DNA of 64,000 bases, taken from positions 4,813,501 to 4,877,500 of the forward strand of contig NC_134681.1 in NCBI RefSeq assembly GCF_024713945.1, written 5' to 3'. Source of the DNA: Dermatophagoides farinae. Its lineage: Eukaryota; Arthropoda; Arachnida; Sarcoptiformes; Pyroglyphidae. The notes under the pieces were generated by a model. The model ran no database searches and had not been told where the DNA came from. It worked only from the letters and a program-made list of their open reading frames with translations. The position numbers and the translations under genes are program-made. Each line of letters begins with the position of its first letter. Position 1 is the first letter of the stretch. This document shows, piece after piece, positions 1 to 64,000 of the stretch.

Positions 1-2451
1 AACACAAACCAATGATATAAATAACATTAATAATCCGAATGACATTAATGAAAGTACACCATATTCTTGATATTTCATTGGATAAATGAAAAAATATTTC
101 AAATGATTATGATAATCTTGCGATGCTACATATTGTTCTTGATACCATAATAATGGTATTATCTGTTCCGGTATTGTACGATTAGCATTCCTAAATTATT
201 TATAATGAAAATTTTTTAAAATTTATATAATTAATTATGGTGAAAAAAAAGAATAATGATAATTGATCATCATCATACAATTTCAAAGGCAATGGTGGAA
301 AATGTACATTCAATTGATATCGTTCCATTTTATCCAATACGATTCCGGAAATCTGAAAATTTGAAAATTTTTTAAAATTTGAAACATTGAAACCTTTTTA
401 CTAGCTTACTGGTTCAATATCAAGATAGGTTTGATAGATTTGATCATCAGGCAATAAACCTTTTATTGATTGGCCAATCGATTTTGTGATTGTACCGCTA
501 AAATGTGGTCGTGTTAATATAATCGGTGCACCATGATAACAATTGGCCATATCTAATATTCCATCATAATTACAACGTTTAAGTTGATTTTGATATCTAC
601 AAAAACAACCATTTGCTTTGTTACGAAATGGACTTTGCATAAAATCTCTAGCTTCACTAAATCTTCGTAGACTAATGCCAGAAGGTGATGAAATGAGATC
701 CAAATTCGTTAATGTTAATGGTATAGAGCTAGTTAATTAATTAAAACAACAGAATTATTAGAATCTTTTCATTTTTTTTTTGAAAATGTTAAATTAAAAC
801 ATTACCGACATAAACGTGGTATAAATTGATAGATACGAGATTCACGTACAAACGGATTAAATTGTCGACCATCCGTACCATTAATACGATTACATTGACG
901 ACCATACCAAGCATCTACATAACTATGTTGATTCCATGCAATGATTTCAGCATTCTTTTCATCATTGATACCAGTGTTGATATCATATTTTTCCACAGAA
1001 TCATTAGTGAAAAATGAAAAAACTGAATTTTGACGATATTGTGATTGGAGTTTCATTTTTTTCGATTTTTTTGTCTCATAATTTTCTTTCATTTTGATCA
1101 ATTTTATACCACGTTTAGCATCGTTTTCATAACGATATACACCTTTTAATAGATCATATGGATCAATATCAACACCAAGACGTTTTATATATGGTTCAGC
1201 TTTATCATAAAGGCTTAAAATTTTAACAACTGTTTCATCATCGGTAAATTTTGTATGTAAAACATTACTGGTATTGTTGTTGATTGATTTATTTGTCATA
1301 TTGGCTGTTGTTGTTGTTGTTGACAATAATTTTGCATTAATTGATGATGTCATATCAGATTCACGTTCATTCATAATGGTTTCAACATCCTGATCATCAT
1401 TATCATCATCATCCTGTTCATTATCATCATCATCTTCATCATCACCATATTGATCATAAAATTTAAAATTTGGACCAAAAATAATACGCCATATTGGACG
1501 TTCAACAAAAATATTCATTGCATATAAATTCAATATTTGATCAATGACATTTCTTAAACCAGTGGATATTTTTTTAACACTTTCTCCTTTTTTCATTATT
1601 GCTCTTACGAATGGATTTAATGCCTGAAAATGTTTTCAAATGAAAATTGATAAATCAATAAAAAACAAACAAACAATATGGATTTCAAATTCAATTTTTT
1701 TTCAAAATTACCGAAAGCTCGGAATTAACCACTGTGATTTTTTGATCAAGATTTTCAAATGAAAGTAATTGATCAAAATGATAACGGACACGTTCATTAT
1801 AGCCAACCTGATGTTTTTCATCATTGGCAAATATTACATTCTCTTTGAATCGTTCGATTCTATATGTATGTGTTGGTGAATTTGAATAATTAGTGACAAA
1901 CAAAAAACATATTCATTTAAATCATATTAAACATACCGAAAAACAAATGGCCCAATTTCACGTATCTGTGGCTGTAAACGATTTACAACTGTAGCAATAT
2001 CTTTTTCCTGTTTTTGTGATTTTGAATTACGATTTGTTCTACTTCTAGATGATGATTGTGATTGTGATTGTGATTGTGTTCGTGATGATGATGATGATGA
2101 TGATCGATTTATTTTTGATTTTTTCTTCTGATTATCCAATGTTTTTGGTGCAGATGCAGATGATAAGGTTTCTAGCCAATTTTGTCGTAATTCATCAGTG
2201 TTTTCAATTTTAAACACATGAACAGTTAATGTTTCACGACCAGTTGGTTTTAGCCAATGATCATACCACCAAAATTCATTATCATCATTAATGACCATCT
2301 GTCTTTTAACGACATCGCCAAATAATGAATCAAATTGACAATAAAGTAGAATACCGATACCCAAACATAAGATGCCTAAAAATGCAAATATTAAGAAACA
2401 AATACATCCTATTAATGGACATCGACGTTTTAGTTCAGCTGATGATGTCAT
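1..2451 (-). CDS. CD36/SCARB-family scavenger receptor, copy A (3' end outside window)
   Basis: Class B scavenger receptors are two-pass membrane glycoproteins that bind lipoproteins, lipids or pathogens through a large ectodomain. My spliced model is 2451-1937, 1859-1712, 1623-806, 728-410, 352-279 and 190-<1, all with GT...AG junctions and a continuous frame, giving at least 688 residues. The start is the ATG just before the N-terminal membrane helix (about residues 12-38). Family signatures follow: REIGPFVFRIERFKEN across the first junction, PRLCRSIPLTLTN across the third, a CKYQN...YGAP-like segment in exon 4 (YHGAPIILTRPHFSG), and a C-terminal hydrophobic helix beginning in exon 6 (EYGVLSLMSFGLLMLFISLV) and cut by the edge. 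Oddities are a Ser/Gln/Arg-rich insert near residues 115-160 and an Asp-rich insert near residues 281-300, both in the ectodomain. Ligand is unknown. The family is certain; the exact inserts and first intron depend on splice choices made by eye. Confidence 0.9.
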
Positions 2452-4940
2452 TTTAGAGAAAAATTTTTTTTGACAACATTAATATCACTTGGAAACATAA
2501 TGAATTTGATAATTATATTTAAATTTGAATGAAATAAACTAATAATGATGATGATGTTGATGAACGGATGAATAAATTTTAAAAATGACATCCATTTCAA
2601 TTAATTTTAATCAAAAAAAAAAAAAAATCATCATTATTGCACATTGCTATGGATGATTGATTGACAAACATCACATAATGATGATGAAATAATGAAACAA
2701 ACAAATAGCAACAATTAATGAACTCCAAATCGTTTCGGAATTTTCGTTTTTTTTTCTTCTTTATTTTGAATATCCACACAATCAATTGAACAAGTCTATA
2801 GAAAAATCAATTTTAATCTGATGACCTATTGGAATGACTTTTGATAATAGTTGATAGTTGATGATAATGATGATAAATACATAAAATAAAATATTTTGAT
2901 GAAATAGCGAATGTTTAATAATAATAATAATAATAAATAAATACTAAAACAATACAAAACAACAACAACAACAAAAACAATCATAAACTTTATAATAACA
3001 AGATCAATAAACTGATTAAAATTATAAATTGATATAAATCAATCAATTGATCAATGATATGATCAATAAAAAAAAATTGGAAGAAATTCTTTCGCTAATT
3101 TAAATTCATTTTTTTTTTGCTTTGTTTAGTTCAGTTAGTTTTTTTTTGGTGGGGGGAGTGGGCTCGATCATCATCAGCATCGATGAAATCGGTGGTCGAT
3201 TCTTATAGAATTCTAATTGAGTTTACAATTAATAACACCATATACACGTTCTCTTTCTACAAATGTTTGGATCTCTGGATGTGTATGGATGTATGAATGC
3301 TTCAAAAAACAATGGTAATAAACTTGTTTTTTGTTTTCTTCAAAATATCGTTTCGTTGCTTTTTCTTGATTTATGGAACACAATAATAATAATAATAATA
3401 TATATGGATCGATCGTAAAGGTGGTTGTGTTGGTGGTGGCTTTGGTGTTTGTGGTGGCGACGTTGTTTGTGTTGACGATGATAATGATGATGATGATGAT
3501 GATGGTGATTTTCAAAACATTTGGCTCATCATTTGACATTTTTCAGATTTTTTCGATTTTTTTTTATTTAGTTGTTCTCTGTAACATACTGGCTTCATTT
3601 TTATCACCATTTTGCTTTCTCCCTCTTTTCTTTCTCTCTCTCTCTTTAACTTGATCTCAATATTCTGGATGACTTTCGCCTAATTCATAGAATAAGAATA
3701 GGGTTGTTGATTTTAATGTAAAAAAAGGTAAAATTTTAAAAGAAAAAAAATTTTATAATCGAAACACACACACACACAGCTAAAAAAATGGTACATGTAC
3801 GATATTTTGTAGGTGAATTTAATTTGTCATTACTACCATTCTTGTATGTTTATTTCTTATGATGATATATTCTCTTATTCGATTTTAATTTCATTTCATT
3901 TTTCTTCGTATTCTGGTTTGTCAACTTGAAGTCGTTTATGTCATTGTTTGTGTGTGTGTGTATGTTGCGTAAAATGAAGCAAACAACAACAACAAAAACG
4001 ATCGACAAATACAAGGATGATGATGATGATGACGATAATAAACGATACATAAATCGATAAAAAATGTGCAATAATTCTTCAAGAACTTTCCAAAAACAAA
4101 ACAAAACACAAACAATATACAAACATACATGCACTATTCAGCACAAAAAAAAACATTTCAAATTATGTACCAGTTATGATTGGAATAAATATTTCGATTT
4201 GACGATTCTTACGATCCATCGATTCATACATGTATTTCTGTTGTGTGTGTTTGTGTGTGTGTGTATGTTCTGTGCAATATTTTTATTTTTTTCCCATTGA
4301 TTGGTAATAAACATAATTGATCACAAACAATATGATTATTATGAAAATTTGCAACATTTTAAATGAAAAAAAAATCCATTACTATCATCAGACGTTAAAT
4401 TAAAAGTTCAATTTTTTTTATATATATCAAAATTACATCGATATTACCATAAAATCGCGATTATAAGACGCAGATATTTTTTTTCTGTATAAGACGCGTT
4501 TTATAGTCACGATTTTACTTGTTGATAATGATCATTGTTGGGAAACAGTCATAAACATTCACATTATGAATTTCTGTATCCATAAACACATTTGAAAAAA
4601 AGGTTTCGTTTAACTGGAATGGGAATGAAAAATTTTTTTTTCTTTTCTTTTTTTTTGCCATAATTTCGATCCATGAATTGAACTTGACAATGAAAAAATG
4701 AAAAATTCTTTTAAATTTATTCTCCCTTTTTTTTATTCATGATACATTAACTCTCTCTCTCTCTCTCTCGCTCTTTTGCCATATTTTTTTCCATTTTTCG
4801 ATTTTTTCTTCACGGTCATTTGGATATTATATTGTAAATAACGATCATGTATATATGTTTGTAAGATATAACCATAGAATAATAGGAATAGGTGAAAATC
4901 GTTGTCAAGGAAAAGTGAAAATGAAACCATTGTGTCCATG

Positions 4941-4976
<36 letters not shown>

Positions 4977-5962
4977 AAAGGGCAAAAAAAATGGTGGCAA
5001 GAATCGATCGAATAATAATATATAGATCTTTATTGCCATCTAATCTAAATGTAAGAACAATAATAATAAGAACATTCTCAAATCGTCATGAATCATCATT
5101 GAATCGATTCGAAATAGAGATGAAGATGGAAAAAAAGAACATTATTATTGTGGACTGGAAGAAATTATGAAATTTTTTTTTTTTTTTTTTGAAATTTCAA
5201 ATATAATTTGTCAAATTCTTTTTTTTTTTTTTTTTTGCTTGTTTGTTTGCTTCCTCTTATGATCGTGTAAAGACTTGAATGAATAAATCTGAAAAACAAT
5301 CTAGTGGTTCAAGGACTCATTATTATGAGTTATTAAAATAATGATTTCCATTTTTTTTTTACTTTTGTTTTCATTTGGTTTTTTGTCTAAAAACCAATAA
5401 AACATTTATCAGACATAATTTTTTTTTCAATTTAAACTTGTGACCAAAAAAAAAAGACAGTAAAAATGATTTATATTCCTGTTTTTTTTTTTTTTTAATT
5501 GTTTTACCTTGAAACTTCACATCGATCCATAATTTTTTTTATGACGAAAATAATAATAATAATAATCTTTCCACAGTGATACAAAGGATACGGATATACT
5601 GTCGATTCAAATTCGTGTATCACTTTCACTGTATGAATTCCAGAAAATTCGTTTATGGTTTGTAAATTTCTATTCGTGTTTTACAATAGAATAGATTTGA
5701 AAATTCGTTTTTTAACCTTGAGAAAAACAGGTAAATTTGTCGATTTTTTTTCTCGTTTTAGCTGTCAGCTTTGATGTTTGATGTCCTATGATTAATGAGA
5801 ATTGAATGTTGAAAGAAATAGAAACAATTCTCTTATGGTTACCTTGGATACTAATACTTGAAATTATCATTATAACGTTCAATATTGAATAATCCTAAAA
5901 CAACAAAAACGAACAAAGAAAGTAAGAAAAAAATAGAATCAAAACACAATCGAACAAATCCA
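2452..5962. other. Intergenic region between divergent CD36-A and NDP kinase
   Basis: About 3.5 kb with no reading frame I can support. It holds poly(A)/poly(T) runs, (AAT)n near 2920, (TG)n at about 4942-4972, (TC)n near 4750, and a short inverted repeat at 4450-4517 described separately. Promoters of both divergent genes should lie here, but I recognise no core elements. Confidence 0.6.
4450..4517. repeat. Imperfect 22-bp inverted repeat, MITE-like hairpin
   Basis: The arm at 4450-4471 (TAAAATCGCGATTATAAGAC plus GC) is matched in inverse by 4496-4517 with three mismatches, around a T-rich 24-nt spacer. The TATAAGACGC motif appears in both orientations. Terminal inverted repeats this close together are typical of tiny non-autonomous DNA transposon remnants, but only one copy is seen here and no target duplication is clear. 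Confidence 0.4.
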
Positions 5963-6484
5963 ATGATTGGATTATTTTTTATATTCTATTCACTCTGCAT
6001 GATTGTCGTTCAAGCAACAATGTCCAATGCTAATCAAGAGCGAACTTTTTTAATGATCAAACCGGATGGTGTTCAACGTGGTTTAATTGGTGAAATTATT
6101 CAACGTTTTGAATCGAAAGGTTTTCAGTTGATTGCAATGAAAGTACTGATGGCTAATGATGAAATATTGCAACAACATTATCAAGATCTTGCTGATCGTC
6201 CATTTTTTCCAAGTCTTATTGAATATATGAAAATGGGTCCAATTGTTCCAATGGTATGGCAAGGATTGAATGTAGTGCGTACTGGACGACAAATGTTGGG
6301 TGAAACAAATCCAGCTGATTCAAAACCAGGCACAATTCGTGGCGATCTTTGTATTCAAACCGGGCGTAATATCATTCATGGTAGTGATTCAATTGAAACT
6401 GCTGAACGTGAAATTGATATTTGGTTCGAACCTGAAGAATTAATACAATACAGTTCTAGTCGCGATGTTTGGATTTATGAATGA
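5963..6484 (+). CDS. Nucleoside diphosphate kinase, NME3-like with hydrophobic N-terminus
   Basis: The enzyme transfers the terminal phosphate of ATP to other NDPs through a phosphohistidine. It is a single exon. The kinase core begins at [20 protein letters not shown]. It shows the Kpn-loop region (ADRPFFPSL), the GTIRGDLC segment, the active-site histidine in [16 protein letters not shown], and the usual family end in WIYE. Two starts are possible. ATG 5963 gives 173 residues and prefixes the core with [20 protein letters not shown], a hydrophobic segment much like that of vertebrate NME3, which anchors at mitochondrial or other membranes. ATG 6020 has a better Kozak context (A at -3) and gives a standard 154-residue cytosolic enzyme. 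I chose 5963 because of the NME3-like extension; both may be used. The frame stays open further upstream but has no earlier ATG. A poly(A) signal lies at 6655. Confidence 0.93.
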
Positions 6485-6654
6485 TGATCATTTCCAGAAT
6501 CGAACAAATGATCATGAAATGGTCGACTTGTAGAATCGAATTTTTCTTTTACCTAAAAAATTAGTATCGATATTATGTTCAATTTTATCCTGGAATAGTT
6601 ATCATTATTTCAATGTTATTAATTTTCTTATTTTATTTTGTAGTTAAAATTCGA

Positions 6655-6660
6655 AATAAA
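6655..6660 (+). promoter_or_regulatory. Poly(A) signal of the NDP kinase gene
   Basis: AATAAA about 170 nt after the kinase stop codon and about 340 nt before the next start. Position is sensible, but the hexamer is common by chance in DNA this AT-rich. Confidence 0.5.
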
Positions 6661-6704
6661 ATTAACACAAAATCAATAATCAAAACAAATTCAATTTGAA
6701 CGCT

Positions 6705-6719
6705 TGCGCCATCTATTGA
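6705..6719 (-). promoter_or_regulatory. CTCF-like motif upstream of the STMP1-like gene
   Basis: Read on the minus strand the 15-mer is TCAATAGATGGCGCA. It fits the CTCF core consensus CCASYAGRKGGCRSY at 12 of 15 positions, including the AGATGGCGC core. It sits between the NDP kinase poly(A) signal and the next gene, about 285 nt before its ATG. Binding is inference. Confidence 0.35.
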
Positions 6720-7003
6720 ATTAATATTAAAACATTATGCGAATGAATTTTTGAGCCATGTTGTCGTTGTTGTTATTGTTGTTGGAATCCACCTTGACGC
6801 AAACACATCAAACGCAATATTTTGACATTGAATTTTGACATTCGCGGACATCAAAGTCGATAAAGATTCTATTATAATCATCAGCATCAATTTTACACAA
6901 CGAATTACTGCCATTGTGAATTAATTCAATCACAAATTCTATCTCGATATTCAAATCAATCACCTTCGACAATCATCATTTACCTAATAAAAAAAAAACA
7001 ATA

Positions 7004-7174
7004 ATGCTTCGTGGCCTATTAATATTTGCTGCCGGCGTTTATACCGGTATATATGCATCACAAAATTATGATGTACCACAAGTGGATAAACCACAAGAAT
7101 TATTGAATCGTGTAAAAATCTGGCTAAACGATATTGATCGCCAATATCGTAAATCTGGTCGTGATGATAAATGA
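7004..7174 (+). CDS. STMP1-like short transmembrane mitochondrial protein, 56 aa
   Basis: This is a complete small gene: ATG at 7004, TGA at 7172-7174, uninterrupted. The product starts with a hydrophobic helix (MLRGLLIFAAGVYTGIYASQ), continues with NYDVP, and ends with a charged, probably helical tail (LNRVKIWLNDIDRQYRKSG). Vertebrate STMP1 (Mm47), a 47-residue inner-mitochondrial-membrane microprotein linked to respiratory-chain function, has the same plan: start, Gly-containing N-terminal helix, then the (A/S)QNYD(I/V)P motif and a Lys/Glu tail. The mite tail is about nine residues longer. The ATG is preceded by an A-rich leader (AAAACAATA). It lies 340 nt after the NDP kinase gene on the same strand and converges on CD36-B. 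Assignment rests on recalled family features, not on a search. Confidence 0.75.
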   Translation: MLRGLLIFAAGVYTGIYASQNYDVPQVDKPQELLNRVKIWLNDIDRQYRKSGRDDK

Positions 7175-7794
7175 AATTTTTTTTTGTCGTTCGTTGTCGT
7201 TCGTTGTTGTTTCAAATAGCATCAAAAAAAATCTTCATTATTGATTTTTAATTTTGATTTATTAAAATTTATTAATTATATATAGTAATAGTAGTAATAT
7301 ATAAAATCTGTATCAATGAAAAAAAAAATGATAATTTCCTGTGATCTGTATATGTAAATTGTAATCGAATTTTTCTTCTCACTTCATCATCATCATCAAT
7401 ACCTGTGTATTTTTTTGTTTTGTTTTGTGTGTGTATACACAAAATTGCTCAATTTACAATGGACAAAAAAAACGTAGGTAACAAACTTGATTGTTAATGA
7501 TGAAATTTTTATTTATTTATTAATTCAAATTTTTTTTCGTTTTATTTTTCTCTTCCTTGTCATCCCCAAAAATAAATGATACAGACATAATTTAAAAAAA
7601 AAATGAACGGCGAAAAAAAATAAACAAATTATTTCAATGATGAAACTAAAGTACAATTACAACGATATGAATTTCAAAATTTTTTTTCCAGAAATAAATG
7701 AAACAAATGTACCAAAAAGAAATAGAGAAAGAAAGAAAAGAAAAACATATCACAGTTTTAAATGATAAAATGAAAACAAATTAATGTCGAATAA
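7175..7794. other. 3' regions of the convergent STMP1-like and CD36-B genes
   Basis: AT-rich sequence without reading frames. It contains AATAAA on the plus strand near 7570 and on the minus strand at 7508-7517, so the 3' UTRs of the two converging genes could overlap. Confidence 0.5.
7508..7517 (-). promoter_or_regulatory. Poly(A) signals for CD36-B
   Basis: Two overlapping AATAAA hexamers on the minus strand about 280 nt beyond the CD36-B stop codon. Chance occurrence cannot be excluded in AT-rich sequence. Confidence 0.4.
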
Positions 7795-10047
7795 TCAACT
7801 TTTCACCGGATAATTTTCTGTCTCCGTTGTTGTTGATGATGATGATGATGATGATGTCGTTGTGTCTGTATCATGATCATAACCAGCATTTACCATACTG
7901 GCACTTGTTATCGATAATGTTGGTGGTGATTGTCGGCTATCAATATCGACCCATATTCCATTATTGTTCGTTTGTTGTTGGTTAGAAAATTTTTGCGATG
8001 GTGTAAACATAACGAAATTGGTTTCATCTTTATCCACATTGTTTGTTGTTTTATTTTTATGTTTATGAATCGTTAGCCAATATCCACTAATGGCAACTAA
8101 AATCAATCCAATCACAATAATCACAATAGAAAGTAAATCAGCATAGATGAATGGCTTGGTCAATGCCCAATTTATATGTTCAATCATTTCTGATGATGCT
8201 TCAGCTCGTAACTCCTGCCAGAATACCGGAAACACTACTTCGGGTATATAACGGAATCTTGAAATCCATGGAGGTTTTGTGATGTAAATATTGATCTGTA
8301 TACGAGCATATGAACGTATACTAGTACCAGTGTTTGGTTCGACCATCATATGGAATTGATGTCGTCGTCTATCCGGACGAAGTCCACCAATATTTTCACG
8401 ATAATTTGGATGAGCATAAAGAAAATGTGGATAACTAAACAGAACTGGTGCACCATATTTACATTCGGACATGTCAAATACACCGGAACGAAATATAATA
8501 CGGCCATTTTTTGTACGAAAAAATGGTTTTATGGCAAAACGTGACTGATTTCTTTCGCGTATCGATACGAGTATATCACCCAATTCTGGTCTGGATGGAG
8601 TAATTTTGCTTGTATAGCATATATTTGGTGGATGATCATCAATCGAATCAAGAGTATCCTGATCCGGAACATATCGATCAACAGTGATTTTGATATCATT
8701 CAAATCACCATTATAATCTTTTGGCATGAAATGTGTTGCATTTATTCCTGTTTCATCAGCATTAAACTTTATTGTTCGACAAAGTTCAGGGTGGAACAGC
8801 TTAAATGTTCGATCGTCATTAGTTGCTATAATTTGTCCATCAGTAGTTCCTTGTAAACGATTACATTCACTTTTAGGTTTCCAAAATTGCAATTCGGTTT
8901 TTCCATTATATCGATCGATATGATTAATTCGTGTGAAATCATTTTGGCCAGTGAATATTGTTAACGATCCATCATCTGTATTATTTCGGCCATATAGCCA
9001 ACCAAATCGACCTTTAGTATTTGGAATGTTTGGATTGAGTAATGGACCAAAACTAGTCAAAACTTCATGATAACCATCAAATAATAATTCACGAGCACTA
9101 CGACGTATGAAAAAACCTTCAGCCACTGTACTCAATCCAAGTGATACAATATTACGAACAACCAATGGTGCTTTTTGTAATAATGCTAATGTTACCGTTA
9201 ATGGACCATTGACAGTAACCAGAATACGTTCACGATCCGAAGCAATCGATAGCTCCCGGACAAATTCAAGAGATTTACGTTCACGAAATGTTACCGTTCC
9301 ATTTGAATGAAATTTGATAGGATCTTTTCTCCAACGTGATCTATAGGTAAATGGACCAATTTCACGAACCTGTGGCCTTGCACCATTACGTTCAATTTCA
9401 ATTGGATTTGTTACATTGAAAAAATAATAACGATAATAAACGGGCATAGGAATTTGTTTCCATTTTTCATATGTTTCACTGCCTTCGGCAATAACTAATT
9501 TCTATGATAAATAAATAAAAATATATATTTATTAAACGAAAAGAGATGAAAAAAAAAATTTATTATTAAAAAATATGAAAAATGATTCAGTAAGAAGAAA
9601 AAAAAATTAATAAACACCACCCATACACTCGTTGATTGGATCGTCGATCAAATCGGATTGATCTCATCGGATCAATGGTCTGATTCGGATTGTTTGTTTT
9701 TCTTTCTACTGATCAAATATACTTACCTCTGTAATTATTTTATGTATTAGTGAATGTAGAATAGCTAAATAGAATAAAAGGCCAATGATGATGAATAGAA
9801 TACCAAAACAAGCAAGTAAAAATATGTATAATGATTTTGTCAATATGATTGGCTGTGAATGTTTTGTGGAAACTTTTTTCTCAAATTCTGCCGTTATTGT
9901 TGATGATGACGATGATTGTGATGATGGTGATGATTGTGATGATTGTGATGGCTGTGGTGACGGCTGTTCCATATCGTTTTGATTTTGATTCTGTTGTTGT
10001 TGTTGTTGTTGTTGAAATGTCCAGATTTTATTTTTCCAATTGGACAT
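7795..10047 (-). CDS. CD36/SCARB-family scavenger receptor, copy B (complete, two exons)
   Basis: Lipid- or lipoprotein-binding class B scavenger receptor of the plasma membrane or endolysosome. The model is exon 1 at 10047-9727 and exon 2 at 9501-7795, with GAG|GTAAGT and ATAG|AAA junctions in phase 0, giving 675 residues. Residues 1-69 form a Gln/Ser-rich cytoplasmic tail; a membrane helix spans about 70-100. The ectodomain begins GSETYEKWKQIPMPVYYRYY then FFNVTNP, has REIGPFTYRSRW, CNRLQGTTDGQ, FHPELCRTI and MSECKYGAPVLFSYPHFLYA, all typical CD36 signatures. A second helix lies at about 558-584 (LLSIVIIVIGLILVAISGYW), followed by a 91-residue cytoplasmic tail ending in a Ser/Thr run, longer than usual for the family. 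It has one intron against at least five in copy A, so the pair is not a recent tandem duplication. Substrate unknown. Confidence 0.95.
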
Positions 10048-10286
10048 ATTTTTTGTTCTTGTTTATTGAAAACTGACAATCACATACAAAAACACAAACA
10101 GACAGATAGAGATGAAAATGAATTTGTTCAAATTATTGTTGTTGTTGTTGTTGTCCGAAATAAATTCAATCAAAAAATGATGGCAATAATAATGATTTTG
10201 AAGTTTAAAAATTTATTTCATTTCATTTCAACAGTTTTTTTTTTCTTTCTAAATTTTTTTTTTCTGTTTATTGTTTGACGTTCTTT

Positions 10287-10317
<31 letters not shown>

Positions 10318-13300
10318 GAATGGTTGATGATCGATATTGATGCAGCAGTTATTGATGTTGATGATGACAAACTCAATCGTCATCACCGAATGCTTTTGAC
10401 GTTGATCGATTTGGTTGGTTGAATTTTTTTTTATTTTATTTTTCGTTCGAATTTGTTTTTTCTATCTGTTTTTTTTTTTTTTTTGTTCTGAACAAACACA
10501 ACATTTTTTTTTCAGGGGATAAAAATTATTGCTTTTAGCAATAATTTTATTTTTTGTCTTTCTCTCTCTCTCTCTCTAAAATTGGGCGTTATACATGATT
10601 AGATTCATGTCTTTTAACCACCACCTACACATATGATCAATTATTGTTTGATTTGTTCTTGCTGTTGTTGTTGTTGTTTGGTTTGGTTGATGCACTTCAA
10701 TATGAACGTAAATCGATGAATTTTTTTTTTCTTTTCATCCGTTGTTGTCGTTAATTTGATGATAATTTCAATTATGGTTTGCCAGAAAAAAAATAAAGAA
10801 ATGAATAGAATGAAAGAAAATAGAAAAAAAATATAGTCAGTAAAAAAGGTAATGATTATTATTATAATAATGATAATGATGATGATGATGTTTATCAGAA
10901 TTGAAAAGAAACAAAAAAGTACACAGATTCTGAATACAAAAACAAAAATTGACGACAACAACAGCAACAACAAAAATTTTCTATATATTCAAATCAATCA
11001 CCAATCAATTAATTATCGAATTTCGATTCAACAATAACAGAAAAAAAATTCATAATTTCTACTCAATTGGTTATCACATGGAAATAAAAAGAACATTCAT
11101 TTTTTGTCTGTGAACAATCAACCAAAAACAAAAACAAAAACAAAAATCTTGTTATCTGTGCGACGCTTAACACGATTGAACATGATTATTTGTTTCAAGT
11201 TTTGTTGTTTGTCGTTGTTGTTGATTAGTCAAAAAAAAGAGTTTTTGTCTTTTTCTTCTTTTAGTTAAAAAAAACAGTAAATTTTCAGACAAAAAGCGAG
11301 AAAAAAATAAAGGAAATTATGGCAGAAAAAAAATCTTTTTCTTTTGCCTTTTCTTTCCTTTTTTTTTCCATTAGCCTATTCACATTCATTTGGTTTTCTT
11401 GATTTCTTTCTTTCTTACTTGGCTCGATATTTTTTTTTTTTTTTCATTACAACAATTCGCTGACGATGACGATGATGATGAAGACGAAAAACTAGTTTTT
11501 TTTCTGATGATGATGACGATGAAAAAAAATAGACAAGATATAAAAAAGAGAAAGAAACTAAAAAAAAAACTAGATAAGCCAGTTCATTTTGAATCTGCAA
11601 CAAGTTTAGTTTGTTGTTTGTTGTTGTTGATTAGTTCTTATGGCATAAAAATTATCATTGATAATGAATGATGGTGGTGGTGGTCAATTTTTTTTCATTT
11701 TTTTGTTAAATTCATATTACATAATGGTAATATGATAATTTGTTTTTTGTTTTTTTTGTTTTTTTTATCACCCGTTTGTTTATTTCATTTCCCTTTATTT
11801 TTCTATCCATTTAAAATGAATGTTGATGGCAAATTAATGACAATGATGATGATGTGGGATAGTGAAAGTGAAAAAGAGAATATGATGAATAATGTTGACA
11901 CTAATAAAATTTGGTGACAATTTTCATTTGTTTTTTTTTAAATTTAAATACTAAAATGTGAAAATAATGACAGCAGATAGAATGTTGACCAAGAAAAATG
12001 ATGATGATGATGATGATGATAATTGCCAATGAAATTGAAATTGAAGTTGAAAAAAAAGACACACACACACACACATCTATCAAAACTTCATTAATGGTTG
12101 ATATTCAAATGAATTTTAGAATGTGGTGACGTGGTTATTGTTCGCTACAAGACATAATTTTTCACACACACACACACACACACAGAAAATATATAGTTTA
12201 TCAACAGCACAATCAAGGACAAATATCATCAAATTGATTATGATGATTGAACAAATATAATCAATGATGAATGATAAGTGGAAAAGGAAACTGATTGGTT
12301 GATTGATTGATTGCTTAAATTGTTTGTGTTGTTCGTTTTAGTGGATGATTCAAATAAAGTGAAAAAAAAAATCATTTTTTTTTTCATTGTTTTTCAATGT
12401 TTGGCCACCCGCGCATTATTATCATTGAAACGAAAAAAAAAATTGGATGATGATTCGTTTGTTGATATGATTATATTGAGTAACAAATAATTTTTGAATT
12501 AAGAAAAAAAAAACTTTATTACGTACATTAATAAAAAATTGAAAAAAAACATCGATTAAAAATTAAAATTTGTTGCCAAATATAACGTATTTGTATTGCA
12601 TGATGGTTTTTTCCATCATGCAACCACCACTATCATCATTACATTTTGAATTACACACACACACACATTTATTGTTTTGTTTTTGTTTTTGTTTTGTTTT
12701 TGATAAAAATAATTCAACAAAAAGTCACTATGTTATTAGACTGCTGGACAGCTGATATATTTCTCACAATTGAAAATTTGGTTATACCAGGAATCACATA
12801 AAGTTGGGCGTGTATGCAACATATATACACATTAATGTTGTAGGAAATGTGAAATGAATAATAAAAAAAAAAATGGCGAGAACGAGACAAAAAAAAATCA
12901 AATTGCCAAAGACAATAGGTTGCCATGGGATATTTATTTATTTTTTTTCATTTGGTAGTTTTATATTGTACATTTATGTTCAGCTGTCAGAATCGGTATT
13001 TGTATAAATAAAAAAAAAATGGTCAAACAATGACAATCAAATAAACGGAAACATTTTCATTGATGATGATGATGATGATTCCGAAATAAAAGAGAAATAA
13101 AATGAGTAAAAAAACCCTAAAGAAAGAAGAGAGTCTCCGGTATTTTTTTTTTTTTTTTTGAAAAAAAACCCGGTCGACCAGGTATTTCCAGATGGTCGAT
13201 CATCATCATCATCATCATCAACATCATGACCACTGATGCATTGACCGATATCGACTGTTTTTGTTTGTGTATATGTGTGTGTGTGTTTGGTAATTATTTT

Positions 13301-13455
13301 CGCACCTTGTAAAAATTCCAAAGCTATTTTTAGTTGTTTTTTTTACTCTTTTTTTTCAATGTTTTATTTTTTGCTTTTTCAATAAAAATACATATACACA
13401 TACAAAAACAAACATGCACAGATTTGATTAAATTTCAATGGAATCTAAAAATAAA

Positions 13456-13487
<32 letters not shown>

Positions 13488-16400
13488 TATTAAAAGTTTT
13501 GGTGGCTTATTGATGAAATAAATTCATGCTGATTATCATTAAAAAAGAAAGGCAGAACATCATTCTGTATATAGATAATTCCGACACCCACACATTGCAC
13601 GAAAACAATGTGACAATTGATTATTTATTCCCAGAATAAAATACATGCACACACACACACATGTTATCTGCGAAATAAAAAAAAATGAAATATCAGACAA
13701 TTTGCCCTTCACGTATGTATTAATATTGTTTTCTGATGAAGAGAGACATAGACAAACATTATTGACCATTGATATTTTTTTGTTTTGTTTTCTATAGAAT
13801 AAATTATAGTAGTCAAGGTTCATATGCGCATAAAAAATGATAATAACGATGATGATGATGATGATGATGATCATTATTATAATTTTATTCTGTAATGTAA
13901 CGAAAATGAAAGATATAAAACCATCATGATCAACCAAAAATAGCCACACACACACACAAACGAATTGCTGAATACAACAACAAAAAAAATAGACAAAGAC
14001 AAATTCGGTGAACCAGAAACAGTAGAATCAAAAAAAAAAAAAAATATGATATTGAGAGGAAATTTGGCGAAAAAAATCAAGAACCAAAAAAAAAAAAAAA
14101 AAAATTAACGATACAGGTGAAAATTAAACCAGATATATTCTATACACACACACACACACACAAAATACGGTAAAATCAACTACCGTACCAATCATTTTTT
14201 TTTTGTTTCAATACAAATAATCTATGAATATGAATGTAAAGTACCTGTTTAGAATATCATCATAATAATAATAATAATAAAAAAATTTCTCCCATAAATT
14301 CTGATGGCGGTCATCATCATCATCATCATTAATAATAAGAGAAAAATTGATTGTCTTGTGTCATTCTGTATATTCTGGACCATGTTGTTTTTTTTTTATT
14401 CCGCTTGTATACAATTTAGAAATTATTATTATTATTTCTGTCCAATTTGTTCTATTCTATATGTATAAATTTTAGGTATATGATAAAAGAAAATGATTAT
14501 TACGAAAGATGTTTGACACACACAATCCGTTATATATATATACAAATTATTGTCCATTTTACCAATTCAAATATACAATACAATTGTTCCATTCAAATCA
14601 TTGTTTTCATTTGTATTCACAATTGAATGAATGAAAGAAAAAAAAAATACAATTGAATGAATGAATGAACGAATTGAATTGAATTGAATTGAATGGTGAA
14701 AAAAAAATAAATTTAAAATTTCATTTGCAAAAATGTGTTTCAATTTGAATAATTTTGTTTTTTGTATCTTTCAATTTATGAATGTCACTATGTGTGTGTG
14801 TGTGTGTTTGTGAACAAGGAAATACTATGTATAAATATAACGGAAATTATCAGAATTGAATAATGTTTGTATTAATAATAACCTTGAAAAATAATAGAAA
14901 GAAAGAAAATAATTTTTTCATGTTAAAAATTTAAATAAAAAACGAAACGAAACGAAATGAAACAAGAAAAATTTTGGTTATTTTTTTTCACTTTTCTATT
15001 TAGGTAAATATTTGAAAAACAGATACCGGAACTTTTTGTATATTGTGTGATTGTGTGTGTGTGTGTGTGTGTTTATGTCCAAGAGTGGTACAATCATTCA
15101 ATGTTGTATTTGTTGATTTGTATGTATATACAAAAAGTTTGTTGTCCAGCCAAACATTGTTATGTTTGTGTTTGTGTAAGTTTATATTTTTTTTTTTTTT
15201 GCCAGCTAAAAATAAAATATTTAATTTTTTTTTCTCATTTAAATGTCATTTATATAGTGGAGAGAAGAGAGAAAAAAAAAATATTCAAGAATTCTGAAAT
15301 CGTTTGTGTGTGTGTGTGTGGATGCCATTTGTGTAATAAATGTTGAAAATGATATCAATCGATTTGTTGTTGTTGTCGTTGTTGTCATATGAAAAACAAC
15401 AAGTGAAAAAAAATGATTAAATATTCCATGATTTATCAAGAATTTTTGTTTTTTTCTTCTGTCAAGGTCAATGTCTAGAAAGTTCTTTGTCATCATGTCT
15501 GTCTGAGTGTCTGATTGTCTGTCTATTGAAATTTTGAATTTTTAAAATTAAAACTATCCAAATACCAATGCCAATCAATTGAAAAGCATTTGAGACTAGC
15601 TTTTTTCCGTTAACCTACGCATACAAATAACGATGATGATGAAATTGAATTTTAAGTGGTGAATGAATCGGAATAAAATTTTTCAGACAAATTTTGGTGA
15701 ATTTTTTTTTCCTTTTGCACTTAAAATTCATTGATTGCATTAGTCATTGATTTCATTTGAAAAAAAAACATTAAATTGGAAGCGGAGAAAATATAATTGC
15801 TTATGAAATTTGAAATTTGAATTTTTTTTTTGCGATAATCGTGTTAGCTACAATGAGGGGGATCTCAATTTCATATTCTCTATTCCGGTTAACATTATGG
15901 ATGATAGAATTTTTTTTTCTCCAAAAATTAACACGCCCTTAACATGAAGAAAAAATAGCATTTTATATTTTATTTTTTTATTGAAAGAAAAAAATTCAAT
16001 GTTTCAATACACAGAATAATGATAATTTGTATTCCAAAAATAAATTCATTTATGTGTGTGTGTGTGGTGTGTGTGTGTGGATATGATCAGGAATAGTGAA
16101 TAGAATTTGAATTCAATTTTATCATGCCTGACATTCATTCATTAGTATATAACAAACATATACACATTTTCATCAAACTATAAACGAACTTGATTAAATT
16201 CGAAACAAAAGAATGCAAAAAAAAGAGAGAAAAACATTCTTTCGTTGTTTTTTTTTTTTGTTTTTTTTTGTTTAGTTGTATCGCTCACCATGTTGTTTCG
16301 ATTCTTGTTATCGTTAATTTTCATGGTAGTTTTTCATGTCACTAAGAATCTTTTTTTTCTGCTAAAACAGAATATAAACGGAAATTCAATTTAACTCAAT

Positions 16401-19400
16401 TTAGTTCAGTTTAGTTCATTTGGCATCATTTGGTCAATGTTGATGATGATGATGATGATGATGATAAATAATTCAGAAAAAAACCGGACTTGTACTTGGA
16501 ATATCCAAAGGAAAAAAAATGATAAAAATAAATTGAAAAATAAACACGAATCGATAATAAACACAGCCATACTATATCAATGTCGAACGAACTAAAAATT
16601 GATTTCATTGGAAGACAGAACAGGAAAAAAAAGGTGCAGTCAGTAATCATCAACATTTGAAATTGACATTAACTTTTTGATATGACAAAACGCAAAAAAA
16701 AAGAAAATTTAAAGATAAAAACTTTTCTATTTCCACATCTTTATATTCTATTTTACCGAAAAAAAAAATTTGAAATATATCATTATCGAATAAATGAATG
16801 AATGAATGATGTCATCTAAAAATTATTCTATCAACCCTTTCATTCTTGTTATCGTAATCATCTTTTTTTTCATTTCACAGTAATTAATGATAATAATAAT
16901 TGCTGTTGTTGTTGTTGTTGTCGCCGTCGTCATCGTTGAATATTGAACTACATTATCTCATCAATTTCTATCATATATCATCATCATTTCAAATTCAAAA
17001 AGAATTATAATATATTAGTTTCCGTATAATTATGACAATCGTTTAATTTGTTTTTTTTTCACTATTTCTTTTGCATTTTTCTTCACACAATATATCTTGA
17101 CAGTTGTGGGCGTAATGATCATCATCATCATGATGATGATGATGATGATGGTGAAGAATGAGTTAACAAAAGTGGAAAATTTTTTTTTTTGTTCATTTAT
17201 AAACATTGTATCAAAGAATGTGAATGAGTGAGTGAGTGAGTGAGTGAGTGAGTGAGAGAGAGAGAGAGAATATTTTAGCATCCAAAATAATTATTATTTC
17301 ACATTCTATATACCCATTATATTATGATGATGATGATGACGACGATGATGATGATTATGATGAATGGATTGAATGTGAATATATAAATTGAATAAATTTG
17401 AAGTGATGATGATGATGATGATGATGATGATAAAAGTAAACTAAAACTGTTGTTTGTTAATTTTTTGTTCCAGTTTTTTTTTCGCTTGCTTGCTTTCAAT
17501 TTTTCCGCTTGTGTTTGTGACATTTTAATATTTATCAACGGTGAATATTTCAACCGTTAATATTTTTTTTTTTTGGTCCCACAATTACCGCCTTTGCTTT
17601 TTGTTTCTGGATCGATGAACTAATATATATAAATTCAATCTAAAAAAGGTCCACTGTAAATTTGTATGTAGTTTGTTTATGGTTTCACTGTTGTTGTTGT
17701 TGTTGTTTTTTGTTATCTGTTTTAATCTTTTCAAGTATATGTATTTCAGTTGTTAGAAACAACTGGCCATCAAAGATTGTTTGAAAAAAAATAGCAAAGG
17801 CAAACATGTTCATTCATTCATTCAAGGAAGTAACAATTTGAGATTAATAATTTTGTTGTCTTTTTTTTATCTCTCTCTTTCAACAACAACAAAGTTCAAC
17901 GTCGATGACCTATGTATGTAAATTATATATTATGACTGATGAATATTGTTTAACACCATTGAAATAAGAAATTTGTCAGCTGAATTATCAGATAAATGGA
18001 CCAAGGAATGATACCATTTTTATTCATACTTTCATCATTATGGTATAAATCACTTTCACATTTCATTAATATCATGATTTTTGTTGTTTCAATTGTTTCC
18101 ATGGAAAACATTATTTTTTTTTAATGATTGGAAAATGTGTTTTTTCTTCAATAATTGCCAATGTGATGTGTGTGTGTGTGTGTGTGTGTATGATAAAAAG
18201 AAACTGATACGATGATGATGATAATGATGATAGAAAAAAAAGGAAACGAAAAGAAAATTAAAAACAAAATTCGATCGATAGTGAACAAAAACAACAACAA
18301 AATCAACATCTAAAAAAAAAGAGATTAAAAAAGATGTCATGATATCAAGTGTCCTAGAAACACACACACACACACTGATTACACACTGATACACGGTGGA
18401 CAAGTTCAAGTTATTTTCTCTTTCGTTGATTTCGTTGATAATGATAATGAGCAGACGAAGAAAAAAAACTGGAAAAAAGTTAAGATTGTCCTATTGGATC
18501 GAATTGCAATAGAAAAAACAACAACAACAAAAAAAGAGAAAAGGAAGGAAAGAAATAAAGTTTCTTGGCAAATTGGCCACATAATCTTCATTTTGGATTC
18601 AGATTTTTATTTTTCTTAAATTCTCGCTACACACACACACATGGTAACAACGTCATCATCGAAAATAATCAACTAGAATTATAATTCTCGACTTAGAATA
18701 TCGAAATGCAACGTTTTTTTTTCTTAGAATTAGAAAAAAAAGTTTTTTCTACATATCACACAACCAATGGTTACGTAATTAGCATTTAATCTGGTAAATT
18801 TTTATTTTTGTTCAGTCTATAAAAGCGGATTGTTCAATGGTGAATCATCATAGGATTTATATCAAATTATTAATCTATTAATGATGATGATTATTAATTC
18901 CCAAAAAAAAAGTTATAATCAAAATTATGACAACAAAACAAACAGATACAGACAAACAAGAAATAAAATGAATGTCTGAAGAAGAAGTTCTGGTCAAAGA
19001 ATCATTAGTATTTTCACTTTTTTTTGTATTCATCTCTATTCTATGATTGAATGAATGAACTCATCTAATAAATAGAATTCTTGCTCTTAATTTCGATTCT
19101 TGTCTACATACACACACACACACACAGGAATACACAATGGAATTCTATATTCACATATATTGAATTCGATTAACAATCCAATGATGACGATGACGATGAT
19201 GATGATGGTAGCAAAAACATTAACAAAAGCAAAAATAACAGCTCAAACATGTGAATAACTAAATAAATACAAATAATTCAGAATATGACAAAAAAGGACG
19301 ATGAAAACAAAAAAAAACAGTTGCAAATTTTTTTTCACCAATTTGATTTGATGTATTCAAAATGTCTAAATGAAATAAACAGAAAACAAAAACAAAAAAA

Positions 19401-20178
19401 ACAGTGACAACAACGACAACATTATCATTATCATTTTTGTTGTATTGTGTTGTGTTTAAAAGTGAATAAAAAACAGGGAAATGAAAAATTAAAAACAAAA
19501 AAAAACAAAATGTCAAAATGCCAAAATAGAATTAGAATCAGAATTAGAATTAGAATTAGAATGGAATGAACGAAAAAAAAAACAATTACAGAACTAATTT
19601 TTAGTTAACGGTTAGGAGCAGGCGGAAAAAAAACCCAAAGCTTAAAAAAATGAATTCACAAATGAAATATCATTAAGGTTTTTTTTCACACTTACTTACT
19701 TAGTTAGTTAGTTAATGATAATGGACGCAAAAAAAAGAAAGAAAGAAATAGAATTCAAGAGACAAAGGCGGGAGAAGAAAAATTTATTCTTAATTCTAAT
19801 AATTCTGTAACGGTTATATTTTTTGTGATTCAAACTAAGGAATTTTTGTTTCTTTCTTACATACATACCTAGTACATCATCATCATTTTTTCGGGCGTAT
19901 TTCATTCATTGCCATAATCTGTCGATCATTGATTTTGTTGTTGTTGTTGTTGATAATAATAATGATAATTATAATCGAATTTTTTGGTTAGGAAAAGAAA
20001 TGTGATTTTTTTTACAGTGATGAATTAGCAAAAAAAAAATCGTATACTAGGAGCCGAAAACAATTTTTTTTTTGCACTTTGGCACTCAAATATATCGTTT
20101 GTAATCTTGAATTTTTTTTCTCGTAACGTTTTTTTTTCTCATTTCCTCACTACATTTGATCTTCAAAATTGATTTTCA

Positions 20179-20180
<2 letters not shown>

Positions 20181-20212
<32 letters not shown>
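20181..20212. repeat. (AC)16 microsatellite
   Basis: Uninterrupted AC dinucleotide run in the gene-poor interval; one of many of this class in the window. Confidence 0.9.
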
Positions 20213-20214
<2 letters not shown>

Positions 20215-21313
20215 TGGCTGATGGATTTGCACGCCATAAATTCATCTTAGATCATAACGAAATGAACCTGTCAAATTTCGTTTCCATTATATAATGAATG
20301 AATGAATGAAAATTGAGAAAAAAAAATGTTCCATCATGTTTATATTGTCAATAGATTTTTATGTGAAATTTTATTTTCACATTATCTAACCAAAGGAAAT
20401 GAAATATATGAACAAACTGCTGCCATTCGATTTTGATTATAGTTATTATTATTATTGTGATGATTATTATTTTCAATTTTTATATCGATAATAAAAAAAA
20501 AAATTTCACAAAGTTAAAAACCGTGTGAGTGTGTGTGTGTGTGCGTTTGTGAAAATGAAAAAAAAAATCCAGAATCAAAATTCGAATTTAATGATTATTA
20601 TTATTATTACCAAACTTACAAAATTCATGGATACTGGTCAATTTGTTCAATTTAAAACATCTAAGCCAAGCTAAACTACACTGGCAAATATCGTTCCAAT
20701 TTTTTTTTCTATTGATTATGTTATTTATTATTAACAAGAAAAAACAAAATTATTGATGATACGAACAAATTGAACTGAACAAAAAAAAATTATTGGCTAT
20801 ATATTGGCTATGTATTTATAGTTCGACAAGTTGATTAAATTGAATGAATATAGATTGATTGAGAGCTAAATAGTAGCTCAGTGAAAAAAAAGATAAATAA
20901 AAGCGAGAGAGAGAATGAAAAAAAAATTTCTGGTTCTTTCTGGCAAAAATTTACAACCAAAAAAAAAAGCAATCGATATCAATAAAACAATATCAATTTC
21001 AAGTTTGTTGTTGTTGTTGCTTTTTGTATCCATGTTTTTTTCGTGCAAAAAAAAAAGTTTTTTCCTCTTTTTTTCTTCGATATTTATCAATATTTTATGA
21101 TCACAATTATCATTCATATATGTATGTATGTATGTATGTAGAATGTATAAAGAGAAAAAAAACATTTTATAATCGAATCAATAGTGAATAGAAAAAAGTT
21201 TGAATTGTTCGAAATGATTACAAATTTTTTTTTTCATTCAAACAAAAAAAACGAAAATTTGTAAAACACACAACCTAATGAGAATAATAGCTGTTGATGG
21301 TCATTTGAATGTG

Positions 21314-21436
<123 letters not shown>

Positions 21437-24400
21437 GATATATAGCATTGAAAACTTATTATTGATCATTGCACCTTGTGTTTAATACGTTTTTGGGAAC
21501 GAAAAAAAAAATTGAATTAAATTAAATTAACATTTGGTGGATTATTATTTTTGGAATCAGGAAGCAAAAAAAAAAAAAAACAGACAAACAAACACAAACT
21601 TGGATCATCACATTCTAGCTAGCATAGAGATTTAACGGAATTCATTTGAATTAATAGAAAAACATTTGTCGCCTCTGAACAATGGAATTGAGTTGTTTTT
21701 TTTTTAGTTTATTTTGGCGTAAAACTGATTCAATCGGATACAATTCGGACAGATTGATTCATTTTCAGTTGACCGAAACGAAAAAAAAACCCATTCTTCA
21801 TAGAATTGAGAATGAAGAGAAAAAAAATTCAAAATACATTGAAGATTTTTGTTTTCTCTTCTTTGTGGTGGAATCAAATGATTCTGTCAAATTTTTTTTT
21901 GTTTTGTTTGTTTCGTCTCTCCGATAAATATTTTGTCGATCAAGTCGAAATGGTAGAAAAATTGGTAATTTTCTCTCTCTCTCTCTCTCTCATTTTGGAC
22001 AAATGTAAATATTTAATCTGGCAAAAATTTTTTTTTTCATTTCATTTCCTTTTTTATTCTCAACTGATTCCGTTCATCCATATTTTTGTTTTTTTTCTTG
22101 TTCTGGTGACAGAATAGCACAAGTGATTGTTTGTATGTGTGTGTGTGTGTTATGAAAAATTTCTTTTTTTTCACATTAATGTTTATTCAACTAATTGATC
22201 ATACAAACAGAACCAAAAAAAAAACTTGAAAAAAATAGACCAATTCTGTTTGCCTGTGTGTGTTGGCCTTTTTTTTTAATTCATCAAATTCTTGCTATGA
22301 TCATCATTATTTTTATGATCAAGAAAAAAAACTGAATAAAAAAAAATTTTCATAATAAAAACCAAATAATGGATAAAAATAAATTCCAGATTAAAGAATC
22401 CATCGCCAACAACAACAACAGCAACAACAACAGAAATCAATGAAACAATTGTGAAAGCAAGACAACAAAAACTACCAAAAAAAAAAAATCATTGAAAAGA
22501 AAGACAAAAAAAAACATGGAAGTAAATTTCTGGAATTTTTTTTTCTCTTCTTGTGGGGAAACTCCTAGAAAAAAAACGGAAGAATGTGTCAGGCCATTAA
22601 CAACGCACACACACACACACACATACGACGGCGACAAGTGATTCAATCATTCATTCATTCATTCCATTCATTAATAAAAGTAGCGCCTTTTTTTTGATTC
22701 ATTAATTTGACTGTCGACCGTATGTATTGTATAAAGGAAAACGTTATTTTTCATTTTTTTTTTTTTTAGTTTATTCATCGTATCGTTGTCGTTTTTTTGT
22801 TGTTGTTGCTGTTGTCCTTGTTTTTGTTGTTGTTGTTGTTTTCTGATCTTTTGATGTGACTTGCTGATTTTTTTTTTACTGGTGACTTATGAGCAAAAAT
22901 TCCTGTGCATATATGGGAAAAAAAATATTTGAATCCGATCGGGATACCAGTACCAAACAACAGCAACAACAACAACAACTTTAACCGAAGATGAATTCAA
23001 ATACGATGACAGCCAAATATAACGCACACACACACACACACATTTACGATACACATTTGCAATCAGTCAATATTCAATTCAATTCTTTCCATTGAAAACG
23101 GATGAAATGATTTTTTTTTCGGCAATTTTTTTTCTCTGATTTCACTATTCTTATTTATAGATTCTTTGTTGGCATCCATTCGTTGTTTTGATTTTTTTTT
23201 TCGTTATTTTTTCTTTTGCTTCTGGAAAAATTCTGGAAATGAATGGATCATCAAAGCATGATAAACAACAACAACAAAGTAATATATTTATTCGGAAATC
23301 AGAGATGATCATCGATAAGAACAAAATATAAATATCTTTTTTTTGGAACTGGCAAAATAAAAAAACGAAGACTGCAGCAGCAGCAACAGCAACGACAACA
23401 ATAACAACAACATTAATATAACAACATACGACCTAGAAAGATAAGAAGGTATATATATATATGATCAGGAAAACAATTTAGACGATAAAATGAAAATGAA
23501 AAAAAGTTTTTTCCGATTCGTTGTTATTTTTTTTTTTTTTGCTTTTTTGAGATAAAATAAACCAAATTAACAACAACAACAACAACTAGCGAGAAAGAAA
23601 ATAAAAATGATTAGCGTAAGCTTAAAGAATCAAGATAAAGGAATAAAATTAAAACAAACGAGGTGAAAATGTACATAATGATTAAATTCTGACTTTTATC
23701 TTATTCTCACACCGCTCAACACACACACACACAGACACAGACACATTGAAAAACAAAAGAAAAAAAATGAAATGCAAAACAATACCGCTTTCTTATTGTG
23801 TTTGTCTATCTACCAGAACTATTCACATGGCAAAATCATATTCCAAAAAAAAGATGAAGAAAAAAAAAACAAATTCCACTTTCAATTCTATTCCATGTAA
23901 ATTCAATTCACTTCAATTCAATTCAATTTATTTATCCTTCAATTGTGTAATACTTAAGTTTTATAGCTAGGAACAAACAGACACACGTGAATTGGAGAAA
24001 AAAAAAGTTCAAATTTTCTTTTCCATTTCTGTAATTCTTCTTATTATTCATTTCGACTATTACAATAGTGTCTATGCATCAATGTATTATATCAGCAGCA
24101 TTATGCTGAAGTTTTTTGTTTTGTTTTGTTCTCTTTTTCCATTTAACGTTAAATTGTTTGTCGCATTTCATTTTCGTTTCGAAGGGCTTTTTTTTTATTT
24201 GTCACTAAAAACATTTTGGACATTTTTTGCTTGTTTTTAGTTCCTGGCCTAAATATTTTTTAATATTGGTAAAAAGATTGCTTTCTATCTATCTCTATCT
24301 ATCTATGTATTTCTATCTTTTTTTTTCTTCTTTCGTTTTAACATTTTGATATTTTGTCACATCTTGTTTGTCATTTTTTTTTGTTTTCTATAATAAAATA

Positions 24401-24969
24401 ACAGCTATATTAAAAAAACACATTGATCACATTGAATCGGTTGCCAAGTCTCAAATATTATGATAAGGTTGTTTTTTTTTGGAAATCACAAACAATAATA
24501 ATAATAATCATAAGAAAAAAATAGAGATTCAATGACGATGATGATGATGATACAGTCGTCATTGTGACATATTTTTGAATATATTAGGTTACGGACAATC
24601 AATACAGAATACAATCACATGATTCCAGAATAAAATGAGAATATATCATTCATCGGTTTTTAACCAAGAAAAAAAAAGAAATGAAAATAACGAATAAAAA
24701 AATGTGTTACACCATATATATAGTGGATGATGAATTTGATATATGAAAAAGTTGAAATGATGCAAATGTGTACGGGGTGTGTTGGTTACGATTTTGATTT
24801 TGATTGTGACAACTTTACCCTAAATATTCATCAAGAAGTTTTCATTTCATTTCAATTTCAAATAGTTCTCATTTTTTTTTATATGAACACATACCTTTTT
24901 TTCCATTATGACTTTTCAATATAATGATGACAATATATGTATTGATTTTTGTTTATGAGAGAGAGAGAA

Positions 24970-25093
24970 AAACAAAAAAAAATTTTCATCAGCTGAATTC
25001 AAGTTTTAATTTTATTTTATTTTATAAACAAAAAAAAATTTTCATCAGCTGAATTCAAGTTTTAATTTTATTTTATTTTATAAACAAAAAAAA
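24970..25093. repeat. 56-bp tandem duplication
   Basis: A 56-bp unit containing TTTTCATCAGCTGAATTCAA is present twice in direct, apparently identical copies, with a partial third start (AAACAAAAAAA) after 25081. It is not a simple microsatellite and probably reflects a recent slippage or unequal-exchange event. Confidence 0.9.
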
Positions 25094-27944
25094 TCTTCAA
25101 GTCATTTTTCAAGCCTGCACTATATATACTGGCCACAAACGCATTTGTTGTAGTGGTTCTGGTGGTTTGTAATGAGAAATGAACAGTAAAAAAAAAACGA
25201 AAACACAACATAAATTATTGATTATTGATATATCAACTTAATATCGTTATTATATTGGTCATAAATTTTACAATGAAAAAAACTGAAGAAAAAAATTCAA
25301 CATCAAATGCTTGGAATGAAAATATTTGATTGGAAAAAAATGCAAAATTTGGTAAAATCAAAAAAAAAAAAAAATTCATTTTCAATCTCGTTTAGATCAG
25401 CATAAAAATCAAATCATGAATACTAACAAAATCTATGGCAATAATCATTTGAATCATTCAACGATACTAATCTTATGATGATCAATTCTGTTTTATTGAT
25501 CAGTTTTTTTTTTTTGGTTATGTTTGAAAAATAAAGTTTGAGTTTGCAAAAATTTTTTTTTTCTTTTCAATTTTTCTTCATTTAGCCATATTGAATTCTA
25601 GTATTGAATTGAAAAATTTTTTTTCCTGCCAAGAGAGAGAGAGAAAGAGAGAAAATGGAATATAAACAAATTATATAGTCGAAAAACAAAAATTGACTAC
25701 CGAAATTCAATTACGGAAATAATTTGTCAACAGAAACAGAAAACAAATGCATGAAATAAAATGAAAATGTTTTTTCCTTTTTTCTTACCATTTACATAAT
25801 AATTAGTTTTTCCAATCCATAAATTATAATATTTTTTTTGTTGTTGTTGTTGTCGTTGTCCCCTGTTTATTTATTTTGCATTCGATATATATATGATTAT
25901 TAGGAATAAATATGGAAATTAAATACATTCCGGAAATCATTGACATTGACTTTGGCCTCCAAAAAAAAAAAAATTTCAATTCCAATTCCTATTCCGCATT
26001 GAAGTTTATAAAAAATCCAAAAATGACCAAATGTCTTGAATGATGATTATAGACAGAAGAAAAAAACATCGTATAGATTCGCCTCTTTTTCGCCTTGAAG
26101 ATTTGTTAGTCTCTTCATTGAATTTAATGAGATCACTTGATGATGTTTTTTTTCCTATTCACTAAATACTTGAGCGATTTGAGAGTCATCATCTTGAATA
26201 TATATAAAAAAAAGGAAGAAAGAAAATTCTAATCTCAACAAAAAAAGTTTTGAATTCTTATGAATATGAAATGCTTCATTGTAATTCGAATCATCTTATG
26301 ATTAATATTGATTTTGACTAGAAAAAAAAACAGAAAAAACATACGTTTTTTTATCATAAATATAATCGATCGGAAATATTTTCATTCAATCAATGATCAA
26401 ATGATCGATTGTTCTATAGTCGATTGTTGGATCAGTGGTTTTGTTCACTTTTCTTAATTTCACATCAACTCTTTGCATATTATAACTTATTATTCAATGA
26501 AGTTTCAACAACGAAAAAAAAACATAAACACAAAGAACAAAGTGAACGGATGATTACATTTAGTATATTTGTTTGAGCTGTTTGATTTAATTAGTGTATA
26601 AATGAAATGATGCTTTGAAGAGAATTCTTGAAATACATCACACAATGACCAGAATTTGGGATTAACTTTTTTTTTCTTTGCTTTGTCATTACAATACAAC
26701 AAACAATACATAGAATGATGATGGTGAAAATGTGATTAAAAACTGTAATATATTATATAGTATCTAACAACAACAAAATAGAAATATATGAAAAAACAGT
26801 AGGTAATAAAATTTCATGATGATTATCATCGTGCAAATAACAAAAAAAAAGAGAATCTTATTATTATTTACATAAGCTACACCGAAAAAAAAAATTGAAT
26901 TCTATACAGAATAAATGAATTGAATCATCATAAAGACAGAATTAATGACATCATAAAAATGATGTTGATCAACATCATCATCATCGTATTTATCATATAT
27001 CATATATTGATGATGATCTTTATGTTATTACAGGTTCAAATTCTGATTGATTGAATGAATTGATGAATTTCATACACGTGAAAACACAAACACACACACA
27101 CACACAGACAAACATTGTCATTGTGGAAGTTCATAATGATCAAGTTATTTTTTTTTCATTTTCCCTTTTTATCGTTTTTTTTTCTTAGATTTTGTCGCTA
27201 AAAATTTAGGAATTGAAATTGTTGTTGTTGTTGTCATGATCATGAACACCTTGTGATGTGTGATAATTATAATCATAATTATGATAATGATAATGATGAT
27301 GATGATGTTGATGACTGAATGTTTTTAGAGATAAAAAAAAAATTTTTCTTTCTTTTTTTCTTCGAATATTGTTGTTTTTTTTTCTTGTTGCAAACAGAAA
27401 ATGAAACCGATTTGGATGAATGATTGAATCACACTCAATGAATGAATGAATGAATGAATAACAGAACAAAAATAGAAGGAGAAAAAAAATATCTGAAAAT
27501 GTTCAAAGCGGAAATTTTATAAGAAACAAAAACAAAAACAAAAAACAAAAACGAAAACGAAAAAAAAAATTGAAAAATAAAAACAGAGAAAAAAAAACAT
27601 TGCACTAAAATGCACAATTAACGGTTGGCTAGATAAAATTTCTATATATATTCCATCATTGCCATCGTGTTGACATTCATCATCATCGCCATCATTATCA
27701 TTTAAAAAGATTAAGTTTATGTGTGTGTGTGTGTGTGTGTAGTTTTCTTATTTTTTTTCATCAAATTATCACCAAGAGAATATTTAATGAAATTTTGATT
27801 AAAAAATTGTAAATTTCAAAAAAAAAAAAATCACTGTCATTGACAGTTATTTTAGAACAAAAAAAAAATCATTCATTCGATTATTTCCATTCGTATTCGG
27901 TCATATTAGCACAATTATCGAATGTCGAAATAATATCGAACGTC

Positions 27945-27977
<33 letters not shown>

Positions 27978-30900
27978 TATGAATCAAAACAACAAAAAAA
28001 AGAAAAAAAAATCTCAATAAAAACAAAAAAGATCAATAAACCAAAATGTAAAAGAAAAAAAAACTGGACAACAACATTCTGTGAATGAAAATTGTTGTCT
28101 TTTTGTCAATGTTTTCTTGTTTCATTTGTTGTTGTTGTTGTTGTTGTTGTGGATTCCACCAAACGAAAAAAAAGCAAACAACAAAAAGCAACAAAAAGCA
28201 AGAAAAAAAAGAATCTAAAAGTTTGTTGTTGAGAAAAAAAAATAATGGTTACATGGATAGAAAATAGCAAGATGCATCACACACATACAAACAAACATAA
28301 ATATAAAAAATAAATGGATGAAAATTGTATTGTATTTCTGTGTTTTGTTTTGTTTTGTTTTGTTTCTATTACTTGATGAGATGAGAAATGGTAGATAGAT
28401 AGATGAATGAATGAATGGAGTGTGTGTGTGTTTGTGTGGATGCCGGGTAAAATTCTGATTATTGTGATTGTGAACACACACACAGAAACACATTTTCTTT
28501 TTCACTTTACACTTTGTCCCTATCCACCATTTGTCTTTATGATGATAATGGTTGTTGTGGATGTGTTTTTTTTTTGTTGCTGTTGTTGTTGTTGTTGATC
28601 AAATTATGTTGCCAGAGCAAGAAAACCAACTCAACAATGGTAAAACAATGAACTTGATATGAAAAATATTTTTCATCAAAATAAAAATGACAACAACAAC
28701 AACAACAAAAAAAAACACACAAGAAACACGTTCACAATGGAGTATAGAATGATATTTTTTGTTTTGTTTTGTTTTATATTATTTCAATTGGTCATGATTC
28801 ACATTTAGTCTGAAGGGTCCAAAACAAGTCAATGACAATGTATGTTTGTTGTTGTTATTGTTTTTATTTCTGCTTGGAAAAGTCAACAATGAAATTTTTT
28901 CTTGTCTTTCACACATCAAAAACGAAATGATCATGTTTCATATTTGTTGTTCACAGTTAAGATGGAGATTTTTTTTTCTCACAATTCTTTTTCAATGCAA
29001 TAATGAATTGAAAACAATTTTTTCATTTGTATTTGCTTTGCACACAAATACATTACATATACAAATACATACAAAAATAAAAATTAAAACGACCAGATCT
29101 TTTGCATTTCTGTTGTTATTAATTTTTTAAATTTTATTCATTCTTATTATTCGATGAGATCGATTTGAATTTTATTTTTTTTTTTCATTCATTCATTCAT
29201 GTTTCTCATTTTTTTTTTCATTTTCAAATTTCAAGCCAATCGGCTGAGAGAAAGAGAAAAAAAAAATGGGAGAGAAACAGAAACAAAAAAATTTTAAAGA
29301 GAAAATTGAATTTAAAATCTGGAATTTGCAAGGTTATGTACGTGTGTGTGTGTGTGATGTCTGCCTGTTGTTTTTTTTTGCATCATTATCAATGTGTGTG
29401 TGTGTGTGTGTTCTCAATAAATATCATTTTTTTTGTGATATTGGAACGGCTTTTTTTCTGGTTTTTATATATTCGATTATATGTTGTTTTTTTTTATTCA
29501 TTCATTTCGACCTAATCGACCAAGCGAAACGAATGAATGAATGAATGAATGAATGAAAAATAATGAACGTAGATAGTGTTTGTTTGCGAGATGGAGAGAA
29601 TCCGACAAAAAAAAAGTGGAATGACTACTGATTTGTTACTTGGCCATACACATATATTATATTCATATCCGTTGCTATGATTGTGTGTTTCGTTATTTTT
29701 CTGGTTCATTTGATTGCCAATTGAATTAATTTATCTGTCCGTTTGTTCATTTATTTATTTATTTATTTGGACCCATAGATAACTGGTTATCTTTTTCTTT
29801 GTCGTCGTCGTCGTCGTCGTCGTTTTTTTTTGTTTGGTCTTGTCTATCGAGTTTTATGATAATTTAGTCATTTTTTTCTTCATTTTATAAAATTGATATA
29901 TTTTCACCCACTCATTACATTCATTTTTTAACAAAAAAAAAAAAAAAACACAAAACAAAACAAAAAGGTCAGGTTCATTTATTTTGTTCGTTATTTTTTT
30001 TTACCACTGTTATTCAATAACAAATGTGATGATTAATTCCGTAATTCTAAACACGCATGTCATGTAGTTTCAAAAAAGCAGTACGAGAATGCGTATGTGT
30101 TTGAAACAATTCTGGCCAAACCAACCAACCAACCAACCAACCATCCTAGTAGTCCTAGGTAAATAATCATGATGAAAATTGAAACAAGAACCAAAAAAAA
30201 AACAAAGAGTAAATATGGAAGGAAAAATATACAAAGTTTAATTTAGGACACCATTTGGATTCATTCATAATGTAATGCAATGTTTCGTTTGGTTTTTTTT
30301 TTGTTTTTTTCATTGACGATTTTTAATTATTTCATTTAGCCCTGATTCAATTGTTTCATACAAAGAATACCGACATTTGGTCATTATTTACCAACATGTT
30401 TGTCCACTGTCCATATTTGTTGTGTATAACATGTGTACACACATTGTATGTTTTTTTTTCGTTACTGTCTCAGTTTATTATTACCAATAATGATTGAAAT
30501 TGAAATTTTTCTTTTTTTTAAATGATTAAAAATCATCAAGAATTTCAACTTCAATTACAAAGTTACATTACTATTTTGGATTAATCCGTTTGTCAAATGT
30601 GTGAGAAAAAAAAAATTAAATTGAAATTCACTTCAAATTTGGAACACATTTGGATACTAATTTTATTAGAATCTTTGCACCAGTTGGTTGACACAAACAC
30701 ACACACATATACACTAATACAATTACAGATTACATTAAATTTTCCAGAAAAAAAAATACCAACATCCATAGCATCCAAACATTTGTTGTTTCGTTGACAT
30801 TTTCAACATTTTTTTTTGTTTTGTTTTGTTTTTCATTATGATACATATTTAAACGACAGCTTCAAAATCAACAATGATGGACATGATCACTGAGATGATA

Positions 30901-31024
30901 TTATAACCAACTTGGATGTAAATGAAAACAGATTGCTTGTTCAATCATTCATTCATTTAATTCAATTCAATTCAATTCTGATCATTTCATGAACCAGAAA
31001 AAAATGATAATATTTTGAAGGAAG

Positions 31025-31053
31025 ATGATCATGATCATGATCATGATCATGAT
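31025..31053. repeat. Self-complementary (ATGATC)n array
   Basis: About 4.5 copies of the palindromic hexamer ATGATC, so the array can fold on itself. Confidence 0.85.
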
Positions 31054-31312
31054 GGAGATCATAAAGTGAAAAAGATAGTGATTTCTTTTTTTTTCTTGGT
31101 ATATGGCTAATTTCAAATTCGAATCACATGTGGAATTAATTTTGTTTGTTTGTTCCTTGATATTAATATCATTATTGTTCACTGATTATTACTATTCTTG
31201 TTTAAAATTAATAAAAAAAACCCATTCCAAATCCATAGCAAAGAATCAGAATCAAATGGAAAAATATTCACTAGAATGGAAGAAAAAGACAATGAGAAAA
31301 TTATATTCAATG

Positions 31313-31344
<32 letters not shown>

Positions 31345-32105
31345 TGCGTTGATGCATCATCATCATCATCATCTATTTTGATGGAAAATGAGATTCTCAT
31401 TTTTGCTTGAATTTTACGTTTATTATTATTTCGTTTTACGGAAATCAAAACAACAACAACAACAACAATGACAACAAATGACGATTAAGATTATTTTACT
31501 GTTGATAGCAGCGTATATATATGTGTGTGTTCAATGATCCTTGATGTCAAATTTTGTTTGCATTGTTTTTGCTTCGTTTTTGTTTTTTGTTTTGGAGCTG
31601 ACTGTCTGCATTATTGAAATGAATGAGAATCATTGAAATATCCAGACAGTCTCGACAATTTTTATTTTTATTTTGATGTTTTGTTGTTGAACAAACTGAA
31701 AAATCCATTTTCCTACCACAGTAAATATCCATGAATCGATATATTGGTAATGTTTATTGGCCACCATTCAATGACAAAACAAAATTGAAAATTTTTTTTT
31801 TTTTTTTGAATAATTTTTTTTAATTTCTTTAATAAATTATATACAATTGAACTAAAAAATAAAGAGAGAGAGAGAGAGAAAAAAAACAACAGTTGTATGT
31901 ATAACAATTAATTAATTAAATATATCATCAATAATCAATAATCAATAATAACAGCAGATAGATTGATATTAGATAGAATATATATGTATGTATATATATA
32001 ATAAGAAAATCAAAGTGAAGAAGAAAAAATATAGCCCATGTTAACATTATATTTTTATGTTTTTTATAATAATAATTTTTTTTTGTTCAAATTATTTTTT
32101 CATTT

Positions 32106-32111
32106 TTTATT
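32106..32111 (-). promoter_or_regulatory. Poly(A) signal of the guanylyl cyclase gene
   Basis: AATAAA on the minus strand about 60 nt beyond the cyclase stop codon. Confidence 0.45.
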
Positions 32112-32170
32112 TTTTAAACAAATTTAATAAATAATAATATAAAACATCAATCAATAAACATCTTACATTC

Positions 32171-35100
32171 TTAGCTTATCGTTGCCGTTGATTGTGATTG
32201 TGATTTTGCTTTAGGCTGATGATGATGTTGATGTTGTGCTGCAACGGAAACGGATGTCGATGATGATGACGATGTTGTTGTTGTTGTTGATGTAGTAGTA
32301 GATGATGATGATGATGATGTAATCATTGCTGATACATTGACCATTGCTGATGATGATTGCCGTTGTTGTTGTTGTTGTTGTTGTTGATCACTAATATTAC
32401 CAGATAGATAACCGGATACATTTGTTGATGATGATGATGATTGTAATGTGGATTTATCTTCACCCAATAACCAATATGTAGTCATTTTACCTTTTCCCTG
32501 GTTGTGATTGAATTAAAAAAATTTTTTTTTTCATTAAAAATTCAATTGAAAATCAAACCGAGAAAAAAAATTGTAAAAATTAGCATCAAATAATGATGGA
32601 GAAGAAATTATTCAAATTCATTGATAACGTTTCTTTTTCCTTTTTTTTCTTTCATACTTCTATTTATAATATCGAAGTAAAGGTTGAATCCAAAATTTGT
32701 CTATTGGGAAATTCAAATGAAAAAGGCTTGATCATTTGGACCACAATACAATATATATACGATAAATAAATGGTAAAAATAATAATAAACTTTCATTATT
32801 ATAGGTTATAGTTAGTCAAGTTTTTTTTCCAGAAAAATGAAATAATTCATTTTCATTGTGTGTTGATGGGCAATTTCTCTTTTTTTTTATTCGTGCATCA
32901 AACACACACACACACACACACACGTAATATTCTAAACAAAGGTAATGGTTTTGACGCTAAAACTTTCACTTTCAAATGAATAGGAAAAAAATGAACACAA
33001 AAATTCTTTTTATAATTGATAGCCATCGTGTGTGTGTGTGTGCAAGTGTGTCATGATATTTCTTTATTCTTCAGAATTCTATTCATGTAAGAATTTCAGT
33101 CATTTTTCTTTTGTTATGAAATATATCCGACTATCAAACACGAATTCTACATGGATTCTATTTTAGGAGAAAAAAAAATACTGACAAATACAATATATAG
33201 ATTGGCCATCTATAGATGTGAATTTTTGTTTTCATTTTTTATTTTTCATTCTTACCTTAATATCAATACGGCCACGAAGTTCTAATTTAAATGTTTTGAA
33301 ACGTGCCAAAACCTGCTGTGTTTGTTCCGATACATGTATTTTTAATGCTAGAATGAGGATTGTTGTAGTTTGTTGTGGTTTTTGTTTGAATCATGAAATT
33401 AAATTATTTAAAATTTTTTTTTTTTTTTGAAAAAAAACAACAATAAATACATACGTAATCCTGTGGATTCCATACGTGAAGCTGTATTTACTGTATCACC
33501 AAATAAACAATAACGAGGCATTTTATGTCCAACAACACCGGCTGCACATGGACCAGTATGTATACCGATACGTAATTTCAATTGTTCATCCGGTTTATGA
33601 CGAATAGTAAAAGATTTAACTGCATCTAATAATGCCAATGACATGCGAGCAATTTCAGCCGCATGTCTATCACCATTACGCATAGGTAATCCTGATACCA
33701 CCATATATGAATCACCGATAGTTTCCACCTTTTTTTTTACAATATCATGACGATGATGATGATGATGATGATGATTGGATTTTTTGTTTTTATTTTTGTA
33801 TATTCATAAAGAATTTAAAAGAAAAAAAAATAATATTCATTTAATCAATCAATATGATTGGCATTTATTAATTATTGATGATAACTAATATCACTAACCT
33901 TATATACATTATAATTTTCAATAGTCGAATCAAAACAAGTATATAGATCATTGAGAAAATCAATAACTTGCATTGGTGTCGATTCAGCCGATAAGGATGT
34001 GAAGCCAACAATATCGCTAAAATAAATGGTTACCATTTCATAGGTTTGTGGTGTAACCGCTTGTCCTAGAATCAATTGTTTTGCAACCAATCTGGTGAAA
34101 TGAAAAAAAAAAATTTTTGTTTTGTTTAATTTCTCTCTCAAAAAAAAAAAAAAAAACAAAAAACCTAATTCTTGTTTCTCAACACACACTTACTTTGGCA
34201 GTAATTGATAAAGCAAATCTTCAGCTTTTGATTTGGCCTCTAAAAAATCAGCAGTCCTATCTTCAACTAATAATTCCAAATTATTAGCATATTGCTCTAA
34301 ACGATTCAGTACAGTGTCCAATAGTTGACTTTTATCACCCATTCTAATGATTTTTTTTTTGAATCAATGAATTGAATGAATTTTTAATATCAAAAAATAA
34401 AAAAAACTAAAAAATGACCATAAAAACATACTCATGTAATTTATGAATAGTTTCTTTCAATGAGGTAAAATTTGGCCGATCACCAGATTCTTGTGGCCAA
34501 CATTTTTGTATCAATTGTTCAAGGACGGATGTCGATGCTGATGATGAAATTGGATCATTATTATTATTATTATTATTATTTGAAAATGGTGCTATTGTTG
34601 TCAATGTTGTTGTTGTTGTTGCTGTTGGATCACCCGCTGATGATGAATCGGTATGTTGCAATTGCGATACAGTTGTTGATGATGATGATGATGATGTTAA
34701 TGGTTGTATACCATCATTAGAATTGGTCGTCGTCGTTGTCGATGATAATGTACTGAATTTTTCCAAATCTTTTTCGTAACATTCATTGAAAGACAAATAT
34801 ATAATAATAGAAAAAATTTTCAATCAAATCAATGAAAAACTTACTTTTCTGTACAAATGATGATGATGATGATATTGATGCCTGTTTAACATCGGTAGTA
34901 GTTGTTGTCAACAAAGTTGCCGTTGTAGATATGTCATTTTGATTGATGATTTTATCAGTTAAAGTTTCATCGATTGATTTCGATGAATGGCTATTATGTT
35001 CAATTTTATCTGATGTAGACAATAATTTATTTTCGAATGCTGGAGCCACCAGCGTTGAACCCGATGATGATATCGTTGATAATTGTTGGTCACTATTATT

Positions 35101-35811
35101 TAAGCTCTGTGTTTGCTCATATGGTGCTGGTTTTGTTATTAGATTACTACTATTATTCACCGTTACAGGACCAGATCCGCTACCTGATTGATCACCCGAA
35201 TTTGTATTGGCTACAGTATCGATCTGATTAAGATTTCGTTCAGATACTGAGCTTAGCATTAATTTACGACAATTGGCACAATTAAATGTACAGATTCTAG
35301 GATGTGATGATCGTCGTCTACCCATTATTGCACCGGAAACAGGTCCAGCACTGCTAGAACCACTACCCCCATGTTGAAATGCAGGCGATACCGGGGAAAG
35401 CCATGCGTTTGAATTCCAGAAACCAGAACCAGTCGAACCTGTCGATGAATGTAAATGTTCAACACCGATCGATGAACGACGATAATAATCGAATATGATC
35501 GATGTCGATGATGAATGAAATGGTAATGAAGGACGATGTTGATTGTTTCCACAATACTGATCCCATACTTGTCCGGTGGAGCCTGCGCGTGAACCGGATC
35601 GAGATCCAGTACCGGATCCACTACGTTCAGTTACATTTTGTTCATTACCTGATGTTGATGAAAATGATTGACCAGGTGGTGAATCGGATGTAACTTTGAA
35701 TTTAAATGGACATTGTTGATTAGTTGTAGTATCACCATCAAAACTATCTTCACTTTCCAATTGATGATAACTAAAATCAGATGATTTTTTATTCAATGTT
35801 GTTTCATCCAT
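32171..35811 (-). CDS. Guanylyl cyclase of the receptor class, lacking ectodomain in this model
   Basis: Converts GTP to cGMP. The seven-exon model is 35811-34845, 34768-34432, 34343-34194, 34091-33899, 33728-33455, 33347-33256 and 32497-32171, all GT...AG and in frame, giving 779 residues. Residues 1-322 are Ser/Gly-rich and of unknown family. A kinase-homology tail ([20 protein letters not shown]) precedes residue 434. The dimerisation coiled coil follows ([20 protein letters not shown]), then [16 protein letters not shown] and the cyclase domain: metal Asp511 in YFSDIVGFT, Asp555 in VETIGDSYM, Glu551 and Cys623 (RYCLFGDT) specifying guanine, Asn630 and Arg634 in NTASRMEST. The tail ([11 protein letters not shown] then Ser/Thr/His/Gln) ends the protein. 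An in-frame TAA lies 24 nt before the chosen ATG with no AG between, so this is a true first exon or a wrong junction. The exon 2 acceptor (GAAAAAG) is weak. Confidence 0.9.
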
Positions 35812-37626
35812 ATTGTCAATTAATGATTGATTTTATAAATCAAATTAATTGAATCTTGGTGGATGATGATGATGATGATAATAGATCAGAATAATGGATA
35901 AAAATTCTATCCACTGGAACTAGGAAATTCATTGCTAGACGAATCATTTTTGTTGAGCAAATTTTTGTTTCCATCCACATGGTTATCAATATATTCTATA
36001 TTGAAAAGCCGTCTTTTTTTTCATCAATATTGAACTGAATAGCGATATCTGTATTTTGCATCAGTGGAACAAAAAAAAAAGAAAAGAAAAGAAAAATAAA
36101 TAAATGATGTAATGTAACGTAAGTACAAAGGATGTAAATAATAATAAAAGAATTAAATATATATAAAATAAAAAAGCTCAACTTATCTACTGATTTTTTG
36201 TTTCTTAGAAAACTAATTCAATCACTGATGATCTTTGAATACTTGAAAAAATTCGTAACTAACAACAACATCAACAACAATAAAACATCAAGGAGTTTTG
36301 TTGCTGTTGTTGTTGTTGTTGTTCTGAAATTAAATTCCAAATTTGTTTGAAAATGGAAAATTCTTTGAAATTTTTTCTTCTTGTTGTTGTTGCCTTTGGA
36401 TTCGAATAAAACCATTATCCTCGACAACGGCAATAATTAAATATATAAGAGAGAAAGTGAAAGAAAAAAAGAATTTTTATCGTTCAACATTCAATTTATT
36501 TGGATATTTTAAAAAAAATGATGATGATGATGATATGTGATACAAATTCAGTAAGTGACACACAAGTGAGCAAATATTATCTCGTTGAATATTTAATTCA
36601 ACGGTCTCTTTTTTTCAGGATTTATATATATTGAAAAATGGCCACAGTAACAAATTACATTTTGACATGAATTTTTGAACAGTAAAGAATCCAGGAATTT
36701 TCATCGTTTCTCCATCTTTTTCTCCACACACACACACATACACACATACACACTGTTTTTTATTACGTGAGAATTATCATTTTTGAAACATTCACGAATT
36801 ACAACGATTCCCAGGAATCGTAACATTTTTTTTATTTCAATTTCAATTTATCGTCAAATTTTTTTTTTATTTTTGCACTGATTTTCACTATTCTCATATG
36901 TGAATGAAAAAAAAAAGAAAAATTCTGTATAAACCTTCATCATTATTTTGCCATATTGACTGAATTTTTTTTTTTGTTACCATTACAATATCTGTTTGTT
37001 TTCCATGTTGGAAATTGTTTTACAAAACGATTAGGATTAGTACGACAAATAATGACAAACATATCACAATACACCCACACACACACACACACACACAGAA
37101 TAAAACAAAAAACAGCAACAAAATGAACAAAATGTTAATAGAATCCAGATTAAATCTTCAAATGGAACAATTGATAAAACAACAACAAATATCAATAATA
37201 TCTGTGTGTTTTTTTCTAGCGTTTCAAAATGTATTCCAATAAATTGCCTGTATGTAGAATATATATGTAATGATGGTGTATAATTTAACATATGTTTTAC
37301 ATTCAGACAACGGAAATGTCTATTTCAGAATTTGTAGATAATTGAATTTCCATTTGAATTTTTTTTTCATTTGTTTGTTTGCATGTTTGCTTGTTTGTCT
37401 ATTTTATCTCTGTTATCTGTAAATAATGATGATGTTCAATTGCATAATCGATTATCATATATGAAGAATAAATTCAATTCAAACATGAACAAAATCGATA
37501 GTCAAAAAAAAATTTTTTTTTCCTCTTCTCTTTTCTTTGCCCAGTTTGCTTACATAATCAATATTTATATATTTTATATTATGTTTATATGATAATCATG
37601 CATCATAGAATAAAATGGACGGACAT

Positions 37627-37664
<38 letters not shown>

Positions 37665-38649
37665 CAAATGAACGATTCACAAATGATGACACAATGATGC
37701 CTTTTTGGCATAGTGTCTTTTTTTTTTGTATATATTGTTATTATTATTAGATACGATTCTAAACGGTTTTTTTTCAAAATCTCATTGTATGTAATAGATG
37801 GTCAAGTGATTGGTATTTAAGCCAACAAAAAAAAAATAAATAAATAAATGCAATGAGACAAGAATTTTCTTTAATCATTATAATGGATAACAAGTATCTA
37901 TGAAATGAAATTCTGTATATATATCTGAATCTTTTTTTCCCATATAAATATGAGAATAAAAAATAACATGAAAAGTATGAAAAACGATCGTCTGTACAGA
38001 TGATCATCATAATATATTTTGTTGTCTGGATATCTGGCTAGATTTGATAATAATAGGTATTTGTCTAAATTCATCATCATCATCATCATCGTGATGATTA
38101 TCACTTTTATATGATTGTAGAAGCTATAAATGTTGTTGTGGTGATGAGAGAGAAAAAAAAAATCTATGTATCAGTAATCTTTGTGAATGCGTAATAAACA
38201 TTAAAACATGCACAGAATTTCGAAACAGACAACAACGAAAAAAGAAATGGTTCATATAATGATAATGATAAAAAACAGAAATGGTCATTATTTTTATTAA
38301 TGAAATGAAGATGTTTTTTTTTCCTGTATTTATAAATAAAGATTCTAATCAATTTACACATGGGATTTGAATGAAACAAAAGAAAAAAAATTGTCAGAAA
38401 AAAAAGAAAATTGTATGCATTCAAAATGATAAAAAAAATCCATAATTCTAATGTAATTCTAGATATATAGAATATTCTTATGTTTATTATGGAAACCAGG
38501 AAAAAATAGATAAATAAATGAATCCATAATAAAAATAATGATAATGATAATGATCATGATCATGGTTTCAAATAATATTACTTGTGTGACTTTCTCAGTT
38601 TTCACAATGAAAAAAAAAATGAAATCGTAATCAATAGATTTCAAAGAAA
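35812..38649. other. Intergenic region upstream of the guanylyl cyclase
   Basis: About 2.8 kb of AT-rich, microsatellite-rich sequence, including (GA)n near 37628-37660. I looked on the minus strand for kinase-domain or receptor exons that could feed the cyclase gene and found none. Confidence 0.5.
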
Positions 38650-39345
38650 TCTACTATTCTATGTCGCTTAAATTTCCACTGTAAACTGCAATTTTTACAC
38701 TCTGCAAGTATAAAAAACTGTATTAACTTGGCATTTGTTGCGGGGAAGCCGAGCTGGACATTCCTAATTATTTTCAGTACAAACATAACTATTTAGTATG
38801 AGCTACTCAGTGTGTGTTGTGTGTGTGTGTCTGAGCATGCGGAAAAACTTTTGAATGCCGCTGAACAGTTCGTCCAGCTCAGAAGTAGAAGTCGCTTCCA
38901 AAGAAACGCATTCTGTGGTATGTAGCTTTGACAAAGCTTTTTTTCATTGTTCTAGCTTCAGCACACGTTGCTGCAGCTTTTGCATCCAATAGATGGTGCA
39001 GTCATTCAATAGAACATAGAAAGAGTTCGAATTCGAATTTTTCGAATTGATTATTGTGATAATACATGTGTCACACGTGATTTTCATTTTGTGTGCCTGT
39101 GTGAGTGTGTATTTGATGATGAAATCTTGCTTGAAGACAGACTGCATTTATTGGAATGATTTTTTCTGTTTTTGTTTCCATGATCTATGATCTACTCATC
39201 GTTTGGTAAGTTATTTCGGTTATTTAACCTGATTACACCTAAAATACCTGATAACTTTTTTCATTTAAAATAAAGAAAATGGACCATTTACGATATTGCA
39301 GAAAGCCACAGCGGTTGACGATTCAATGTTGAGTGTCTTCATGCG

Positions 39346-39789
39346 ATAAACCCACAAGGTTATCCTATCTGTTTGGATCTATAGACACAAACTTGGATTA
39401 AACATTGGATCGATTATCATGTTCATCCGCAATATTGAACCACAAAGTGGTTTGCTCAATGGCACGGGTTTATTTGTAAATAGACGCAGCATTGAAGCTC
39501 GAATATTGACAAGGAGGCTATGATTCATTTTGCAGCAAAACGATCAAGATCCTAAGCTACCATTTAAATTGGTGCGTGGACAATTTCCTGTCGTATTGGC
39601 TTATTGTTTTAAGGGCAATCTTTCGATAAAATAAGTGTGTACCTTCCTACACCAGTATTGCAACATGGAATAATTTATGCCGCTGCAAAAATCCTAATAA
39701 TCTGAAGATTTTTGTTCAGGAAATTGAAGAAAAGATCAACAACGAATACAGTATCTATAAATATCGTATTTCTTCAACTTATCGATTAG
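39346..39789 (+). pseudogene. Decayed Helitron helicase remnant, copy 1
   Basis: Read across frameshifts, the plus strand gives fragments of the C-terminal Pif1-like helicase of Helitrons: INPQGYP, HKLGLNIGSIIM, RNIEPQSGLLNGT, LPFKLVRGQFPVVLA, ISVYLPTPVLQHG and KNPNNLKIFVQEIEE. A TGA follows LTRRL and further frameshifts follow. Compared with copy 2 it has lost about 22 nt in the VVLAFALTIN motif region and 9 nt before CRCKNP. No functional product is possible. Confidence 0.8.
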
Positions 39790-39939
39790 CAATAATAAGT
39801 ATGCTGTTCGGTTTACGCAACTTTTTCAAAGGTATCAGGTGCAATACACATGGCTGACCCTGCGGTACCAAACCGAAGGCCGGAAGCAAAACGCCGTGCA
39901 TAGAAATCCACCGTCAGGCACGAAGCGTTAAAATTGACA

Positions 39940-40100
39940 CCTTTGGCTGGATGCCAAGCAGGGGGGGCGGCGCAGCCGTCCCCACCTGCGGGTATCCAGT
40001 TATATTGACCGTCAAGGATTGATACCTTTGGCTGGGTACCAAGCAGGGGGGGCGGCGCAGCCGCCACACCTGCGGGTATCCAGCTATATTGACTGTCAGG
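39940..40100 (+). repeat. GC-rich hairpin minisatellite in Helitron copy 1 (two units)
   Basis: Two tandem units of about 80-85 bp begin CCTTTGGCTGG and contain GGCGGCGCAGCCGCC-type palindromes and a GGGTATCCAG end. They are strikingly GC-rich in an AT-rich genome. Short open frames over them are artefacts. Confidence 0.85.
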
Positions 40101-40155
40101 AGTCAGCCCCGCAGGGCCAGCCTGGGGCAGGCGCGAAGCGCCTGTACCGGGCTGG

Positions 40156-41926
40156 TCAATAAATATTGTTCAAATACTGTTATTTTATATTGATCTGAAT
40201 CGATCAACAAACATTTTTTTTTCTTCAAAATTGAAAAACAGTAAAACAAAAAAGACAAACTACTAATCCGAATGGAATATCGTATATTTTGACACGATAA
40301 AAAACCGATAACCAGGAATTTTTCATTGATTTTTTTTTGGTGGTCATTGATGGTTATTTTTTTTGTATTCAAAACAAAACAAAAAAAAACTATTGATCTC
40401 GATATCGATATTGATATATCATTTCTTAGGAATTAGGGAAATGAGAAAATTTTTTTGTTGTCGTTGTTTTTTTTTTGCTTGATCATAACATTAAAAAAAA
40501 ATTCTCACTGTTTATATTACCAAATGTGTGTTATTCCGGGTTTAGATTCTTGATTCTTTTGAACAAGAATTTCATTTTGAACAAAATATTTTTTTTCTGT
40601 CAATTCGTTTTAAATTCAAATTCTATGACAAACAAAATATACAGACAGACACGCACACACACACACACACGAATCAAGATAAAATATGTGAAATGAAATG
40701 AATAAAGAAAAAACGAGATTTCTCATTTTTTTCCGTGTTTTTTTTTATTCGCTTTGCTTTTTATTTTTATACTAGAATTATATTGGAATTCTAGATTCAA
40801 ACGAAATTCAAATAAAAGAATTTTTTTTTCTTCTTCTTACTTTGATCTTTAATGGCTTAGCATTCTCTCTCTGTAATCCTATATCATTTACATATTCGTT
40901 CAATAATAATAAAAATATATATGCCAAATGAATCGAATAATTCGCCACTGACAACTGGAATCAATAGCTGAAATAACAACAACAACAACAACAACAATGA
41001 GAAAAAAAGGAAATAATTTTATTCAACGAAAAAAAATGTATGTCTTTTTCAACAAAAATCTTACAACAAAACAAATATTTTTTCTTCTTCAATTGACGAC
41101 CGGGTGCCGGCGAATAAAATAAAAAAAAAGAAGAAGAAAAGAAATACAAATGAACCCCTCGAAAACAAACAAATGAATGTGAAAAAAAAAGACTTGAATA
41201 TATATCGCCCTCCACCCCCCAATCTCCGTTTTTTTTTCAATTCTTGTCAATTTGATCAAATTTTTTTTTCTTTCTTTGTTCGATTTTGAAATTTATTTCA
41301 TGAAAATTTTTCTCTTTCTCTCGCTCTCTCTCTGTCGATTCAATTCAAGTTTGTGTACGATATATATTCGATAACGATCAAAAAGAATTTGACAATAAAG
41401 TGTGAAAACAGAATACTTACCCAGTCGTATGTATAAAAATATGGAAAAAAAGACAATCAAATTTTAAAAGTTGACGAGAGAGAGAGAGAGAGAGAGAGAA
41501 AAAAAAATTGTTGAATGGAAATTTTGCAAAAAAAAAATGAAGAAAAAATCCACAAACACTAAAACTGGCTAGAATCATCGAAATGAATTGAATTATAAAT
41601 TGAATTATTATTATGTTTTGAATTCATATTATTTTTTTGAAAGCTGAATTTTTTAAAAATTTCATTTTCAGAATGATTTTGTGATTTGCAATGACACAAT
41701 GACGTATGTTGACTATTTTTTTTTTTTTTTTTTGCTATTCAGCATCACTACTTCAAATGTGAATTAATAATAACAAAATGTAAATAGGTATGATATCTGA
41801 TCATGATTATTGTTGTGACTTTAATCGATTGTATCGATTGTTGATTTGAGTTGGTAAATATTTTTAAACATTGTTATGTTAGTGAGATTGTGAACAATAA
41901 CAATAGCATGATGATGATATGGCCAA
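40156..41926. other. Spacer between the two Helitron copies
   Basis: About 1.8 kb of ordinary AT-rich DNA with AC, AAC and (GA)n microsatellites (for example 41475-41500). No gene is seen. Confidence 0.6.
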
Positions 41927-42614
41927 TCTACTATTCTATGTCGCTTAAATTTCCACTGTAAACTGCAATTTTTACACTCTGCAAGTATAAAAAACTGTAT
42001 TAACTTGGCATTTGATGCGGGGAAGCCGAGCTGGACACTCCTAATTATTTTCAGTACAAACATAACTATTTAGTATGAGCTACTCAGTGTGTGTTGTGTG
42101 TGTGTGTCTGAGCATGCGGAAAAACTTTTGAATGCCGCTGAACAGTTCGTCCAGCTCAGAAGTAGAAGTCGCTTCCAAAGAAACGCATTCTGTGGTATGT
42201 AGCTTTGACAAAGCTTTTTTTCATTGTTCTAGCTCAGCACACGTTGCTGCAGCTTTTGCATCCAATAGATGGTGCAGTCATTCAATAGAACATAGAAAGA
42301 GTTCGAATTCGAATTTTCCGAATTGATTATTGTGATAATACATGTGTCACACGTGATTTTCATTTTGTGTGCCTGTGTGAGTGTGTATTTGATGTTGAAA
42401 TCTTGCTTGAAGACTGCATTTATTGGAATGATTTTTTCTATTTTTGTTTCCATGATCTATGATCTACTCATCGTTTGGTAAGTTATTTCGGTTATTTAAC
42501 CTGATTACACCTAAAATACCTGATAATTTTTTTCATTTAAAATAAAGAAAATGGAGCATTTACGATATTGCAGAAAGCCACAGCGGTTGACGATTCAATG
42601 TTGAGTGTCTTCAT

Positions 42615-43089
42615 GAGATAAACCCACAAGGTTATCCTATAGGATCTATAGACACAAACTTGGATTAAACATTGGATCGATTATCATGTTCAGTCGCAAT
42701 ATTGAACCACAAAGTGGTTTGCTCAATGGCACGCGTTTATTTGTAAATAGACGCAGCATTGAAGCTCGAATATTGACAAGGAGGCTATGATTCATTTTGC
42801 AGCAAAACGATCGAGATCTTAAGCTACCATTTAAATTGGTTCGTGGACGATTTCCTGTCGTATTGGCTTTTGCTCTGACAATTAATTAATGTTTTAAGGG
42901 CAATCTTTCGATAAAATAAGTGTGTACCTTCCTACACCAGTATTGCAACATGGAATGATTTATGTGGCTTTTTGCCGCTGCAAAAATCCTAATAATCTGA
43001 AGATTTTTGTTCAGGAAATTAAGGAAAAGATCAACAATGACCACAGTATCTATACCAAAAATATCGTATTTCTTCAACTTATCGATTAG
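42615..43089 (+). pseudogene. Decayed Helitron helicase remnant, copy 2
   Basis: The better preserved copy. In successive frames it reads EINPQGYP, HKLGLNIGSIIMFSRNIEPQ, SGLLNGTRLFVNRRSIEARI, LPFKLVRGRFPVVLAFALTI, then SFDKISVYLPTPVLQHG, MIYVAFCRCKNPNNLKIFVQ and a tail to TAG. These are the last helicase motifs of Helitron Rep/Hel proteins. It is broken by a TGA after LTRRL and a frameshift after ALTIN. Both lesions adjoin lesions in copy 1, so most decay predates the spread of these copies. Confidence 0.85.
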
Positions 43090-43244
43090 CAATAATAATT
43101 ATGCTGTTCGGTGTACGCAACTTTTTCAACGGTATCAGGTGCAATGCACAAGTGATGGCTGACCCTGCGGTACCAAACCGAAGGCCGGAAGCAACACGCC
43201 GTTCATAGAAACCCACCGTCAGGCACAAAGCGTTAAAATTGACA

Positions 43245-43573
43245 CCTTTGACTGGATGCCAAGTAGGGCGGCGAAGCCGTCCCCGCCTGCGGGTTTCCAG
43301 TTATATTGACCGTCAAGGATTCATACCTTTGGCTGGGTACCAAGCAGGGGGGGCGGCGCAGCCGCCACACCTGCGGGTATCCAGCTATATTGACCGTCAA
43401 GGATTAATACCTTTGACTGGATACCAAGCAGGGGGGCGGCGCAGCCGCCACCCCTGCGGGTATCCAGCTTTATTGACCGTCAAGGATTGATACCTTTGAC
43501 TGGATACCAAGCAGGGGGGGGGCGGCGCAGCCGCCACCCCTGCGGGTATCCAGCTTTATTGACCGTCAAGGAT
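43245..43573 (+). repeat. GC-rich hairpin minisatellite in Helitron copy 2 (four units)
   Basis: Four units at 81-84 bp spacing start with CCTTTG at 43245, 43326, 43410 and 43493. In the third unit, 43417-43467 folds into a stem with 24-nt arms, 22 of them paired, around a GCA loop (CTGGATACC ... GGGTATCCAG). Units differ mainly in the length of the central G run. Confidence 0.9.
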
Positions 43574-44393
43574 AGACAGCCCCGCAGGGCCAGCCTGGGC
43601 AGGCGCGAAGCGCCTGTACCGGGCTGGTAAAATATATCGAATCACTTTGAGGTGAAAAGGTAAAAACAAACAAACAAAAATTTACAAACAAAACTTAACC
43701 GATGAATTGTGCGCAATTTGTATTTGAATTTTTTTTTTGTTTTGTTTCAATCAACACAACACAAAAGTGGATACATATTAGAATCATTTGAATTTGTTTA
43801 TTATTAGACAATTCTGAATTGTAGATATTATGTTGTTGTTGAATGAAATTTGGTTTTGAATTTTTTTTCGATATTCAATGTGGGATGAATATAATTTTCA
43901 CATACATCAAACAAACACACACACACGCAAACAACACCATATAAACAAAAACTGTTTTCAATCATTCTCAGTCTTCATCATCATCATCATCATCGATGCA
44001 CCAAAGAATCGAAAAATATATTTGTTGGGTTGAAATTCTTTATTGCAAAAAAAAGCCTCATTTTTCATTCGTGAACATAGAATAGAATGTAGAAAAATTG
44101 AACATACACAGTGAAATAAACAAAACAAATTAATACATGTAACAAACAAACAAATAAACGAAAAATCATTGATCAAAATGAATTTTTTGTTTTTGTTTTT
44201 TTTTCTTTTGCATTTCTAGTTTTGATTCTGATGATGATGATCACAAAATTCGTTCATAAGACAAAGACATAAAAAGTTAATGAAAAAAATAGAAAAAAAA
44301 TAGGACAAACGTTGATGAAACTGAATAATTAATCAAATGACAATGGATAAATAATTAAGAATAAATGAAAAAAGAAAATGATATCGTGTAAAA

Positions 44394-44517
44394 TTAACAA
44401 ACTGGACAGGCAGATGGATTATTTTTCAATTCAATATAGTCACATTTCCGTTGACCATGTGCATAATTGTTGAAACAACTTTTACAAATAGTAATGGCCA
44501 CAAAAATGAATGGATTC
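44394..44517 (-). other. Possible terminal exon of an unrecognised Cys-rich protein
   Basis: After a TAG at the upstream side the minus strand stays open, reading ITICKSCFNNYAHGQRKC then DYIELKNNPSACPVC and a stop. The spacing CxxC-x11-C-x13-CxxC suggests a small zinc-binding or disulfide-rich C-terminus. Possible acceptors are GAATAG or TTTGTAAAAG. The plus strand is also open here, no upstream exon was linked, and no family is recognised, so this remains a candidate. Confidence 0.25.
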
Positions 44518-45874
44518 TATTCTCATCGATTTGATCGAAATAGGAACTTAATGAAAAACATGATTCTTGATTGAAAATAAACACACACACACACACATCG
44601 CATAATAAGAAAAATTCTGTACAACTGAATTAGTTGAATGTGTTTTTGTGTGTGTGTGTGTGTGTATGTGAAAGCAAAGAACAAGAACAATGAAGAAAAA
44701 ACCATAATAATTCGGTTGAACGTTGAAAGAATTTTAAAATTTATATTCATTCAACACACACACAAATAAACGTATTGATGATAGAATGAATGATGCGCGA
44801 AATATATGATGATGATGATGATGATCCGACCAAAACCAACAAAATAAAAGAAGAAAAATGAAGAGAAAAACAATGAATCCAAGTTTTATATACTCACATT
44901 TTTATCCACCCACCCACACACACACACAATTTTGATATTGAAACTCGGTACCCGATATAATAACTTCGACACGCACGAATTGTTAATATTGTGTGTTTGT
45001 TTGTGTCTATCGTCCTTTTAAAGCAAAAAAAAAAATAAAAAAAAAATACTGTTCTGTAGTGAAAATAAATTAAAACTTTTAAAAATTTTGATCCAGTAAT
45101 GGGAGAATGAAATGATGAAAATTTTAAAAGTGAAAATTTATTTTTCCAAAACTCTAGTTCAAATTACTTGAACTGAATGAGTTTGTTTGTGTGGTGAGAT
45201 TTTTTTTTTGTTGCGGTTTTTTGTTTCATTCATTTGGAATGAATAATTTCTGGAAAATTACCGTGATAAAGATGAAAAAAAAAATTATTGAAAGTAATGA
45301 TTTGTTATGAATATATTTTCACATATATATTGATGATGATAAAAATCATACAGGTTGTAGCCAATATGTATCGGCGATGTCACACAATTTAAAATGCAAT
45401 CATGAATGGATTTTTTCATTTGAATTTGGAACAATTTTTATTGATGAAGAAATTTTTTTTTTTGTAAAAGAAAAAAATTTTTTAATTGAAAATATAAAGT
45501 TCATGGAATTTCCTTTTCCTAGCACTTTTCACAAACACACACGCACCAAGAATTGGTTCATTTAATAAATGTTGAAATTTTCTTGATTTTAGCATCATTT
45601 TTGTTTTGTTTTTTCTTCGGAAATTTATTTTGGATCAATGAAAAAAAATGATGAAATGTTTAGAATTGTACAACCGAAATTCATGACGAATATCAGAACG
45701 ACAAGATGGCAAGATTTACATGAATGAAATCAAGTGAACGACTGACTGACTGACTGGCTGACTTGAATGAATTGATAACTTGCTTTCCCGATATACACAC
45801 ACATACAAACACTGAGAATAAGGTCTGCGGACATATGGTGATTTTTTTTCCTACATCGTTTACTATACTATGAA

Positions 45875-46180
45875 CTACGTTTGTTCATAGTACCGACAAC
45901 AACGACGACGACGACGACGACAATATCTGCTTTCTTCAAATCAGAAGGAAGTGGCATTGCTCTGAACATTATTATAACCAAAATAATAATAGCGGTAAAT
46001 ATTGGGCGCCTGGAATCTGTGGAAAAAAAACTTTGATTCAGGAATCCGACGCCAGTGATAAAGTGAATACTATGGCACATGATTATTATACAGCAAAAAC
46101 AAAATATACGTTGTTCTCTATACGGAATATAAATTTGGGTATAAATGTGTGTATTGAAATACATTTGATTTGGCCATGAC
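45875..46180 (+). other. ATG-less open frame, possible internal exon
   Basis: About 100 codons without a stop and without an ATG near the start, running through an Asp repeat then NICFLQIRRKWHCSEHYYNQ, SGKYWAPGICGKKTLIQESD and TMAHDYYTAKTKY to a stop. A TTGTTCATAG acceptor-like site is at about 45882-45891 and a GG|GTATAA donor-like site at about 46136. No homology is recognised and the minus strand is also open. Confidence 0.2.
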
Positions 46181-46369
46181 TTTACTTTGTAATTTTGTCT
46201 CCTGTGTTTGAACCTTGTATAATGAGAAATGATTTGCCAGGATGGAAATATTATCATAGAAAGTCGACAATAGTAAAAACAACAACAACAACAACAACAA
46301 CATGACAAAAAAAATACTCAACATGATATTTGACAGATAGACATGTTATTTTTTCTAATTTATACCACA

Positions 46370-46370
<1 letters not shown>

Positions 46371-46459
<89 letters not shown>
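46371..46459. repeat. Interrupted (AC)n microsatellite, 89 nt
   Basis: Two long AC arrays separated by a single extra C at 46411-46412. Confidence 0.95.
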
Positions 46460-46463
<4 letters not shown>

Positions 46464-46702
46464 ACAAACAAACAAGAAAACAAATCCAGTTTTTCTCATT
46501 TAAGATATAGAAATATATATGAATTATAATGAATCAGGTAATACATAAGGGTGGTGATGGTGGTGGTGGTGTTGGTGGTGATGGCGGTATCATCATGGAA
46601 ATTGAAATAATTCCAGAAAAATATGGTGCCAAAAAAAATGATGGTATGAATCTTATATAAATTTTAAACAGGATGAAAAAAAAATGACATGACTAGCTTA
46701 GT

Positions 46703-46926
46703 TAGGGCTAACATATTTTTCTAAACAAAAATTCGGACAATCCATTGATCTGTGTTTCTCAACCATATATGGTCACCAATCTATACAATTATGAATACGA
46801 GATGATTACTGAAATTCTGAATTTGTCAGATATCATGGTAAACGAGTGGAAAACTTTATTATATATTATTTTATGTAAGAAAAATTCGTTCAGAATACAT
46901 TTACATAATCAATGGAAAAAGGTGTA
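46703..46926 (+). other. Unassigned open frame of low repeat content
   Basis: Reads GLTYFLNKNSDNPLICVSQP, YMVTNLYNYEYEMITEILNL, SDIM and onward to a stop at about 46926, with an ATG|GTAAAC donor-like site near 46840. Composition looks more protein-like than neighbouring frames, but no family is recognised and flanking exons were not found. Confidence 0.2.
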
Positions 46927-47228
46927 GAGATTGAAAAACTAACGGAATTCGGAACCGCAGAAAAAAAATGTTAATCATTTGCTCTTTTGAACTGAATGAA
47001 TTTAAAATTTACAAACTGATTTTTTTTCAATTTGATTCATTCATTCTTATGTACTAAGTGTGTTCTTTGGTTTGCGTGTCGTCATCATATTTTATTTTTT
47101 TTGCTTGCTTGTGTAACAGATAAATAATACATATTTTTGTAACAAAGAAGCTATCATTTTCTTTCTTTTGATTATAAAGCTTCTGTTATGTTATTATTTT
47201 CATTTGATTTGATTTCTTCTTCTTTCTC

Positions 47229-47267
<39 letters not shown>

Positions 47268-48031
47268 TTGTGATTGATGAATTATTAACCATTCAAATAC
47301 GTTGAATTGAAATTAGTAGCAAGTAAGCAAGCAAATAAAAGAAAAAGAAAAACAACAACAACAACAAAAACGAAAATATACCGAACATAAAGAAACTGAA
47401 TAATGAAGATAATGATAAAATTTTCATATATAAAAAAAAAATTGAACCAAATGGCGTCATCACACACACACATACACACACACAAACCTTTGTCTTGTTT
47501 TTTTTGTGTTTATATGGCTCCACTGATGATGATGATGATTATGATCTCACATACACATTGTTTTATCGATATAATCATTATCATCATCATGGATCGTCCT
47601 TGTCCCATTTATAGTTATTATTTTTTTATCTTCAGAATATTCTATTCTATTCTATTTGACTCTAGGTTCAAGTGTTTTTTTATTTCACTTATCATTTTTT
47701 TCCCTAGAATATAAAAAAAAACACACTAATGTTGTTCATGATAGCGGTAACTCATTGTCATTGTCATGTATATATATATATATATGCATATTATTATCGT
47801 TTTTTTTGGTTAATTAATAATCGCTTTGTTGTTGTTGTTGTTGTTGTTATTGTTGGTTGACGGTTAAAAAAAAGGGTTTCTTATCATAAATAATGAATTA
47901 TGGTCACATACACACAGACACACACACACATGCAGCAACAGAATTTGAATTCAAATGAAACAAACAAATGTGTATCCATTTGGATTGTTTACAAACAATC
48001 ATTGAATTTTAAATCATACACATGGAAAATT

Positions 48032-48037
48032 TTTATT
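48032..48037 (-). promoter_or_regulatory. Poly(A) signal of the FAM107-family gene
   Basis: AATAAA on the minus strand about 105 nt after the stop codon. Confidence 0.4.
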
Positions 48038-48140
48038 TTTATTTGGTGTGTGTGTGTTTGTGGTATTTGTTAATCAAGAAAATATTGCAAAATTTTCATG
48101 TCATGTTGATGTCATTTCAAAATGTATAAATTTTTTTATC

Positions 48141-49193
48141 CTAAACAAATGAATTTGTTTGTTTTGTTGTATTTCCAATCGATTTAATCGGACTGTTATC
48201 ATTATTGTTGTTGTTGTTGGTCAATGTATTCGATATTGATTTGGTTATTTTGTTACGATTTTTATCATTTTGATTATTATTGTTTTTATCATTAGTGAAA
48301 TACAAATTATTTGGATTTGAAATATCATTATTATTATTACAATTATTATTATTATTGATATTAACATTATTGTTGGATGATGTTGATCGTAATTTTGTTA
48401 GAATTCGATGAAATTCTTTATTATCATTATTATTTGGCAATGATGATCTATGGCTAATTTGTGTATGATGGAAATGATTATCCATTGACAATGATGATGA
48501 CGATGATGATGATGAATTATTGTCAATATTTGTTTCAATCAAATCGGATATAGTAACCGAATTTAGACGTTGTTTTTGTGTTTCCAACATTTTTTCATAT
48601 GATGTTGATTCGATTTCTTTTTCTTTATTTCGTTGCCGTTGTTGATATTGTTGAAATGCACGACGATATTCATTCTCTCGTCGTGGATCATTTGTTTGAC
48701 CACTGGTGTATGATTTTTATTTTATATAGAAATGAGAAAAGAAAAAAAAATAAAAGAAAGCAAGAACATTATTTGTTCGAAAAAAATATGTCAATAAATA
48801 AATGACAAACAAAATAAACGATTGAGTCACAATCATTGAGGTTAAGATCAATTTTTTTTTCATATAGAATAGATAGATTGGATCTTCTGTTCATTCAACT
48901 TTTCATTACATTTTTTTTTTTTTTTTTTTTGATTATTAATGGATCTGAACTTACTGTTTCATTTTCCATAACATTTCACGATGCATCTCTTTTTTCTCTC
49001 TTGATTCCAATGATGGATTGGAAAGTTTTTTCGGTAATATAAGGCCATCCTGATCAAAACGATTATTAGTTGAATTTGATGTTGATGATCGGTTATCCAC
49101 TGAATATTGATGATGATGATGATGATGATTTCCATCACTATCATTATTATTACCAACATCATGGAATAGATTTGTTCGTGGTAATGATGACAT
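48141..49193 (-). CDS. FAM107-family protein with Asn-rich C-terminus
   Basis: Vertebrate FAM107A/B (DRR1/TU3A) bind and bundle actin and affect focal adhesions. The two-exon model is 49193-48955 and 48702-48141, with junctions CA|GTAAGT and CACCAG|TGG that restore the frame, giving 266 residues. Residues 1-48 are His/Ser/Asn-rich. The family core at about 50-130 reads LILPKKLSNPSLESREKKEM then HREMLWKMKHGQTNDPRREN, followed by a Gln/Arg/Lys/Glu helix ending YEKMLETQKQRL. This matches the FAM107 pattern of PKKL-NP, SR, HREL-type sequence and a long charged coiled coil. The rest is low-complexity Ser and Asn, encoded by TGA and TTA repeats on the plus strand. Assignment comes from motif order, not a search. 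Confidence 0.78.
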
Positions 49194-52100
49194 TTTTTTG
49201 ATGAATGTTTTTTCTTTTCTTGATACAACCCAATTTTAATTTCGAATTTTATTATATAGTTGTTTAATTTTTGAGGTCAGAAAACCTTTTTACAACTCTT
49301 TTTTCTTTTTGTTTACTCCACAAATTTGACAATCAAAAAAAAAACCGAAACGAAACGAAACGATATGAATGAGCTAGATATTGAGAGAAAGAGAGAGAGA
49401 GAGAGAGAAAAAAAGGAAAAGAAAATAAAACCATCGATTATAACGGGTAAATAATGTAGTTTTTTTTACAAAAAAAAAAAAAAAAATTTCGTTCAATTTC
49501 AATGAAATTATTTTTTCCTTATTATATATCACACATATAAATGTTATGTGGTCAGTTTTGGTTCATTCAATGGTCCACTGGAGACATTATTCAAGGAAAT
49601 TAAGAAAATCACCAATAAACAACAAAATGATAATGATAATCAGAAGAAAGTTCATTCATTTACAATGACATACTTAAACAAAACTAGTAGATATACTACA
49701 CATGTGGATGATGAGTCTCTTTGAAATTGAATCAATTTTTTTTGTGGTTGTAAAAAAAACAATTAAAAACAAAAAAGTTGAAAATGAGAAATAAGCACGC
49801 ACAAAATATTGATGGCCAAAAAAAAAAAATTTCAGGAATAATTACGAAAAAATAAAAATTAAATGAACACAAAAACAAAAGTGAAGAAAAAAAAATCATT
49901 CAAACGCAAAAAAAAAAAATAAATTTCTATGGAAATTTATTGGAAAAACCGGTGAATGGAAGGTTTTTTTTTCGTTTCATTCTTGCCAATGATTGTGAGA
50001 CACTAAATCCAAATGGTGTTTATGAAGATTCTGATGAAAAAAAAGAAGAAAATTTTTTTTTTATTTTTCGTCGTTGTTGTTATTATTGTTTTTTTTTTTT
50101 TTTGAATTTGACAAATCGAATCGAGCCGGTTTATATATGTAGAAATAAAAAATCAGTAGCATCAAACAGTAGTAGTTTGAAGAAGAAAGAAAATTTAAAT
50201 TTAAATTTAAATTCAAATTTCAAATGAACAATTTGTAGAAAATAATGATCATGATGAATGTGAATGGATAGATTGAATGAATGAATGAATGAAATAGCTT
50301 TATTTGTCGGCGAGATGTATGAAATTCGATGATGATGGAATTTTTTCTCTTTCAAATAAATCTATATATGGATGTCAAACAACAACAACAACAGCAGCAA
50401 AAAAAATGAAAGGCATAAAAAAAACACTAATAATGATCATAATCAAAAAAAGATCGCCATATTCAAAGATGCCATTGTCATATGACAATGATGATATCGA
50501 TCATTTGATGATCCAAAATTGAGTATAAAAAAGAACCAAACATGACATCGACAACAACAACAGCAGCAGAAAAAATGAAGAATAACAATGAAGCAAAAAA
50601 AAAAGAAAAAAAAACGTTGAAAGAAAGAGAGAGAGAGAGAGAAAGAAAAAATTTTCCGAAAAAAAGAGAGAAATGAGAAATAACTGCCTTACTGTTTTTT
50701 TTTTTTTTTTGATCAATGTTTGGTTGATTTTTCTTTTTTTTTTTTTTACTGATGATCTGTCTAACACACACACAATTGATCTATGGGTGGTTATGTTGGT
50801 GACAATATTGATAAGAAAGAAAAAAAAATTACAATACTCAACACACATACACACACAAATAGAGGTCTATTAATTCATCTTGAGATAAAATATGGTTTTA
50901 GGTAATGATGTCATGTGATGCAATTATGAATGAATGAATGAATGAATGGGAAAGAAAATGAGAAAAGAAAAAATAGAAAAATTTTTTTGTCTCGATTTTC
51001 AAACTGACAAAAAAAAATTTTTTTTTTTCGTTCGATTATCAATCAATCACTACTCAAATATTGATTGAGTTCATCATTACACATTACACAGTATATGTGT
51101 GTGTGTGATTCATTCTTGTTTTCTCTGTCAAACAACAAAATTCAAATTGAATCATCAATCAATAAATGAATGAATGATGATGATGATGTTTTTAATTATG
51201 GTTTTAATATATATATATATATCATCATCATCGTCACCATTATTACTAAATATAGTCATAGATATATATAGAGAGAGAGAAATCTATAGATTAATTTAAT
51301 TTACCATTTATGTATTAACAATGTCGATGATGATGATGATAAAAATATTGGATTCCAAATTTGATGAAATACAAGTTTAACTGCATTAACTACAACAACA
51401 ACAACAACAACGAGGACAACAATGGTAATAATATGATGATTGCAATAATTGATGATGTTATTTGGCTGTTGTTTATGATGATGATGATGATGATGACGAT
51501 ATTGATGGAGATGGTTGATAGTGTTACCAATGACAATTTTTTTTAGTTATAAAAAAAAATTATAAATAAATTGATGTATTGATTGATTGATCAAACAATA
51601 ACATTAACATCATTGAAAATGATTTACAAATACACATGAGTGTTCAATCTTCAATCATCATTATATATTGTGCCATTTATTCAATGGAATAACGGTGAAA
51701 TACAGCAAAAAAAACATAAGAACAAAAATACAAATATCAAATTTCATTCACAGAATTTTCTTCATTTTTCATTTATATATTTATATTTATAAAAATGTAA
51801 AATGATCAAATCAAAACAACACATGCAACACATAATATAAATTCAACAACAGCGAAAAAAAGAGCTAAAGAGAGAGAAAAAAAAATTTCTAGTTAACCAA
51901 AAAAAAAAAATTAAACTAAATGGCAAACACACAAACATGCACTCAGACAATAATAAACAAAAAAAAAAAAAATAAAATAAAAATGATACTACCAGGCTCA
52001 CCACAAATCAACCATCCAACCAACCAAGAAGAAAATTCACCTTTTCGTTTCACATCAATATTGTTGTTGTTGTTATTGTTGTAGTTTCTGTTCATTGATG

Positions 52101-54295
52101 ATGATGATGATGATGACTGGATTTTTAGACTTTATTTTTCTCTTTTTTTTACTCTTACACAAGAAAAAAACTCTGTATAAGTATGATGAACAAGACCTGC
52201 TATATGTTAATGATGATGATGATGTTGATAATGATGTGGATAATGGAAATCGATCTTACCTGGCCATTTATTTTTTCATTTTTTTTTGTTTGTTTGCGTA
52301 TGATATAACTGGTCTTTTCTTACTTCTTATTCTTGTTCTTCTTCTTCTTCTTCGATGTAGTCGTTGTCGTTTCTTTTTCTGGTTTTTTTTATGTTCGTTT
52401 TTTCTTTTTAAATTTGCTACTGATGATACTTTATGAATAAATGAACTGAATGTTTTTGATAGTTTAAAGGATGTATTAAAATCTATCAGATTTATACATA
52501 TCGCACACATAGAGAGAGAGATGAATGAATGAAAAATAAAATAAAAACAAGGACCAGTTCAATCAATGTCCAGTTACATAGGGTGATCCGAATGAATTTT
52601 AGTTAATGTGTGCATGTGTGTGTGTGTGTGTATGTGTCTGTTTATATGTCGATACAGAATGTGTGTGTGTGTGTGTGTGTAGGTTTGGTCGATGATCAAT
52701 CCTCATCATCATCATCATCATGATTATTTATTGTTTATGAGTCACAAACTGGATACAATGTATCCATTCACAGTGATTGTATATTTTCACATTTATATAG
52801 AACGGAAAAAAATATCCATATAAAAAAAGCAGGTGTTTAACAACATATAAATATAAAAAAATACACCCAAAAGAAAATGTTTGTTTGTTTTTTTTACTTG
52901 ATATAATAATAATCCTTTTTATTATTATTCCTGAAACTTTGTCATTTTTCTTCTGGTCAAAATAAATCCGGTTTTTTTCCCGTGTTCATCGGGTTGTGTC
53001 GATTGGTCAAACATTGTGTGTGTGTGTGTATGTGTGTGTTAAAAACTCAATCTTATTCTGTGTGTCCACGTAACCATAGTGAAAATTTTATGTTCCACAC
53101 AAAACACATAAACACAAGCATCATATTTTGTTTGGATTTAAAGTTCTTCGTAGTTTACTCTGACACAAAAAAAAGTTTAAAATGATCATTATGAGCTAGT
53201 AGAAAATAATAATGATAATGATGATGATGATGATGCCATTATTGTTTGTCAATTTTCCAATTTTTATTATGAATCATTTTCAAGTTTCTGTTTCATAGAA
53301 TAATTGATTCCATGGATCGTTGTTTGTGTGTGTGTGCGTGTTTAGTGGAGATGGCTAGAATATATTAAATTCAAAAGCGAATGGTGTTTAAATTGCAAGT
53401 AGTGGTAGTCGATTTATTATTTCAACCATTATTCTTATTCTACTACTGGAAGATTTGGAATGAAAAAAAAAATAAATAAAATAAAATTGATCAATGATCA
53501 GATCAAATTATTTTTTGTTGTTGTTGTTGTTGTTGTTGTTCCGTGTTTCATAGATCGATCCATGAATTGAAATAAATATATAGTAATGCTATGCTATTTG
53601 TTGTTGTTGTTGTTGATTTTCTCATTTATCAAATTGAAATAGTAATAATAATAATAATAATTTATTAAATGATCGATGAAATCAAGACAAAAAATAAAAT
53701 AAAATAAAATCAAACGGCAGGATAATCGTCATTTGTTCGGATGGTATAGGATGGCGGGGTAGAGAATCGGTTGTTTTACACAAAAAAAAATTTCAGTGAA
53801 AATCAGAAAGGAATTTTTTTTTCTGCAAATGTTAATAAAATAATGTCAATGTGTGTGTGTGTGTGTGTGTCTGGGGGAGGGGTGTGTGTGTATATATATA
53901 TGGTGTAGGTGTTTTTTTTCCATGAAACAACAATAAAATATATAATAAATCCATGTTTGAAAGGCATGACAATGATGATAATAAATTCTTGAGGGAAAAA
54001 AAATATATGTATTTAAAAAATAAAATAAAAGCGCCAATAAGAAAAATTGGAATGCGACTTGTCCAGTGTGACCAGTGATGATCTGAATACGATGTTTGTA
54101 ATTGAATTGTTTCTCGAAATTGATTATATATTTTCATATGATGGAATATTGTAAGAAAAACAAAATGATATATTCAGGTCAATACATTTTTTTTTTTTGC
54201 TTTTGATCTTCATCAATAATCGCTAGTCCTCTCAATCAATTTTCCATTTTGCATTGACCATACCAATTGTGGATAAGTTATTTGTTGATTTTGTC
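49194..54295. other. Intergenic region between FAM107 and the CIN85-like gene
   Basis: About 5.1 kb dominated by poly(A)/(T), (GA)n, (TG)n and (TGA)n tracts. A 33-codon frame at 51983-52084 is open but ends in a Leu repeat and is not supported. Confidence 0.55.
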
Positions 54296-56318
54296 TTATA
54301 CAGTTGTATTCAATTTTTTCAATCGTTCTAATTCAATCATGATGATTGTAATATTTTTCTTCTGTTCGGCCCAATCGTTAATCAAATCTTTCATGACTGT
54401 TTTCGATTTCCGTTCACTTTCCATTAAATCTTTGATAGTTGTTTGCTATATATTTATATTTATATGATTAACCATCATATAAAACAAAAGAGAGAAAGAT
54501 AAAAAGAAAAAAAAACCGATTAAGTAAATGTGAAATTAGAAAATGAAATTCTATTGTCATTATTCATTGCTCCATTGATATATATCGAGAAAAATAATTA
54601 TAATCACGATTCATGATGACAAGAAATGAATAATTTCAAATTATAAATATTACCATTTTATCCATTGATTGTTGTTGTTGTTTTATAAATGAATCGATAC
54701 GACCATCCATTGCAGATATTTTTGTACGAAGCTCTTGTATTTCTTGTCGCAATTGTTCATTTTGTTGTTGTTGTTGTTGTTCATTTTTTAATGAAAATGA
54801 TGATCCATTGTTAATAATCGTTGTTGATATGATTGAATTTGGACTTGAAGCTGTACCATTAGATAGCTTTTGATGATCATTTGTTGTTGTTGTTGTTGTT
54901 GTTGCCGTAGACGTTGTTGTTGTTGTTGATGTTATAATTGAATTGTTCAAGTTATTTTTAATATTATTAGCCGATGAACGTAATGATGGAAATAATAATG
55001 ATGATGTTGTAGGTGTGGTCGTAGTTGTATTTGTTGTTGTGGAATCATTAAGATTTGTATTAGTAGGATTCAATAAACTTGGTTTATTTTGTTTCGATAC
55101 AAATGGTTTTGTTGTTGTTATTGTTGTCGGTGTAGACGTTGATGCCGTCGTATTTATAGATGATGATGATAATGATGGAGTAGATGTACATGATGATGAA
55201 GATAAGGCCGTTTTATTTAATAAATTTTGCAATGGACTATTGTTTGTCATGGTTGTATTGGAAATGGGGGTGGCTGATGATGCTACTGTCGACGTTGTTG
55301 CTGTTGTTGTTGTTGTTGTTGTTGTTGTTATTGTTGCTGTTGTTGAAGATGATGAATCTGTATTATCGAATTTATTTATATTACGTTGACGTTTAGCTTC
55401 TTGTGCTTCACGTAATTCTAACATCCATGGTAATAATTTTTGTGATGAAGATCCGCCACCGATTTCTCTATTGCTAGCGCCAGTACTGCCACCTTCCGAT
55501 GGTGATATTGGTTGTCGAATATCGATATCACCATTTAATGAGGATTCTGTAGAGGAAACGTTTGCAGCTGCTGCTGCTGCGATTGAAGGCGATTGTGGTT
55601 GCGTATCATTTGTCATTGATGATGATGATGATGAATGAGCACCAGTATTTTCTTCATCAATCATATTTGGATCGAAATCTTTACCAAAATAAAGTGAAGG
55701 TGGCCGTCGAGAATTTGATGGTATTTTTGGCCTTTGTTTTGTTGGATGGAATAATTTCGATGCATTATTATTATTATTATTATTATTATTCGAATCGATA
55801 CCATTTTCATTATTATTATCCACAATATCATCATCCATATTCGATGATATATTATTTGCTGATGATGAAGATTGTTGTTGAAACATTTTTGTTTTTATAT
55901 TATTTTTATTATTAGCTATAATGACGTTTGCTGATGAATCTTTATTATCTATTGTTGAATCTTTATCTTTATTATTATTATTATTAATCGGTGTATGATG
56001 ATTGCGATCAGGTTTTTTGACTCGATTCAATGAAAATTTCGATAATGATGATGATGATGTTGTTGTTGTTGTTGTTGATTCTTCAACATTTATTGGTTGC
56101 GGTGGTGGTTTAATAATTTCAACAAAATTATCCGGAAATAATGCTATACGTCCATTTAATTCACCTTTCCACCAGCCAGCATCTTCATTCTCTTTAGAAA
56201 TGATTGTAATAATATCACCTTCTTTTATAGTAAGCTCATCATCATTTTGTGCATCATAACGGAACAATACTTTTGCCTGTTCACGTTGTGGTTTTGGCGG
56301 TAATTTTGGTGCCATCAT
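54296..56318 (-). CDS. CIN85/CD2AP-like adaptor with a single SH3 domain
   Basis: CIN85/CD2AP proteins (cindr in flies) link receptor endocytosis, Cbl and cortical actin. The two-exon model is 56318-54654 and 54445-54296, phase 0, 604 residues. The SH3 domain spans about residues 16-72: [38 protein letters not shown] and [11 protein letters not shown], closest in my recollection to the third SH3 of CD2AP/CIN85. A proline stretch, a 430-residue disordered region with Ser/Thr/Asn runs and a conserved island ([20 protein letters not shown]) follow. The C-terminus is a coiled coil from about 515 ([20 protein letters not shown]) continuing into exon 2 ([20 protein letters not shown]), as in the family. 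A TGA lies 9 nt before the first ATG of the [11 protein letters not shown] start, so earlier SH3 domains are not joined here. Confidence 0.88.
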
Positions 56319-57889
56319 TGCAATTCAATATGGATGATTTATGTTCTCACAACAAATCTGTTTGTGTTATTTGATTGAATGAAAAAAAAACAAAAATAAA
56401 TGATTAGAAACAACAGATTCAAAATAAGATTTACGATTCAATAGTTGAGATTTGTCAATATGAATGCTGTTACTTTAGAAATTAACAAAAAAAAACTCCA
56501 TCAAAAATGATTGAAAACATTCTGGCAAAGTTTCTGAAATAACAGCAACAAAATTAACATGACAATAATATTAAAGAATGGAATACTTGTTATTTAAATC
56601 TTATATATATCGAGACAGCCAAATGGGTGGAAAAAAAAGAAGAAATCTTGAAAATAAAAACAGATCAAGGTCAAATAGTCGTAAAATATGATGATGATGA
56701 TAATTGATATTGTCGATAAGGTTGTTCCAGCGATTATCACTAGCTCGAAATATTTTTATATTCCACTAATTGACTTTTATTATCAACTATTTTGTTGTTT
56801 AAATGTAGTAGAAATCAATTGTTATTTAGGATTAAAATTTATCAGATTGTGATTGACAATTTATATATATATATAAATGGAAAAAAGGCACTTGTAAATG
56901 AAAACGGAATGAGAAAGAAAATACTGATGATGTGGATGGAATTTTCAAATCAATGGAATGTCATCATTATTCATTATCATATTGATTTTTTAATTTGAAC
57001 TATAATGGTGGGAAAAAAAGAAAGATTAATTGATTGATCAAAAAAAAAAAAAAAAAAAAACAGAATCAAACCTTTATGATTTCGGTTTGCACAATTTATT
57101 CAAGGCACCAATGATGATCAGAGTATAATGACGGATTTGATTGCAGGAATAAAAATGTTAAGAATCATGAATCTGAAATTGAAATAAAAAAATTTATCAA
57201 TTTTTTTTATTGAAATAAAATAATAATATTTGCAAATATGACGCCCAACAACAACCGGAAAATTTTTTGTAAAGAAAAGAATGGTATGACAGGTGTCTCA
57301 ATGTTTACAAACACACACACACACACACACAAGCAAACAAAAATATATTAGAGAATCAACACATATGATGACATCAAGTAATTAAAAGAAAATTTTCTTG
57401 ACAGGAAAAAAAACAGACTGTCAAAATAATGGTGCGAATAATGAAACAACTTGTAAAAATTGTATATTGAGAAGATGAGCAATAATAGATTTATATAATC
57501 AAACAAGACACATATATACACACACACACACACAAAAAAACAACCAAATGGATTGCAATATATTTTTTTAAAAGGTTTCTCTTTTTGGATACCATTCATC
57601 ATCAGACATATCATACACGTAGCATATATATAAATACACACACACACACACAGATAGACACAGTAACAACAACAACAAAAAAAAACTCAACAAACATATC
57701 GAATAGATAGATACGCCATGAGCTGACATCTGTAATTCTCATTAGGAATAATAACATATACAACCATGGAAAATAATAAATTTGATTTGTATACAATTAA
57801 TTTTGGAATGAAAATCGGAATAAAATAGAATCAATTTGTGTAATAATAATAATCTGATTTGATTAGCTTGTGTGTGTGCATATCCGTGA

Positions 57890-57923
57890 TCGATGAGCAA
57901 TGACGATGGTCATTGCTCATCGA
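57890..57923. repeat. Perfect 15-bp inverted repeat with 4-nt loop
   Basis: Arms TCGATGAGCAATGAC (57890-57904) and GTCATTGCTCATCGA (57909-57923) around GATG. It is not built from a simple repeat, so a chance origin is less likely than for the window's AT palindromes. Function unknown: cruciform, paired binding sites or RNA stem are all possible. Confidence 0.85.
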
Positions 57924-60900
57924 ATGATATATGCTCTAATAGTGTGGTTTATGATATTTGGGTACACCACAATACATACATTCAGAATGATTGAATAATA
58001 ACTTGAAAAAAATAAAACCAAACAAACCGAAACCAGAAAAAAAAATTTCCAGAATTTTTCTTTTATATCATATATAATAATAGAAACTGGGCGTCAATTA
58101 CATGGTAAAAACCATTCATACACGCGTGCACAATTTTTTTAAAATAAAAATGGTACGTGTCAATTATTGTTGTTGTTGTTGTTGTTGTGCATGATGATGG
58201 TTGTTGTAGTTATACAATATCATCATCATCATCATCATAGTGATTGTTTTCTACGTCCGTTTTGTCTTGTTTTTTTTAGCTTCTTGGTTGGGTATTTATT
58301 AATGCTCAATTGTTTGATGTATGTGGGTGGGTCAATGCTTTTTTTTCTGTTCAATTGTTCATTGACAGAAGAAAAAAAAAAGAATCAAAAAATTCATTTG
58401 TGTGTGTGTGTTGTGCGTAAAAAAAATGATTTGTTTTTGTTTCGTCTTTTTTTTCACTGTAAATCTATTTTTTTTGGGGGGCTGTTTCGGGTTGCGCACC
58501 CGAATGGAAATTGATTCTTTTCATTTTCCATTATTATTATTCGTTACAGTTTCGTTTCGGTTGGTTGAACTGGTTGTTGTTGGTTAGAGTTATTTGACAT
58601 TATCCATATTGTACTTGTGTGTGTGTGTGTGTGTGTGTTTGTTATATATGGATGAATGACATATTGTTTGTGTCTGTGTGTGTGTAAGTGCATGCCGTAA
58701 TAATTTCAAAAAACTTTAGAAACAAATGGAAAAAAAGGCAAGCAAGCAAGCAAGAAAAAAACCAGAAAAAACCGGGATATTATTATTCAATATTTCCTCT
58801 ATACACCGAAACATACATACACACACACACACACACATGCTAAAAAACGTATCAAAACAAAATGGGCAAATGAAAAACGAAAAAAAATTCATTCGATTCG
58901 ATTATATAATAACCATAATCATCATTTCGAATTGATTACACATGATGACTAAACGAAATAAACGAAACAACACTTGATTGTATGGATGGTTGGTTGGTTG
59001 GTTGGTTGGTCGAATGGATGGAATATTAAAAAAAAAAGATATTTACATCCTGCATTTTTTTTTTTGGCAATGAGTGAGTGGTTGTGTATGTATGTAATTA
59101 TTGTTTCCTTTTATATGGCAAAAACAAACAAACGGTTTTTGTTTGGTCATGTAATAATAAAAGAAAAAAAAATTGAATTTTTATTTGAAAACAAACAAGC
59201 AAAATAATTAAATTTAAACTTACCCAAAGAAAAAAATGGAGGAATGATGATGATGATGATGATCAATTGATTGTATTGAATTTTATCAAGCAAAAAAAAT
59301 ACCACATTTTTATGAGGGCAAATATATAAAAATTTAAGAATACACAGTAATGAATGAAATGAACAAAAGATGGAATGAAGATTTGAATTTGAACTTCCAA
59401 AAAGAAAATCGTTGATGATGAGTGGGGGCAGATTTTTTTCTTTTTTTTTGTTCTATTTTCCTCTTCAAAAATGATAAAATAAAGATGATGATGATGATGA
59501 TGATGAAAAGAGAAGAATAATAATAATATCACAAACTACGTATATCCAAAAAAAAAATCACACAAATTAATGATGATGATGATGATGATGACAATAACAA
59601 AAAAAAAAAAGATTTTCAATATGATAATGATAAGGTGGATAAGTATAAAACAATCATCATCGATGATAATATTGATTTTGATTGATCACAGAGTGATCAT
59701 TGGTTTATTCTTTTCTTTTGTTTTTTTTTCGTCGTTGTTGTTGTTGTTGTTGTTTTGTTGTTGAAAAAATAAATGATAAGTTGATGATACCTGATATTTA
59801 AAGAAAGAAAAGAAAATCAAAAATCCGTTTGATAAAAAAAAAGTTTTGAATATACGATACAAACACACACACACAGATAGACAAATAGACACAAAATTAT
59901 GTCCAATGCAATAACCATATGAGTGATTGATTGATTGATTGTTAACCGGATTTCTTTTCAAATCCTGTTTGTGATCAAATAATAATAATAATAATAAAAT
60001 TGAAAAATCTGTATCATTTTTGTTTGTTTATTTTTGCTTGTTACAGCAATAATAATTGAAATAAATATATAAAAACACTCAACTATCAATGAAATGAAAT
60101 GAAATGGTCAGTTTTTTTTGAAAAAAAAAAAATTTTCATTCATCACTTGAATCTACAACAAAATTTGAAAATGGTATCATTAAGATGATGATGACGATGG
60201 CTTATTGTCTGCGTGTATGTTGATGGTTAGAATGAGTTCATCTGATTAATCTGATTTGATGATGATTATGATGATGACAAAAATATCCTGAAAACACATA
60301 TAAACAGATTATTACAAAAAAAAAAATATTGTAGATACCAAATACTGTTTGTCATATCTAGATCAAAATCTTTTTTTGATGATGATTTTTTTCACGATAA
60401 ACAAGACTCATTAAGATGTTTTTTTTTAAAAATTTCTTTGGTGATCTAGGTCTTTGGATTTTTTTTGTTCCCCACTCAATGCTTGATAATATGAGGATAT
60501 TAATAAATTAAATTTTTTTTTCTCTAACAACAAAACCAGAAAAAAAATTGAAACTTTGAATCTGAAAATCATTTAGAATGGTAAACACAGACACACACAC
60601 ACACATATGAAGAATACAATTAAAAAAAACCACATACGGAAAATATCGGATATTTGATTCGGGTAGAGACACTACCCGAATTCTTAAGAAAAATGAACAA
60701 GTGAGCAATAAGAGAGAAAAGGAAAACAAAACACTTTAACAAGCAAAAAAAAACTAGAACTGGAACTAGATCGAAAGAAGAACTGAAAAGCAACGAATTC
60801 AGCAAACTAAAAAAAAAAAAAAAAGAAAAGAGAAAATAAACCATTTAATCATGATAATCATTCAAACAATAATTAGAAACGTTCAATCTTCAAAAGATCC

Positions 60901-62260
60901 GATAATAATTTTTTGTTTTTTTTTTGGTTACTTTTTTTATGCCCCATTCAAAACAGATATTTACCTTGAGTTTTTGTCGATTTTGATGTTGTTGTTGTTG
61001 TTGTTATGATTATTGTTGATGAAATTTTCATCCTCGTGGGAGAGAGAGAGAGAGAGAGATGAAAAAAAATGTCATTTCACACATTAACCATTCATCATCA
61101 TCAACATTGGATTGGATATATATATTTATTAGGTATCGAGATATGGTATGTTTGGTATGTATGTATGTATGTGTGGGTATGTGTTGATGATGGCGACGTT
61201 TTTTTTTCTCTTCTTCTTCTTCTTCTTCGTCAAGAGTTCTTCTTCAAATCAAAAATAACCTTACAATATTCATTTTGTACATATAATATATTCAATTCAT
61301 GGATCGCCTTTTTTTTCTCTCTCTTTCTCTTTCACTCTATGTTGTTTTTTATGTTCATTCTTTCTTTTCTGTTATTTGATGGTTGTTGTTGTTGTTGTTG
61401 TTGTTCAAGTTTTTTCTTCTTCATTTTTTTTTCATCTTGTTTTCATTCCATTTTCGGTTTGTTGTTGGTCCATTGTTGTTCATGCTGCGTTTGTTGTTTG
61501 TTGTTGGTCGGTTGGTGGTAGTGGTGGTGGTAGTTATTAGTTTTTGTTTGTGCTTCTACTCCGGCTACTGGCATCAATATCCAAGCATTTATTTTTTTTT
61601 TTTGCAAAAAAAAAGAAACATTCGACTCGATGATCCTGTTTTGTTACTTCTACTTTCTTTCTTTATAACTTTTTCTATTCTTACAAGCGCAGTTATAATA
61701 GTCAATATATTAATGCTTCTACCTAAATATATTTTTTTGACCGTATAAAATGATGATAATTGTTGATAATGGTATATGTTGTTGGAACACAGAAAGAGAG
61801 AGAGAGAGAGTGGTATATATTATCTCTTGTCAAGGATATTGTTGTTGTTGTTGTTGTCGTTGTCTTGGATGTATGATGATATATCCAAGACAACAATCAA
61901 GCTCGATTTTTACTCATCATCATCATTGAAGCTTGCGTATATTTGCGTTTTGATTATTAATCAGAAAAAAAAATACCGCGCCCCTTAGTAGTAAATAACA
62001 ACATTATTGTCGTAATATATGTATGGAATATATTAATTTGGAATTTTTATTATTATCGATTGATATAGCTATTACATTTACAAAATATTGATATTTAAAA
62101 AAAAAAATGCAACAAGTATTTTCAAAATTGTATATTTACAAAAAAAAAATTTCTATCATAATCCATTCATAAACAATGTAATATTTGTTGAATCACACAC
62201 ATGCATGTGTCGTATACAATAATTTGCCATTTCATAACAATTTTTTACTTTAATTATTGA

Positions 62261-62275
62261 ACACTAGATGGCAAT
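62261..62275 (+). promoter_or_regulatory. CTCF-like motif
   Basis: ACACTAGATGGCAAT fits CCASYAGRKGGCRSY at 13 of 15 positions. It lies 540-700 nt upstream of possible plus-strand coding starts, comparable to the motif at 6705-6719 upstream of the STMP1-like gene. Confidence 0.35.
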
Positions 62276-62801
62276 ATTGTTTTTGAATGTTGAATAAAGA
62301 ATAAAGAATCTTTAGTTTCTCATTTTTTGCCTATCCTGTGTTATTGTGTTGTCACTGTTGTTGTCATCATCGTTTGTTGTTGTTTGTTTGTTTGTTTGTT
62401 GTTCAAAAGCCTGAGTTCATTCGCATTCATTTCGTGCTTGTTGTTTTTATTTATTTGGTCATTCATCAATTCTATTTTATCTTTGCTTTGTCAAGAATTT
62501 CTTTTCATTCTCTCTCTCTCTTTATCTTTCCATTTTCATTCTGTAAAAGAAACGGAATCAACAAAACAAAACAATTATTTTCAACAACAATTTTCTGCAA
62601 ATCATATATATAAATATAAATGGCCATGACGATCCTGATCATTTATTCAACCATATTATATATATATAATTTAATTGTATTTCATTAATTCAATCACCAA
62701 AACAACAACAACAACAATGATGATGATGACGACGATGATAGCGACAATCGTATGTCAGCAACAATTATAATTGATAATAATGATGATGATGATGATTTAA
62801 A

Positions 62802-62869
62802 ATGAATGAAACGAAAAAAAAACCTTGTCTACCAAATTTTGAAGATGTTCGTCAATACCACAAACAACT

Positions 62870-62903
<34 letters not shown>

Positions 62904-63008
62904 ACAACAACAATAATGATAATGAAAATTCCTATTTTGGAAATATAAAAATGCTACCATATGTTTAAAGGCAAAAATTTCAATTTCATTCAAGAATTAT
63001 TAGAATCC
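62802..63008 (+). other. Possible 5' exon of a plus-strand gene
   Basis: ATG 62802 opens a 48-codon frame (MNETKKKPCLPNFEDVRQYH then a Ser run) that stops at 62946-62948. ATG 62961 opens MFKGKNFNFIQELLES directly into a good donor, TCC|GTAAGT at 63009. A strong polypyrimidine acceptor, T18 then GATAG, is at about 63143-63166, but the phase-0 join reaches a stop after 12 codons. Either the first frame is an upstream ORF and the exon leads to exons outside the window, or this is non-coding. Confidence 0.25.
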
Positions 63009-64000
63009 GTAAGTTTTTTTTTTAATTCATTTTTCTTTTCACGTACATAGTATAGTTCACATCATCATCAAACGAAATGATTCTATTAGTTTTTTTTCCT
63101 AAAAAAAAATATCATGCGATGCTGTGTTATTTTATCCTTCATGTTTTTTTTTTTTTTTTTTGATAGAAAGTTGTGGTGGATCATCCTAATGACACTATCC
63201 TTTAAAAAGTATGGTATGTGTTATTCAATATTGGTTAGCTTTCTTGCTTGCTTGCTGGCTGGGTGACTCACACACATAAATATATATATACATGTATAAT
63301 AATATACAGAAAAAGATAGAAGATAGAAACAGAGCTAGAGTATATACGAAATGATGATGATGATGATGATGATGAAAGAAAGAAAGAGATACTTAATTTT
63401 TCTCAAAAAGAAAATGTTTTCGAGTTTGTTATTGTATGCTTCAATGTCTTTTTTTTTCTCATTCATTCATTCAATTGCCATGTAAGAAAACTTTGCTTCT
63501 CCATTTCGATGCACAATATATATAGTTTTTTCTCTGTATGATGTTGTCTGTCTGTATGATTTTTTTTTTGCCTGCTGGTTCCATTTGTTTCAACAACAAC
63601 AACAACAACAAAAAAAACATTCAATTGCTGCATTACTATGGTCCAATCGGGAACATATAAATCATTACAATGAATGAATTGCGCCCATTTTCACCATTAA
63701 CTACTATCTACTATTTGACGCAATAGTGTTGAAATTTCTTGTTGTTTTTTTCTTGTGTTTCATTAATACTGCTGTTGTTGCTGTTGCTGCTGCTGATTCT
63801 TTTTTTTAATAGTTATTTTCAATGTTTGTTACATTGTAAATCATGGATCATCCATATGGATGATTCTTCTGTATTTGTTGTTTTGTGTTGTTTTTCTGCA
63901 CTTAAATGAGCCGACAATATATATCGATGACATCCTTTTGGTATGTTTGTTTTTGTTTTTCTTATACGTTTATTGATCGATTGATTGATTGATTGATTGA
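63009..64000. other. Right-edge sequence, possible intron or short exons
   Basis: Mostly repeats. A short frame at 63906-63940 (MSRQYISMTSF) ends at a donor-like GTATGT. Nothing here can be confirmed without sequence beyond the edge. Confidence 0.3.

Follow-up and report, generated by a model that had tools for sequence, protein, structure and literature searches.

The analysed window, 64,000 nucleotides at C5:4813501-4877500 of the Dermatophagoides farinae genome (62.4 Mb in 22 contigs), carries three CD36 family frames on the minus strand and, among them, a plus-strand frame for nucleoside diphosphate kinase (positions 802-9447, Pfam). An SH3-domain protein frame with long low-complexity stretches lies at 54636-56318 (Pfam). 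Between these genes are two related insertions, hereafter A and B, with the following features.

38650..40155, plus strand: Helitron copy A, non-autonomous, 1506 bp, preceded by A and followed by T
38650..38677, plus strand: left terminus of A, beginning TCTACTATTC, used as a 28-mer in the genome search
39280..39786, plus strand: C-terminal part of the RepHel helicase in A, left as a broken remnant (tblastn matches in several frames, with stops)
39954..40117, plus strand: array in A of two units (about 83 bp), both foldable into a long hairpin
40117..40155, plus strand: right-terminal palindrome of A, 39 nt, with an inner 7-bp hairpin at 40128-40144 and a final CTGG
41927..43627, plus strand: Helitron copy B, non-autonomous, 1701 bp, preceded by A and followed by T
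41927..41954, plus strand: left terminus of B, beginning TCTACTATTC, used as a 28-mer in the genome search
42552..43086, plus strand: C-terminal part of the RepHel helicase in B, left as a broken remnant (tblastn matches in three frames)
43244..43573, plus strand: array in B of four units (about 83 bp), all with a long hairpin
43590..43627, plus strand: right-terminal palindrome of B, 38 nt, with an inner 7-bp hairpin at 43600-43616 and a final CTGG

A and B are two independent insertions of one Helitron family in the same orientation, with the structure A^TC...CTGG^T. Both lie on the same strand, separated by a spacer of 1771 bp (40156-41926); TCTACTATTC opens each of them (at 38650 and 41927), and CCGGGCTGG closes each (at 40155 and 43627). 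They are 95.71% identical over 1492 gapless columns, with several indels besides, and have two (A) versus four (B) of the 83-bp units. A first reading made from the letters alone (hereafter the sequence-only reading) had described two insertions with exact common boundaries, TCTACTATTC starts, CTGG ends and A/T junctions within 38650-43627, and our analysis agrees. It had also called the flanks unrelated, and this is confirmed: comparison of the 400-bp flanks of A with those of B gave nothing beyond short matches (18-56 bases), and the joined-flank queries of A and of B each match just their own two sides genome-wide. No target duplication is visible at either copy, and no terminal inverted repeat was found when the first 60 bases were compared with the reverse complement of the last 60 bases (412 of 500 shuffles for A and 457 of 500 for B score equally high). 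The description of the pair as tandem holds for their orientation and means nothing beyond that. The term structurally complete is apt for the ends, whereas the interiors carry remnants, corresponding to RepHel residues 1279-1470 (tblastn), of a helicase that is broken in both copies; A and B are non-autonomous, internally deleted derivatives.

A whole-genome search with the 28-base right end, allowing up to 3 mismatches, returned 48 matches, 40 of them exact, and the same pattern read backwards as a control returned none. The final four bases of these right ends are CTGG in 46, CTAG in one and CTGC in one. All 48 were read with their flank, giving 47 distinct right flanks (those at C1:2283050 and C9:2686372 are identical), and T comes first in 46 of the 47 (binomial P 1e-19 against the window base composition); the exception, L034, begins with A. 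For the left end shared by A and B (28 bases), the genome gave 12 exact matches and one more with 3 mismatches. With two looser motifs applied within the sequence retrieved from the genome, 28 distinct left ends were counted, of which 27 begin with TC and 26 are preceded by A (P 4e-10 against the window base composition), the exceptions being L037, which follows T, and L061, which follows the G of another copy's CTGG. Searching the genome with the ends, as the sequence-only reading had proposed, indeed yields dozens of copies with conserved termini and unrelated A/T flanks. Its view that A and B alone fix the family to the base has to be given up, with the left end varying across the family as TCTACTATTC, TCTACTATAC, TCTACTATAT, TCTACTCTTTAAGAGG and TCTCTTTAAGAGG. 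L048 has a trimmed left end, though it is among the 26 preceded by A, and the first bases are absent from L060 and from the second element of L030 as well. All three trimmed ends resume in or near a TATTCTATG stretch. The G+C content is 9% in the first ten bases past the element versus 30% at +50 to +100. C is the second base in 12 of the 47 right flanks, which hints, too weakly for a claim, that the targets resemble the element's own TC end.

Similarity continuing past CTGG, which the sequence-only reading had named as grounds for refutation, occurs in one other pair, C1:2283050 and C9:2686372, and the flanks of A and B do not match. The two copies of that pair are identical over 318 bp, including 108 bp past CTGG, and are best read as an older copy that was duplicated along with its flank. 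At another locus, L084:138 (C6), a family left end lies about 1.4 kb before an ML-domain frame (C6:23244-23564), a gene of the group-2-like allergen family. By its resemblance, this gene is perhaps Der f 22. Der f 22 is gene 4 of chromosome 6 in Table 4 of PMC11074847. A different allergen-type gene of the genome, recovered through the Pfam family of group 2 mite allergens, matches solved Der f 2 (1ahk) at 120 of 122 aligned positions, with a better score than against Der p 2.

The joined flanks of 17 elements were compared with sequence retrieved from the genome only. No empty site for A or B was found in the genome with their joined flanks (about 90 bases per side), and empty A-T sites, which the sequence-only reading had suggested seeking in related species or strains, were obtained within this genome at two other copies. 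The copy L058 was inserted into a 105-bp satellite. When its two flanks are put together (100|100), an adjacent stretch proves identical to them at 200 of 200 bases, and the central 100 bases of the joined flanks occur twice. L057 lies in a duplicated tract, with its right flank continuing into a tRNA gene (Rfam), and of the 189 columns in the alignment of its joined flanks with a second copy close by, 164 match and 18 are gap positions. This second copy is identical and gap-free over at least 20 bases across A^T, through CAAGAA/TTTTGAAT. The empty sites of L058 and L057 show plain insertion between A and T. The satellite of L058 (L058:2384-2859) reads TCTATTATATTATG, close to the Helitron left end, at the insertion point. 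An ARAGORN search of five sources gave no tRNA (the one beside the L057 copy was found by Rfam). Four further empty-site candidates were rejected: the matches of L053 and L061 continue from one flank into an element or a neighbouring copy, and L052 and L063 gave short matches (E 0.004).

Some junctions are less simple. In L061, the CTGG of one element directly abuts the TC of another; a left junction ordinarily offers an A^T of its own, and a second element entering there would explain this arrangement. Excerpts of PMC5876387 report tandem arrays and precise head-to-tail junctions in Helitrons of plants and bats. In L030 (C5:2340505-2343532) and L031, one Helitron directly follows another of a different subfamily. 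Both elements of L030 are followed by TAATAATTAT, and the second starts without its first bases.

The genome contains 5 Pfam Helitron_like_N matches; two cover the full profile and belong to long relatives of A and B. L045 is a 5713-bp element with the structure A^TC...CTGG^T and an uninterrupted frame of 1474 aa. Its right end has one extra base between the hairpin and CTGG compared with the 28-mer and for this reason lies outside the 48 right ends. The L045 protein matches Helitron_like_N (3e-55) and PIF1 (5.2e-48) in Pfam, and aligns over residues 39-1469 with the solved Helraiser transposase 7lcc_A (E 0, 1019.9 bits). The motifs PHAH, YLFKY and Walker A are present, the first two aligned with their Helraiser counterparts, and no endonuclease family is among the 8 Pfam matches of this RepHel at E 0.001. 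By these matches, L045 combines a HUH/Y2 Rep and a Pif1-type helicase in one protein, and it is a candidate autonomous member of the family. The other long relative, L044 (C7:4583100-4593099), is 7802 bp long and 98.8% identical to L045 over a 4773-column block; its coding region is divided between frames, and it has three left termini in series, at minus-strand positions 1914, 2209 and 2512, about 300 bp apart. Of the first 18 bases, 16 are the same in the left termini of A and L045. Further in, A can be aligned with L045 over 70-488 and again from 636 to the right end, and about 4.2 kb of L045 between these left-part and right-end blocks is missing from A. Since the helicase remnant of A is only 76-79% identical to the long relatives with gaps counted (about 89-91% without), A and B derive from a sister lineage and not directly from those long copies.

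The right end contains more structure than the 7-bp hairpin 11 nt from CTGG noted in the sequence-only reading. That hairpin, with a loop of GAA, is the tip of the 38-39-nt palindrome, in which 9 upstream bases form an outer arm able to pair with the element's nine terminal bases, CCGGGCTGG. When 50 nt of B were folded (z -2.9; 2 of 200 shuffles equally stable), eight outer pairs out of nine were formed, with the last G left free because its would-be partner joins an upstream helix. Among the 423 outer-arm positions of the 47 distinct ends, 418 are able to pair, G-T counted; since ten offsets were tried to find the best arm and the ends are mostly identical, this value reflects conservation more than covariation. 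Inward of the palindrome, one to four 83-bp units were found in 31 of the 32 right ends with 700 bp available, L045 included, and the units occur in both long relatives; L051 has no such unit at its right end. The last unit stops 65-74 nt before the terminus. Three of the four units of B were folded and gave z values of -5.2, -7.9 and -5.2. In a covariation set of 54 distinct near-full-length units, from which partial matches had been dropped, pairing is found in 95.9% of cells, versus 31.7-49.0% when the structure is slid and a mean of 95.5% when shuffled. Three pairs change on both sides, in 4 cells, and the covariation values are reached by 1 to 5 of 500 shuffles; in 36 of 52 units, columns 39 and 60 do not pair. 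The pair counts across the 54 units give weak support to the predicted fold, since these units are relatives of one another and one of them supplied the structure.

This mite lineage is reported to have lost the piRNA defence. We offer as a doubtful proposal, one that is more probably wrong than right, that the right end is a multi-hairpin stop signal in which the palindrome, with an outer arm able to pair with the terminal CTGG, and the 83-bp array would together make termination unusually strict, so that the 3' end stays near-invariant (40 of 48 exact) and the left ends and interiors diversify in a lineage devoid of that defence. Involvement of the array in stopping is our conjecture. The palindrome of Helraiser, 11 nt from the end, is described in excerpts of PMC4778049 as a terminator whose deletion raises truncation and read-through, and by analogy the right-end palindrome of the mite family may act as a stop signal.

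Copies elsewhere in the genome bear on when and how A and B arrived. A is identical at 1506 of 1506 bases to C5:1088800-1090305, 3.8 Mb away, and two further copies differ from it by 4 and 5 bases. Between B and the copy that starts at C2:4648872, the 1683 compared columns contain no substitution, and the differences are one 18-bp and one 1-bp indel. The two window copies might be a single repeat duplicated locally, by tandem duplication or unequal exchange, and not the products of two transpositions, as could be thought from their shared orientation, their spacing of 1771 bp and their identity of 95.71% over 1492 gapless columns. However, the similarity ends at the termini and the flanks are unrelated, and since A is nearer to C5:1088800-1090305 and B to C2:4648872 than the two are to each other, we give local duplication practically no chance and regard it as excluded. 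The close matches point to recent transposition of two subfamilies, and together with the unbroken transposase frame of L045 they show a D. farinae Helitron family that has moved recently.

We consider, with a probability of about 0.96, that A and B belong to a recently active D. farinae Helitron family as non-autonomous members, moved in trans by the Helraiser-like RepHel of the longer relatives. On sequence grounds, the family has every defining feature of a canonical Helitron that can be assessed at this level, namely a 5' TC, a 3' CTRR, a hairpin 11 nt from the 3' end, an A^T target without duplication, ends free of terminal inverted repeats (in A and B) and a member, L045, with a HUH/Y2 Rep and a Pif1-type helicase in one protein. 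Helentrons, the other rolling-circle branch, are defined by an endonuclease domain added to RepHel. An assignment of A and B to Helentrons or HINEs could appeal to their short tandem-repeat array and 3' palindrome, which HINEs also have according to excerpts of PMC7492417, where subterminal inverted repeats and a left-end microsatellite are further HINE features. The A^T target at two empty sites and in most flanks, together with the RepHel of L045, which lacks a Pfam endonuclease at E 0.001 and can be aligned with Helraiser over almost all of its length, makes this assignment very improbable. A canonical family that is now extinct, with copies young only through a recent burst and the active transposase gone, deserves more weight, given that the genome has just the two full-length Helitron_like_N matches and that one of these has its coding region split between frames; the uninterrupted 1474-aa frame with intact motifs and the twins of the window copies at 0 mismatches (A) or 0 substitutions (B) argue against extinction, which we regard as unlikely, though a serious prospect. 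For the canonical family moved in trans, homology with Helraiser suggests the following course: the HUH/two-tyrosine nuclease would nick at A^TC, the helicase would displace one strand, the right-end palindrome would signal the stop after CTGG, and a circle would form and enter an A^T site without duplication.

The family is a new one within a well-known class. Open-literature listings on Helitrons in Dermatophagoides, house dust mite, Acari and Sarcoptes showed no earlier description of it, and the word helitron is absent from the main text of PMC11074847 and PMC5805368; Helitrons are reported in other mites, according to excerpts of the literature. Since Table 2 of PMC11074847, the repeat table of the D. 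farinae assembly GCA_024713945.1, has no rolling-circle row, the published annotation of that assembly appears to have missed the family. Within a single 62-Mb genome, the mite Helitrons offer a recently active animal family, exact to the base, that brings together non-autonomous copies, empty sites and a longer relative whose RepHel frame is uninterrupted. Their unusual right end would allow the role of hairpins in stopping Helitron transposition to be tested.

Compared with Helraiser/Helibat1 of bats, as described in excerpts of PMC4778049, the mite family is alike in its 5' TC, its CTRR 3' end, its A^T target and the palindrome 11 nt from the right end, and differs in ending with CTGG where Helraiser ends with CTAG. 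Both have a single RepHel protein, of 1474 aa in the mite versus 1496 aa in Helraiser, aligned over nearly the full length. Two further traits are stated for the mite side only: the 11 nt past the hairpin can pair with the outer arm, and one to four extra hairpin units lie inside 31 of 32 right ends. The Helentron-derived HINEs of oysters, as far as excerpts of PMC7492417 describe them, are likewise non-autonomous rolling-circle elements with tandem repeats and a 3' palindrome; the mite family is set apart from them by its A^T target, by a RepHel free of Pfam endonuclease families and by a repeat array that directly adjoins the right end.
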